A stretch of DNA of 64,000 bases from assembly GCA_010015805.1 (NCBI GenBank), contig ML978131.1:930001-994000 (forward strand). The letters run 5' to 3'. A model generated the notes under the pieces. It saw nothing but the letters and a program-made list of their open reading frames with translations, did no database searches and had not been told where the DNA came from. Positions 1 to 64,000 of the stretch are shown here, piece after piece (the first letter of the stretch is position 1; every line of letters starts with the position of its first letter). The translations under genes and the position numbers were made by a program. The DNA comes from Rhizodiscina lignyota. Taxonomy: Eukaryota > Ascomycota > Dothideomycetes > Aulographales > Rhizodiscinaceae.

Positions 1-744
1 CACAACGTGATCCTCGTTAGCCGTGGAAGAGTAGTCAAAGCCCCTTAGCTTCACCACGAATTTTCGAGTGGCGTCTTTGCAGACAACCAGGTTCGAGGGC
101 TTAAGATCTCCATGAATGATTCCACATTCGTGGAGCGCTTGAACTCCGCGTGCAGCATCAATGAGGATGTCCAGTTTATCTTCGATTGATCTAGCGTAGC
201 CTTGCTTCTGATAGCTCTGGACACTGCCCAGTTCCGGGTATTCAAGTACCAAAGCTGGAAGTATGTGACTGTTGCCATATTCTCCTGCATCGAAGTACGC
301 TATAGCTAAGAGGTCGACAACGTTTTCATGCTTTCGGATGGGGCCATGTCGAAGAATCTGAAGCTCCGTGGCCATGTCAGAATACATGTCTCCGTTCTCA
401 ATGGCATCTCCAGGTACTCGTGGGTGTTTCGCTATGACAAATTCCCTGTTCTTGAGAATATCTTTTTTCAATCCAGGGGGACAGGTGCTTGTTCGGACTT
501 TTCGAACGTGACACAACGATCCTCCACCCATGCTTGCGTCATCGAAACCTGGGTCTTTGTTCAACAGGAAAGGATAAAAATCGACAGATACATCTGAATC
601 ATGTTGAAAACAAATAGCCAGGAAGGCGATGAGGTCTGGGCATCGGGAAATGCGCTTCGTAACGGCTCCAAGTGGGTTTTGCAGATTCTCAGAGGCCTCT
701 TGAGGTTCCGTTGCGGCCAAACAGGACGATTCGCTAGAGTCCAT
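1..744 (-). CDS. Protein kinase domain protein, 3' end off the window
   Basis: The frame from the ATG at 744 to the left edge encodes a eukaryotic-type protein kinase N-lobe and catalytic loop. Visible are a glycine-rich loop (MGGGSLCHV), a candidate ATP-binding lysine in FVIAKH, and a catalytic loop HGDLKPSN at about residues 211-218, the HGD form being common in fungal kinases linked to HET/NLR-like proteins. The expected DFG triplet reads GFD (about residues 235-237, in KLRGFDYSS), so the metal-binding Asp appears displaced. The C lobe is outside the window. The start is uncertain: the frame stays open about 100 nt upstream of this ATG, and protein-like frames on the same strand (about 770-1000 and 990-1200) may be further 5' exons I could not join. 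Substrate unknown. Confidence 0.7.
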   Translation of the reverse strand, partial: MDSSESSCLAATEPQEASENLQNPLGAVTKRISRCPDLIAFLAICFQHDSDVSVDFYPFLLNKDPGFDDASMGGGSLCHVRKVRTSTCPPGLKKDILKNREFVIAKHPRVPGDAIENGDMYSDMATELQILRHGPIRKHENVVDLLAIAYFDAGEYGNSHILPALVLEYPELGSVQSYQKQGYARSIEDKLDILIDAARGVQALHECGIIHGDLKPSNLVVCKDATRKFVVKLRGFDYSSTANEDHVV

Positions 745-2863
745 CGAAATCAATGAGATCAATTTAGAATAGCCTTCAGAACATGGAATGAGGACAGAGG
801 CAGAAAGGAATTTTGGACCTGGGATGAAATGGCACACAAACAAAGCAGTTGCGGTCGAAACATCGTCGCAAAATCAGAACGATGAGGAGTATTGCGGCTT
901 CCGTTATTGGATTGTACATAATTCAATGCTGCAGTGGTCCTTCCAATTATTTTGTGATCTTTGACAATGAAGCTGGATCTACTTGCGTGATTTAGATGGT
1001 CGATGATTTTTCACCGTTGAAGCCCCTAAACTCCTGATTTTCTGACTCTGCCTCGCCTGAAAGTATGTAAGGAATGCCGGATATGTCGACTAAAATCGCT
1101 TCCTTCGACGAATCGCGCTTATTTGCGGAGTTGGAGACTACTTTAACGTTCAACTCACGGACCTGAAGCAATGTCAGCACACCAGTGAGACACAATGATA
1201 TATGCAAGGAAAAAGAATATGGACAGATATCTGGGCGCTCCTCAAAACTATGATTGAGAAAAAGGAGTGGGAAAGCCTCGCCATCCGAATTGCAACAGAC
1301 CTAACCATGATTAGATCCATGATCGGGCAATCCAATATGGACAGACCAACGCATGTAACGTATAACAAATGCATTGAGTACTTCCGCGATAAGCATTTTA
1401 TGTATATCAATACATCAAACAGGGGTGCTCCGATGAAAGACGGCCGCGTCGTGACGATGCTCTCCTGGAAGACAAAGGATGGCACCAATGAGGGGCTACA
1501 GGAGCCATTTTTATGAGGGATAAAACAAGGCACTGAAGAGGCAAGTTGAGTGCCAGCACATAATTGAATAGGAGGTCAACCTCCACGCGCGATTTAGAAG
1601 GTTAGGAAGTGTACTGAACCAAAAGGAAGGTATCAATTATCGTTGACTCTAAATTTTCGGGGTCGGGTTCGTAGGTATCCTAGATGATCCCCCTAAATTT
1701 GGGTAGGGTTAGGGTTACGATTTGAACCTGCGAGCTTTCTTGCTTCCTCTGTATCCCTTGGACGGTCTTCTGAAAAGCACCGTGTTCCACCGATGGATCC
1801 TGTATGCGCATGAAGCTAACCATTGAAAGCTTCCAGGTCACCGTAGTCTTTCGCGCGAGCTGACTCATCGTTCTTAAGGCTTCATGTTTCATATCTTCCA
1901 AATCTTACGGAGTTAGCACTCCGTCTACCTTTTCCATTGAAAGGATGATGCCGCTTCAAAGCCTTTCGGTTCCTGACGAAGACCAGGCGCCATAATTCTG
2001 AGATAAATATACCTCGAAGCCTACTCAAACGGATGTGGGATGTAATGTATCATTTTGTACTCCATAATCAGAGTACCCAATCTCCGTGCTGATCCCGCAC
2101 AGTTCACCTCATTCAGGTCGTTGATAGATCCTATCTGACTCATGAACAGCATGTGTCGTACACACAAATTCCTAAACAAGTCAGCCAAGCCCTCGCTGAC
2201 ATGCCCAAAAAATCCGCTAGTGCTTTGTTCTGTATTGTCATTCCAATCGCGCTCCTTTCTATTGAGCCCTTCGGGTCTCTTACCCTTGATTGTTACTCGC
2301 GCGACTCCTACGTTTGACAGCAGCTACTCATCTGCATAGGGATGTTTTGGAATTGAAATGTCGAGTTTCCTATCTCCGTGGCTGCTAACGGCTCTTATGG
2401 CCGCAGCCTCTGCATAATGCTTGCCATCATCGGCGGTTGAATGTGACCTGTAGGGATCATAACGTTTAAGCTTATTTTCTGTTACCTCGCATAACTAACT
2501 TTATCAGGTTAAATGGACCTATATCAAGCAACTAATACGAAGGTACCAGGGCCTGAATTCAAAAAACTGATGTCCGCTTGCAACCAAAGCGGACTGCACA
2601 TGCAGGCTGAACTCCCCGCATCTTCGATGAGGAGAAGATTCCGGCAGGGGCCAGCGGTGTCGCGGTTGTCGCACGAAACCGCCCTATCATAAATAAACTC
2701 CATTGGAAGCAACTATACCAGCGGGAAGCGCGGAACGAACCCGCACACAGCGGCATTACGCCCTTGGTCTGATGGCCAGTGCAATTTCCAACTGTATAAC
2801 AGCTGGCTTGCTACTGCTTCTCTTTTGTTCAGACAAGTAAAGTGAAGGAGAGGGCAACCAAAG
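745..2863. other. Intergenic region with possible coding remnants
   Basis: No complete gene is supported. A minus-strand frame at about 770-1000 looks protein-like and could be an upstream exon of the kinase gene. A plus-strand ATG-to-stop frame at 1202-1516 (104 residues, rich in W, K, R and D) has plausible composition but no family I recognise. An 18-bp hairpin (ACGGAGT, 4-nt loop, ACTCCGT) lies at 1907-1924. Two telomere-like TTAGGG words lie near 1702-1716. The last part is the promoter of the GMC oxidoreductase. Confidence 0.4.
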
Positions 2864-4943
2864 ATGGCAAATTCACGAGCGAACGAGATCGATGGGCACA
2901 TGAATGGAATTGCGGAAGAATACGACTACATTATCTGCGGGTAAGTCTCTAAATGCTGAAACAGAGCGATGAACTATCGTTAATCACTTTGTAGCGGCGG
3001 AACTTCAGGCTGTGTAGTTGCCGGCCGTCTAGCCGAGGATTTGAATGTAAAGGTCCTCGTCATTGAAGCTGGTCCAGATAATGCGAATTTGGAGAATGTT
3101 CACATGCCGGCCGGGTACTACTGACCTTATAGCACCATGTATTCAGTGTGTTCTAACATTTGACAGATGGAATCAAAACTTCGAAAAAGAGACAGATTGG
3201 AACATCGTCGGCACACCACAAGCATCCTTGGATGGACGACAAGTCAAGCAGAGCAGAGGCCGCTTCCTCGGAGGTAGCAGTGGTGTCAACGGATGTCTTT
3301 GCCTAAGAGGCAGCAAACAGGACTACGATGACTGGGGTTTGGAAGGCTGGAGCGGCGATGAGATGCACAAATATATGGCAAAGGTTGACTGCCCACGAGT
3401 TGTCTCGGGTCACCGTATTGATAACTTCCCAGGCAGAAACACTTCATACAGAGCCATGGTTCAAACCCGCACCTGGTGAACATGGAACAACTGGCCCACT
3501 GCAACTTGGTCCACACAAGAACGCCCCCATATCAGATCTCTTTATGGAATCGTACAAGAGCATGGGTCTTCCGTATTATGACGACATGTTCACGGTTGGC
3601 GCTCCGCCGAATGGCTGCGGCCACGTGTTGAGGACCATTCACAATGGCATTCGCTCTACGGCAGCGGACTTCATCACAGTGGGACATCGACGGGACAATA
3701 TTACGATACTAGTCGATACTTCCGTTGACAAAGTCCTAATCGAAGATGCGGACGGTGGGCTCAAAGCTACCGGTGTTGCAATTGTGACCAAATCCGGGGA
3801 GAAGAAGACATTGCGTGCCCGCAAGGAAGTTATCGTGAGCGGCGGCGCTTATTGTAGCCCAGCGATTCTCATGCGCTCTGGTGTCGGAGCAAAGGAGGAA
3901 GTAGAAGCGCTCGGGATCCAGTGCAAAGTAGATCTCCCCGGAGTTGGCAAGAACCTTATGGACCATCCTCTCCTATTCTTCTTCTACGAAACTGACAACC
4001 CCGATGTCTCTTACGACCATTTGCTCTATCATGGCAACAGCCTCGCGTCGACGTACGAACTCTACAAGACCACCAAGACTGGCCCGCTTTCTGTCTTCCC
4101 CTTTGGGTCCTTCGCCTATGCCCGCATCGACGACCGCCTCTCCCAATACCCAGAATGGCGCAATGCTCCGTGCAAACCGGGCCGGGATGCGATGGGCCAG
4201 ACACCGAATCAACCGAATGTTGAGTTTTGGAACACTGAGGCTTACGGTGGACCACTACAGTATACCAATTTTCCGATAGACAATAAGCACACTTTCGGTC
4301 TCGTGTGTATCTTGATGAATGCAAAGTCGAGAGGTACCGTGACGATCAACAGCACAGATGTGAATGAGATCCCGACTGTCGATCACAATTACTTGTCCGA
4401 TCCATTGGATATGCTGGTGCTGAGTGAGGGATGCCATATGGGGAACGAGATCGTGACGAAGGGAAAAGGCACGAAGGACTTGGTGACTGGCAGCTGGCCG
4501 AGGAGTGAGTCACATCACTCGTACAAGACGAGAGAAGAGTGGGTGCCGTTCGTGAAGAGGTTTGCTACGACTTGTAAGTGTAACTCCCTGAATCTTGTGG
4601 AATTCAACAATCCTACATTACTAACAATATCGCAGGCTACCACGCCGCTGGCACCTGCAAGATGGGCAAGGCGGATGATCCAATGGCTGTATTGGACGAG
4701 AAGCTGCGAGTCAAAGGCGTTCAGGGACTCAGAGTAATAGACGTGAGCGTTATGCCGAGTAAGTCTATCAGCTTTTCTCCTTGAACCTCTTCGAACAGTG
4801 TTGTCTTCGAACTGTTCTGGAATCGCGACATTACTAACAGCACTAAAGACCTAAATAATGGCCATACTCAGATGCCTGCATACGGCATCGGCGAGAAGGG
4901 TGCGGACCTGATCAAGGAGGCAGCCTTGAGCGCTAAGGCGTAA
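2864..4943 (+). CDS. GMC family FAD-dependent oxidoreductase
   Basis: Six exons (2864-2940, 2995-3114, 3167-3383, 3433-4573, 4636-4758, 4849-4943) give 590 residues, the normal length for glucose-methanol-choline oxidoreductases. Seen: the FAD-binding Rossmann motif [13 protein letters not shown] near residues 26-38, the GMC signatures GGSSGVNG (about 99) and [15 protein letters not shown] (about 277-291), and the C-terminal catalytic blocks [10 protein letters not shown] (about 520) and [16 protein letters not shown] (about 563). No signal peptide is evident, so an intracellular alcohol, choline or aryl-alcohol type oxidase or dehydrogenase is more likely than a secreted one. The substrate cannot be told from sequence. 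The fourth intron is 62 nt with a tactaac-type branch point. The gene is tail-to-tail with the Zn2Cys6 regulator and looks intact. Confidence 0.92.
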
Positions 4944-5246
4944 CTTGACAACACTGTAATAGAAGGCGAAAGGGTAGCATTGAATATTTGAAAATCGTCC
5001 GTTATTATGCGCAGCATTTCAACTTGCTTTTACGCCTATCTTCACAAGCCAGAGAAAGCATCATGTAAAGAGCAGGGTATTTATTGCGCCATTCCACTTT
5101 TTGCCTTGCAGTCCAAGCCCAAAACCATGAGCTATCGTGCAAAGGCAGATCCCTTAGTCCATGACCGACCCCTCATAATTTTAACAGTGCAAGAGAATCA
5201 TATCTCAATCGTTACTTCATGGTCATGAGCCCCATCGAAACCATTT
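4944..5246. other. Convergent intergenic spacer
   Basis: About 300 bp between the 3' ends of the GMC oxidoreductase and the Zn2Cys6 regulator. It should hold both 3' UTRs; nothing else is recognised. Confidence 0.6.
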
Positions 5247-7908
5247 TCAATACCAGAAGTGCGGCGAATTCAGACCTGCGCCAATACCGCCCGGTTGTGT
5301 CGGACCAGGCAAGCCATTCAGCAACGTTTCTGTGCCGGGCTCATTGATCCCTCCAAACTGGGCAACCATGTCATCCCAGCTTGGCCAGTTTACAACCTCC
5401 GCCATGATCTCGTCCTGTCCAGTGCTGGTCGGGCTGATTTGGTTGTTCGGGTCATCCAAGAATGTCCAGTCCAGTGGCACGTCCGGCTGCACAGCGAAGC
5501 CATGAGACATGTCCTGAGACATTTCCTTCGAAGCGAAATTATTGGGAGCAACAGTTGTAGGTATGTTGGACATGCTGGGACTAGCAGAGGGATTCGTTGT
5601 TGATGCCGTCGGCATGCCATTACTAGACGTTGTGTTGGAGGAGCCAGTCGTTGATTGTGGAGTACCCTTCGCACTCATGGCCGTGAAGCCGGTCGGTAAC
5701 GGTGTGAGACCAGTCGGCATATTCAGCACTTCTGCGCTCGCCACAGGACTGCCGTTTCCACTTGGATTCTCCATGCCCAATCCGTAAGGTGGAGCGAATT
5801 GAAGATCCATTGCAACAGGCTCCTGAGCCTGTTGTCTGATATTTGGGACGCCATTTTCCTGCATTCTCTCCAGATTTAGCTTCTCGAGCTCCTTCCCCCT
5901 CGCTGCTCTCGCCTTGTTCATCAATCGCCTGAGAGGGCGCCACAAGTGACTCTTGAGCCTGTTGTTCGCATACTCCGCGCCCCATCGCCTACTTGTTACA
6001 ATCTCCACTGCTCTCCATGCTCTCTCAACGTACTCGCCCTGGGTCCGAACGCACAGCCCGTTTAGCAAAAATGCTATGGCGTGCCACTGCACGTACGTCT
6101 GGAAAAGCCAACCCCACTTCTTCGTCCGCTCCTCGTTCTCGAGCAGGAGGCTGTACTCAATATTTTCCAAACTTGTCAAGAACAGCTTGTCCTTCGTCTC
6201 TTGAGGTAAGCTGTTTCCCCCGTCCTGTCGCTGGAATGGATGATATATCATCAGCCACATCTTCGACATGATCAGACGCGCCACTGTTGCAATGACCCAG
6301 TAGAGCGGCACGCTCATATCGCAATGCTTGAGATAGCGCTCCTCAATGCGCGCATGGCACTCGCTGATCCACTCCTCTTTCTTTTCTAGCGTGACGGTCG
6401 CGAAGAATTGAGTACACGTTTTTGGTCCTGGGGGTACGTATTGAATCCTGCGGAGGAGCTCGACAATTTCAAATCGAATAAGGCCAAAGGTCATTTCTGT
6501 ACAGCCAAGTTTGGCATCGGGGAAGGCTATCATGGCGGGTGAGAGATCTGCATCGTCTACGTTGAGAGGCATTTGTGTGTCGAAGGATTGCTCCGTAATT
6601 GTAGGGTCACAGCCGTGATCTTCGGAAGCGCGAGAGTCTAGGATACACACTTGCCACCAGAGGCGCCGACGCATCTCGATATCGAACGGTGCGAGGTCGT
6701 AGTGCCCACCGTCTCGATGGATGCCAAGTGTCTGTGCCATGCGAACGACTAAGCCTGTCAGGGTCCAGATAATTCGCGCATCGTCGTTCCGTCGGAGACA
6801 GATGAGGAAGATGACGAATGCTTGCAAAACAATCATCTCGTCCGTCTGTAAAAAGTCCGCTCGTGCGAGAGCTTGTTCGCATCCGAACTTGTATTTCATA
6901 ACCAAGTCTAGCTTTTCTTCCCCAAACTTCTTTCGCACATCTTCATTTGTCAAGCTGGTGACGGCACCATAATATATTGCGAACAAAAGCGCTTCGAGAC
7001 CGCGATGGATCTGATCCAATCGATGACGCGACTCAAGAATGGTAGGTTCAATGGTAGGGACGTGCAAGACTTTCACCAAAGGCTCGACGCGCTCCTTGAA
7101 AGCCTCCCAGTATACAGGGATTTGGTCGGGCGGTGGATGAAGGGAGAGCATATCAACGGTCTTGGAATTATGAGAAAATATGTATCCAGGCATGTTCGAG
7201 GAGTAGGTTGCAGATCCAGGAGATGAGTAGGTGCCAAACTCGTCGTCAGAGTCCTCGTTCAGGATTCCTTTGATGTCTTCGACCTGTACAATTCATGTTA
7301 AAGTATTGCTCAAAGACATATTCGCGCATACAACTGACCTCATCGCTTAAGCTTGCCCAAAAACTCGGATTGATATACCGACTTCTGCCTTCATCTACCA
7401 CCAACCTTCCAAATCTTGATTCCAGACCCTTAGTGCTGTTATCCTCGCCCAGCTTCTCCCACTTCTTCCTCTTCAACTCTTTCACCTCTTCAATCTTCCT
7501 CTTCAACATCTCATCCTCTGTTTCGGGTTTGCCACCATTCTTTTCGTCGACATCGCCATCCTCGCTCTCTTCGTCTTCTGGTACATTGACCCCAAGACTT
7601 TGTACCACGCCCTCCAGCCTTCTCAGCCTCTCCATCAACTCGCCATCCTGCGGTTTTCTGGGCTTGCGCGGCGCTCTACCTGGCGCAGGGAATATACATT
7701 CGATGTGCGCCTTGCTGCAGTTCGTACATGGGTGCTTCTTGTCGCATTTGACCTTTCGCCTCCGACACGTTACGCAGGATCGAGGGTTGAGGCCCGAGGA
7801 ATTATTTGCGCCGGATGTGGGCGACGCATTGCTAATAGAACCGCTCTTTTGGATGCCCGAGTTATTCGTCTGGTGTAGGATAGAATCGTAGGTGTTGTCT
7901 TCGATCAT
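5247..7908 (-). CDS. Zn2Cys6 fungal transcription factor
   Basis: Two exons (7908-7339 and 7283-5247; 55-nt intron) encode 868 residues. The N terminus carries a complete binuclear zinc cluster with cysteines at 45, 48, 55, 61, 64 and 71 (spacing C-x2-C-x6-C-x5-C-x2-C-x6-C). A short leucine-containing segment ([11 protein letters not shown]) may be a dimerisation coil and is followed by an acidic linker. The middle (about residues 260-480) matches the fungal-specific transcription factor domain PF04082, including [20 protein letters not shown] and [20 protein letters not shown]. The last 200 residues are Ser/Thr/Pro/Asn-rich, typical of an activation region. Nuclear DNA-binding regulator; target genes are unknown. 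Neighbours are the GMC oxidoreductase (convergent) and a secreted glycoside hydrolase. Confidence 0.93.
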
Positions 7909-8914
7909 CGTGTCGCCAACTTCGATTTCTCCAATTCGGAGACCTGGGCTCCACAGGGCCCTGTGTGACGTCGTTCGAGCTTATTCGCCGGTTGTATTCA
8001 AATCTCAGCACGCGTACGCCTTGCTGCCTGATTCGCGCGACCGCTTATATCAGAGCTGGGGTAGGAAAAGTAATCGCAGGGCGAACTCGGGCAATAGTTA
8101 TGAGCGCGGCTGACGGAGGATAGTGTTGAGTATGAGAGAATCGAAATGTGTCCGGAGGGTCAGATTAGATGCGGCCCAGAGTTTGATCAAAAGTTGGACC
8201 GAGTCACAGACTCACAGCTGCATAATAGACTTGACATGGGGTAAAAAAGTGCCTAAGAGGGTGCATGGCGGGTGGGGTGAAGTTAGTCAGTGTGGCGTCC
8301 GGAAACGGACTCTAAAATATCCCGCCCTCTCTCCTCTTTCGCAGGTGTTTCAGGAAATCGGCGTGTATATGATTAGCTACATTAACAACCTGACTCGCAT
8401 GGCCTCTTCATTTGCTTAGTCCAAAAATACCGCATTCTGCGTCAATATCGGCGTTAAACGGATATTGAGTTGGACTGAACCTCATGTAGGACACACAGTC
8501 ATGATTCATCGCTGACTAAATCTCGGAACTTTACTTATTTAGATTCTATATCTTGGCCAGGGGAGGCATCCTCTATGGTATGGACTTCCGCCAGCCAAGG
8601 TACAACGCGACGAGGTCATCCATGGACACGGCATGCTTCTCCCTTCTCGGGCCCATACGTCGGGTCCGAGTCCGAGTCCGAAGTAATATAACGCCGCAGA
8701 GACGCCGTTCGGATGTTCAAACCGAGCGTCTAGGGTTTTGGACGACTTCTGATGGGTGTAATCTTACATATGTAAGATACACTGTACGGATACACCGCAG
8801 GTGATCGCAGAATCGGGGGAAGTGCCCGATCCCTCAAGCTCTCAAAATCATCTGACCGGCCAAGAGAGATATTAAACTATGTGTGACATTTTTCGTTCCG
8901 CGGAACTTCTGCTC
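7909..8914. other. Intergenic region upstream of the Zn2Cys6 regulator
   Basis: About 1 kb holding the promoter of the Zn2Cys6 gene and the 3' flank of the glycoside hydrolase (both on the minus strand). A hexamer microsatellite (TCCGAG, nearly three copies) is at 8665-8681. The small open frames here have no supportable homology. Confidence 0.5.
8665..8681. repeat. TCCGAG hexamer microsatellite
   Basis: Nearly three tandem copies of TCCGAG, embedded in a slightly longer GTCCGAG-type run, in the intergenic region between the glycoside hydrolase and the Zn2Cys6 regulator. Short simple repeat with no known role. Confidence 0.7.
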
Positions 8915-10543
8915 CTATCTACATGTGGTGAAGTCGCTCACATTCACCACCGGAACGCTAAAGGTCGGCAAACAGAGCCGAATGTTTTCTCCTTTTAGGG
9001 TATTCCCAAAGACTCTCCCGTACTCTCTTTGCGTTATTTTCACGAATTCGTCATAGATGCCATCCTTATGCATCTTCATCTTCGAATACTTTGCAACTCC
9101 TCCGAGCAACGCATTTACCGTAGTGATCTTACTATCCCAGCTCACAAACGCTGATATTCCAATTCCATCTCTTCTCTCACTCTCAGTACTCCCATACCGA
9201 TTCTGCATCCCCTTTCCGTCCAGCATGTTCTTGTACCAGGCCAATCCGATACCTTCATCGAATAGCACAGTCGGAAACACACTGTACGGCGTAATGACAT
9301 CGAGCTCCTGCACTGTCTGATTCGACACCTCTGGGACGCCAGCATTGCTGATATACCCGGGGATCTGGCCAGTTACAGGATCGGTGATGTTGTTCACGCT
9401 CGCAAACATGCCTGGATTCCGGCCCATGAGGACAGAGTTGCACGTCCGCACCCGCTCCGCATTGTTATAGAGACGCTTCACAATCGAAACATCGAAATAC
9501 GGAAGTTCGAGGACTTTCCACTGCTCGTGGGAAGAGAGCCAGAAGCCTTCTTGCACAGTAATAGGGCCAATGTGTCGGGATGTTACCAATGCTCCAGAAT
9601 AGTTCACCTGCGCGCCGGAATGGTACGTCGACGAAGTATCATACGACCCAACGTATTCCTTGCGAACAAGCTGTGGTCGCTTGACCTCCCACAGAGCATT
9701 CTTATCAGATGACGAAAGGCCACCAAAGAAATAGAGCCACCACGTAAAGAGTTCACCTTCGTAGGGATCATTGATCAGACCCGTTCCTTCGCAGGTATAG
9801 TTCTGACTTGGAGAGTTCGGAGGAAGCGATTGGTCGCCAAGATCCGCGACTGCACATACACGTCCAGTCCCATTGTAGAAAATACGTGCTGCATTGGAGG
9901 CTGTATAGTCGAGCCACGTCTGCCATGCTTTCGCAAGAGTCTTCCACTCACGATTCGGAGATGATTCAAGGACTTGCACTGCGGCGTACACGGACCAAAT
10001 GAGCTCGCCATTGTCGAGTGCGGGAACACGGTTGACCCAGTCGCTAGTTGGTTGGATGTCTGCCTGGTCAGCGAGGAACCAAGGCAGGAAGCCACCATAG
10101 CCTGGGAAGGTCTGGTTGAATTTGAGATAAGTGTTCAGCTTCGTTTTCAAAATATTGGCTGCGATCCCAGGAGCTGCTTTTTGGTTCGTCGGGCTCAGGA
10201 ACGTTGCTGCCCTGGAGTCGCCAGCGAGAGCATGAACATATACCATGATCTGGAGCGATTCTTTTGAGGCCGCCGAGAATGGATGTTTGTCAGTTGCTAT
10301 CCCGGTGGTGCCATTAATCAGAGTTCCGTCATAGCTCATACCATTTGCGGTATTGTAGCCAATATTGTTGGCATGAAAGTGGCCCTCCCAGTAGAGGATG
10401 TCATTCACAAAATTTGTTGGGTTGTTTAAGATCTCTTGCTGCGAATGGCGAGGAGAAAAGCGACATGGCGGAGCTTGGAAGCAAGAGACAAGAGAGAGCA
10501 AAAGTGTGACGACGACCAAGAAACCTCTTAGAAATGCCATCAT
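8915..10543 (-). CDS. Secreted glycoside hydrolase, possibly GH162 endo-beta-1,2-glucanase
   Basis: Single intronless frame of 542 residues. A strong signal peptide (MMAFLRGFLVVVTLLLSLVS, cleavage probably near CFQA) and several N-x-S/T sites indicate secretion. The mature protein has repeated aromatic/acidic helical blocks typical of an (alpha/alpha) toroid: GYGGFLPWFLADQAD, RVPALDNGELIWSVYAAVQ, YEGELFTWWLYFFGG and GIGLAWYKNML. The DNGEL and YEGELF blocks supply candidate catalytic acids. From memory this layout best fits the fungal endo-beta-1,2-glucanase families GH162/GH144, but I cannot confirm the family. Secretion and carbohydrate hydrolase character are the safer parts of the call. 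The frame ends at TTCR-stop with no sign of truncation. Confidence 0.6.
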   Translation of the reverse strand: MMAFLRGFLVVVTLLLSLVSCFQAPPCRFSPRHSQQEILNNPTNFVNDILYWEGHFHANNIGYNTANGMSYDGTLINGTTGIATDKHPFSAASKESLQIMVYVHALAGDSRAATFLSPTNQKAAPGIAANILKTKLNTYLKFNQTFPGYGGFLPWFLADQADIQPTSDWVNRVPALDNGELIWSVYAAVQVLESSPNREWKTLAKAWQTWLDYTASNAARIFYNGTGRVCAVADLGDQSLPPNSPSQNYTCEGTGLINDPYEGELFTWWLYFFGGLSSSDKNALWEVKRPQLVRKEYVGSYDTSSTYHSGAQVNYSGALVTSRHIGPITVQEGFWLSSHEQWKVLELPYFDVSIVKRLYNNAERVRTCNSVLMGRNPGMFASVNNITDPVTGQIPGYISNAGVPEVSNQTVQELDVITPYSVFPTVLFDEGIGLAWYKNMLDGKGMQNRYGSTESERRDGIGISAFVSWDSKITTVNALLGGVAKYSKMKMHKDGIYDEFVKITQREYGRVFGNTLKGENIRLCLPTFSVPVVNVSDFTTCR

Positions 10544-10931
10544 AAGGACGTGGAGCGACGGGATTGAGGATGAAGAGAAGTGTCAATGAGTGAAGTGAAG
10601 CTGAGGACCTACCGTTAAGTAATGGCAATGCATCAGAGACACGTTCATTGCCTTGATTCAGTATGTGGCTGCACGCTTGTCGGTGGTTGAATTGGCGGCA
10701 TTTGCGGGGAAGTTCGTGATCGTCTCGCAATGACGAGCCGTTCCTGCATGAAACTCCGCAACGGACCGGTAGAAGCTCAGAATTGGGCCGACGTCATTTT
10801 CGCTTGAATATTCTGGGTATGGACCACTGGAAGCAGCGTCAAGGCGTGCAAGTTTGGAATTCCGAGAGATCGGGGAAATGGGCATATCCTAGGGATCTCA
10901 TCAGATTAGATATGATCAACCCCATATCCCC
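10544..10931. other. Promoter region of the secreted glycoside hydrolase
   Basis: About 390 bp between the glycoside hydrolase start and the 3' end of the next minus-strand gene. Overlapping short minus-strand frames (10401-10885) show no recognisable domain and are treated as non-coding. Confidence 0.5.
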
Positions 10932-11402
10932 CTAACCAAACCAACACTCCTCAAGCGAAACACCATCCCCTTCAGGTTCCTCAAAAGTGTCCATGTGCGG
11001 ATTACCCGGGTCGCCGCAGCGTGTTACGCCTAAGCAAAGAACGTTAATTGTTGACTAATAAGGCATACGAGCGCACTCACGAAAGAAGATCAGCCCTTTG
11101 CGATCCCCTGCCTCTGCGTCATCGTAGTACCAAGCACAGTTCTCCACGCGTTTGCTTCCAACATCTATATGATAGAAGCGAGCAGTGCCATATTTCCTGT
11201 CTTTCGTCGTTTTGTCAGAGGAGGTGTAGTATTTTTCCAGCATGCTCTCCACATCTTTGCGCTGCGCCTGTAATAGCTGTTATGTCTCTATTGCTAGATG
11301 AAGTTCATCGGCGCTCACATAGTAGCCGCCGTCTCCTTTGCCATAACTGTCTAGCCAGTCCGTAATGGATACCCCATTCAGTTTTATGATGCCTTCGGTC
11401 AT
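10932..11402 (-). CDS. Small protein of unknown function, three exons
   Basis: Exons 11402-11319, 11267-11081 and 11029-10932 give 122 residues. Both introns are about 51 nt with GTGAGC/GTGAGT donors and CAG/TAG acceptors, and the exon phases (0, then 1) close the frame exactly, so a real gene is likely although no family is recognised. It begins MTEGIIKLNGVSITDWLDSY and ends in an acidic tail with EECWFG. Three cysteines occur (NCAWYY, TRCGDP, EECWFG). There is no signal peptide or membrane segment, so it is probably cytosolic or nuclear. It could be a lineage-specific orphan. Confidence 0.65.
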
Positions 11403-12925
11403 GTTGGATGAGTAAGACGGGGGGAATACGCCAGATAGATATCAAATGAGATGGGAAACAGCAACTTCCCAATGCCGGAGTGACAGGTAAAGTATTTTGA
11501 CCGTCTTCTTATCATACTTTCTCTCTTGTATTTAAGCTAACTTGGAGCCTTCAGAATGCGGCCTGAGGCATTGCTGTGCTGCATGGATCTCCGGGAGGCT
11601 GTGCAAAAATTCCCCCAAGCCGAATTGCACAGTCAACAGTCCACCTCAGGCTACAAGGCTGAAAGTACAGTGACAATGTTCGATATTATAAGTGCCTACT
11701 GCCGTAAAGCAGCTGCTACTCATACGAAGGAGCTAGTTTCCAGCAAGCGAACAGGCTACACGACCACTCTACTAGATCCGCTCCTAGCATCCCAAAGAGG
11801 CTTCTATATATTAGTGAGTTTACATTCGACGTTATCAAGGAGTGGTTTGCCAGGCCTGCCTTAGAGGATTTGCTACTCGTTGTTGCGGAAACGAGACGCT
11901 GTTGCAGGTCTCATACGCTCACGAGAAACTAGATCCTTCGTAGCATGGCTACTCTTCCGCTGAATCAGTTCAAAACAGCTGCATTCAGAGGTTAGATCTC
12001 GAACTGCTCATGAACCAAACAAGTGGCTAAGAGAAGAATTCGGATGGCAAATAAGAAAAAGTGTACTCCGCGGTAAACGAAGCGATCTCAGTCCTCCTCT
12101 CTGGGATGGGCTTGAAGGTTTTCTGTTCGAATCTGTACGTCTTTGCCTTTATGTAGAGATGGAATTGAAGCGGAAGACATGTTCCCTTAACTTAGTAAAG
12201 TACGGAGTACGAATTGAAATTATTAAGTTTTAATCCAAAAGTTTCCATATTCCCATCCGTGAATATAGAGTAGTCATTAGGTCTAATAGTTCGTATGAGA
12301 AGGTGAGCTTGTCGTATGTCAACCCTGTGTCGTCAGTAAAGCAGAGACATTCCTGATCAGATCGAACCGCGCGCTGCCACACAATCCAGTGGCTGGGCTC
12401 CTTCCTTCAAACTGCGCGTTCGCGTCTGTGACCGTCACGGCAGACGTTGCGAATGCGCCTCCATCGCAACTACACTAAGATATTGCAACGCACTTCAATG
12501 ATTCTACAACTCTGCTTCTGTACTCGAACACGCGTTAGGAAGGCCAACGTCACGCTTCACGAACGCGATCGCGTCGCCCAGCACAGCCACACTCCGCTCC
12601 GCCCTCTCGAACACTCTCGAGTCCGCAATGCTTGACGTGGCAAGCACTCCGCCTCAAAAGCTTGATTTTAGCATACCTTGGAATGACCAGTGAAACCATG
12701 CATCAGATTCAGGGTCGATTGGCGTTTTCGCCAAACATGTACGCGACAGCCGTGCGCAGCCGCCGCTGTGAGACGTCATCGGCCTGCCGCAGGTTGGAAT
12801 GATGTGACACCCTGGTTACCTACTTCAACGTGCTTTCATGATGTTTGAACTGGATATAAACTGACTGATAGTCACTGGAGATTTTCCGCTACATACAACT
12901 ATCTGCTAACTACAGAATACTCACA
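11403..12925. other. Long intergenic region upstream of the P/Q-rich gene
   Basis: About 1.5 kb with no supportable gene. The frame at 11556-11864 (102 codons) has no recognisable domain. A dyad GTAC-GGA-GTAC lies at 12200-12210. The right end is the promoter and 5' UTR of the P/Q-rich gene; a CTAACTACAG word just before its ATG could be the acceptor of a 5'-UTR intron. Confidence 0.45.
12855..12860 (+). promoter_or_regulatory. TATA-like element of the P/Q-rich gene
   Basis: TATAAA in the context GATATAAACTG, about 66 bp before the ATG at 12926. The position fits a core promoter element, but this rests on motif and spacing only. Confidence 0.35.
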
Positions 12926-14644
12926 ATGGATTCCAATACAGCTTCCCATCCAACTCAGGGCTACTATGCTCCAGCAGATCAGCAGCAAGGACAGAGCTCC
13001 GAGCAATACCAAGCATATCACCCGCCTCAAGAGCAAGCTCCTCCACAAAGCCAACAACCTCAATTCCAAGCATATCATCCACCTCATGAGCAAGCTCCTC
13101 AGCAAGGCCAGCAACCTCAATTCGCTCCACCTCCGATGAGCCAGAATGATCAAGCACAGTTGAACCCAGCCACCCAATTCGCTCCACCTCCCACGAGCCA
13201 GGATACCCAGGCACAACAATATCCCCCAACTCAATTCGCACCGCCTCCAAACCAAAACGATCCAACCGAGCAGCAATTCTATCCTCCCCCACTATTTTCA
13301 GGTCGTCAAGACCTTCACCATCCTCCACCACAGACAGAGCAAGGACTGGGTACGACCGCACCAGGAAAAGCTGAAGCGCAAGCTCAAGGAGTGCCTCCAA
13401 CGAACTACAATGCACCTATTCAAGCCGAGCATGCCCCTCCATCGACAGGCTTCACAGGATACCCTCCACAGATACCTGGCGAAGCGGGCACGGCCGGCGT
13501 AGCTCCAGCAGTGGGACAAGAGGCTGCCCCTGGTCTTCCTCCACGTCCAGAAGTCTACAACCCACCTCTTCCTCCACGTCGAAACCCGCAGAACTTCGGC
13601 GAAGACGACCCATCGAATCCAATCCATTACATGCGAGACCCTCACAAGCTGATCGTTTACCTCATCCCATTCCCCAAACCTCAGATGAAAAATGTGGACG
13701 CTTCGAAGATTCCCGATCGATTCCTCATCTATACTCCTCCTCCACCGCCGTTGAGCAGGCCCAAAGAAGGCGAGAAGGAGGGCAAGTTCCACAAAGTGCA
13801 GCGGAAATGGCAGGAAGAAGTGCGCGAGGCGAAGACTTCCCAAGCAAAAACGGCAAGTTGGAAAGGCATCAAGGGCAAGGCGACCAAGGGAATTGATTGG
13901 GCGATGGCGAAGACAACTACGTCAAGTTTGGACTTTTTGAACCGCATTGAACATGACAAGAAGCAGAAGAAGGGTTCTCACTCGGACGACGAAGTCGAAG
14001 AAGGAGAGACAACGAAGCGCACTGTTGGGCTCGAAGAAATGGTCCTCATCTACCCTTCGACAGTTCCTGGCACTCAGGAAGAGCTGCGCACTGAATTCGT
14101 CAACTCAATGCTACGTTCCAAGTCCAAGGCGCAGCGAGACTCGGTGATCGCCACTGGTTTGCTCCCTGTTGGATTTGCCATTGATGTCCTGGCCACATTC
14201 GTCTGGCCATTCGGAGGTCTGGCGGAGATCGATTCAGTCTGGCTATATTCATCGCTCCGAGGAGCAAAGGTCGCCCGCTCAACCACCAAGCGCCTCACTT
14301 CATCTTCGACCTCCGGTAATCACGAGCAGGACAAGCTTCGCCTTACGTTTACGCCCTCGCAAAGACTCGAGGTGCTCAGGAGGTATCTTGCGGCACGCTG
14401 CCACGAGCGCGAGCCATATATCTTCCCTACGGCGGGTCCGGTACCAACCGAGACACAAGTTCTAGAGGCAATTGGCTGGGCGCCAAGTCAGACGGGTGGA
14501 GAGACGAAGAATTGGGAAGATGAACAGTGGGAGATTAGTGAGGTAAAGGAAGATTTGAAGTCGGTAATGGGCAAGGGATCTCGGGAATGGGAGAAGTGGT
14601 GTAAGGCTTTTGAGAAGGACCCGGAGAAGGCGTTGAAGAAATGA
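12926..14644 (+). CDS. Conserved fungal protein with P/Q-rich N-terminal repeats
   Basis: Intronless frame of 572 residues. The first ~200 residues are Pro/Gln/Tyr-rich and built of imperfect repeats such as FQAYHPPHEQAPQQ and QFAPPPTSQD, followed by more Pro-rich sequence (LPPRPEVYNPPLPPRR). From about residue 225 (HYMRDPHKLIVYLIPFPKP) the sequence is globular, with a Lys/Arg-rich part (KVQRKWQEEVREAKTSQAKT) and one hydrophobic stretch (VIATGLLPVGFAIDVLATFVWPFGG cut short here: VIATGLLPVGFAIDVLATF) that could touch a membrane. The C terminus is acidic/tryptophan-rich and ends DPEKALKK. I recognise the overall pattern as a conserved Pezizomycotina protein of unknown function and assign no role. 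The start has a TATA-like element upstream and an ACAATGG context. Confidence 0.8.
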   Translation: MDSNTASHPTQGYYAPADQQQGQSSEQYQAYHPPQEQAPPQSQQPQFQAYHPPHEQAPQQGQQPQFAPPPMSQNDQAQLNPATQFAPPPTSQDTQAQQYPPTQFAPPPNQNDPTEQQFYPPPLFSGRQDLHHPPPQTEQGLGTTAPGKAEAQAQGVPPTNYNAPIQAEHAPPSTGFTGYPPQIPGEAGTAGVAPAVGQEAAPGLPPRPEVYNPPLPPRRNPQNFGEDDPSNPIHYMRDPHKLIVYLIPFPKPQMKNVDASKIPDRFLIYTPPPPPLSRPKEGEKEGKFHKVQRKWQEEVREAKTSQAKTASWKGIKGKATKGIDWAMAKTTTSSLDFLNRIEHDKKQKKGSHSDDEVEEGETTKRTVGLEEMVLIYPSTVPGTQEELRTEFVNSMLRSKSKAQRDSVIATGLLPVGFAIDVLATFVWPFGGLAEIDSVWLYSSLRGAKVARSTTKRLTSSSTSGNHEQDKLRLTFTPSQRLEVLRRYLAARCHEREPYIFPTAGPVPTETQVLEAIGWAPSQTGGETKNWEDEQWEISEVKEDLKSVMGKGSREWEKWCKAFEKDPEKALKK

Positions 14645-14941
14645 GACTTGATCAGTCTCTACTTGGGTTTTTGGATATCTGAATTTCTTTGGTATACCCT
14701 GACTTTGGGAGTTAGATACGTCAAAGCTAGCGAACTTGGACCATGATTCTACAGCTTCTTCAGATGGCATGGAGTTAAATTAGTATTTGAAGCATCAGTG
14801 TGCAATTCAATCTGTGATTAAGCATTCTATTGCCGCAGGAAGATCGAATAATGTCTCAACTGAAGTATGTGCTAAAATACAATGCCTAGCATTGAGCTTC
14901 TATCTTCTACTTCTATCTTCTAGAGAGTATACTAGATAAGG

Positions 14942-16170
14942 CTAATCGTCCAAACTGTCGCCTCGAATTTCACTCCACCACCTGGACGCACTCCACATTT
15001 CACCGTCCTTCTCGCCAACCAGAAACCAGTACTTGCGCAGAAACCACGGCTTGGGCTCCCAACTCCTTGCATCCCACGGCACTCTAGCCGCTGACCGGAC
15101 ACCGTCCGAATTGCAACTGCCCCAGCACACTAAGCCGTCGTCTGTCAGGTCGATGCAAAGCTCGGCCTCGTCGATCAGTGGTGGCGAGACCGATATTGCA
15201 GATAGAAGTCTTGCGCGAAACTCTGGGAATGGGATCACATCCTGGATATTCAGTCAACAGCCGAGCTTCGTCAGATATGGGTCTATTCACAAGATATGGA
15301 TGATGCTCTTGAGTTATCTGTGCTTCTACCGGTCTAAGTGCCTGCGGAATAGATGCATATCGAGCTAAGGACGTTCCTAGCTTCGTCGGATCATTGCCCT
15401 CTACCAGAGGGCTCACGTCGTCGTCGTCGAGGTAGTCCTCAAAATCGAACCCCAATGCTCTCGCGTTAGCATAAATTGCAGCGAAGAACGATGCTTGGAG
15501 TATGGGGAAATTATTCATGCGAAGATCCGGAAGCTTGGACTGTAAGTTGAGATCTTGAAGGAGATTAATATTGGGGGCGCCGCGGCCGTCCAGAAGCGGA
15601 TCTTGTAGAAGCGTCAGTATGTCAAGGTAACGTAGACCGTTATCACGGATAAGAGCGAACAATCGGCGGCGCTGGTCCCTCTTCAAGGCCCAGAAGCAAC
15701 GTGAGATACTTTTGGCTGAAAATGGTTGGCGGTGTGGGTCTTGTAAATTGAGGGCGTGGCTTCCAACGCCTTTGTTCGTCTCGACATGTTGGACAGCTTC
15801 CCCCGACACTGGTAAGGCGGACGAATCTATTTCCTCGACGGAGTCGCGCGATCGAGTCCCAGCGCCTTGAGACCCGCCTATTTGTCCCCTTGCGCTGTTC
15901 GCGGCATCTATCCGTGATATTTCATGGCCGACGGCAGGATAGGTCGCAACAATGGATTCCAGAAGCTGCAACTTTTGCTTTCGTTTCTCGCCTGCACATT
16001 ATCAGCAGGAGGATTTCAAATGATGAGACGTTCGACGAACGATAGTTCTTTGACGCTACTCTCCCCTGCCTCCTACGTTCCTCGCTCTTGATACCAGCAC
16101 GAGCTTTCTTTCCGCGAAGCACACTTGTGTCAGTCATTGTGCGTCGTCCGAGTGGTGTTAGCTCGAACAC
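14942..16170 (-). CDS. bZIP transcription factor with DUF3425-like C terminus
   Basis: Three exons (16170-16041, 15991-15291, 15241-14942) give 376 residues. The first intron splits the basic region: KSEERRRQGRVASKNY joins REKRKQKLQLLESI to make a bZIP basic region and the start of the zipper. The C-terminal part, HHPYL joined across the second intron to DVIPFPEFRARLL, followed by LCIDLTDDGLVCWG and PWDARSWEPKPWFLRKYWFL, matches the DUF3425 domain common behind fungal bZIPs. A second in-frame ATG at 16137 (MTDTSVLRGKK) may be the true start, giving 365 residues. Nuclear regulator; targets unknown. It is divergent from the SDR at 16550, which is a reasonable but unproven target. Confidence 0.85.
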
Positions 16171-16549
16171 GAATGTATGGCGTCAGCATGCTTCGGTCTG
16201 AGGCTCTCACTTCAATGGTAAAAATGAGATGTGAAGGTGTTGTGCAAGATACCCTGTCATTCGTTAAGTCCGAACGTTCAATTCCGGAGATGCCAGGATG
16301 CTGACGCCAGTACGATACCCGCAAAAGCCGCATCTATCTGCTGGCGTCAACAATGGGTTTTGCGTACACTCAGTGGAACCAGACAGTTGATGCGTCCGTT
16401 TTACCAAAAGATATATGATTATCGCATCATCAAGCCTTGCCCAACATGAATATAAAATCCTTTACTTCTTGCGTTGCTGCGTGGGCTCCTCAAATAACAT
16501 TTACATACGCCTGATTGCACACCGATTTCATAGCTAATCCCTCCCCAAG
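16171..16549. other. Bidirectional promoter between bZIP and SDR genes
   Basis: About 380 bp separating two divergent starts. It should carry both promoters. No strong operator-like palindrome was recognised. Confidence 0.5.
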
Positions 16550-17816
16550 ATGGCCTCTGCGAATGACCGCGAAGACTTGAAAGGGCTTCAGAGAGAAGCC
16601 AACTATGATCGGAGCCATACTTCCGACTCCATGGCCGCAAGGCTCGCCAATAGGATTGCTGGCAAATCTGGTAAGCTTGAGTCCGATCGCCTCGTCTTTG
16701 ACGACTTCTAGTAACGAGCTGTGCCAGTGGTTATCACGGGTGTTAGCCCACGTGGTTTGGGTGCCGATGCTGCCCGAGCAATATACAAGCACAACCCAAA
16801 GCTCTTGATTCTGGCAAGTCGCACTAAAGCGAACATCCAAGCTGTCATTGATAGTATCGGGAGCCCCGGTGCTGGAAATGTCGAAGGGATACTACTAGAT
16901 CTATCCAGCCTTGACTCGGTGCGAGCGGCAGCTGGCGAAGTACTCAAGCTCACGCCCGTTGTTGACGTCCTCATTAACAATGCCGCGGTAATGATGGTGC
17001 CGGAGTACACGACTACCAAGAACGGATTCGAGATGCACTTCGGCATAAACCATCTTGGCCATTTCTTGTTCACCAACTTGTTGATGCCGGCTCTGCTGAA
17101 GTCTGTCGACGGCGCTCGTGTCGTCAATGTGTCTGCCGCAGCACACCGGATGACGCTCGTGAACTTTGAGGATCCAAACTTCGCGGTATGTTCAACCTGC
17201 GCAGGGAACCGCAGCCATATCTGACCTGCCTGCTGCAAGAACGGGACAAAGTATGAGCCTCTGCTAGGCTATGCACAGTCCAAGTGCGCCAATCTTCTCT
17301 TTTCCCACGCTCTTGCCAACCGATATGGGAGCCAAGGGCTGTTGTCGTTCGGCGTGGATCCTGGCGGTCAGTAATCTCTGCAGCTTTTCTGTTGCCGAGT
17401 GACTAAAATCTGTGACAGCTGTCCCTGATACACAAATTAGCCGCTTGATCTCGAAGGAAGAGCTAATTCGCCAAGGTAATTAGCCGTATGCCGCGGAGAC
17501 GCTCCATGTTTCTGACCGAACTTTTGCAGGATGGTTCAACGAAGATGGAACCCCCAAGCAAGCAACGATACTCCCAAAGACCATTCAACAGGCTTCATCC
17601 AGCTACATCATGGCAGCGTTCGACCCGGCTATCCTAGGTTAGTCCTCCTACAGCCATTCAATACCAGTGCTTATGGGATTCCCAGATCATAACGGCGCGT
17701 GCATTACTTCCTGCATTGTAGATGATTCTGTGGCACCATACGTGCTCGATAGAGGAAATGCCGAGAAGCTCTGGGTATTGTCAGAGAAGCTCATTGGCCA
17801 GGAATTTGGTTCTTAG
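16550..17816 (+). CDS. Short-chain dehydrogenase/reductase
   Basis: Six exons (16550-16670, 16728-17185, 17240-17366, 17419-17475, 17530-17637, 17686-17816) give 333 residues; all five introns are about 48-57 nt and the phases close. The N-terminal extension (MASANDREDLKGLQREANYD) precedes a Rossmann nucleotide site TGVSPRGLG, then LLDLSSLDS, the NNAA motif and the catalytic YAQSK. The end (HNGACITSC...APYVLDRGNAEKLW) resembles retinol-dehydrogenase or WW-domain-oxidoreductase type SDRs. It is an NAD(P)-dependent oxidoreductase of unknown substrate, probably cytosolic. An in-frame ATG just before exon 2 (MPVVITG, 16721) could give a shorter form, but the upstream exon splices cleanly. Confidence 0.88.
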
Positions 17817-19012
17817 ATTGCTGTATCGTGTACGGGAACGCCCAAGAGTCGGACTTCGAAATTGCACCTGCAATGTTCCGCAGCAGTGTACGAGGTATTA
17901 AGCACCTGGAGGATCATTTTTCAGTCCGAAACTAGACGAAAGCCTTGTTCCGTTCGCAGCGTATCTTACATGTTCTGAGCCGTGTGGGCTTTGGATTCAT
18001 CCACTATCAGATCCTTTCCTTTCGTTGTTGCTGAACCACACCAAATCTAAATGCCTTCGACTTCGTAAAGACCGCTTAGTGTATCGAACGATTGAGCAGA
18101 GATAAGAAGCTTCTATGGGTTCAAAGGTAAGGATGTAGGAGAATATTCAATGTGAGGAGGCTCGGAAGAACATTACAAACTGGCATGCGTGATATCTAGA
18201 TTGATGCGAATGGAAAACACGAGAAAGAAAAGCAGAGAAAAATAATCAAGCCACGAACTGAGCCATAACGAGCGGCAATGGCCCGGAAGTGGGTCGTTGA
18301 TAGGATATCGACGCAATCCTACTGTGTAGACCAGTAGTAGCCCGTTTTTAGGCTAGACGAGGAGGATGTAATCAGTGATTAGAGTTGCTCAGGGCTAGCT
18401 CAAGCTTGACTAATGTAGCTCAGGTTCAAAGGCGGAAGTGGACTTTGGTGGGTTAGTTTGAGTGTAGAGAAAATGTCGCTTATACCGTACCTTCACCTAG
18501 CCCACCTCCTCCCTTTCCCTATTAAGTTAGCGCCGTATCACGTCTTTGTGCGCAAAATTACGCGCTGGCTCAACATCGGCTCTGCTGCAAGAAGAAGAGA
18601 GGTGATAAGACCTGAGGCGAAGTCGACTTCAATCATACTTGCTAAGCGACCAAAAATTGCAAGTGCATAGGTAATATCATCATCCTTGGGCCCTAGAAAA
18701 GCCAGGAGATTTCTGGAGTATCGGTAGATGCCGCCCATCATTAGAACTTGCTGAGCCCGTTCGGCATAGTCGCTTTGGTTAATGTACAAACACCAAAAAT
18801 CTACGAGAAGGGCTACTAAGTCGACATGATGGCAAATCGTCACTTCCCCAGCTTTGCATTACCGGCAGTCCCCACTCAGTCTAGAAAAACCATGACAATC
18901 CTAATAAAGTGTGAAGATTCGTGTTGCATCAAATTACTGTAGTGGTAACGGTACGCTCAAGAAGTCATTGTGCAGGATTAGATTCGACTCTAACTAGGTC
19001 AATGCTAAGAAG
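17817..19012. other. Gene-poor spacer containing a HET relic
   Basis: About 1.2 kb between the SDR and the large minus-strand gene. The only recognisable content is the HET-domain fragment at 18538-18843. The rest is AT-rich without conserved coding sequence. Confidence 0.5.
18538..18843 (-). pseudogene. HET (heterokaryon incompatibility) domain fragment
   Basis: A 101-codon frame contains the core of a HET domain: FWCLYINQSDYAERAQQVLM matches the family pattern WIDAICINQSDxxERxxQVxxM, and it is followed by GIYRYSRNLLAFLGPKDDD and LAIFGRLASMIEVDFAS. An intact HET protein normally has several hundred residues and starts well before this block. Here there is no ATG (the frame opens with GTG), no upstream part of the domain, and the frame stops soon after it. 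It is a broken copy of a host gene family that controls non-self recognition in fungi. Confidence 0.7.
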
Positions 19013-22000
19013 TCACCAAGGAAGTACCAAGGTCTCCTCGTACCTAATTAGAGCGGTCCTTGAACCTCTTGTGTACGATCGAGGCATTGAGCCTACTCTC
19101 CATCTGAGTTCAGGAGGAACATCACTGCCCTTCAAAATCCGTTTACCCTCACTGTAATACGAGCTTCGATGCCACCCGGGCTTCTTGTCTTTTACAACGT
19201 CACTGACCTTGGTATAAGCATCCTCGTATGATGAACCATGTATCATACAGTGCAGTAGCAGCTGAAGGTTGCTCCAGTAATCCATCTCTTTAGCTCCCTC
19301 TGGAGGATCTGGAATTGTCAATCCTTGGAGTTCAAGTATCCAGTTATAACAGTCAAGCCGTTGTTTTTTGGTAACAGAGCGATAGGGTGGAGGAAGATTC
19401 CAGACGGTATCTCCTAGAACCACACGTTGTGAATAGAATCTCCGCGGCAATGGATGCCTAATAGTGTGGAACATGTGGCTACTTTGTAACAGGTCTTCAA
19501 CTACAACCGCAAGTGCGAAATTGTTATCGATCTCAGATGCAGCATCGAACACGAACAAGCAGATATCGTGATTGTTGTATGGCGTAGAAGTCAAATCCAA
19601 AGTCTCAAGGAGGACCATTCCATAGCCGGAAATCCTCGACTCGTCGTCCCGACAGAATGTGTAGTCCTGTTCGTACTTCTGGCTGACATGGCGACACCTT
19701 TCACATAGTTGAACCGTATGTTCTTGTTGCAAAGAAGTGACTTGCTTTCTTCGCGAAACCCTCCTGAAGGTGAGGTCCTCTGGCTTGGGTATTATATCGC
19801 GTTTGCGTTTAAAGCGTTCAAAACGTATGCCCAAGTTCGCCTTCTCTAGCGAATTCATTCTAGTGGGGATCAAGAAGCTCTTAGGTGCTCGTTGTGCTTC
19901 TCCGAATTTGTGAATCTTGTCAATGAATGCTCTTAACTGGGATCGTCGAAGATATCCAAAACCCAAAGCTTCAGTTGGCGGAGAATGGTCGAGGCGCTTT
20001 CGGTCAGGGAGCGAATACAGTGTGAGGAGTGCGCAAGTGACAGCTGCCGAGAAATGCTGCCAGGGCGACCCAAGTCGAAGACATTCAACGGTAGCTCGCC
20101 AAACTTGGTGACTGCATGGCCGAGCCTTCCTGTGCATAGAGTCTAGAGTCTCTGGAGGCTTTTGGAATTCCGCCTTCTTGAACAAGAGTTCCAACGCCTC
20201 TTTCGACACAGCGACGTAAGAAATTTCCTTCACTGTCTCCCATGTGCTGGTGATGAACGTAGAATATTCTATGAGGACATAGAATGTTACTGTTCGTGAT
20301 GCTGTTGATGCGCGACCTTCGGCATGAACATCCCCCGCCCAAGAGTCTTCAAGGTAGTCAAGATCTGCCTCGGAGATCGCAATTAGCTCATCCCACGTAG
20401 ATATAAAGTTAACTATATCTCGAGCAGCCCTCCTAGATTTGTCGTGTTCTCGGGCAAGTCCGCCAGCAAATTGCAGAATCTTTTCATAATTGTCCTCTGT
20501 CAATCGGAGGCCGAAGATACGGGACTCGAATATGGAAGCTGATTGCAGGGAACCCCGTTGAGTATTTGGTATAGGTATTGCGAGCACGCTTTCGTGCGGA
20601 ATTGGTGCTTGCACCCAGTCAAAATCTTCAAGAGGTTCCAATGTTTCCATGACCGTTGGAGGAGCCGGTATCCAGTGGGCTATTTGTCCTCGGCGAGAAA
20701 GAATTTCGCTTTCGACGCTTACGCTGGCAAGATCGTAGGGGGTACCAGTTGTGAATGACTTCAGCTGCCTAAGAATACCGGGCCGATAAACGTCCCTGGC
20801 CCAATCAGCGATGTAATCGATGATAAGCAGCAGCTGCAAAGAATCGTCTTTCTCCATTAAAGACCCACTCCAGAGCTGAACAATCTCCTAAGCGGCCGTC
20901 AGCTGAACTTCAACTAAACACATGGACAAGGAAAGCTCCGAAAAGAAGCTACAAGCCCAGTTCATTATGTGTCCGCTATCGTTTAGGGCAGCGAGGAAGA
21001 GCTTACGTATGAATTTGGGCTCTCATCAGTTGTATAGCAACTGTAAACTCTCCAGTTGTCTCCTTTACTTGCAATAAACCAGACCAAAGGGGCAGTGCTG
21101 TGTGTTTCCTGTGAACTAGTGACCCTTATGTTCTCCTGCAACGAGAGAAGTTCACGGATAGGAAAAGCGGTCTGTGTTTGAATCTCCTCGAAGCCCTCTG
21201 AGCTCTTCTCTCGTTTGGCTTCGAGAACCAAAAATGGGAACAGCAAGGGGTCCTGGCTCTCAACAAATGGAGTTGATCTGATATCGCTAGAGCTGGATGC
21301 ATCAAGGAGGTTGGCAAATGCACGTGTCTTTTTCAGCCCAACTACTCGGTCAGGCCTCCTAGGGACATCGTGTTGTGAGACAAGAGGGTCGTACATGACC
21401 ATCTCTTCGGCGCGGTTGTCGAAGAGCGGATTCATACCGAGGTCGTAGCTAGATCCAATAAGAACATGGCATGAAGGTCGCGTTTTGCACTCACGACGTA
21501 TCTCCGGCACGAATCTCTGGGGGACAGGTGCAAGACATTCGACTCTCTCGTCGCGCCTGAAGATCTCTGGTCACTGTATCGTTCGCCTCTATGGCCGCCT
21601 CGATCTGTGATCGCCAAATTCGTGCCCTACAGTGGGGGCTAGTGGAAGGGTTAGAAGCCTTGAACAGGTGAACAGGGTGCTGGGGAAGCTACCATGCGAC
21701 CTCCACCATGAACATATGAAGGACATCATTTTCTAAGTCGAACCGCCAACCAGCTTCGTTCCGTTGCTGATTGAAAAGCGTCGCAGCACGGGTTGAAAGC
21801 CATTCGGCTCGGCGTTTAGTCTGAGCCGTCCATGGCTCTTCATTCCGAATGACATCTCCTGCAGAGTAACCGTTGAAGCGTATGCCACGAATGAGACGAA
21901 TTTGATTGAACGTATTTTTGTGGCGAGATGGCAGTTCCGCATGACTTGGAGGCTTGAAGGTAATGCGAAACTTCTTAATGAGTCGACGAAGATCCCGGTC

Positions 22001-22015
22001 TTTTTCACTTGCCAT
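19013..22015 (-). CDS. Large conserved protein with possible PD-(D/E)XK nuclease-like core
   Basis: Four exons (22015-21693, 21626-21495, 21448-21007, 20887-19013) give 923 residues; the three introns are 46-119 nt and the phases close. The middle carries FPFLVLEAKREKSSEGF (Glu228-x-Lys230) and QTAFPIRELLSLQ, then LVWFIASKGDNWRVYSC and LQLLLIIDYIADWARDVYRP, a pattern I recognise from widely distributed Pezizomycotina proteins of unknown function. The acidic residue upstream plus E-x-K after a hydrophobic strand is compatible with the PD-(D/E)XK nuclease fold, but this is inference. A CxxC pair (QLCERCRHV) occurs near residue 670. No signal peptide or membrane segment is seen. It appears intact. 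Confidence 0.75.
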
Positions 22016-22905
22016 GTCAACTCAAGAACATCAAGGTCTCCGTCTGGCTAAAGCCGTTACTATGAATGCGAGGACTTGTGCTGCCGTTGCGTTGGAGCAC
22101 TTGACAGGTGTCACGGCATCACTGACTTTAAATTGGCACAGGGGCTGTGGAAGGATCAGACACGTTCTGTTTCGGCCATCGGAACCCCACGTCCTAAGAC
22201 TGACACTGACAACAGGGAAATAGTTACATTGGCTGAGTCGAGCAGGCAAATGCGAAAATAAAACTCCTCAAAATCAAGAGGCACAATCTTCACGGATTAC
22301 AAGTAGGTCATTGTGTTTCAATGGGAATATGTGCATACTGAATCGAAAGCCGAGCGCCAAGGGCGCGGACATAAGTCCACCTTATGCCAGGGACTACCGC
22401 TAGACCCCTTTCAGTCACGAATAATAATGACTGCGCAAGCAACGCCGAGCCTTGAATTTTTAAAAAGAAAATTGGCGAAGAGAAGGGTGGGGCATAAAAG
22501 ACAAGCGACGCAAACCGGAGGCGGTTTGCCTGGAAGAGATTTGAGCGACGAACTCAAATCGGGTAGTTGCTCATCAAGGCCCACAACGCGCACACAGGTC
22601 CTGCAGCATCTGGTTAGGAACACATCGCAAGAGATTAGATTCAGGAAAAAGATTTGTTAGCCCCTCCTGTATTTTGCACGGATGAGTAGCCATTAGTTTC
22701 CAGCGCAATACTCGTTCGTTGCTGAAACGGATATACACTCATCGATGGAGGTCCGATGATGAAGGATAAGACAAGGAAGAAACGAAAGATTCTCGGATGT
22801 CGCGCTCCAGTAATCCTTTTACTCAGAGGAATTTGCGCTTCCAGTGTACCTCAAGTGATGGATAAACATGTTTAAGACACTGTGTATACTAGAGCCGATG
22901 AAGAA
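22016..22905. other. Intergenic region with one copy of a dispersed repeat
   Basis: About 890 bp holding the promoter of the PD-(D/E)XK-like gene and the 3' flank of the AIM6-DUF3431 gene. A copy of a 71-bp dispersed repeat is at 22266-22336. The frames at 22313-22660 and 22411-22623 have no recognisable homology. Confidence 0.45.
22266..22336 (+). repeat. 71-bp dispersed repeat, copy A
   Basis: Ungapped alignment with 28384-28454 gives 54 identities in 71. The left end forms a small hairpin (CCTC..GAGG), and the block TCATTGTGTTTCAATG is the best conserved. About half of the differences are transitions. Each copy sits about 250-380 bp upstream of a minus-strand gene. Family unknown. Confidence 0.5.
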
Positions 22906-25900
22906 TCAAGTCGGATCCAGACACTGGCAATCACTCACGTCGCCTTCAATCCGTTTCCCACTCAAGTTTGTGGGACACTTGAGCGCGATATCCAATTCCG
23001 AGCACTGCAGCAAAACAGACCACAGTCTCTCTAGGGTAAAACCAAACAGCGGCGCGCTCATTTCATCAGGCCGACCTTGCAGATACGGCTCGGTATGGGC
23101 CCAACTCTCTGGATCAACGAGGGCGTCATGCAAGCGCTGGTAGACGGTCGCGTCGATGCCTCGCAAACGTTGTGCAGAAGCTATGAATTGCCCTTTGTAC
23201 GAGAGAAGCGCTGTTGAGCAGGTCGTGTTGTACACATCCGCGTACAGTGACTGGAATCTGTCCTCTCTCCATCTCCAGCGATCGAAGCAGTTGCCGCAGT
23301 CGCAAGTGTACCCTGAGAAACCAAGACTGAGCATTCCTGTGCTTGGGACGAAATACTGGTCTATGCGACGGTGCATTTCCCACGGGTTGTGGACGTGTGC
23401 TTGGAGGAAGAGAGTATGCGTAGCTAGGTTGTCCCGCCGAGAGAGGATATGGTAAAGGTATGTCTCACCCTCACGGCCGATATTTGGGCGATGGATGAGC
23501 CGAGTATTTTCCAGATGATGCTCAAGGTTGAAGGTGAGGTCACTTGCGCCTTTGTAATATATGAATATGCGGGTGGATCGACGCTGGATAATCGGTAGTG
23601 CTTTCAAGTCAGTAAGCATTTCTACGACAGATGCAGGCTCCTCGTTGTACATGCTGATGACAATATCCAGGTCGAATTGGCTTTGGTAGACCGAGTCGGT
23701 GATTGGGACGCTCCTGGGCTGCAAGGGCATTCCCAAACGGTGGTAGTTGAGAAGGCAAAACCCAATCCAGACGACCAACAACAAAGTCATTATGACGGAC
23801 GTCAACGTCATCGACACAATACGCTTTGTAGCCTGCCTGTGATGCCAATTGGCTATATGCGATTCCTGCGGGTTGAAGATATCCGATTCAGTTACAGGTG
23901 ATTCCATCTTGTCCGCAGAATGAGCGTCAACTTCGTCATCTCCGCCCACAGACGTTGTGGTCATTGACAGTTGGTATTCAGAAAGGTGAACAACTTGCTC
24001 GAAATCGTTACTGGGTGCTGAAGTTCCTGTAAGGAAGAATAGCAAGCAAAACGCTGAAGAAAAACAGCCGATCTGTATTGTGCTTGAGAGGAAAGGGATT
24101 GTGAACGCCTGGTTGAAGAGCGCACAAAGGCCGGCGAACAAGAAGATATGAGTACGGTTCCAGTTGAGTTCGAGCTTCTCTGTCCGGTCAGAGTCGAAGA
24201 GGAAATGATGACACAGTCCCCTAGTTAAGGTATAGGCAACCGCTGTGACATTGAGCAGCAGTAACCATGGGTCAATCACACCCAGTGACTTGACGGCATT
24301 TGCGGTGCTTTCGCTACACAAGACCCAGGTTCCGGCGATTATCGGGCTCGTAAGCAGGGCTACATCGAGAATCCAGCGTTCGGAGCCCCTTACTAAGTTC
24401 CGACTCTGTTCGGTTTCCGTGACACGTGTCTGTCTGCAGAAACGGACGAGAGTCTTTGACAGGAAAATTCCGACTATTGCGGGCGCTCCAAATAACAGGC
24501 CTTCAATTGTTAACCGATGTTCGTCATACGAAACAGATCCTGTTGCCATAGCCACAATTGAAAGTGCAAATAGCTTCTGTCGTGAGGGGAGCGAGGTGTT
24601 GCGGATGGAGTCTGCGAGCGCGACCAGGCTCTAAAGGCGCAGGTTAGTAAAGAGAGCTGAATTCAAGGATCTGATACTTACCAGGACCATTGCAAGTGTC
24701 GTGAGATTAGGGAGATGCAAAAATGCCTGAGAGAACAATGGCAAGGTAATAGACAAAGACATGATGGCCGTACCAGCGAGGACACGTCCTCTTTTAGTGA
24801 CATGTTGAAAGTGATTGAAAGGTAGGGCAATATGACCTGTCTGCGGATGATCGACGTCGAAGTAGTTATACAATACCTCCCAAAGCAAACTGCCCCATGT
24901 TGCCAGTAATTGGGTGAGAAGGAGATGCAAGGCTTTGTTCCCATCAGTTGGCGTACGAGGTGGTGCGATCTAGGAAAATTACTCACGGTAATCTGGGTTG
25001 TTAGAACATACGCTCGATAGGGTTGAATGATGACTTACAGTATCTCTGCTGGAATAGAATGCACTTCGTGCTCCAAAACGCAAAGGATGCAACGGTAGTA
25101 TCAACCAAGTTAGTGAATGCCAGATCGTTCGATGCTATCAGGCCGTTCCAAGCACCAAAAGACGTTTGTAAAGCCTTGTGTTTGCAGTGCGTGAGCGACA
25201 TGACAGAGAAAGAGAAGAAGTGAAAATGCGTTCTCAAGATCTTAGATGCCACCCACAACGCGACCACCGACATACTGAACAACCAGAAATAGACGAAAGT
25301 CATCCATACGGCGGTTCTGGTATATCCCTTACTCCACCCTCGCTTTGCCACACTCTCAAGGTCATGAATGCTCAGCATGTCTACGCCTTCCCTCGAGAGG
25401 ACGTCCCATACGTAATCTCTATAGTTGGTTGGCCAAGATGGTAGATCATAATACCGTGACTTCAAATTACTCTTCTTCGCGATATAGACTTGTTCCCTGA
25501 CAGCATTGAGTTGTTTTCGGCTAAAGCCCATGCGCACTGAGCCAATAGCTTTATTGAACGAGGCTGACGCAAAGTATGCTTCATCAGCATTGTCCAACTG
25601 ACTCGATCCTGTCCACACCATGCCATTAGCCAAGCCTTGTGTGAACAGGTTTCCATTTGGAAGCACCTCGAGCGGCGCATCATAGAAAGAGTCGTGATAT
25701 TCGTAGTGGTCGGAGCTGGTGTAGCCGTCCACTTCAATGCTCGGTCGGCTAAATACGTATCTTCGATAAGCATCTCTATTCATATTTCCTGTTCCCACAA
25801 TTGTGATTGGGCCTGGCCACATGTCTTGTTTCTCTCGGTAACCTGGCGCTGTGTGTACGACCTCAAACCGCGTGAGGAATTGATTCGCTCGCAGCGGCTC

Positions 25901-26511
25901 CAGCTCGGCTGTGACTATTTCCCAAGTCTTTTGCGGATCCGTCTTCACGTTAACGAGAAGCGTGAGAGGAGTATTGGGCTGGGTTGAGAAGACGCCACGA
26001 GCGCGATCGTACACTGTGTGGTTAGCCCACTGCTCATCGGGGTTTTGTTGGATGAGAATTTCGAGGAGTGGGTCTAGAAATACGGTCCTAAGCGTTCGGT
26101 TAGGGTGTAATTCTGAGGGATCGTACCCTACGAGCAAACTGGTGCCATCAAGCCAGACATCTACCTCGACGCCCATACAACCAGCGCCGAGCGCAAAAGA
26201 CACAAGATCCGGCCGCCAGTAATCATTATATGAATGACACATAATTGGAATAACAGATGTAAAAAAGTCTTCCTTCCAACGACTCAATCCATCAACTGGC
26301 GGGATCTCGGTATTGTTAGGTTGTTTGGCAGTGAGGTTTGCTCCGGGCGTGTACATGGAGAGTGGTCGCGGCGTGATGAGGAAATAAAGGATTGTCCTAC
26401 TCGAGAGTTGGATCAGCAAAGCAGTTTATGACTAAAGTCTCAACCACAAGGACGGACAGCGTACATCGTGGTGGTGATTCCAATAAAAGTGACTCCAGCC
26501 CAGCCTGCCAT
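22906..26511 (-). CDS. AIM6/PLC-like phosphodiesterase fused to a polytopic membrane region and DUF3431
   Basis: Exons 26511-26465, 26396-25039, 24932-24682 and 24630-22906 encode 1126 residues, or 1128 if a 6-nt microexon at 24992-24987 is used. An N-terminal membrane anchor (MAGWAGVTFIGITTTMTILY) leads to a PLC-like phosphodiesterase barrel as in yeast AIM6: IMCHSYNDYWRP, GCMGVEVDVWLDG, LLVGYDPSELHPNRTL. Next come about nine hydrophobic segments (residues ~380-850), for example FVYFWLFSMSVVALWVASKI and LLVVWIGFCLLNYHRLG. Residues ~870-1100 match the fungal DUF3431 domain (FDLDIVISMYNEEPASVVEM, FIYYKGAS, NIGREGETYLYHI). The phosphodiesterase and DUF3431 would lie on non-cytosolic faces of a secretory membrane. 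The function is unknown. Family members usually occur separately. Confidence 0.8.
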
Positions 26512-26991
26512 CTTCCTTTTTGAGCCATGTTGGAAGTCTGTGCTAATCTTCCGATAGCATGTATGCGGGGCGTTCATTATGAGTTACGACTCCTTCGGGC
26601 CTCGCCGCTGCTGCCGTGCATCCTTTTGAAGGTAGCTGTCCTCTAATGATGATACTGAGGTCGAAGAAGGGTCATCCATTATGTGAGGGTGGAACAAAGT
26701 AAGCGCCATAATTAACCTTACCTTAGTACCTGTACATGCTGGTCTGCGACTGAGCCGAAGTTGAGCCGAGCCTTATTTTCAGATACGACAAGTTGATTAT
26801 AGGAGCTGACCCTCAGCCATAAAGAAACGTTGTCAAGTGCCCTGCACAGAGCATGCCCACTTGCAAATGTCTTCCATTTGAAAAAGCCTGTTTACGAAAC
26901 TTCTAGAAAATAGGAGGCTTTGCATTGTGATATCTACTCCACCAAGAGCTTGACGAGGGCGAAACTATGTACACCTCACACCCTGCCGCTT
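26512..26991. other. Promoter region of the AIM6-DUF3431 gene
   Basis: About 480 bp between the fusion gene's start and the 3' end of the next minus-strand SDR. No gene and no distinct motif was recognised. Confidence 0.5.
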
Positions 26992-28000
26992 TCATTTCTT
27001 CGCCGCTCCCCTCTCTGCGTCCATAATCCTCCGTGCCTCCCTAAACGCCAGCGGAACCTCAGTCTCTGTATCCACATTCGTCGTGCTCCCTCCCTTCGGC
27101 GGATCGATATTCCACTTCGGAATCACTCGCCTTTGCGGCCCATTATTCGCCATGACCTCCAGTGCCGTCCCGCCACCATATCTACCCTCCTGCACCAGGT
27201 CGATCATCGCCGCCGCAATATCGTCGGGATGCAGCGCGTCAAACGCTTCAAAATTCACCTGCTTACGCTTCTCGACATCCCAAAGAGGCGAGTCTACGGC
27301 CCCGGGGCAAACGGTCACGACCTTGACGCCTTCGTACCGCTCAGCTAACTCCATGGACTTGACGAAGCCCATGATGCCGTGCTTTGTGGCGATGTACAAT
27401 GGACAGTGGTACGTGCCTGCGATTCCGCCAACTGACGCGATGGGCAGGATGACGCCAGGCTTATCGTGCGACACGAGCTCACGCATGCCGATGCGGGCGA
27501 GCTTGATGGGATGGTTCAGATTCACTTCCACAGTGCGATAGCGATCATCTTCTTCAGGGTCGTGCCAGAAGGATGAGACTTTCTGACGGGAGTGTCAGTG
27601 GCTCGGTCAAGTGAAACTCAAAGCGGAACTGACTGGTGGTTCGAAGACGCCGGCACCACCGACGTATACGTCGGGTGTGGAGCCGAACTTTTCTTTTGCG
27701 ACTTTCACGAGGCGGTGAAGTTGGTCCCACTTTGTGCAGTCTGTCTGCTGGAAGACAACATTATCGTAGCCGGACAGCAGCTTCTCGCCTTCCGGCGTCA
27801 TTTTGAGGTCTGCATTGACGACCTTTGCGCCGAGGTCGGCACAGCGTTTGACAAAATACGAGCATATACCTGTTAATAACTTCTTAGAGGCTTGAATCCT
27901 GTACGAAGAGAGGTAAGAATGAACCTCCACCACCTCCAGTGACTACGACGACTTTATCCTTCAAGGGGAAGTCGCCAACTTTCCTATTAGGGACTGCCAT
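26992..28000 (-). CDS. Short-chain dehydrogenase, 15-hydroxyprostaglandin-dehydrogenase-like
   Basis: Three exons (28000-27925, 27869-27634, 27582-26992) give 300 residues. The first intron splits the nucleotide-binding motif: VVVTGGGGG joins ICSYFVKR, giving TGGGGGI in place of TGxxxGIG. The catalytic region is IASVGGIAG with YIATK; DLGAKVVNADL supplies the coenzyme-contacting acid, pointing to NAD. The layout resembles class I SDRs annotated as 15-hydroxyprostaglandin dehydrogenase-like in fungi. The substrate is unknown and the location probably cytosolic. The usual NNAG motif is replaced by VGGAG, a common variation in this subfamily. It is divergent from the PRELI gene. Confidence 0.88.
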
Positions 28001-28723
28001 TGTAGAAGATCAACAATTTCGGATTCAAATTGAGGAAACAGTAAGCAACATATGTAAAGAAGCGGAGCATATCAATCAATAAGACATATATTGCCGTTGG
28101 CTTTATATAAGACGAATGAATAGTAGCCGAGGGGGTTGAATGTCTAGTGGGCGGGGAAGAAGTAGTACGTACTTTGACAGTTTACTCTCTAAGTTTCGCT
28201 TGTCCTAGATTTCGTCAATGATATTCTATACACCTGAAAACTTCAAAGGAGATGAAGTCATTCAAGCAGATCTACTAACGTCGAGGCAGTAGGTTTGAGT
28301 TTTCCAATCCATCCCAAACAGGTACCTTACATAGTAGAAACGCAGACGAAATGTATCGACCAGCTAAATGCATACAATTAAACCCTCAAAACCCTGAGGC
28401 AAAAACCTCGAGGATCCGAAGTAAGCCATTGTGTTTCGATGCGAATATATACATCCATGTCGTCGGTGATTAAGATTCTTATCATGACTGGGACCGTAAG
28501 GGGCAACCATGTCTCACATGTCGGCGTTTAGCGCGCCAAGAAATCCGGGGAAGTTCACCCTCGCCACCCGACTGTCTCGTGCACACTTTCCTCCATCACT
28601 CCACATTTCCCATCCTATCCGCCCGCCACTCTCCGCACTCCTTCAAACACCTCAACCAGTCAAGCATGTCTTATCGAGCTACGGCATTCAGTCGGTGACC
28701 TCAATTTCGCGCTGCCATCCAAG
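28001..28723. other. Divergent promoter region with one dispersed repeat copy
   Basis: About 720 bp between the SDR start and the PRELI/Ups start. Copy B of the 71-bp repeat lies at 28384-28454. A plus-strand frame beginning at 28509 overlaps the PRELI gene in another frame and is a shadow. Confidence 0.5.
28384..28454 (+). repeat. 71-bp dispersed repeat, copy B
   Basis: 76 percent identical to 22266-22336 without gaps. The left end again forms a hairpin (CCTCA..TGAGG) although the loop sequence differs. The conserved core is CCATTGTGTTTCGATG. It may be a relic of a short mobile element or a shared promoter element. Confidence 0.5.
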
Positions 28724-29578
28724 ATGGTCAAGTTTTACACCACCAATTACTCCTACGACTTCCCCCTCCCTACCGTCAGCCTCGCATACTTTCTCCGCTA
28801 CCCTAATCCGTATAGCAAACATGTCGTCTCGAGCGACGTCATTGAGCGGAGATTTGATTCGGAGACACACAGACTACATACGACACGACTGCACCTGAAA
28901 AAATCGAAGCTCCCATCCGCTGTCCTGCGGCTGCTTCCGAAGAGCTTTATGGGCTCAAAAGAGAAGGGTGGAGATGGTGAGAGCTATATTCTGGAGACAA
29001 GTACGGTGGATATGAAGAGTGGTTACATGGTTACGGAGAGCCGGAACCTGGATTGGACCGGTGTGCTTAGCGTAGTGGAGAGACAAGTCTACACATCAGC
29101 ACGAGACACCTCGACACTTTCGGAACATTCCTCGGACTCGAGGAGACCTCTCTCATCGGATGGGAGAACAGACGTTGAGACAACAGTAACACTGCGGTCC
29201 CCGTTCGGCGAGCAGAAGTGGAAGCAACGGAGATCAAGGGATTACGGGCCGGATAGCAATCTTCCTTCCGCTCAGACCACAACCTCTTCATCTTCCTTCG
29301 AGGTTGAGGCTCCACCTAAGATTGGATTTTTCCGGTCGTGGGGCACACAGAGCCTCCAGCGAAGCATCGAGACGCTGGGACTGCGGCGTACAGAGAAGAG
29401 CCAACCGAACGCTACTGAAGGAATGAAGGTGGTGTTGGAGAGATTTAGACAAGGTGGAACAGTGGGCGTGATAGAAGGCATGAGGAAGGATCGCCCGGAG
29501 ATGTTTGCTGGTGCTGGTGCCGGTTCGGCATGGAGACATGTCAAGGGTCCGGACGATGGCGATTCTGACATTGTCTGA
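28724..29578 (+). CDS. PRELI/MSF1 domain protein, Ups-like lipid transfer family
   Basis: Intronless frame of 284 residues. The N-terminal ~170 residues carry a PRELI/MSF1 domain: MVKFYTTNYSYDFPLPTVSL, AYFLRYPNPYSKHVVSSDV, THRLHTTRLHLKKSKLPSAV, SYILETSTVDM and ESRNLDWTGVLSVVERQVY. In yeast, Ups1-3 move phosphatidic acid or phosphatidylserine between mitochondrial membranes together with Mdm35. Here an intermembrane-space role is inferred from the family. The Ser/Thr-rich insert (about residues 127-195) and the C-terminal part (GFFRSWGTQSLQRSIETLG) extend beyond the typical 175-230-residue Ups proteins, placing it with the longer filamentous-fungal form. The ATG context is CCAAGATGG. Confidence 0.88.
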   Translation: MVKFYTTNYSYDFPLPTVSLAYFLRYPNPYSKHVVSSDVIERRFDSETHRLHTTRLHLKKSKLPSAVLRLLPKSFMGSKEKGGDGESYILETSTVDMKSGYMVTESRNLDWTGVLSVVERQVYTSARDTSTLSEHSSDSRRPLSSDGRTDVETTVTLRSPFGEQKWKQRRSRDYGPDSNLPSAQTTTSSSSFEVEAPPKIGFFRSWGTQSLQRSIETLGLRRTEKSQPNATEGMKVVLERFRQGGTVGVIEGMRKDRPEMFAGAGAGSAWRHVKGPDDGDSDIV

Positions 29579-30161
29579 TCATTAAGGATCATGGATTTTC
29601 ATTTGGTTTGAGGATTTGAACCTCATCACGACATTTGCAGGCGCTACAGTGACTCTAGAGCCACGTGCTCGAGGCCGGGCGGAGTATCAGGAAGGGCTTT
29701 GGGACACGAGCTACTCCACTTTGTTTCCATATGGGCTTACCTTCTTGTAGCATACCGTTCAGAGTTGTACATTAAAAAGTACAATGATACGACATTTGGG
29801 ACGCAATCGGATCCGTTCGTCATGCTCGTGACTATGTGAACTTGAAAATCTGGTGATTCCGTCTCGCAGACCAAATATATATTAGCATGTCACAGTTGGC
29901 AACGCTCTCTGTATGGTCAAGCCTCTACACTCAACCCCAGTACAAGCTCTGGCGAATCCACTGAACTACTCGACTAATAAGATTGTATGAGCTGTGCTTC
30001 TCATACATATATATGCCTGCGCGTGTATTGGCACCATGGTAGCACTTATTCTTATGAGCTTTAACTATATGGCAATAAACCCTATTTACAATATCAAATG
30101 AAGGCCTAATGCATTACCTGATTCCCTCCAAGCTTCACTCCACAGTATATCCTCCCAGTCT
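29579..30161. other. Convergent intergenic spacer
   Basis: About 580 bp between the PRELI gene and the MAPEG gene, tail to tail. The region should contain both 3' UTRs. AT-rich, nothing else recognised. Confidence 0.5.
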
Positions 30162-30657
30162 CTAAAATGCCAGCGTGGCAGCCTTTGCAGTCATGCCCAG
30201 CAGCACGAAACTGCTGCAAGCGAATATGCCAAACCGCACCATGATCGTGTTGGTTGTACTCTGGACAAAACTATGCGCGACTCTCATCCCAACATACGTC
30301 CAAGCCAATCCCGTGGTCAAATCGTCGTCTCCGGCGCCCAGTAGTGCCAAGGTAATCGCAATTGCGTAGAATTGAGTCGGTCTGCCATCTCTATGTCAGT
30401 TGCTACTCTAAATGAAATTCCACACCAATCCACAATGTCCGTACGTACTGCTCAAACAAGTGGTTGTAGTTGTCCGCCTTCCACTTGATCTGCGGTGGCA
30501 GCTTGTCCATCTCCTGCTGCGCGTTGTACGGTGTCACCTCCCCGCAATACTTGCTGATACCCGGGATGCGCGTCGCGTACATCCACGCCTCCATGGAGAA
30601 GGTCCATATGTTGAGGGCGATGACGGGGCGGAGGAGGGAGGCACCGAGGAGGGACAT
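30162..30657 (-). CDS. MAPEG family membrane protein
   Basis: Two exons (30657-30449, 30381-30162; 67-nt intron with donor GTACGT) give 142 residues. Four hydrophobic segments are visible: LLGASLLRPVIALNIWTF, the FYAIAITLALLG helix, AWTYVGMRVAHSFVQ and MVRFGIFACSSFVLLGMTA. The EQPTQFYAIA block with the preceding NYNHLFEQ and the helix with RVAHS match the MAPEG family (membrane-associated eicosanoid and glutathione metabolism, PF01124). Its members are small ER proteins with glutathione-dependent or related activities. The catalytic type cannot be assigned. The length is typical and the start is the first ATG of the frame. Confidence 0.85.
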
Positions 30658-31209
30658 TTTGGTGGTTAGAGCTGTGGGGGATGATTATGTGTGCAATTTG
30701 ATGAGATTGAGGAACTTTGAGAGTTTAGAGTGAAATTTGAGGGATAGGGAGACGGCCTGAGGAATCAATCGAAACTACGAGAGAGCAGTTGGAGGAGCTG
30801 GAAATCTTAAGGGAAACGGCTGCCTTATGCTACGTACTCAGCTCAGCTACGTCTCCGAGCATGGGAATGAGGGGATTGTGCATGACTCGTTCCGCTTGGA
30901 AGCAGCCAGGTCCTGAGGTCCACTTTTGGGCTCATCACAGGCTTCCTTCCCATTAATTTTCATCTGTTGTAGCTTGATGGAAGAACAATGGTGAGGAAGG
31001 GAGCAGAAGAGACGAACATTTGTTTCGATAGGTGCTGAAAGTGGGCACTTCCTGTTCAGTAAGCTGCGGCGCGCGAGTCATGATGATCAGAAATCGACGC
31101 GTCTGTGGAGCGTGTTCTTGCAGCCTCGTGTCATTCTTTGGCTCAAACCTGGATCTTTGGGGTCGCTAAGCTTTCGCTCACTGCTATCTGCTACTTAAGG
31201 CTCGTTGAT
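30658..31209. other. Divergent promoter region MAPEG/GrpB-like
   Basis: About 550 bp between two divergent starts. The GrpB-like frame stays open upstream of its ATG back to about 31105, without another ATG and without conserved residues. No regulatory motif stood out. Confidence 0.5.
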
Positions 31210-31773
31210 ATGACTATCCTTGTCGAACCGTACGATCGAGAATGGCCTCATCAATTCGCTGTCATTGCACTGGAACTGAAAAGAGCGCTCCAAGGTATTG
31301 ATATCATCAGCATCGAGCATGTAGGAAGCACTTCAGTCCCTGGACTTCACGCAAAGCCAATTCTCGACATTGACGTTATTGTCACGCGAGAAAATGTCAT
31401 GCCAGCCATTGGCGCTTTGGAGCGGAACCTGGAGTATGAAAACAAGGGCGAATGGGGCGTTCCAGAACGCTGGGCACTCCGCAAACCGTCTGCACTACCA
31501 GAGCGCAACCTCTACGTTTGTGTCGAAGGATGTCAGTCCCTTCGGAATCACCTTGGAGTGCGAGATGTGCTAAGGGCCGATCCCGCTTTACGAGACGAGT
31601 ATGGCAGAGTGAAGATGGAACTTAGTACCAAATACACGGATGTGAACGAATATTGCGAGGCAAAGAACGACATTCTGGAAAAGATTCTTAACAGGGCCGG
31701 GATGACTGAAGGCGATCGGAGAGCGGTCAAGCTTGCGAATACATTGAATCCATCCGCGGATGTGTTAACTTGA
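31210..31773 (+). CDS. GrpB-like protein (UPF0157, nucleotidyltransferase fold)
   Basis: Intronless frame of 187 residues starting MTILVEPYDREWPHQF. Family markers of GrpB/UPF0157 proteins are present: VEPYDREW, the signature SIEHVGSTSVPGLHAKPILD, then LYVCVEG, NHLGVRDVLRADPALRDEYG and the terminal KNDILEKIL helix. GrpB proteins have a nucleotidyltransferase-like fold. In bacteria the domain is sometimes fused to dephospho-CoA kinase, but the biochemical role is unproven, so I assign none. The ATG chosen is the first in the frame and sits just before the conserved block. Length is normal. Confidence 0.88.
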   Translation: MTILVEPYDREWPHQFAVIALELKRALQGIDIISIEHVGSTSVPGLHAKPILDIDVIVTRENVMPAIGALERNLEYENKGEWGVPERWALRKPSALPERNLYVCVEGCQSLRNHLGVRDVLRADPALRDEYGRVKMELSTKYTDVNEYCEAKNDILEKILNRAGMTEGDRRAVKLANTLNPSADVLT

Positions 31774-31923
31774 CCCTCTTTACTGTTTCTGCCGTCATTG
31801 AGATGAAAACAACTGAGTGTGCTCCCGTGGCTCTTGCAATCCGGCGAATGTCATCACACTTGTCCGCGGCAGGTGTTCAGTCAAATACAGACGACATCAT
31901 AATATCGGAACTCTTGTACTCCG

Positions 31924-31932
31924 TTTATAAAG
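31924..31932 (+). promoter_or_regulatory. TATA-like element of the secreted glycoprotein gene
   Basis: TTTATAAAG lies about 72 bp before the ATG at 32004, a normal distance for a fungal TATA box with a short leader. Motif and spacing only. Confidence 0.4.
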
Positions 31933-32003
31933 AAACGCATCATTAGTTACTCTCACTCTCGCAAGGGCACCTTTCAAACAAGTTACTCAGCCTCTCGCCC
32001 ATC

Positions 32004-34469
32004 ATGAAGTCGCCAGCTAGCTTTTTTGTCTTAATTGCGTTGCTTTGCACATCGCCATTGTCAGCTCTCGCTCGCATTCTGGAGCCGATTCGGCCGAATG
32101 ATCCTCGACATCCTGGCAGTTCCTTCACCAAGAGAGCAGATCAATGTGATCTAGACCTCATGGAAAAGGATTCGCTTTACTGGGGAGAGCATGGTAAGGC
32201 GTTCAAATGTGTCTTCGAATTATATGTCCACACTGACTGCGCATAGGTTCACCTCCAATGGCAAACTTGACCATGTACGCACAAGAACATCACATTGGGG
32301 TTCTGAACATGGAGACATTCATTCAGAGACTTGATTGCGTTCAGTGTACCAACAAGACAATTGCCGTGCGCTTCAAAGATCGTGCCGACATCGACTGTGT
32401 TTTGCAGGCCTGGGATCGCGTCAACGGTGCCGACAATGTCTCATTCGTCTTGTTCATTGGTAAAGGCGATTGTGGATGGAATTCGGATCGCATGCCTTTT
32501 ATCGTCTCGAGATTCAGATACGATGAGCAAGAGAGCACAGCCGCTCTGATTGGTGATGCCTCGGACTTTCGCACCGTTATGCAGGCTTACGAACTATATT
32601 TCAGCGGGGTTACAACTACAAACACCGATTTAGCACGACACAACATTTTCGGTGACATCTTCGGAGATATAACATCTGCCATAGTGGGTTTCGGAGAAGG
32701 TATCGCCAGTACCGCTGAAAGCATCGAGAGCGTAGCTACAAGCGCAGTAGCCAGCGTTGCGACAAGCGAAGTGGTACCAGCAGTCACGAATGCGGCTACC
32801 GTAGCAGAGTCCATCGGGAAGAGTGATGTAGTAGCTCCCATAACGAGCTTCGTTAAAAGCGAGCTGAGCCAAGTCATTTCATTCGTAACCTCAGCTGTCT
32901 CGGACGCCAAAGTCATCGTCAACCAAGTTGGCTCCGGAATCACCCGCGTCGTGGATGCTGATCCTCTCGAGGGCTTCGGAGGAGGGATTTTGACCCTGAA
33001 TAAGACCCTCTTCGACAGTGGTGATGGTGTCAATGTTGGGGTTCATTGTAACGATTGTGGCATCCACGGCGGTGTCGGTTTCAACTACCACTTCGCCGAG
33101 AATCTGAGCGGAGACATTAAAGAAGCAGCAGATGGATTCAAAAATCTAAATTTCAAAGAAGGATTCAAAGGTGTCGAAGATTTGGCCAAAGCGCTGACTG
33201 CTGGGACTATACGAGTTCGGCCAGAAAACTTGAGCTTTACTCTCTCACTGAGCTTCAATGTTACCAAGTATAGCCCGAAAGGCGCTTTGATTGCAAATCC
33301 TCAGTTCCCGCCGATTCCTCTGGATCCGTACTCCATCCCTGGCGTTGCCGATATTGGTCCAGAATTGATCTTCGGCCTCGTCCTCGAGATGGACCATGTT
33401 TCGCGGAGTGCCTCAATCGAGACGGGAGTTACAGTTAGCATCGACAACGCTTCCTACGTCGAATTGGATCTTTTCAGACCAAATACAAAACCTGACTTCT
33501 CAGGCTGGGTGCCAAAAGTCGAGTTCCATCCACCGTCGGTGGATGCTCGCGACTTTGAAGCCGAAATAAAAATCGGCCTGGAAACCTCGCTGGTCCTGGC
33601 TGCACAGATTGGCCGTAAGTCTTTCGGCGCAGACGTTGATGGTGCAATTTCTAACAATTTGACAGCGAAGTTGGGCATCGATACCGGGTTTGACTTTGTG
33701 GTTCCTGAAGTAGATCACCAATTTAAAACTTTCCAAGGTTCGTGCCGCCTCATCATGTCGTATATGCGGCTCACGTAATATATCTAGGAAGCAAGGAAAC
33801 TGCCGTTCAAAAGCATCAGCTCAACGAATCGAACACTGAGTGTCAATATGTGAATGGCTCCGATCTACAAAAGTCTACGTCGGACGGATACCAGTGGGGC
33901 CTCCAAGTCGAGCGCAATTTCGCCGCAGAAATCGATTTCTCAGTCCGGAGCAAGAAAGATTCAACCCATCCTTTCGTCAACTTTACGCTTTATGTATGCC
34001 ACTGGTTTCATCCAGCCCTGGTTTGATCCACGATGCAGCTGACCTGTCGCAGAGAGTTGAATCACAGTCGTCCGAAACCTGCGGATTAATCAAGAAATTC
34101 GATCATCAAAGTTTGCTCTCCAAGTTCGACAACGGAACTCAACTCAATTCGACGTCCTCATCGTCGCTTGTCAAACGCCATGAACCTACCAATATCTTCG
34201 ACATAAGACGCCAAGACTCTATGTTGACGCCATGCATGCTCACCGGCGGCAGTGTGGGATTTATGACTCATGTCTTTGCTTGCTGTGCGAAAGACGGTAT
34301 ACCACAGCACAGCCGTTGCGTAGAAGGAGAAATGAATAACAAAGTTGAGGTGAGTAGAATGCTTTCCCGAATCGTTGAAATCAGTTACGCTGTGACACAG
34401 TGCTGTACTCCCGATCCGGACGTTCCGCATACTCACATGCCAGCGGGCACTGTTGATTTCTTGATTTGA
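32004..34469 (+). CDS. Secreted fungal glycoprotein of unknown function
   Basis: Exons 32004-32193, 32247-33737, 33788-33993 and 34053-34469 give 767 residues. A further GTGAGT..CACAG intron at 34350-34400 is 51 nt, has no in-frame stop, and would shorten the product to 750 if removed. A clear signal peptide (MKSPASFFVLIALLCTSPLS, then ALA) is followed by a possible KR processing site (SFTKRADQCD). The N-terminal domain (MYAQEHHIGVLNMETF and RLDCVQC) and the long beta-rich middle resemble fungal secreted proteins with DUF7029/DUF7223-type domains; this family link is from memory. A Ser/Val/Ala-rich helical stretch (about 220-300) separates them. The Cys-rich tail (ACCAKDG, QCCTPDPD) suggests disulfides. 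Confidence 0.75.
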
Positions 34470-34658
34470 TTACAACCATTTATTCCGATGCGGCATTGGG
34501 GCGGCTAGATCTTCTTGAGATGTGGTCTTGATATACAGTGCGGGTAGTCGCAAACAAAAGCTGTATACAACGAACATTTGTTATCCTGCAGGTTACAATC
34601 GTTTCACACATTATATCTGAGTTGCATCATTTTGTTTCTCCTTCGCTTCGTCTTCTTA

Positions 34659-36342
34659 CTACCGCCCCTTTAGCGGATCCCTTTCCCTTGCCATTTCTGC
34701 TTCTTCGTTTGCAATCTTCAATCGTTCGTCCCCCCGTACTTTGAGATCAAATGGAAACCACTTTGGCTGTGCATTGAAACCTGCTGTATAATCGTACAGT
34801 GGTACTTCTTCCTCCTCGCCCGTCGCAAGCGTCTTCTTCTTGACTTCACAAGCCCATGCAATCCTTGCAATCAAGAGGAACAGTGAACGCTCCGCAATGT
34901 TCAGCCCAGGACAGATACGGCGGCCGAAACCGAAAGCTGAGAAGCCTTGGAGGTTTGGATATGTTGAAAGCGGCTCTTTGTACGTCGGATATTTTGGATC
35001 AAGCCAGCGCTCTGGTTTGAATGTTTCGGGTTCTGGGTACAGTTCTGGATCGCGGTGGATAGCCCTAATCATGTCAGTCTGGCTCTTGAGCAAGAGAAAG
35101 GCGCAGTTCAAACCATTGGTTCGCATGTATATTCGTTCCGGCAGGAATGAATGTTCCATTATACACGTCGTCTTTTGTCAACAGATGCGGGACTCCTCCC
35201 GCAGTGACTGGTCTCCATCGCAGCGTCTCCTTCATTGTAGCACGAACGTATGGTAGATCTGGCATATCTGCAAACTGAGGGAGTCGCTCTGATCCAATAA
35301 CCCTGTCTAGTTCTTCGTGAACTTTTCTTTGTTCTTCTGGATGGAGTACCATGCACAACAAGAACGACATCATCCCAGCAGCTGTCGTACCACTTCCAGC
35401 TTCGAACATGGTACCAATCACATATGCCAGCTGATCTGGCGTAAGGCCAGATTCTCCCTCTTTCTCAACCGCGACTTTCTCCCAGCAATCTGGCGCTGTG
35501 CCCGCATCGATCTCCACGCGGATGTCATCTCTCAGCTTCCGGAACAGAGAAAGCTCCTCCTGATGCAAGTCTTCCAGCTCTTGCTTGAATGGTGCAAGAG
35601 GTTTGGGCAGCATCATCAGCGATGGAAATGTATCAACCAGATATGCGCCTGGCGAAGCAATGCGCTCCAAGTTTTCGAGGACTTTGTAAATCCGGCGGAC
35701 TTCCGGCTCCTTCCCAGTCGTAATCTTCCGTCCAAACGCCAGGCGCAACATCAACCCAGAAGAATACTGCTCAATCCATTGTTCGTAGTCCGTTGGCGAG
35801 CGAATTAGGTTTTCCAGTAACCAAGTCGATAACATCGCCTGCGTCGGCTCGTACGTAGCTGCCGCGCTCGGCATGGCGAGGAGATGCATCAGTCGTCTCC
35901 CATTCCGCCAGACATCATCGTATGGTAGCAACACAGGCCTCAACCCACGACTTAGTAGAACTGCGGCTGCGGGGAGTTGTTCTCGGCTTGAGTAGATGTT
36001 GCCACGCTCTCTAAGTAGATCATTGGCGATTTTCTCCTTTGAAACGACGTAGTGCTCGCGGCCTGCGAGATTGAGACGGAAAATAGGGCCGTACTGGTCC
36101 GCCCATTCTTTGAATTTCAGCCAGGAGTGCTTCGGGGGAATATCAGGTAGATTGCCGATCAGTGGTTTTCCTATGGAGCACGTAAGTTACAGGCAGGGTG
36201 TATTCTGAAGTCAACTGGCACTACCTGGTGGACCTGGAGGCAACTTTGTGCCCGGCGGACATCGTGGATTGGAATTTAGAAGCTTGAAAATGAAGAATAT
36301 CAAAATGGGTAGCAGGAATCCCGCATAAACTGTGGAAGACAT
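34659..36342 (-). CDS. Cytochrome P450 monooxygenase (OrdA-like)
   Basis: Three exons (36342-36225, 36170-35114, 35064-34659) give 526 residues. An N-terminal ER membrane anchor (MSSTVYAGFLLPILIFFIFK) and a proline hinge (LPPGPPGKPLIGN, spliced in the middle) are present. Core motifs: I-helix EAGSGTTAAG, ExxR in KETLRWRP, the PERW meander (FKPERWLD) and the haem loop FGFGRRICPG with the ligand cysteine at about 443. The overall pattern is closest to the O-methylsterigmatocystin oxidoreductase-like group. The substrate is unknown. No PKS, NRPS or terpene synthase lies nearby, so a secondary-metabolite role is not supported here. It is convergent with the secreted glycoprotein gene. Confidence 0.93.
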
Positions 36343-37405
36343 TGGTAGAGAAAATGAAAGAGAAGAACGTCACGCCTGGGAGTTCATGTAACGTGCAATT
36401 AAGCTTATTACATGGCTTTATGCCGAGCTCTACGGAATTGAGCTTCAGTTCCGAATTACTTTAGACCAATGACAGGATTTGGAATCCTTCCAAGAGATGC
36501 ACAGTTTAGGTGATGCACACATCGACCAGCTTCCCCTCTTGCCCCGAGGTTCGACCGCCACGGGATCTGGGGAGATGGAAATCGACCGCTGGAGCGATTC
36601 CTCTCCAGATATGGGGCTAAATGTATCAACATGAGGCGACGCTGGTTCCGTGTTCATACGGTAAGTCGAAGGTTAGCGTTAGATCTGTCGGTGGAACGGT
36701 GGTCCGCGGTATTCCACAACCGGAAGCTCTCACGAAAGCCGCGTCTAGACGAAGAAGGATAATCGGCCAGTCAATCATACCTTGATACTCGGCATCATCC
36801 CTCTCAATAAGTAATTACCTGGGAGCCAACATACATATCAATCAGCCTGTTAGGGGCTGAATTGGTGAACGCCCTTCCATGACTAAGCTTACGTCGAGAC
36901 ATAAGCCATTTCCTCTCTTGCAAAGAAGACATAAATGAAAGCGTCCATTCGAATGTTTGAACTCTCGTGCGAGAAGTCAAATGTAAGCATAGTTTCCTAA
37001 GCGCATTGGTTTTTGGTGGCGGAGATTATCAAGATTTCCGCCCGCCTTGACTGCTTTAGAGTTACTGGGTGTTTTGGAAACAGAACCCACTTAGCCAGAG
37101 ACATAGCACAAGCACACTCTTGCGATCTGCATGTGTTCAATTAATATGAAAAGTTATATCATTATTACTCCTAGAAACCCACTACCCGAATTTTCAACCG
37201 ATCTAAAGAGAATAACTCTATGACATACTCTATCGATAATGCTTGAATAAAGCTGAAGTAGCAGGGGGAATAGAATATGATTAAGAAGGCTGGTACAGAC
37301 TTATCTTGTGACCTGTCACAAATTGCGAATTCTATTGAATTACCCTCACAACTGATCGTCTGAACAGAATAAGTGATATCCTTCACTCGGGGCCACAAAA
37401 CAGCT
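36343..37405. other. Intergenic region between P450 and GH106-like genes
   Basis: About 1.06 kb holding the P450 promoter and the 3' flank of the GH106-like gene. The small minus-strand frames (36445-36657, 37171-37398) lack recognisable domains. Confidence 0.5.
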
Positions 37406-40306
37406 CTACGAAATCACAGCCTCCCTGTATGGTGACAGAACAACTGCACCAACAACACCATAAGCCTGCCGTGTCGCGATACCATACACTGCCGGATCTG
37501 TTGTCCGCAGCCTGTTCAGCAGCGTTGATGCGAATTCAATCTCGATCGTATTCTGCCCCGACTTGAGGTATCGGCCAATATCGTGACTCGCCGCTGTCTG
37601 ATCTGACGACGTGATACGTTTGTCGTTCACAGTGATAGCGAACGAGCCGCCAGAAACAGTGAAGCTAATCATAGCTCCTGTGTCACTGGGCCAGCTTTTG
37701 CCTAGGTCGAATTTTGTTGTGTACGTTCCGATTCCAGAAACATCCTGCAGCTCTGTAATTTGGGACCACGGGAGAAGAGAAGACAGCTTGAGGCTGTGCT
37801 TCTTGATCACAGTTGAGCTGTTTGTGCTTCCTGGGACAAAATCTTGGACGTCTAATTGCCAGGAAGTCAAGTTGAGGCTCGCCGGCACAGTGCCAATTTT
37901 GCTGGCCACCTTGCGACCATTCTGCAACGTCGTTGTGTACGTTCCAGTCTTATTTGCGCGAATCTTCATCTTTAACCCATCATATCGCACTGATTGAGCT
38001 GTAGTACTTGTCGCATGATTGAGGAGACTCGCAAACGGCACCATGCTGATCATTGTCGATTGTCCCCCTTGCAGAGCCATGTGGAGTTGTATGCGATTAT
38101 CGGGTAACTCCCGATACAAAGCAATCGGAGTGATTTCTCCAGTCCAGAGATTCAGCAGCACGGGTCCTTGATCCAATGAGCGTCTGAGAATTGTAATATC
38201 GACAACGGCGGCCTCGCTAGTTGCTGCCACTGCTTTGGATGTTGCGCCTCCGACAAAGAAGTAATGATCCATCAAGCCGTCCTCACGATGAAGGTAAATG
38301 AGAGAAGAATTGTCGTACTGAACAGCTGGTGATATTCCGAGGTCAGCAACACAATTTGGCATATCAGCCCTTGAAGCGGCATTTACAACGCTCGGTTGCT
38401 GGAGTAGCTGCTTCACTGTGTTTGCTACTTGAGCGGCTTCAGAAAACTCGCTGAGTCCATAAGGTAACGGAGCTGACCAGTTCCCAATGGCCATTATCTT
38501 CAAGCCTTGCTTTGCGTATTGAAGCAACTTTTCGGCGGTGTCTAAAGGTAGACCTGTTTCTTGATTGGAAAAGGCGTCGCCTTCGAATGTCAAAAGCTCG
38601 AAGTTTGGACCCTTCGGCGCAAGACGTTTCTGTGACACAGTCGCTGTTGGTAGATCCAGAAGGCTCGGAGCTAGGAAATTCAAACTCCAGCCCGCTCTCA
38701 TACCATCTTGGCTGAAGTACGAGGCTCCGAACCCGGAGGCGATGTAGCCTTTCTGGCGCAGAAATGCCACGTCGTGCCGAGCAACACCTTTCCTCATCAT
38801 CATCTGAACACGGCCGAAGTACGTCGAGATGTCTTTTGCATGGACCCATTGAGGCTGACGCGGACCCCACGCCTCTGAATAACCGATTGATCCATGATAT
38901 GGAGAAAATGCTGCAAATCCGGGCCAAGGTGAAGTCGGAGCATCCTTGTATGCGAATCCGTGAAAGACGTTCATGTTGACCCCGGCTGCCATGGCCGGGT
39001 TGACAATCTTGAGCACCTGATTCCAAGTTTCGCTGTATGCGCCTCCGTTGACTGCTGCAGCTTCGCACGAAATTCTCTCGTGAAGTGCCATGTTGTTGCC
39101 TCCGGCTAGAGATCGAAAGTCGTCAAGATTCTTGAACCCAAGCGTTTCACCTTCACCGATGTCAAAAGCGGCTGCGGCAGCCATTGAATCAGTCTGAAGA
39201 CCATATGGTTGCACACGCAGACCCATGCCGAATCCATGTGCCCATTGTTTGACAATATCGACGTGGTCTGAGATGTATAGGTTTCCCATGACGGTCCAAT
39301 AATCGTTCAAAGCTCCACGCGTAATCTCCGAATTGCTAAACGCGAAGACTTGGTTTTCGTCTTCTCGAACAATGGCAGGAAGGATAGATGTGATGTCGTA
39401 ATTCATTTGGCTTTGGAATTCTGCAGGTAGATTTGGTGTCCAGAACGTAGTAGCGTCTAGCTCTAGAGAATCCTCGAATATGTTACCGCCATCAGATTTG
39501 AACCGACTACGAAGATCTTTGTAACTGAGGATATGATTGTCCCAATAACTGGTAATAGCATTACTGCCATCCTTGGAGAAATGATCGATAACATAGGCAG
39601 GCGGCACGGTGTGCGGTCCGGCTTCGGGCTGTTGACCACTACCACGGACTCTGTAAGATAGTAGTAACCAAGTGGCGTTCCCAGGTGGAGTCCACGTTAT
39701 ACGGCCGTTTTTCACGTTCTTCGTCAGGTCAATGAGACTGTCGTGATCAAGCAACACCGTCTTCGCACTTGGACTACTGGTCGAGTTGATGCGCCATGCT
39801 TGGAGGGCCAAGAGAGTTGCAGTTGTAACACCGCTCTCGGCAGCTTGAAATGGTGCTGGTATAGCATCGTCATATGTTGTTTCCCCGTGGACAACAGCCC
39901 TGCCGTGCACAAGCTCCTTCGCGGCTCCGACGCTGTTGGGCGTTATTGATGGGATGGCAGCTGGCCAGGAAGGTCCAATAGCTATATCAATCTGAAAGTC
40001 ATGTTTGCTCGCTTCATCAAGTGCTGCAGAAACGGCGTCCAGCCAAGGCGCGGTCCCCCATCCATGCCCGGCCGGGTCCAGAATTGAGCCATTGTCGATA
40101 CTATGATGGACGTCCTGTATCTCTGCTCCCCCAAACCCGGCTTTAGCCATTTGACTGACTTCAGCCCTGATCTCGGTAGTCGAGACTAGTCCGCCTGGGA
40201 GCCACCATCGAAACATTGGTCGCGCTGATACTGGAGGACTTGCAAAGGTTGAAAAGGAGGAAACGAGAGAAGGAGACACTGACTGAAAAGCTGATAGAGC
40301 CGCCAT
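37406..40306 (-). CDS. GH106-like glycoside hydrolase (alpha-L-rhamnosidase-like)
   Basis: Intronless frame of 966 residues from the ATG at 40306 (an in-frame TGA lies just upstream). The N-terminal block RPMFRWWLPGGLVSTTEIRA followed by EVSQMAKAGFGGAEIQ and FQIDIAIGPSWPA matches the barrel start of family GH106 (bacterial BT0986-type alpha-L-rhamnosidases) and related uncharacterised hydrolases. Further on are EDSLELDATTFWTPNLP and GSIGYSEAWGPRQPQWVHAK, with candidate catalytic acids. The C terminus has beta-sandwich sequence (GTYTTKFDLGKSWPSD, FTVSGGSFAITVNDKRI) typical of galactose-binding-like domains. The N terminus is Ala/Ser/Phe-rich but a weak signal peptide, so the location is uncertain. 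Rhamnosidase specificity is inference from family. Confidence 0.7.
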   Translation of the reverse strand: MAALSAFQSVSPSLVSSFSTFASPPVSARPMFRWWLPGGLVSTTEIRAEVSQMAKAGFGGAEIQDVHHSIDNGSILDPAGHGWGTAPWLDAVSAALDEASKHDFQIDIAIGPSWPAAIPSITPNSVGAAKELVHGRAVVHGETTYDDAIPAPFQAAESGVTTATLLALQAWRINSTSSPSAKTVLLDHDSLIDLTKNVKNGRITWTPPGNATWLLLSYRVRGSGQQPEAGPHTVPPAYVIDHFSKDGSNAITSYWDNHILSYKDLRSRFKSDGGNIFEDSLELDATTFWTPNLPAEFQSQMNYDITSILPAIVREDENQVFAFSNSEITRGALNDYWTVMGNLYISDHVDIVKQWAHGFGMGLRVQPYGLQTDSMAAAAAFDIGEGETLGFKNLDDFRSLAGGNNMALHERISCEAAAVNGGAYSETWNQVLKIVNPAMAAGVNMNVFHGFAYKDAPTSPWPGFAAFSPYHGSIGYSEAWGPRQPQWVHAKDISTYFGRVQMMMRKGVARHDVAFLRQKGYIASGFGASYFSQDGMRAGWSLNFLAPSLLDLPTATVSQKRLAPKGPNFELLTFEGDAFSNQETGLPLDTAEKLLQYAKQGLKIMAIGNWSAPLPYGLSEFSEAAQVANTVKQLLQQPSVVNAASRADMPNCVADLGISPAVQYDNSSLIYLHREDGLMDHYFFVGGATSKAVAATSEAAVVDITILRRSLDQGPVLLNLWTGEITPIALYRELPDNRIQLHMALQGGQSTMISMVPFASLLNHATSTTAQSVRYDGLKMKIRANKTGTYTTTLQNGRKVASKIGTVPASLNLTSWQLDVQDFVPGSTNSSTVIKKHSLKLSSLLPWSQITELQDVSGIGTYTTKFDLGKSWPSDTGAMISFTVSGGSFAITVNDKRITSSDQTAASHDIGRYLKSGQNTIEIEFASTLLNRLRTTDPAVYGIATRQAYGVVGAVVLSPYREAVIS

Positions 40307-41735
40307 GATGAGATGTAAGACCAAATTGAGTCAGCTGCAAATGAGAGGAATGCGATCCTTTCTCCAGAGCGCTATAATAATCAACTGCCAGAACTGGAAC
40401 AGATATATGCTAATTACTTGCCCGTCAGGAGACCGGAAAATTGTGTCCGACGTCGCTATTTCCTGGGATTCTAAATGTTAGCCAAGCCATGCATGCAGAA
40501 AATGTGCTACAAGGTGAATGCAAGACGGGTGGGCATCTCCAATGAAGATATATCACTGACAAAGGTTAGTACAGCAACTTCTATTGCAAATCCGGCAGGC
40601 AAATAGTCCTTGAATTAGTATACTACCGGATCGAGAGGACACCTGGAAAGCTTTGCCGAGAGAACAGTTTGTCTCTGAGAGGAGATGAAGGCGGGCTGAG
40701 GCACAGTCCCCTCCACTGGTGCGGATACGAGTAGCCAAGACATCGCAGAATTCTAACATGGAGAGTTGGTTATATTCTAGCATAAGAATGTGAGAAGTTC
40801 GGGCCCATATCGCCCGGATTGTCCAGCATGAGCTGGTTAGGAGTCGCTTAACTTGGGGTAAGCAACCCCACGGGGTAGCTCTAGTACTGAGAATTTGAGA
40901 CTTCCGCGTGCCTGACGGGGGGATGCAAGCGAAGGGGAACGCATCCTGGTGGCCTGCAGTTGTCTTCAATAATACGAGATATGTCGAGGCTAATGACTAG
41001 CACCGTGGACATGAGGAATGATTAAATATAGGAGACGTCGTATCTGCGGAATTTCGGTGCAATGAACCCCGGACAATTCGATCGTACCTGCAGCGGCAGT
41101 CATGATCCTTGCCAGTAAAGATGAGAAGTGAACGGATGAAGTTCACCTCTCTGCAAAGCATGAATGATGAGTTTGACATTGCGTGAAAATGATGGCAGAG
41201 AAGTGGAGAAGATTTGCTTGACGCGAACTACACACGTCCAAAATTGTGACCATTCCGTTTATGGACTAGGCGCAACACGTCCAAGCGTCTGGCGTCTAGC
41301 ACCAAGGCCTATGCCTTCTATCAAATTATCAGTGTTGGCGTTACGATACGGAGTATCGTTGAGCTAGCCTCTGCGTTGGGTTCACTGTTGTATCCACAAC
41401 AATTCGAGGAGACATAGCCCTTATTCAAACTTCACAACATCAAGAAGGGAGCCTGCTTCAAGCTGTACCCAAACATGTGTCTACTTGGTATGTTGTGTAC
41501 TTTGCATTTTGCAATCATCATTACTGACTACTTGACTTGAGGATCTACCACCCTACGCCTCAATGTGTTGGTGTATGATTGCCCCCGCAAGCCAACACCT
41601 GCGACACTTGTTCAGTACCAAACTTCTCCCTAGCGATGGTGATGGGAACACAACAGCAGCACAGTCTCTTGACACATCTGCTACCAACGCCTCACAAGAC
41701 CCTTTCTGGATAACACAATAAGTGCCTGCTGTTTC
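40307..41735. other. Intergenic region between GH106-like and dehydrogenase genes
   Basis: About 1.4 kb with the GH106-like promoter and the 3' flank of the dehydrogenase. A perfect 17-bp dyad (ACGATAC-GGA-GTATCGT) lies at 41343-41359. The frame at 40553-40969 (138 codons) starts on a non-ATG codon and has no recognisable domain. Confidence 0.45.
41343..41359. promoter_or_regulatory. 17-bp dyad symmetric site
   Basis: ACGATAC-GGA-GTATCGT is a perfect inverted repeat with 7-bp arms. The core TACGGAGTA recurs at about 12201-12209. It may be a regulator binding site or a relic of a small mobile element. No function can be assigned. Confidence 0.3.
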
Positions 41736-43169
41736 TTAGAAAGACCCCAGGTGGAGATTGAAAAGCTGCATCGCCGCAGCTGTAATGGGCATAGCAGCGC
41801 CCACTAAATTCGCTTTCGACAACGCTTTTGCCTGTAATTGAAGTAAGAGGTGGAAAATCGCTTGTCAGTAACTGATTCGTATGGGCTGACATAAAAGAAA
41901 GCAAGCGTGAAATGCTCGACATACCAGTTTCTGACCGACGTCTTTAGCACCCTCGACGTCTTTGAGAGACCAAGTGGGCTTCTTCATCTTCGGTACATTC
42001 TCGATGAATTGCACATTAGATCCAGCGCCCTTGCTAATGATATCGTACATTAAATCAGTCTGCAAACCCACAGCTTCAGTAAAGCCCATGGCTTCAGCTG
42101 ATATTGCAAGATTCGCTCCTACGAAGATATCGATGATATCCTGGACAGTGATCTCGGGATTCCGTGGTACCACTGAATTCTCGCCTTTCGTCAATTGGTG
42201 TACAAGATGATCTGGATAACCAGGCAGATAGAGGCGCGTGAGGCGCGTATCGTCGTCCTTTATCCAGCCAGCATGTATGCCGGCCTGGAAGACCGTCTCC
42301 GCTGCTGCGGTTAGGAACACGGGAAAGTGCACAATGCGCGATTCGTTCACTATGATAGACTAGTAGCGATCAGCTGCGAATGCGACCTCAGAGTCGACGA
42401 GCCTTACTGTGTCCTTGTGGCTATTGGCCACGGCAGAGTAAATGCCATTATCTCCTTCAAGCATGTGTGGAATTCGATTCCCATTAACCCAGCTTGCGCC
42501 ATCACTGGCCTGCACTGCATCAAACACCTCCTGCGTATTCAGCCCGGCCCTTGCGGCAAGAGCCATTACCTCCGGTGCCAAACCGATTGCAACTTCTGCC
42601 GACACCTGATGGCACATTTTTGCTCTGGAGCCATTTCCGATGCCACCTGGAATCTTGTAGAGCTTGGCGCTCATAGCGTCGAGGACTGCATGAGCACTTG
42701 GAAGCTTCAAGCCTTCTTCTGGTCCGGAACTGAAAATCGAAAGAGTACCAGCGGCAGCACGAGGCGTTCCTCCGGAGACGGGACAGTCCAGCAAGTGTAT
42801 GTCGGACCGTTTATATTCGTTGTCGAGCCTTCCGCGCACTTCATTGGAATACTCCGGAGGCACGGTCGAGCTTATGATGATGATAGCATCTCGGGGAAGA
42901 GTGTTTATCGCTCCGGTGGTCTTTTCAAAGAGGACTTCTGTGACTTGGGAATGGCTTGTGACCATGATCACCAGGACTTCAGCATCTGCTGCAGCTTCAG
43001 CAGGTGAGGCTGCCGGCTTGCCTCCTGCCGCTACCAGCCTGTCTACAAAAGGCTTGTAGATGTCGAATCCCTTTACTATGAAATTCTGTTTCGCCAGCTG
43101 CATCGCCATACCACCACCCATAGCTCCAATGCCGCAAAATCCGACACGGGGATGTGTCTGACCTGCCAT
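41736..43169 (-). CDS. 3-hydroxyisobutyrate-dehydrogenase-like beta-hydroxyacid dehydrogenase
   Basis: Three exons (43169-42408, 42359-41925, 41831-41736) give 430 residues. The NAD-binding domain begins RVGFCGIGAMGGGMAMQL (GxGxMGxxM). The substrate motif is DCPVSGGTPRAAAGTLSIF and the catalytic-lysine segment is GNGSRAKMCHQ. The C-terminal NAD_binding_11-type helical domain runs through FPVFLTAAAETVFQAG and ends GAAMPITAAAMQLF. The family oxidises beta-hydroxyacids such as 3-hydroxyisobutyrate, tartronate or L-threonate. This member is longer than the usual ~300 residues because of insertions in the second half. It is head-to-head with a class II aldolase 470 bp away. In plants (Arabidopsis At1g18270) these two domains are fused in one protein, which supports a joint role in sugar-acid breakdown. 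Confidence 0.88.
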
Positions 43170-43639
43170 GGTTACGATGTTTGAAGAAGGCGTACAGACG
43201 TCAGTAAAAGAAATTAGAGAGGTGAAGATTCATAAAATTAATGTTACACTCAGAATATTTTTTAGGGTCTTGCCTTTTCGAATGAGATCCTATTCATTTG
43301 CGATGCGGACCTGAATTGTCCGGGTGTCATGAGATTTGTGTTCCAGTGGCGGTTCAGTATGCAGCTCTTCGGCCTCTTCCCCGCTCGTACGGGTTGGATT
43401 TGTATGCCAATGACTCAAATGGCCGAGACAAATGATGCGTTCCTTGGATTCGACATTACGTCTTTTGTTGTCAGATTTGCACATTCTGATTGCCAGGTTT
43501 CGAGAAACGTTGCATAAAAAGCAATTTGTACTCTTTTTGGAACGTTGCTGCGTTTGTAACCGGGCGTCTCAGCCTTCCAAATTTCAGTCTCGCAGCACAA
43601 AACATAAGTACAAGTCTGCATTTTCGTCCTCTCGCGAGT
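43170..43639. promoter_or_regulatory. Bidirectional promoter of the dehydrogenase/aldolase pair
   Basis: 470 bp between two divergent ATGs (43169 and 43640). The arrangement suggests shared regulation. CGG half-sites occur (for example TGGCGGTTCAG and TACGGGTTGG) but no clear paired Zn2Cys6 site is seen. Confidence 0.45.
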
Positions 43640-44696
43640 ATGGGCCACGAAAGGCTCGAAAACAACAAGACCATTCAGATTCTTCGAGCGGCATCAAAGG
43701 GGAAATATGGAATTCCTGCTCCACTTGCGTATGTCACGGGGAAACCCAAGACGATAAAGTCAACTCTGTGATCACTAACCGAGACTCCAGGTTCAACATC
43801 GAACATATACTTGGCTTTGTGAAGGCGGCAGAACGAAAAAGATCGCCTCTCATCATCCAATTGTTCCCATGGGCAATTACTTGGTCCGATGGACTCCTTG
43901 TGCATGCGGCAGCACATGCCGCTCGCAATGCTACAGTCCCAATCGCTGTTCACCTCGATCACTGCCAGGAGGAATCAATGGTTAAAAGAGCCGCTGAGTT
44001 GCCGTTCGATTCGATCATGGTCGACATGTCACACCACTCCAAAGCGGAGAATCTCGCGAAGACAAAGCAATGGGTGGCGTATTGTCACGCACGTGGAAAG
44101 GCAACTGAAGCGGAGCCAGGCAGAATCGAAGGTGGCGAAGATGGAATAGCAGACACAGTTGATTTGAGTGGAGTAATGACTACTCAAGAAGAAGCGCAAC
44201 AGTTTGTCGAATCTGGTGTGGATATTCTCGCCCCAGCGTTTGGAAACGTTCACGGCGAGTATGGCCCTCGAGGAATCGTCCTAGATTGGGACAGGTGAGT
44301 TGAACCCCTCTCAGTCTTCGTATATTCCTTTATTTAATTTTCTCATATGAAGAGAATTCCTTAGCATTTTTGTCCATTCCATACGCTCCCATTATCAGAA
44401 AGGCTAATGAGACGAGCATCAGACTAGCGACCGTCCAAAAAATAACTAGTGCTGGCGATGTTCATCTTGCTCTTCATGGTGTCCTATTTTTCTCAGAGGA
44501 ATTGACAAGAAATCTGATTGAGGCTGGCATAACAAAAATCAACCTGAATCGCGACACCCTGGTAGATTATTACGATCACTTGAAGAAGAATGTTGGCAAG
44601 ATTCCTTTCACTCAGTTGTTAGAGGAAGCGGTAGAGGTGTTAGCAGAAGCAACGGGAAAACAAATGGATATTGCTCTCTCGACTGGCAAAGCTTGA
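43640..44696 (+). CDS. Class II (zinc) ketose-bisphosphate aldolase family protein
   Basis: Three exons (43640-43728, 43791-44294, 44423-44696) give 288 residues. Class II aldolase markers are visible: SPLIIQLFPWAI, the zinc/catalytic block AVHLDHCQEESMVKRA, SIMVDMSHHSKAENLA, EAEPGRIEGGEDG, the second zinc histidine in FGNVHGEYGP, and LALHG followed by AGITKINLNRDTL. It performs retro-aldol cleavage of a ketose, sugar acid or their phosphate. The absence of any sugar kinase nearby leaves open whether the substrate is phosphorylated. An acceptor 24 nt earlier (44399) would insert eight residues; the later one has a GCTAAT branch point. It is head-to-head with the beta-hydroxyacid dehydrogenase. 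Confidence 0.9.
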
Positions 44697-44879
44697 TGGA
44701 TTTGAAAGTATTGCTGTCTCCATCGAACACTGACACGTCTGCCTCTGCGGCAAATGTAGCAACGCTTGCACGTGTATTAACTTTATACGCCATTTATCAT
44801 GGGACCTTTCCTTCCATAAATGTCTCTTCGGCGAAAATGTGTTCGTATGTCTAGTTTCCATCTACACATGTGACCGATC

Positions 44880-46046
44880 TTAAGCCTGGATCCGAGCAGC
44901 AGTAGCGGAACGGCCTCTAATGCGAACGGGGCATTTGAAAATACCACCCGCATAACGTGCAGATTCCGGATACTTTTCGGGGTCCGATTCAGCTGCGCTG
45001 GTGATATAGAGATCCTCTCCAGCAAAGGCAGTGCACTGTGATTCCATGTTAGCCCATCCAGAACTAAAAGAGCCATGACTCTGAAAGTTCGAACAGAAGA
45101 TGCTATACAGTGATATTGCGAGTTGGTAATCGTATATCCCCTAGTACCTGTCCACTCGGCGAAACTCGAATCACTCGCCAGCCTCCGTAAAGAGCGATCC
45201 ACAAGTTACCATCCTCGTCCTGCGAGTGGCCATCGGGAACAGCACCTGGTTCTTCGACAGTGAAGAACGTTCGCTTGTTCGAAATTGAACCAGTAGCAGC
45301 GTCATAGTCGTATGCGAAGATGCTCTTCGTCGGCGAGTCGGTGAAATAAAAAGTCTTGTCATCTTTCGACCAGCTCATACCATTGGCAATTGTTACCCCT
45401 TCAATCATCCGATGAAAGCTCCCGTCGGTATCAAGTCTGAAAACAACAGCTATTCGATTGGTTTAGTTCAAACAAGAAATCCACGAGACGAGGGCCGACT
45501 TACCTTCGGGCGAGAATTTGGTGACCTGAGGATCGTTGATGGCGCTGATCCAGAATCTCCCTTGGCTGTCGACGGCTCCGTCATTGGCTCTCATGCGCTC
45601 TTCTTTGCTTTCTCTGAGCTCTTCCGAGTTCCAGAAGCGTTGGATATAGCGATACTCGTTGCTATTCTTCTTCGCGATGCCAATTCCATGCTTCCCACCG
45701 AACAGGAAACTGTCTCCAGATGACGCTAGTTCAGCGGTGATCCTTACACCCCAAAGATTAGTAAAAGGGTTTCTTAGACCTTGCATTCACTGCGACTTAC
45801 CCCATTGAGATTTCATACTCCACTTTCTGCAATGACGACGGTCCGACATTTAGGTCCACACGGAACACCGTCTTGTTCACAATATCTACGAAGCGCAATA
45901 TATTTGCATCTTTCTCCCAGTATGGGCCTTCCGAAAGGGCGCAATGGAGATCAAGGAATGGCTTTCATGTTATTGTGACGTTAGAACGCTCTATTGTCAC
46001 TAATTTTGCAATCAAGCCTCACCTCCGTTACCGTAAAACTTTGCAT
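44880..46046 (-). CDS. SMP-30/gluconolactonase family lactonase
   Basis: Five exons (46046-46023, 45961-45801, 45742-45504, 45449-45109, 45035-44880) give 306 residues, the usual size. The first exon encodes only eight residues (MQSFTVTE), spliced to PFLDLHCALSEGPYWEKD with the metal-binding Glu. Further markers: RANDGAVDSQGRFWISA, VTIANGMSWSKDDKTFYFTD (metal-binding Asn and Asp) and GQVLGDIRLPTRNIT joined to CTAFAGEDLYITSA. The family are six-bladed beta-propeller lactonases that open aldono-lactones with a divalent metal. Next to a sugar 1-dehydrogenase, hydrolysis of the lactone that enzyme makes is the natural role. It is tail-to-tail with the aldolase (about 180 bp). Confidence 0.9.
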
Positions 46047-46325
46047 GGCTCCCGTCAATTGACCCCACCAACAGACAATGACAATAAGTACAGCAGACTG
46101 GGAAGAGTACGGCGGCGATAAGGCGATCACGATATTATCGTGCGAGGCGAAGGAGTGAGGAAGTGATGTCGATGAGACAAATACTTAAATCATAAGTGCC
46201 GAATAGCATCCAAACTAGGCTTAGCGTATCACCCTTGATGATAGGTATACTCTCGTGCCCCTATTTCCCCTTCAAATTCGAAAAATTCCAATCGTCATTC
46301 AATTAGACATATACACATCGTCCAT

Positions 46326-47108
46326 TCAGATCCATCCTGCATCAACCCTAATGCTCTGACTCGTGACAGCAGAGCTGTCATCTGCAGCTAACCACAACGC
46401 CATTCTTGCTACATCGTCTGGCTGCAACATTCGTTTCACCGCCTGCCCCTTCAGGATATCTGCTTCGATCTCAGGTGTGTATATCTCTCGCTTCTGTTTC
46501 TCAGTCGCAATGGCGCCGGGCATGATACTATTGACTCTAATTCCCTTTGGTCCAAACTCTTCTGCCAGCGCTTTCGTCAACCCTACGATTCCGGATTTAC
46601 TCGAGACATAAGTAATGAGGCTAGGAACAGCAACCTCCCAGGAAATGCTCCCCATGTTGATCACAGAGGCAGACCCTCCAGTAAGCAATCCTGGCATTAG
46701 AGCCTGTGTGAGAAAGAAGACGTGTCGCAGATTCACTGCAATTCCTTGATCCCATTGTTCCTGAGTGACTTCCAACGTTGGTTGTCGAACATCATTGGCG
46801 GCATTGTTAACCAAGACATCAATACTAGGAGAGCTCTCTAGAATTTTGGCTGCTACTGGCTTCAATTCGTCGTCGATTTTCGTTACGTCGCATTGATGGT
46901 AGACAGGAGGATGTACCACGTTGCGGTCGCGTAGCTTTTGTATGAGCTCGGACGCAGCCTCAGAGAGAATGTCCAGTATCACCACTTTTGCACCTTGCGT
47001 TGCAAAGGCTTCTACCATCGAAGCTCCAATCCCAGTGGCTCCGCCGGAAATGACCACGATTCGACCGAAAAGGCTCGGATAAGTGGCATACTGTCCTTGA
47101 GCTGGCAT
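46326..47108 (-). CDS. Sugar 1-dehydrogenase, SDR family (XylB-like)
   Basis: Intronless frame of 260 residues. The nucleotide site ISGGATGIGASMVEAF, the acid after beta-2 (VVILDI, NAD preference), LVNNAAND, the catalytic Ser in NMGSISWEVA, YVSSK and the end SIRVDAGWI are all present. Blocks such as YPSLFGRIVVISGG, PPVYHQCDVT, VNLRHVFFLTQALMPG and EIYTPEIEADILKGQ closely resemble the bacterial NAD-dependent D-xylose 1-dehydrogenase XylB of Caulobacter and its L-arabinose/L-fucose/L-rhamnose relatives, which make sugar lactones. The exact sugar is not predictable. Lack of introns next to multi-exon genes and the bacterial-type sequence raise the possibility of horizontal transfer. It is adjacent to the SMP-30 lactonase. 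Confidence 0.88.
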   Translation of the reverse strand: MPAQGQYATYPSLFGRIVVISGGATGIGASMVEAFATQGAKVVILDILSEAASELIQKLRDRNVVHPPVYHQCDVTKIDDELKPVAAKILESSPSIDVLVNNAANDVRQPTLEVTQEQWDQGIAVNLRHVFFLTQALMPGLLTGGSASVINMGSISWEVAVPSLITYVSSKSGIVGLTKALAEEFGPKGIRVNSIMPGAIATEKQKREIYTPEIEADILKGQAVKRMLQPDDVARMALWLAADDSSAVTSQSIRVDAGWI

Positions 47109-47450
47109 TTTCTGGGAGACTTTGGCCGTCTATGACAGCATTATCGGCTTTGAAATACAGGACATAAATTGAAGATTCTCGACATACCAATAAGCCCCGC
47201 AGCCGTTGGGTTAATTATTGTGTTTCTCTTCACGGCTCTGTTGGCAACTTTGTCATGTAGATATACCCAAAGTGGCTTAGCGACGACAACAGTTCTGCAA
47301 GGTGTCGGCCCGAGTTGAACGGCTCGAGGATCGTCTGTATTTTCGCGTCTTCTCCATATTTATTCTGTCACATGTTCCGGGAAAATTCCCTTGATGTGTG
47401 AACACCTCGTCAGCTATTGAACTATCCAATTACCCTACAGGACGCACAAT
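47109..47450. promoter_or_regulatory. Bidirectional promoter between two SDR genes
   Basis: About 340 bp between divergent starts at 47108 and 47451. Co-regulation is plausible. No unambiguous operator was seen. Confidence 0.4.
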
Positions 47451-48506
47451 ATGGCGGATCAGACAACCTCCGCAGCTCCAAAGCCTTACAAGGGCAAGCT
47501 TGGAATTGTGACAGGGGGGTCACGGGGTCAGTCCGACTGAGATATATCGAGGTACGATGTTCATTGTGTGCCTTCTGATGCGTTTCAACAGGAATTGGAG
47601 CAGCCGTTGCACGAAGGCTAGCCGCAAAGGGCTGCGCGCTTCTCCTCGTCTACACATCGGAATCTTCGAAGCCGTTGGTTCACCAGCTCTGCAGCGAGCT
47701 GCTATCTTCGCACAAGATCCCCTGTTCATACGTTCAGGCCGACCTGTTGCATTCGGAAGAAGCGGCGGCGCAAATCATTGAAGCAGCAAAGCATTTCTTC
47801 GCGTCTTACAACCCAAATGGCCAATTTCAAGTCGATATTCTGATCAACAATGCCGGAGTATCCTCAAACCAGCATTTGAATGATCCCAAACGTGGCCCGA
47901 TCAATGCTGCAGAATTCAACAGAGTGTATGAGGTGAACGTGCTAGCACCTTTGCTTCTGACGCAGGCGGTTGCACCATTCCTGCCAAAGGATCGCTCGGG
48001 TCGGATCGTGAATGTATCGAGCGTTTCTTCATCCATCGGGTACCAGGGCCAATCAGTATATGCGGGCAGCAAGGCAGCCATCGAATCAATGACGGTAGGC
48101 TCTCTTATATTATACACAGATACCCCAGACCTTTGCTAATTTGCTCTGCGTAAAGCGCTGCTGGAGTAGAGAGTTGAGCTCCCAGGCAACAGTGAATGCG
48201 GTGAACCCTGGCCCGGCATGGGGCGACATGTATGCAGAAGCTGGCCAAACGTTTTGGGATATCAATCAGCCATATGTTGATGCGGCTCCTCTCGCAGACT
48301 ATCATGGAGAACCTGAGGTGAAGGAAATGGCAGGCGAGGACTTCGAGAGATTCGACAAGACTGTAAGAGAAAATATGGGCGGGCAGAGGCCAGGATTCAC
48401 TCATGAGATAGCTGGAACAATTGACATGCTTTGCTCAGAGGAAAGTGGTTGGACCACAGGTAGTGTTATCTGTGCAAATGGGGGCATGAAGATGTCAATT
48501 GCATAG
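47451..48506 (+). CDS. Short-chain dehydrogenase/reductase (3-oxoacyl-reductase-like)
   Basis: Three exons (47451-47526, 47592-48094, 48156-48506) give 309 residues. The first intron splits the nucleotide motif: IVTGGSR joins GIGAAVARRLAAKGC (TGGSRGIG). LINNAGVSS, the catalytic SSVSSSIG and YAGSK follow; the C terminus is the usual WTTGSVICANGGMKM. VYTSES after beta-2 lacks an acidic residue, which suggests NADP(H) rather than NAD(H). The 61-nt second intron has a TGCTAAT branch point. It probably reduces a carbonyl product or oxidises a pathway alcohol within the sugar cluster; the substrate is inferred only from position. The protein looks intact. Confidence 0.88.
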
Positions 48507-48908
48507 AGATTCATTACTATGAGAGGAGCCTGTTGAATCTCCTTAGCTGTACGTGTGTATGAGAAACCTCGAGATTCGAATTCTGTGTACAGATTGGTCA
48601 TATCGCTTACCATTGCATCCAAGGCGTAACTTTTCAAGGATCTCTGATACGGAGGTTGTCAAACCAATAATAGAGGAAGAAAAGATGGAGTGCCCCCCGC
48701 ACGGAATCCGCTACGACACACACCACGACATAGCTCTTGCACTGTTTCTTTTTCATTGCACATAAACTTCAAGAAGATTCCACGTTCAAAAAGATCACAT
48801 ATATTCCGTATTCATTAAGTAAATAAATCAATAGTGTGGATTAAACGTGTCCGGCATCGCATTCCTCGAAACAAGACATTCAACATTGACGCAGCTGTTC
48901 ATTCGAAG
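48507..48908. other. Intergenic spacer upstream of the aldo-keto reductase
   Basis: About 400 bp, AT-rich, between two genes in the same direction. The aldo-keto reductase frame is open upstream of its ATG back to 48834 but without another ATG. Confidence 0.5.
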
Positions 48909-50028
48909 ATGTCTATAGAACGAAAGGGATTGAGCGGGTATAGCGGCAAAGTTAACATTTTGAATACTGGGGCAGCCATACCAGCAATTGGCTTAGGGAC
49001 ATTTCAAGATCCCGACGAGCAAGAGATGTCGGTCTATACAGCTTTGAAACTTGGGTACAGGCACATCGATACAGCCCACAAGTGCGTCTCCTTGAAATTA
49101 ACAGCAATATGGCGTCAGCATGAGACACTGATTTGCTCTAAACATAGCTATGGCACTGAGCAGCAAGTTGGCAGAGGGATCAAGCGTAGCGGCATACCAC
49201 GAGAGCAAATATTCTTAACGACGAAGCTCTGGTGTAACGCTCACCACCCGGATGATGTTGAACCAGCATTGGATGCATCTTTGAGAGACTTGGATACTGA
49301 TTATGTCGATTTGTATCTTATGCACTACCCATGCGCATTCAAGCGTGGAGATAATTTCCTTCCCTTCGATTCCAATGGAAGGATGATCACCGACACTACA
49401 CCATTCATCGAGACCTGGAAAGCAATGGAGAAGCTGTTGGAGACCGGGAAGACCAGGGCTATTGGCGTCTCAAACTTTAGCCAAATTGAAATTGATAAGA
49501 TACTGAATGAAGGCAATGTGGTAATCTCCCATTCCATCATGAATCTGCCCGAAACTAGGCATTGACTCTGCTCGTTCTTCTCCATAGGTACCAGCCGCTC
49601 ACCAAATGGAGCTACACCCGTACTTGCAGCAAAGGGATTTTGTCAATTGGCATAAGTTGAAAGGAATCCACCTCATCCAATTCAGTCCTTGCGGTAATCT
49701 CAACGACTTTTACCGAGAGGTCTCTTGGGGGAAGGAAATTGCCAAGATGGCGCGTCTGGTCGACCACTCGACTTTGTTGGAGACAGCAAAGAGACACCAG
49801 AAATCTCCAATCCAAGTTGCATTGGCATGGGGTGTTGCTAATGGCCGCTCGGTTATCCCGAAGAGCACCATCGAGTGGCAGATCAAACAGAATCTGGAGG
49901 CTGATTTCGAATTGAGCGATGAGGATATGGATGCGATTGCGAGCATGGATAAGAAAGCTCGGTTTAACGATCCCAGTGCGGACTTTGGTTATAAGCTATA
50001 CGTCGGCTTGGAAGGCGCGGCTCTTTGA
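48909..50028 (+). CDS. Aldo-keto reductase
   Basis: Three exons (48909-49081, 49148-49520, 49588-50028) give 328 residues, typical for the family. The catalytic tetrad is visible: Asp and Tyr in HIDTAHNYGTE (the Tyr is completed across intron 1), Lys in LTTKLW and His in LMHYP. The family signature near AIGVSNFSQIEIDKIL and the NADP-binding IPKSTIEWQIKQN are also present. It reduces aldehydes or aldoses with NADPH in the cytosol. Within the sugar cluster it may detoxify an aldehyde released by the aldolase or act on the sugar itself; this is inference. The stop lies 28 bp from the end of the opposing glycosyltransferase gene. Confidence 0.92.
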
Positions 50029-50056
50029 GTATCAGTGTCAGATTGCATTGAGTGCT

Positions 50057-51725
50057 TCATATTTCATCAATGTATTTCCTCGTTATGTTTCTAGTGCCGC
50101 TTTCCGTTCCTTCCGTCCAGGCTACGGTCCAGTTCGTTCCCGGACATACAAGCTGCGCAATCTCTCTCCAGACCCGCCAGTGTTGCACAAAGAGCGGATG
50201 GGTATCTGGGTGCGTTTTCTTGATCTGTGAGTCTGCATCAGTGCCAGCTTCGACGCATTCGGATGAGTTGACCAACCTCCTCGACCTTTGCCGACCATGG
50301 TTTCCCGCCGAATGTGAAATGTAGAGCGTACGAAACACGATGGAGATCATACAGCGGTGCGTCTAGTTCTTTTTTGTTTATCTCCTCTTTCTTCGGTTGC
50401 TCAGGAGGCTGCTGCATGTCAGGTTGTTCTGTGGCTTCGTGATGTTCCTGTTCGCTTGCAATCTCTGATCCATCCTTTTTCTCGTCTTTAGCTTTGTCCT
50501 GTTTCTCATACTGCTCGCTGTTGCCATTTTCAATTTGATTACTCTCTCCCGGCCTGGGTTCATCTACAACACCATCTTGTGGTCCATCTCCTCGTGGCTC
50601 AGAAGGCATCTGTGTGCCCGACACATCGTTTTTCTCCGGTTGGTTCGCAGATGCGTCCGACTCTGTCTGACGCTTGAAAATTGTCCTTTCAGCTGAGTTT
50701 TCCTGGTCCTCTTCTGTTTCTGCGTCGGTCTTCCATTTCTTGATAGCAAATTCCAGATTGGCAAGCTTCCGCAATTCTTTTGCATCTTGTTTCACGAAGC
50801 CAGTCTTCCCAGTTGTACGGCCTATCTCCTCCATGACTTTAATTTCCTCAGGTCGAAACCAGTCTGGCACCGTCCACTCTGCCCAATGACTATTGAGCGC
50901 CGCATAGCTGCCAGGCAGCACCACTACCGTCTTCCCAAGGACTTTGTTTACAATGTCCATGTCGTATACGTCCTTCTTGACTTTCTCGAGGCTCTCTTTG
51001 ATCTGAGCCCATAGGCGATCGCTTGGGCAGATAAGGAGGAACGTTGAAGCGACTGCATCTTTACCAACCCAGTAAGCGCGAGGCGCAGCTAGGTCCACTG
51101 GTGGCAGCTCAAAGATGTGATCGAGGTTTCGGAGGATTAGTTGATCGGCCTCAAGGGAAAGAAGACGCTTGACGGTCGGATCGATCTGGTGCATTCTGAA
51201 GGAGAGGAGCTTTAATAGGCAACCATCGTAATATAAATTACTCCCTTCTGCGATTTTGGGAGGCTCTTCCGTAATGATTGTAGCATTGAATTTGCGGAAA
51301 GCTTGGAGAAACCTTTCCGAAATAACCGGGGTGACAAGAACGAAGACTCGGTGTCGTGTTCGAAAAACGTTTACGAGGCGGTCGATGTTGACGAGTACAG
51401 CGCAGGCGTAATCGTCTTGCGTAGCATAGAAGACGAATGCATACGGAGAAGGTTCTTGCGGTATCGGCTTCGGGCGGTGCTCCGTGACACTCGCAGAGGT
51501 ATGATTTCCTGATTCGGTGCTGTTGGATGAGCATAACGCGACTTGCTCTTTGTCCTGACCAATTGACAAATAGTCCGGGAAAATCCAAGATGATGTCCAA
51601 TTTCCGCGTGGAATATGTGCCCACCCATGCAAGTTGGGGCGGACATTCGTGACGCGGATGACAAACGACAAGCACAAGAATAATAGTAGAACCACTCCAA
51701 CGCCACGGAAAGATCGAACCAGCAT
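50057..51725 (-). CDS. GT8-type glycosyltransferase (fungal GNT1-like), type II membrane protein
   Basis: Two exons (51725-50277 and 50224-50057) give 538 residues. If the weak intron is not used, a 495-residue form ends at 50238. A signal anchor (GVGVVLLLFLCLSFVIRV) follows a short cytosolic tail. The lumenal domain has YAFVFYATQDDYACAVLVNI, LLSLEADQLILRNLDHIFEL (with the acidic motif expected for a DxD-like site) and VLPGSYAALNSHWAEW, typical of glycogenin/GT8-related glucose N-acetyltransferase-like enzymes. About residues 350-450 form a highly charged E/K/Q/D insert. The second exon (HPDTHPLFVQHWRVWREIAQ) looks conserved, but the donor GTTGGT is non-consensus. A Golgi location is inferred. 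Confidence 0.8.
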
Positions 51726-53396
51726 TGCGAATAGAGATTGAATAAGATGCGAGATAATTTGAGAAGAGATAGAGCGCACTATGTAAGTGTAGAAGAAAGG
51801 GATGACGCGGGGAATGGAAGGAGAGCTCCTGTGGAATTCGCCATCATACCAGTCTGTCAAATCGAGCGAAATATGCTTCTATGACGAAAAATGAGAGTTC
51901 AATGATTGCAACTGAGTCTTCGCACAATTCTACTCCGTAAGCTTGTCTGGTTTCATTGGCGCTTTGGCACCGCCACGGTATACGTGGTTGGATGATGCTG
52001 TTCACCGTCCTGATGCTCTGCGGGGTGGAGCTCAATCCGGTGACAGATAAGGCGCGTAAGTCTCATTAAATTTTAGTTTGAGGCATATGTTATACTTGGA
52101 GGTCGTAGTCGGAAGTGAATTGCTTGCGGAAGAGCTATCCGGACCTTTTCGTGTCTATTTTTAGAACTCGGTGATTTCCTTCCTTCCTTTTTCCCAAGCC
52201 GTCAGCGAACTTCACTTCTCAACTCTATTCTTCTAAATAACCATAAGATCTAAACTGGACACGATATTTAGTCACTGAAAGAGACTTTCAGCAGCTTTAG
52301 TTGTACAAACCTTCTCACTATGACTGTCTCATTACGCAAACTCTCCTTCTCCATAAAGGTTCTCCCTTATCCGCTACGGTCCATCTTCTTCTGATTTGTT
52401 CATTGATACCGAACTTTGGGGTTGTACTTTGCTATATTCTCTCAGGATGGCTTTCTTATCTCACATGGGGTTCATTTTCGCTTAAGCTCACAAACAGTAT
52501 GGCGACGTGACAGCACAGCTGTTTGCCTTCATACCCGCCCCGCCACATCGGCTCACGAAACGCGTATGTACCTTGAGGTGCTGCTTGAAGACACACAATT
52601 GCTGCCGTCATTTATTTGGATGCTTTCTCTACTCATCACCGGTTTAGACGGAATGAGACACCGCACAGTCTTCGCCAACTCAAGCGGGAGGCTCGATCCG
52701 CTGCATGGTTTTCATCGGGCCGCCATTTGATCATGGCAGTGACTGCAGAGCACGCAAAGTTTAGGTGGTAGCAAAAACTTTTGTGTTTGATCAAACTACT
52801 CCCCGTGAGATATCCTTGGTACCCTGGGCACTGTACGCAGGATCACGTATCCAACTCTGTGCTATCTCTTGGTGCAAATAAGGTGAAGATGGCCCATTGC
52901 AGTACTAAATATGGGGTCGATTTAACCTTAAACTCAGATGATCGTTCCGGCTGCACTGGCCGTCGTACAAGGAGCACGGATATTGGGAAAGTCTACGACT
53001 GAGTCAACACATCCTTTCCGCTCCATTATCTGCTCACATCAATTCTATTACAATTGCTGTTTTCGGCTCCCGGTCAATAGCATCAGCAATCTCATCGGCA
53101 TAAGAATTTGTACCGGTGGCAGTGCAGGCAATCCACGCCGATGGACAATTACTGCCACCCTTGCCACGACATACTCCAAGGGGGGCTGCTCAGATATATA
53201 TATGCAAATCATCTCAGAGGCTAATGCGTATCTACTGACCAAGAGTTTGTCATCGTCATTCCTTAGATTTCCAGAGCTCTTTCTGTCCAACTTTGGTTTT
53301 CTTGCACACGATATCGATCAGTCTGGTTTAACAAGCTTTGCATGCCGTTTCGATCCTCCACGTTTACCAAGAGAAGATACCTAGTTTCATCAAAGC
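51726..53396. other. Intergenic region upstream of the GT8 gene
   Basis: About 1.7 kb. It holds the GT8 promoter; the GT8 frame is open upstream to 51860 but has no further ATG. The plus-strand frames at 52301-52730 and 52938-53384 have unusual composition and no recognisable domain, so I do not call them genes. Confidence 0.45.
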
Positions 53397-53723
53397 ATGT
53401 GTCAAGTTTGCTACCCGCACTACACTGGCTGCGGCCACACGATGCGAAATGAAATGTATGAAGGCCGACAATGCCGCCGCGTTTTCAACCAGCTCATGCG
53501 GATTTACGATGATCCTTATGGCCCTTTCATCCCTTTCGGAGTGTCGAAAAGTCCGTGCATAACGCGTCGCTCTTACGTTACAATGGACGGCCGATGTTCG
53601 AATTGTGATCCCAGAGCGGATCTAATGCACCTTGGTTATAGCCCAAGCAATGCGCAAGGAATGTATCCGCCGGGGATGGAGTTTCGACATGGTCAGAGAC
53701 GGTCGGGATGGAGGAGGGGTTGA
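53397..53723 (+). CDS. Small cysteine-rich protein of unknown function
   Basis: A 108-residue ATG-to-stop frame begins MCQVCYPHYTGCGHTMRNEM and continues through ITRRSYVTMDGRCSNCDPRA. The CxxC at the start, the C-G-H motif and the later CSNC could bind zinc. Short proteins opening with a CxxC/CGH pattern of this kind are common in Pezizomycotina genomes, but I know of no assigned role. The C terminus is Gly/Arg-rich (GQRRSGWRRG). No signal peptide. An intron or upstream exon cannot be excluded. Confidence 0.5.
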   Translation: MCQVCYPHYTGCGHTMRNEMYEGRQCRRVFNQLMRIYDDPYGPFIPFGVSKSPCITRRSYVTMDGRCSNCDPRADLMHLGYSPSNAQGMYPPGMEFRHGQRRSGWRRG

Positions 53724-54022
53724 GACACATTTCAACGTTAATTACTATGTTGAGTAATGAGTTCTTTAACGGCCACGCGAGACTCTGGCAACCAGTCTTA
53801 CCACGAGAAAATGTAAAGTCAGAGTCCAAGACCAATCGGATTGCCTCCGATGCTTCTCGATGACATCGTCGTTGCTTGTATAATTTTTCATGATGGGAAT
53901 TAGAGACTTACAGCTGTTTCTTAATCACTGATACCATTTCATCACATCAATTCCATCAAAACTTCCTTTCATTCTCCAAAGTTATCATTCCATCAATAAA
54001 AGTGTGACCAACGCGTATCAGC

Positions 54023-55267
54023 ATGGCGACCATAGCCGCTGAAGGATTAGATTTGACTCCAAAGGAACAAATAATCTTGGAGCATCGGCTGTGGGCAATG
54101 GACCCCGAGGGATATCCGCTAAGACACCACGAGGAGAACAGAAGACAACTTGAGTACGTGCTTAGCCAAAACGCATGTGCGCTTTCACAGTCTATCGAGT
54201 CTCCCGATCCGTCCAACGCTATCTATGGACTGAAGGATCTTATTCTGGAAATGTTTGCTGACGCAGACTTCGACTTCGAACCGGCCAGTGGCTCCGAACC
54301 GGCGAGATGGGAGGAGCTGCTAGAGTACGTAATAAATGTCGCGACGGTCAGCGAGAAAACTGGTAAAGAGGTGGAGGCATTCGAGCTGATATGGGCGGTC
54401 AAAATTTATATGCTTCCGAAGCATTTTCTGCAGAACTGGGAGTGCGACTTTGATGACATTGTACTGCACCTTGCTCGGAAGGCTCGGGAGAAGTTGGGAG
54501 AGAAAATGGACTTCGCCGAGCTTCTCAGGGACCTCGAGACGTTCGGCCTCACTGCAGAACACTACAAAGACATGACTATGATGGATCTAATGATCTATCA
54601 GCATCCTATTCTCTGCCAGACGTATCAGGGATGCGAGCAACGTTACGCGAGAATCTACGCATTCTTCCAAGAATGTCTCAACATTGACATCGTTAAAGCG
54701 TTACTATTTTCGCTTGACACGAGGCTTCCTTCCGAATTGGTCGACATGGTGCTTGATTTCGCAAATTTGAAGACGATCCCACTTCAGCCAAGCGATGGCG
54801 TTGTTCGGCAAGATCTTTCAAGTATTCTCGCAGCTATGGAGGATGAAGAACGGGGAACATTTAGCAGAGACCAAGCGGAAGAGATCGCTCGTTGTTGTGA
54901 AATCCTTCCGTGGTATCTCCAGTGCTCTGAGAGGCAGAAAAGGGAGGTGTTGCATGATAGATTCCGTGCACCGCTGCCAACACGCGACAACGATGAGGGT
55001 GTTCTTGAGGTGGACGAGGATGCGGTTGCGCTGCCAATGTATAGTCGAGTTGCTACAGGGAGAGATCCTCAAGATTTCGTGGAAGCGGCGAAGATATTTG
55101 TGACATGGTGGAATGCTGACTGGGCGATGGTCAAACATCTGAATTTTGGGTTGAAGTTTGTTATATTCTGTGAAGATATACCTTACAATTTCCCGTGGGC
55201 AGAGTCTTATTACGCTGGGCCATATGAAATACGGTTTTACAAGCGCGAGGGCATGTTTAAAGGGTAA
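54023..55267 (+). CDS. Conserved hypothetical protein
   Basis: Intronless frame of 414 residues with an ATG in the context CAGCATGG. The sequence is acidic and mostly helical with many Trp, Glu and Leu residues. No signal peptide or membrane segment. A segment near residue 240 (DTRLPSELVDMVLDFANL) resembles the LPxELVxxVL start of F-box-like motifs, but its mid-protein position makes an F-box role doubtful. The C-terminal part (WWNADWAMVKHLNFGLKFVI) has no recognised family. The coding look is strong: long frame, even amino-acid use. Function unknown. Confidence 0.65.
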   Translation: MATIAAEGLDLTPKEQIILEHRLWAMDPEGYPLRHHEENRRQLEYVLSQNACALSQSIESPDPSNAIYGLKDLILEMFADADFDFEPASGSEPARWEELLEYVINVATVSEKTGKEVEAFELIWAVKIYMLPKHFLQNWECDFDDIVLHLARKAREKLGEKMDFAELLRDLETFGLTAEHYKDMTMMDLMIYQHPILCQTYQGCEQRYARIYAFFQECLNIDIVKALLFSLDTRLPSELVDMVLDFANLKTIPLQPSDGVVRQDLSSILAAMEDEERGTFSRDQAEEIARCCEILPWYLQCSERQKREVLHDRFRAPLPTRDNDEGVLEVDEDAVALPMYSRVATGRDPQDFVEAAKIFVTWWNADWAMVKHLNFGLKFVIFCEDIPYNFPWAESYYAGPYEIRFYKREGMFKG

Positions 55268-55412
55268 ACGAACAGGCATGGTGTACTTGAACTCTCTTCC
55301 TCAAAGTTTGATATTGTTGTTCTGTCTTGGCATACGATACCCGGTGTTATGTACAGATTGCAGAAGATACGTTTATATACAAAAGTTAATTTAGCAGCTA
55401 ACGGATCGAAAA

Positions 55413-55550
55413 GGCAGTATGGCTCAAGGGGTTAGCCCCGACTTCACCTGAGCTGTACTTGCTCCTCCTGCACACCTCCAACCAACCGGCTGGGGCTGTC
55501 AGGTCTGGGGAATAGGTTCGACTCCCGCGGGGATAGGACCTATTCTTTTG
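55413..55550 (+). ncRNA. RNA polymerase III type-2 promoter element; tRNA-like or other small RNA
   Basis: TGGCTCAAGGGG matches the A-box consensus TRGYNNARNNGG in full, and GGTTCGACTCC (about 55515-55525) matches the B-box consensus GGTTCGANTCC in full, roughly 95 nt downstream. An 8-bp inverted repeat (GAATAGGT/ACCTATTC, 55510-55517 and 55538-55545) spans the B box, followed by TTTT and then longer T runs suited to Pol III termination. A cloverleaf does not close: the acceptor and T stems mismatch. So it may be a decayed tRNA, a SINE head or an unrecognised Pol III RNA. Ends are approximate. Confidence 0.4.
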
Positions 55551-55708
55551 CATTTTTATTTTACCTTTTTTTTCTTCTATTAGTCCTCTATTTGCTGGAC
55601 ATATTATAAGCGTCATAAATAAATAAATATTTTTTTGAAGGGAAGAATTACCGAGAGCCTGTACTCTAATTGCGTGTTGTAGAAAAGTACTGGACGGGCT
55701 CTACTATA

Positions 55709-55716
55709 TCACGTGA
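55709..55716. promoter_or_regulatory. TCACGTGA palindrome (E-box type) upstream of RPS21
   Basis: Perfect 8-bp palindrome containing CACGTG, about 140 bp before the RPS21 start codon. CACGTG is the binding core of bHLH and Cbf1-type factors. A role in ribosomal protein gene control is plausible but inferred from position. Confidence 0.45.
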
Positions 55717-55856
55717 CGCACAAAAATCTCGCCAAGCCCGAATTGCAAGGGTGATTTTGATGCATTGAAGAACTTCACACCCCGACGTCGCAAACATACG
55801 CCAATTCCATAACCCGACCTCATCTACGCTACAGCTCCTCTTAAACCTTGTTCATC

Positions 55857-56205
55857 ATGGAAAACGAACGCGGCGAACTCGTAGACCTGTGAGCACCTCC
55901 ATTCTTAGTCTTCCGCGCAACTGTATCAATTTTGAACATCACGCCTCGTTCTTGAACTGACACTTGTGCTCAACAGCTACGTCCCTCGCAAATGCTCTGC
56001 TACCAACCGCATCATCAAGGCCAAAGACCACGCTTCCGTCCAGATCTCCATCGGCAAGGTTGATGAGAATGGCCGCTACACGGGCGAGAACCACACATTT
56101 GCGCTCTGCGGCTTCGTGAGGGCGATGGGTGAGAGCGACGACTCGATGAACAGGCTGGCACAGAGGGATGGCTTCCTGAAGGGTGTTTGGAGCGCGAGCA
56201 GATAA
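55857..56205 (+). CDS. RPS21: 40S ribosomal protein S21 (eS21)
   Basis: Two exons (55857-55888, 55977-56205; 88-nt intron) give 86 residues. The sequence is the highly conserved eukaryotic eS21: [40 protein letters not shown], then [20 protein letters not shown] and the end [16 protein letters not shown]. It is part of the cytosolic small ribosomal subunit, where it is needed for 40S maturation. Length is as expected. The early intron close to the start codon is typical of fungal ribosomal protein genes. Confidence 0.97.
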
Positions 56206-59200
56206 CTGCGATATTCATGATGGGCAGATGAGTGAAAGGTGTGTATTCTGCAGCCTATCTCTGATATCCTCCGCTGACCACGGTGCAGTTTCGGATGGAC
56301 ACGAATGGAACTGGCTTCATGGCATTAGACACGTCTTCATCTTCGGATTGTGCAGCAGTTACAAGTGTGGCGCAAGGACAGAAGTTCTTCAGGCAATTAA
56401 ACAACATTCTCGCCAACCTCTCTCTCTCAAATTCGACCCATGCATAATACTTTCAGTGACATATACAGCCCATTCAAACTCCGGAATAGTGCGGTATATC
56501 AAGGCCTCCTCATTCAGCTCTCCATGAACGAGGAGGTAGGGACATTTCAACCGCTAGACCAAATCCATTCGCCTTTGAAGAGCTACGGCGGCCAGGTCCT
56601 GCGCATCTCGTACAGATGTCCGCGGGACATATCGTCACTGTAGATAATATTCCGGGCAAACATACTGCTCGCGTGAGATGCGATTTCGTCGGCGTGGTAG
56701 AAAACCCAGTAACCGTAGAATGCCCATTTCAATGGCGACGAGACGTCTTTATGCATGACAACCATTTAACATATAATCATGCGAGGGGCGTAGTTTACAA
56801 GTATTGTTGAATTAGTACGTAGTAGATTAGACTTTTATGCTTTCGTTACTGAACTATGCGATCGAGCGTTTCTGCCATGTCTCCGCCAGGAATCTTTCCA
56901 TGCCGGACTGTAGCACAGCAAATCGAAGATCGATTATAATCTACAACGGCTAACGAGGAAAAAGGCATACGAAAAGGCAAGAGGCAGAAAAGGGTCAAGG
57001 GAAAACAGAAAGAAAGCACCGAGGCATGGTGACAATCGCTGCAAAGCACGTTGATCCATTAATCTCATCGACGAACGCCCGTAGCCGAGCTTCATCATCT
57101 TCCATAGATGGGATCGAGTGTTCGAAATACAGTTTCGTTCATTGAAGCTTCATCCTGAGAGAGCGAAAGCCCTGGTAAATGGAATGGATTATGGACCGCA
57201 AGACCAAGTAACTTTTTCTTTGTTTGATTTTCTCTCTTACTAAGAACGGAATGGTTCTTAGGCTTCAGTATTTTCTTGATTCACTATCCACATAAGAAAT
57301 GTCAGAGAGCGCTCTTAGCTTCAAATCGAGTACCGAGCACCAAGCACCAAGCACCGAAAATTGGAATTAATACCATATGATCTACAAGCTATCGACTATG
57401 CCTCTCATAACGAGAGCAGTGGTAAGTAGACAAGTGCTGAAGCTATTCTATCAATTTTGACTGCTTCACGGCTCCGCGATATAATGGAATACGATCGATA
57501 TGGACCACTGTTCGATTCACTGAAAATTGCGAAGAGCTCTTGAAGGCAATGGAAGACAAACCCAAGGTCGCGAAAAGAGTCGAGGCGGCAGCGGAGAGCC
57601 CCGGGGAAGACGTGAAGTTGGCAAAGAAGCATGAGAGGCACCAGAAAGTACCTGATCGGAAGGCTTTTATAGCCTCGTTCGGGAGGAGGAGATAGAAGAT
57701 GCGGCATGTGAGAGATTTGAGGGGATTCTGGACCATCGTGTGTCCGAGGTTTGTCTGCAGAAGGAGAAGACGCCCTCAAAGATAGAAATAGGACCTGACG
57801 CGTGGGAGGAATTTGAGGGGATTGTGGAGCATGGGCATCAGTTGACGAATAATCAAATTCACTATGAACTTGCCTCTGTCTGCACGGAGAAGGGAACAAG
57901 CTGTGGAAAAGACGGCGCCAATGGATGGAAACTGAGCATGAAGTGATGGAGCCTCGTATTATAAGAGGCGAGATTGACGAAATTCCATGGCGTCAGATTT
58001 GGGAAAACTAAAGTTTGCGGAAGCGACGTGAGTATTTGGGGAGGCACAGAGCGGCATGATTGAGGCAGCAGGACTAAGGAGATACGCTTCTCATCGTTCA
58101 GCTTTCGGCTCTAATGCTGTCAAAGCACGGAGTGGTTTGAATCAATTGTATTCTTTTCGACCTCGTCATGATTGATGCCGCAATTCCTTGGTGGAGTAAT
58201 ACGATGACTGTACCCTTCCTGGTACGGCCACCCATATGTCTGACCAAGTGAAATCGACCTTCGTCTTACCTCTACTGGAACCAGGGTACAGTTCAGCATC
58301 GGCTCTTCTATCTCTAGGTATTGTGGACTCGCTGTCTAGATCTCGTTGAGTTCATCGATTTCAAGGGGGATACGATTGAATCCCATCATCCTGTTGTATC
58401 ACTGCCTCGCAAAGGCTCACAAAGGCATAAGATATCCACTCTCAAACCATTCAATTCGTTCAAGCTGCAACGGCAGTTGCTCCGTACTTATCCTGTGGTC
58501 CTCAACAACATCTGCCGAAACCAGCCCCATCATCAACACCATCCTCATCGTATCGTATCTTAATCTATATCCCCACGCCCCCAAACACCACCCCCAACGA
58601 CAACCCCCAATCCGTCTAGACCAAACGATCACCGCACCAACCTACCCCAAGCGAACAACCACGATTCCCATCCGCATCGCACAAACCCACCAGCCAGCGC
58701 ACGCCCCTCTCCGCTGCCCGTGGAGGCTCATCGGGCCTGGAAGCCGCGCACCCGGAACACGGGGTCCCGCAGCGCTGGGCCGGAATCACAGCGACGATCC
58801 ACACAACGGCCGCCGTTCGCGCCGCGTGGCGGCGGTACATGGCTGGTACATGGCGGTACGCACGCCGTAGATATCGCATTCTGCCCTTAACAGCCCAGGT
58901 TTCAGAGTGCCCGCTGACAAGGCCTGGCGGCCACCTGGCGCGCCCTGGCAAGGCTTGTCTCTTATTCCCGGCAGGAAGCGCGGAGAGGTGTAGCATGCCG
59001 GACCGGGGTGCGGTTTGCTCTGCTGCGGCGTCGGTAGCCGACTTGCGCGCTGCCACATATCAGCCCTTTGCGATTAGAGGTAGGACGATTCATGGAAGAC
59101 ATGGAAAGCATGAGATGATTTTTCTTCCTTCTGGCTCTGGACGCAGACGAGCAGGGTCGCGCGATTCGACTGGAAGATCGGGGGTGGAGGTTTGCCTGGA

Positions 59201-61629
59201 TGTGGAAAGTGAGGTGTGCGTGATTCAGCGTGAAACATATCCATTAACCGCAGATGGCACTCAAAACAACATTGCTATCGTCGCCGGCATGCAGCCTATA
59301 TCGTGTCAATCCTTCTGCTCGAAAAATTGCTCTTGTATGGAGCGAATAGCAGCGGATGGAGCAGCGCACCGGGCGGCGTATGGAGTCGCGGTTCGTCGGT
59401 TCCAGAAATCCAGGAGCAGGCACTGGTCTACGCCTGAGGTCGAGTCCATACAGCTGTAGCGGGAAAGTCGAATGGAGTATGCTGTGCAACCAGTGGGCGA
59501 CGGACGTGTTCGATGGCACCACCGCACCAGCAGTCATCAATTGGCAAAGACGCTCAGTCGCGCGCGCGCTGGCAAAGGCGGTCACCTCGCACAGCATGTC
59601 GCGGAAGCTCTGCCGGTCAAATCGGACTCCTGCGGTCGCGCGGGCCGTTATTGGAGTGTCTGCTTTGTTAGAGACATGCGTTGCGCGGTGCGCGCTGTAA
59701 CGTGCGCTCCATTCGCCGGTGAGGCATGAGGTCTTGTCTCAGAATCAGAAGGAAACCGGGTTTTTGCTTTTCCCTGACGCGTGTGGGTTCGTAACAGCAG
59801 CAGACATGCCATCTGTGCAATGCGCGATGTACATGTTGACTCTACTGCAGCATGCAGGTAGGCCTTCGGGCCGCCATTTGGGGATCGGGCCGGCCGCTAG
59901 CCTCGCGTCAAGACCAGTAGGCAAGGAGAAAGTCGTCCGTTTTGTTGGATTGGTCCATTGGCCATGCGTGTCTCGCGGTTGTGCCGGAATTTAAAAGGCA
60001 AAAGAAATAGAATCGGATTAGCACGGATCGGCCAGCGAATATATGCAAGGGAGCGACGAATCCGCGCCAGTCTGACAGGAAAATGGCATGCTGCGAATTC
60101 TGGGATTGGCGCGGACGGCGTGAAATGCGTTGCGCGCCTGGCTGCAATTCAGTACAGATGAAGGGCAGGCGTCGGGCCTTGCCCGGACTGGCAAAACGCC
60201 ACATGCCTTGCCGCTTCCGGCAGTTTTGGCTTGAAAAAGCTCCGCAACTTACCGAGCTAGGGCAAACGCTAGCGCGCGTAAGGTACGATCCGATTCCGAC
60301 GTGTCGCTCCTTCCTTCTTTCATGCGCATGCATAATTCCTGCGTCTGTGAAAAAGTGCTCCGTGTGCGATTCGCCAGGACGGACTAATAGCATTGCTTCG
60401 TCCTGACGATTCTGTTGCAATTCTGCGCGATACCATGCAGGATCGCTGCGTCTCGAAAAGTCTTTGCGCATTGGGCCCTTGTCGCGATTGGATCTGATAA
60501 CTGGCTTCTCGACAGCATGCGGTAAGGGAAAGACGTGCGCGCCAGGAGCAACGAAACATGCGCTGCACGATTTCTGCGTCTCGAAAAATCTTTGCATTTC
60601 GCTTCGTCGGGACTGGCCTACCTAATACCTTAGCTGTTTCTTCGTCGAAGGGCGGTGAAAATGCAAAATGCGTCATGAAGGGCCTCGTCGGCCGGGTCGT
60701 CGGCGTTAAGGGGGAAGAAAGTGGAGCCGATAAAATGTCGGTGCATCTGGCTCGGCAATCGAGAAGGTGGCCTTCATCTGACACGACATCTGAGATCAGA
60801 TGGTGTCACCAGCACCGTGTCACCCTCAGTCTGCGATCCGTGCTTTATTGAAGTTGAGCCTCAACAAATGCGCAGTGCTCCACCCCATGTGCGGTGTGTG
60901 TAGGAGCGTTGTAGCAAAACATCTTTTGCATTTATGTTCAGTCTATAACATCCACTTGCCATCGCCATCGCCATCGTCCATGGCACTGATTGGGGAGCCT
61001 CCTCGCTTTTTCGTGATCATGTGCCTTTTGCCTGTCCACCATGATGTGTGTGCACCGATGCAGCTCGAGAGCCCGATTGAGGCTTCTCTGCTAGAAACAA
61101 CAAAGTCGAAAAGCAAAACCAGCAAGGGGGCTAAGAGAGGAAATCTTGTGCAATGCCGGGCTGTAGGAAAACCAATAACCAGATAACAAGTGCAACCGCA
61201 TTTTGTACTGTTGCAGAACGCAGTCAAAGCCGAAAGTCAAAAAGCCACAACCAGAAGAAGAAAAACCGAAACGGCATGGATGGTCGCCAAGGTGTTTTTT
61301 GTCGCCGCTCTAAGCCATGAATGTAAAGCAGACAGCCAACCCTCCCCTTTTCGTGAGAAGTACCCTCGTTTCAGCCATTAGCGTGAGAAAAGAGCCTGAG
61401 CTCTATACCGTATAAAGCAGAATGTGATGTTGAGCATGGGAAAAACCGTCATGTCGACGTTAAAGTTAAAAGGCATAGGAATGGGGTGTCGAAAGCAGCA
61501 AGCAGTTTTTTGTGAACCGAAACTGGACATGCTTTTGGGACGTTGCCTGGTGGCAATGTCAAAGAAAAGAAAAATGATGAGATTCCCCGTGGGGGTTTTC
61601 ATGGTCGTCGTATTCATCCGATTCAATGA
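56206..61629. other. 5.4-kb stretch without a supportable gene
   Basis: Many overlapping short frames, none with a recognised domain or convincing splice structure. Around 57520-57950 two plus-strand frames look protein-like (LLKAMEDKPKVAKRVEAAA; then FEGILDHRVSEV and FEGIVEHGHQL as an internal duplication) and may be remnants of a small gene. From about 58700 to 60900 the sequence turns visibly more GC-rich, with CpG-rich words. A degenerate direct repeat lies at 60330-60610. The end (60950-61629) has simple CATCGC and A-rich stretches next to the ABC transporter 3' end. Confidence 0.4.
60437..60602 (+). repeat. Degenerate direct repeat, unit about 36 bp
   Basis: GATCGCTGCGTCTCGAAAAG near 60441 and GATTTCTGCGTCTCGAAAAA near 60568 start two ~36-bp copies (shared core CTGCGTCTCGAAAA.TCTTTG) about 126 bp apart. 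A weaker third copy (CCTGCGTCTGTGAAAAAGTG) begins near 60338. Each is followed or preceded by a CGCCAGGA word. This suggests an eroded tandem duplication of about 110-130 bp. Confidence 0.45.
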
Positions 61630-64000
61630 TCAGTGATGTTTGTGGTAGTTCTCGGGACTCGTTCGTCCCTCTTCGTGTGGTGATGGAGGAGCGTCAATGG
61701 CGTCTCTCGGCTGCTCTCTATTCGGTTCTCTGGGACTCGATTCCCTAGTCTCTTTCGGCGATGTCTGCTGAGAAATCTTCTTGCCTTCATCTTCGCTTGT
61801 GCTCGCGCTGCTCTCACCCGACTCGATACCCATCATAGCGGCATCCTTAGACTCCTTACGAAGTCGGTCTGCCTTGCCTTGTAATCTCGTCGCCTCCTCC
61901 GCCGCTCGCTGGGCACGTACCTGCTTTCTCCACATGCTGGCATATCGTCCTCTCTTTGCCAAGAGCTCATCGTGAGATCCGCGCTCGGCGACCCGGCCCT
62001 CATGCAAGACTAGGATCTGGTCTGCCCTAACAATGGTGCTGAGTCTATGCGCGATGATGAGCATTGTTCTGCCCTGGCCAAGCGTTGTCAGAGCGTCTTG
62101 GATGTGCTGCTCCGTCTCAGTGTCTAATGCAGCGGTAGCCTCGTCCAGCAGGATAATGCGAGGGCCTTTGAGAATCGTGCGTGCGATAGCAACACGCTGC
62201 TTCTCACCCCCGGACAGTCTGAGGCCGCGGTCGCCGACCTTTGTCTCATATCGGTCGGGGAATGCCATAATCTTGTCGTGGATGCTGGCAGCCCGGCACG
62301 CTTCGTAGACCTCCTCGTCTGACGCGCCGGGGTTGGCATATTTGAGATTGTACATCAGGGTTTCGTTGAAGAGAACTGTGTCCTGAGGGACGACGCCAAT
62401 GTGCTTTCGCACTGATTCGATTGATAGACCTTGGACATCATGGCCGTCAACTTGGATGCTGCCGTCTTCAGGGTCATAGAAGCGGAACAATAACCTGAAG
62501 ACAGTCGACTTTCCGCCTCCAGACTCACCGACCAAGGCAGTTGTTGTGCCTGGTTGGCAATCAAAGTCTAGACCCTTAAGAGCCGGCTTCCTCCCATCGT
62601 ACGAGAACTTGACGTCGTCGAAGCGAATGTGGCCTTCACAGAAAGGTAATTCTTGCACTCCCGGCTTGTCGATCACAGTTGGTTGTTCCTTGAAAAGTTC
62701 TAGCATCCGCTCCGAGTTAATCAGCGATGACTGTATCACGCGGTAGAATGTTCCGAAGTAGTTGAGTGGCGACTGCAGCTGCGCCATGTACGTCAGTAGC
62801 GTGACGAACTTGCCCACTCGGAGCTGGTCGGTCGTGACTTGATAAGCGGCGATGAAGCATGTTATCATAAGGCCAATCATGAAGATGGAGTTTTGAGAAA
62901 CGTTCATCAGGTTCAACGACAGCATGACCTTGTACTCAGCGGACTGATACATGTCGACTGCCCTCCGATACCGTCTGAACTCGTAGTCTTCGGCATTGAA
63001 GTACTTGACAGTTTCGTATGACACCATGGAGTCGTTCCTGGCACGTGTTAGAGCTTTAGAGAACATTAGAACATTACGAAACTCACTTGACAGCGTCTTG
63101 TTCTCTGTCTGCATTGACCATGACGCGTCGAATTTCGGCCCTCCACTGTGCCATGCGAATGGTCAAATAGATGTACCAGAACACAATGACCGCGACCACG
63201 AGCGCGTAATAGGCGTCAAACGCGATCAAGAAGTAAGCGACGGCCACGAACATATCCACGATGATCGGGACGACTTGAAAAGTGACCTGTTCCAAGAATG
63301 TGTTGATAGAGCTACCCTTTCCCATCGCAGACAGTACTTCTCCGGTCTTCTTGCCAAGGTGAAAGTCGAGGCTCAAGCTGTGGACATGTTCGAACGTCGC
63401 GATTGAGAGTTCTCTGTACGAGTACTGTCCCACCGGTATCCAGAGTACGGCTCGAGCGGCTCCAAGGATGCCATTATTGCCCTGCAGGAAGCGGTACACG
63501 ACGTACAGGACGATGGCCGTCCATGGCATGCGCACTTCGCCATTCTCACCAGAGAGATCATCTGTAATTAAACCGACTTGGTATGGGACTAGCAAGTTCA
63601 GTCCTCGTTGCAGGATCACGATCAGGACGCAGAGAACCACGACAAGTTGGAGCTTTCGGTCTTTCGATGGCCAGAGGTATGGCAGGAAAATGGAGTAGCC
63701 ACGAATGTACTCCCACCACGTCCGCGAGGGTATCTGAGTTGGTCGCACCCAACTTGGTTGTTCTTGTTCCTCGGGGCTACCCTTGCTCGCTGTGCCATAC
63801 CCATGACCGTTTGCACTTCCATTGGGAAAGCCGTTCGGCGTCTGTTGACCCGACAACAAGCCCGTCGTCTCTTCTGCGTCAGCTCTCTGTTGTTTAACTC
63901 TTGCTACAACTAGGAAAAGTACGTAGAAGCCAATCAGGGCACCGAGGAGGAGGATACGGAGTATGTCCAGAACCACCTCGGCAATCTCCCACTTGGACGC
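61630..64000 (-). CDS. hmt1: Hmt1-type vacuolar ABC half-transporter, N terminus off the window
   Basis: Two exons are visible (64000-63087, open at the right edge, and 63037-61630; 49-nt intron). An N-terminal extra membrane segment (ILRILLLGALIGFYVLFLVV) precedes the core half-transporter: LNLLVPYQVGLITDDLSG, the ATM/HMT signature region joined across the intron (ADREQDAVK to NDSMVSYETVKYFNAEDYEF), then the nucleotide-binding domain with Walker A GESGGGKST, LSGGEKQRVAIAR, Walker B IILLDEATAALD and the H-loop IIAHRLS. A ~100-residue Lys/Ser/Glu/Pro-rich tail follows. The extra N-terminal membrane domain distinguishes Hmt1 proteins (vacuolar, phytochelatin/glutathione-metal or heavy-metal tolerance) from mitochondrial Atm1. 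Function is inferred from family. Confidence 0.9.

Follow-up and report, generated by a model that had tools for sequence, protein, structure and literature searches.

A possible gene cluster for oxidative, phosphate-free aldose breakdown in Rhizodiscina lignyota, with a class II aldolase that lacks the phosphate motifs

Introduction

In the fungal L-rhamnose pathway LRA1-4, LRA2 is an amidohydrolase lactonase and LRA4 an HpaI-type aldolase. LtnD has been described on a C4 acid, and OtnC of E. coli belongs to the Aldolase_II family. The RhaR site is of the CGG-N11-CCG type (PMC4245848); the motif is not mentioned in PMC7532622. For the L-fucose route of T. reesei, FDH1-LGD1-LGA1, the later steps were proposed by its authors, according to the available part of the report (PMC12370193). 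The bacterial three-step L-threonate pathway consists of LtnD, 2-OtnK and 2-OtnC; 2-OtnC carries an F_bP_aldolase domain, and the domains of the pathway are found fused in the plant protein LTD, as given in the available part of PMC12540250.

Here a group of seven neighbouring genes of R. lignyota is compared with these systems. The window is the whole stretch of DNA analysed, 64,000 nucleotides of contig ML978131.1. PMC5371717, in its available part, does not deal with these seven genes; the two terms of interest stand there in different rows of gene-expression data.

Gene set and layout

All seven genes were confirmed inside positions 37406-50028 of the window, in gene models drawn by eye from the sequence alone. 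Introns in these models are 48-104 bp long and have GT-AG ends. G2 and G3 face each other across a divergent promoter. The features are as follows.

37406..40306, minus strand: G1, hydrolase resembling GH106-type alpha-L-rhamnosidases, 966 aa, single exon
40800..40816, no strand: predicted CGG-N11-CCG (RhaR-type) site, about 0.5 kb upstream of G1
41055..41071, no strand: predicted CGG-N11-CCG site, about 0.75 kb upstream of G1
41736..43169, minus strand: G2, LtnD-like beta-hydroxyacid dehydrogenase, 430 aa, two introns, PF03446 and PF14833
43170..43639, no strand: divergent promoter region of G2 and G3, 470 bp, holding a CGG-N11-CCG at 43306
43640..44696, plus strand: G3, class II aldolase PF01116, 296 aa, two introns
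44880..46046, minus strand: G4, predicted lactonase of the SMP-30/gluconolactonase family, 306 aa, four introns, PF08450 with 222 bits
46326..47108, minus strand: G5, predicted XylB-like SDR aldose 1-dehydrogenase, 260 aa, single exon
47451..48506, plus strand: G6, SDR, 309 aa, two introns, PF00106 with 136 bits
48909..50028, plus strand: G7, aldo-keto reductase (AKR), 327 aa, two introns, PF00248 with 160 bits

For each of the seven proteins the best Pfam family scored above its gathering score, with E-values from 2.4e-34 (G2) to 4.7e-74 (G3). These profiles bear out the family calls of a first-pass annotation, with two corrections: its class II aldolase belongs to PF01116 and not to the Aldolase_II family, and its beta-hydroxyacid dehydrogenase keeps that family and is sharpened by a best profile for L-threonate dehydrogenase (NF043037). 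The annotation had also seen no transporter, and none of the 17 window ORFs scanned by profile is a Sugar_tr/MFS gene.

Probable oxidation of a sugar

G4 matches the SMP-30/gluconolactonase profile SGL, and its E19, N164 and D214 align with residues of regucalcin that we take to be metal ligands. G5 scores 290 bits on the profile for D-xylose 1-dehydrogenase XylB (NF053674), below the cut-off of 400, and its PDB matches are 4lvu and 9gwu (sulfoquinovose 1-dehydrogenase). Its best paralogue in the genome is 32% identical (the scan gave 127 matches, G5 itself included), and its bacterial relatives are 41-46% identical among the 40 listed. An SMP-30 gene lies within 7 kb of the G5 relative in five of the eight bacterial neighbourhoods fetched from these 40, in agreement with the pairing of sugar 1-dehydrogenase and lactonase that had been suggested earlier. 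Conversion of a sugar to the corresponding acid by the products of this cluster is likely. G7 matches aldehyde reductase (PDB 2alr, 224 bits) and is proposed to be one; the best PDB match of the SDR G6 reaches only 1e-28.

In the Pfam scan none of the seven genes encodes a dehydratase, an HpaI-type aldolase or an amidohydrolase. L-rhamnonate dehydratase (NF011968) is matched on contigs C4 and C6 (500.6 and 420.5 bits) and not on C11. The stated difference from LRA1-4 therefore stands, and membership of the cluster in that pathway was rejected. With two L-rhamnonate dehydratase genes elsewhere, the genome also has less need of another route for rhamnose.

An ordinary Weimberg/Dahms-like route for xylose, arabinose, fucose or rhamnose, with dehydratase and transporter encoded elsewhere and G3 an unrelated aldolase, is unlikely here. 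It would leave G2 and G3 unused despite the 470-bp divergent promoter between them, and to our knowledge the usual aldolases for 2-keto-3-deoxy acids come from families other than PF01116. The families of G5 and G4 do agree with it, as do the dehydratase-family matches in the genome (7 for PF13378 and 8 for PF00920, counts in which a single gene can appear with several exons). The dehydratase and aldolase proposed for T. reesei L-fucose, common to several pathways according to the available part of the report (PMC12370193), would likewise suit such a route.

The aldolase G3

G3 scores 249.8 bits on PF01116 (gathering score 25.5). It keeps the three zinc-binding histidines, in HLDH, GNVHG and LHG, and all three are common to G3, its three paralogues in the genome and PDB 3pm6. 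The latter, which we take to be a putative FBA of Coccidioides immitis, is 52% identical to G3 (290 bits) and shares with it the FPW motif and the loss of the phosphate motifs; no paper naming it was found among the matches listed.

HGxS and NxxT/S bind phosphate in the structures of E. coli FBA. The pair HGxS/T and NxxT/S is present in none of the five fungal-type rows of the motif table (G3, the three paralogues and 3pm6; the C1 aldolase locus was left out), versus all 16 readable bacterial rows out of 17 (L065 ends before the motifs). G3 reads HGVL and NLNR at these positions and so does not have the feature of DHAP-dependent class II aldolases (FBA/TBA). The C3 paralogue can be aligned at the first motif only with a gap, next to which stands a Thr. 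The residue in place of the Thr of the second motif differs among the five rows (R, R, Q, K, G), so that no uniform carboxylate-binding residue is seen. The fungal-type rows form one clade on a long stem (support 100/99) in a midpoint-rooted tree in which support is good for 7 of the 18 inner branches.

On the FBA/TBA equivalogs of NCBIfam the best score of G3 is 164 bits against a cut-off of 343. This says little alone, because two bacterial aldolases from kinase loci (L070 and L072, see below) also miss nearly all of these cut-offs. In a non-exhaustive exact-pattern scan, no bacterial homologue above 36% identity was found among 12 confirmed bacterial loci. Plasmid relatives were below 60% in all matched records and at 30-38% among the matches listed (best 30 of 390 and 20 of 263). 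A viral origin was rejected: 44 stretches of viral contigs fitted the pattern, of which none was confirmed as an aldolase-family relative. G3 probably uses no DHAP-type phosphate donor.

The dehydrogenase G2 and kinase-linked loci

The top-scoring equivalog of G2 is L-threonate dehydrogenase LtnD (NF043037), with 256.3 bits against a cut-off of 350. G2 has GxGxxG, SGG and K184, with PF14833 (NAD_binding_11) in two stretches, and is proposed to be an aldonate 2-dehydrogenase. At C2-C3 L-rhamnonate is erythro and L-threonate threo, and for this reason D-xylonate or L-arabinonate might suit G2 better than L-rhamnonate.

A neighbour resembling tetronate dehydrogenases occurs at two of four such fungal aldolase loci, LtnD-like at the present locus and D-erythronate-dehydrogenase-like (DenD-like) on C7. 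The C7 paralogue is convergent with the DenD-like gene (269.7 bits, cut-off 325) and has Sugar_tr, Fungal_trans and PhyH genes close by; an exon there matches 2-hydroxyacid dehydrogenases, best glyoxylate reductase with 84 bits, far below the cut-off. No recognised sugar-acid dehydrogenase was found at the C3 locus, which has one SDR, or at the C25 locus, which lies at a contig end with its neighbours outside the profile scan.

G2 and G3 could also belong to a fungal three-step route for L-threonate or another tetronate, with the sugar dehydrogenase and lactonase serving otherwise or making the tetronate. The kinase would come from the sole genome match to PF07005 (DUF1537 kinase), at C12:24053, and its position beside LtnD-like frames favours this route. 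PF07005 has no match in the window and PF01116 none on C12, which speaks against it; kinase, LtnD and aldolase, the three parts of the L-threonate pathway, do not occur together. The best profile of G2, the DenD-like gene beside one paralogue, and the NxN common to the fungal rows and six bacterial rows, three kinase-linked ones included, all suit a tetronate route, as does the F_bP_aldolase domain of 2-OtnC in the available part of PMC12540250.

The bacterial comparison weighs against it. Six DUF1537-kinase loci were fetched (seven records matched), and three of them have an aldolase of the PF01116 fold (L070, L071 and L072). All three aldolases keep the phosphate motifs as HGxS and NxNT, and G3 does not. 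An LtnD-like gene is in view at L071 only (236.5 bits), and this protein, like G2, stays below the equivalog cut-off. An oxidoreductase of the Deinococcus locus L070 was considered as LtnD and rejected, the profile search pointing to an epimerase-like protein; L070 and L072 were counted solely as kinase-linked aldolases. On the phosphate motifs G3 was judged unlikely to be a plain 2-OtnC, and the tetronate route is kept as a distinctly unlikely rival.

It is quite improbable that the genes form no pathway and are oxidoreductases and hydrolases with unrelated roles that happen to be neighbours, a situation often met in the genomes of ascomycetes. In favour of this reading, the genes lie on both strands, none of the seven encodes a regulator or transporter, G1 lies 1.4 kb off and the SDR family is as large as the G5 scan indicates. 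Against it stand the second pairing of such an aldolase with a sugar-acid-dehydrogenase-like gene on C7 and a chance of 4e-5 to 7e-5 that both an SMP-30 gene and a NAD_binding_2 gene lie close to any of the five aldolase loci. This chance was estimated roughly and post hoc, assuming 5 SMP-30 and 20 NAD_binding_2 loci, where the genome scans list 8 and 23 matches.

The rhamnosidase-like G1 and the candidate sugar

G1 scores 125.7 bits on PF17132 (cut-off 29), and its only PDB match is 6q2f. In an alignment read by eye, E282 and E415 align with Glu 506 and Glu 644 of RHA-P, which we take to be the catalytic pair. With the profile and the aligned Glu pair of GH106 alpha-L-rhamnosidases present, hydrolysis of rhamnosides is predicted. 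The gene model has no clear signal peptide, and simple one-intron enumeration gave no signal-peptide exon. Rhamnose genes adjoin G1 relatives at two of the four loci fetched, both haloarchaeal; the neighbours are rhcC, rhcD and a rhamnosidase, and an L-rhamnose mutarotase.

G1 is 43.0% identical to a Streptomyces protein over 98%. G1 and G5 are both single-exon genes with weak paralogues in the genome, and their identity to prokaryotic proteins is 43% for G1 and 41-46% for G5; they may have been horizontally acquired. The GC3 of both is ordinary.

Between the cluster genes three CGG-N11-CCG sites occur in 3108 bp of intergenic DNA, versus 0.55 expected, a weak and post hoc signal; the window as a whole is not enriched (13 versus 11.3 expected). 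Among promoter k-mers common to the cluster genes nothing exceeded chance. L-rhamnose is put forward as the substrate with considerable doubt.

Proposed route

From the genes, families, motif loss and neighbours observed, we infer the following reactions, their order, the sugar and the product. G1 would release a sugar, possibly L-rhamnose, which G5 would oxidise to the lactone and G4 would convert to the aldonate by ring opening. G2 would oxidise the aldonate at C2 to the 2-keto-aldonate. G3, as a zinc aldolase whose pocket would no longer hold the phosphate of DHAP, would cleave this acid between C3 and C4 in a retro-aldol reaction. The products would be hydroxypyruvate, which corresponds to DHAP as its carboxylate analogue, and an aldehyde from the rest of the chain: L-lactaldehyde if the acid is rhamnonate, glycolaldehyde if it is a pentonate. 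One or both of G7 and G6 may then act as reductases on the aldehyde or on the keto acid. Such a route would need neither dehydratase nor kinase.

The pathway drawn in the first-pass annotation thus survives in its families, its dehydrogenase-lactonase pair and its difference from LRA, and is revised where it called the route incomplete or finished elsewhere for want of a dehydratase. A dehydratase need not be missing: an aldolase without phosphate motifs adjoins an LtnD-like dehydrogenase, which fits the cleavage of a 2-keto acid and not of a 2-keto-3-deoxy acid.

As a whole, the reading that these genes form a catabolic cluster and degrade an aldose oxidatively and in a phosphate-free manner is plausible and tentative; the aldose may be L-rhamnose that G1 sets free. 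Hydroxypyruvate as the product is proposed guardedly, and no natural route of this kind that forms it was found in the literature among the matches listed. Rather doubtful is the wider proposal that a whole group of class II zinc aldolases in fungi lost phosphate binding and, paired with sugar-acid 2-dehydrogenases (LtnD-like, DenD-like), cleave their products to hydroxypyruvate and an aldehyde with neither dehydratase nor kinase, the present cluster being a complete example that starts from a glycoside.

If true, direct cleavage of 2-keto acids would be a third logic in oxidative sugar breakdown, besides 2-keto-3-deoxy acids and phosphorylated intermediates, and a function would be gained for an aldolase family for which no assigned one was found and which includes the solved structure 3pm6. 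The predicted products, hydroxypyruvate with lactaldehyde or glycolaldehyde, are easily assayed, and the aldolases could serve in the synthesis of sugar acids with a 2-keto group. Should the proposal be wrong, the cluster would add modestly to what is known of sugar catabolism in fungi.

Comparison with known systems

With the fungal LRA1-4 pathway (PMC4245848) the cluster shares the logic of sugar dehydrogenase, lactonase and aldolase, a rhamnosidase and sites of the CGG-N11-CCG type; it differs in having no rhamnonate dehydratase or HpaI-type aldolase, and an SMP-30 protein instead of an amidohydrolase as lactonase. In the T. reesei L-fucose route, too, an NAD-dependent SDR opens the oxidative breakdown of a 6-deoxysugar in a fungus, whereas a dehydratase and a 2-keto-3-deoxy-acid aldolase, both of which also act in the galacturonate route, are proposed there, according to the available part of PMC12370193. 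Bacterial loci with a XylB-like SDR and an adjacent SMP-30 gene (for example L049, L052 and L053) resemble the cluster, the SDR being about 45% identical to G5, but the neighbours of such SDRs, where they are annotated, belong to steps of the dehydratase, FAH or KDG kinase type (L049, L050 and L056). The LtnD/2-OtnK/2-OtnC pathway, as far as the available part of PMC12540250 describes it, likewise joins an LtnD-like dehydrogenase to an enzyme of the F_bP_aldolase fold; in R. lignyota this pair stands in a cluster that has no kinase, with an aldolase that lost the phosphate motifs and with an aldose dehydrogenase and a lactonase alongside.

Gene content and organization

The window (contig C11:930001-994000) belongs to a genome of 33.4 Mb in 29 contigs, and the short GT-AG introns and Fungal_trans regulators fit a fungal origin. 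The seven neighbouring genes at 37406-50028 that the first-pass annotation had described are borne out, and the Pfam family assignments agree for all seven:

37406-40306, minus strand, GH106-like hydrolase (G1)
41736-43169, minus strand, LtnD-like dehydrogenase (G2)
43640-44696, plus strand, PF01116 aldolase (G3)
44880-46046, minus strand, SMP-30 protein (G4)
46326-47108, minus strand, XylB-like SDR (G5)
47451-48506, plus strand, SDR (G6)
48909-50028, plus strand, aldo-keto reductase (G7)

G2 and G3 are divergent with 470 bp between them, as are G5 and G6 (342 bp); G4 and G5 form a tandem pair, and G1 lies 1429 bp from G2. Profile matches in the whole genome number 8 for SGL, 23 for NAD_binding_2 and 10 for F_bP_aldolase, some of them being exons of one gene. 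The chance of the three co-occurring is 4e-5 to 7e-5 by a rough, post hoc estimate with assumed numbers of 5, 20 and 5 loci. In the C-terminal part of G2 (41736-42359) NAD_binding_11 matches a second time while NAD_binding_2 does not, as if the gene had been cut out of the tandem arrangement of LTD-type proteins. Elsewhere in the window, the ORF at 8915-10582 (minus strand) has no Pfam match, yet matches an endo-beta-1,2-glucanase of solved structure strongly (6imu, 726 bits).

The aldolase

The PF01116 protein G3 is 52% identical to PDB entry 3pm6, for which no describing paper was found in the open-licence full-text literature. Genome-wide, PF01116 gives ten matches, distributed over six loci. 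G3-type aldolases are also found on contigs C7, C25 and C3, and the C8 aldolase has canonical motifs in the part that was read; the motif comparison covered these five loci (C8 partially), the sixth being on C1. Because HLDH/HMDH, GN[VI]HG and LHG are present in all five fungal-type sequences (G3, its three paralogues and 3pm6), their zinc site looks intact. The motifs that bind the phosphate of DHAP in E. coli FBA, HGxS and NxxT, occur in none of the five: the first site reads HGVL, HGAD, HGTN, HGAH or HGTA, and the second NLNR, NVNR, NVNQ, NING or NQNK. The C3 row, with a gap required at the first site and a Thr adjacent, is the least certain. The 17 bacterial rows, a non-random sample drawn partly from a pattern scan built on the fungal alignment, include 16 readable at these motifs (L065 breaks off before them), with Ser (15) or Thr (1) at the first site and Thr (15) or Ser (1) at the second. 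Row L064 is without the second zinc motif, so some bacterial rows are possibly not working aldolases. An FPW motif is common to the five fungal-type rows and occurs in none of the 17 bacterial ones. In a midpoint-rooted tree, where 7 of 18 inner branches are well supported, the five group together as a single clade (100/99) with a long stem.

Sugar oxidation and lactone opening

The top profile of G5 is D-xylose 1-dehydrogenase XylB (290 bits, below the cut-off of 400), and its best PDB matches are 4lvu (an SDR) and 9gwu (sulfoquinovose 1-dehydrogenase). Identity is 41-46% to bacterial proteins, among 40 matches listed, versus 32% at best to other SDR matches of the same genome. Eight neighbourhoods of these 40 bacterial relatives were inspected; five (L049, L050, L052, L053, L056) have an SMP-30 gene no more than 7 kb away, and none was found within that distance in L051, L054 and L055. 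G4 keeps the metal ligands of regucalcin. The families and the gene company thus support, as predicted chemistry, the sugar 1-dehydrogenase and lactonase steps proposed earlier (aldose to lactone to aldonate).

Proposed route

Hydroxypyruvate is DHAP with a carboxylate replacing the phosphomethyl group. It can chelate zinc by the same keto and hydroxy oxygens, and a DHAP-type aldolase without the phosphate pocket could therefore split a 2-keto-aldonate at C3-C4. We infer such a retro-aldol cleavage for G3. It would put G2 and then G3 in one step order in which a dehydratase is no longer needed; the earlier reading of the route as incomplete or finished elsewhere, made because no dehydratase or transporter is visible, is revised as regards the dehydratase. 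Replacement of the second-site Thr by R, R, Q, K and G suggests either that the paralogues differ in substrate or that no simple carboxylate clamp exists. Among the papers listed from the open-licence full-text literature, none was seen that treats these genes as a set or describes retro-aldol cleavage of aldonates to hydroxypyruvate, which is weak evidence of absence.

Paralogous loci

A second putative sugar-acid cluster lies at C7:997000-1016000 (L028, L029). Its phosphate-motif-less aldolase is convergent with a D-erythronate-dehydrogenase (DenD)-like gene (best score 269.7 bits, cut-off 325), and the neighbours are a Sugar_tr transporter, a Fungal_trans regulator and a PhyH dioxygenase gene. 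One exon resembles 2-hydroxyacid dehydrogenases, with glyoxylate reductase at 84 bits and GhrB hydroxypyruvate reductase at 73 bits, both far below cut-offs. On C3, the paralogue and a neighbouring SDR gene are in convergent orientation. The paralogue closest to G3 (52.8%), C25:195097-196020, sits at a contig end with one flank out of view. A neighbour related to a known sugar-acid dehydrogenase is thus present in two of the four fungal-type loci, with profile searches covering the neighbours of G3 and of the C7 and C3 paralogues.

Candidate sugars

Among the best 10 of 37 records matching G1, four neighbourhoods were examined. The Natronococcus relative (42.4% identity to G1) is located between an alpha-L-rhamnosidase and the L-rhamnono-1,4-lactonase rhcC, and the Halocatena relative (37.5%) is close to an L-rhamnose mutarotase; no rhamnose gene is named in the other two neighbourhoods (Streptomyces and Sphingobium). 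A. nidulans RhaR binds CGG-X11-CCG (PMC4245848). The 3108 bp of intergenic DNA contain three such sites where chance would give 0.55 (post hoc P of about 0.02), but the motif is not enriched across the window (13 vs 11.3 expected). Two L-rhamnonate-dehydratase matches above cut-off, on C4 and C6, suggest that the usual rhamnose route is present elsewhere in the genome, which counts against rhamnose as the sugar of the cluster. The C6 match (C6:432378-434858) has an SDR match 0.7 kb off and may mark the usual LRA-type cluster. For the breakdown of L-fucose in T. reesei, a dehydratase step has likewise been proposed (PMC12370193).

Comparison with L-threonate pathways

The leading rival to phosphate-free cleavage was that G2 and G3 are part of a three-step L-threonate route, because G2 is most like LtnD (best score, 256 bits, under the cut-off of 350). 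In bacteria this route consists of LtnD, the DUF1537 kinase 2-OtnK and the F_bP_aldolase-type 2-OtnC; the plant protein LTD carries these domains in fused form, and L-threonate breakdown depends on it, although its individual activities were not demonstrated (PMC12540250). The fungal genome has a single DUF1537 match, located beside LtnD-like frames on contig C12, and the profile search gave no PF01116 match on that contig, which speaks against the rival. The C12 frames (C12:21800-25321; L038, L039) run from LtnD-like domains to the kinase, like an LTD fusion without the aldolase part; a single gene is only putative. The C12 kinase matches seven plasmid records, and three of the six neighbourhoods examined contain the same aldolase fold (Deinococcus L070, Arthrobacter L071, Rhodococcus L072). 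The L070 oxidoreductase is epimerase-like by profile search. All three kinase-linked aldolases keep both phosphate motifs, unlike G3; among these loci an LtnD-like gene is in view only at L071 (236.5 bits), the one locus with the full LtnD set.
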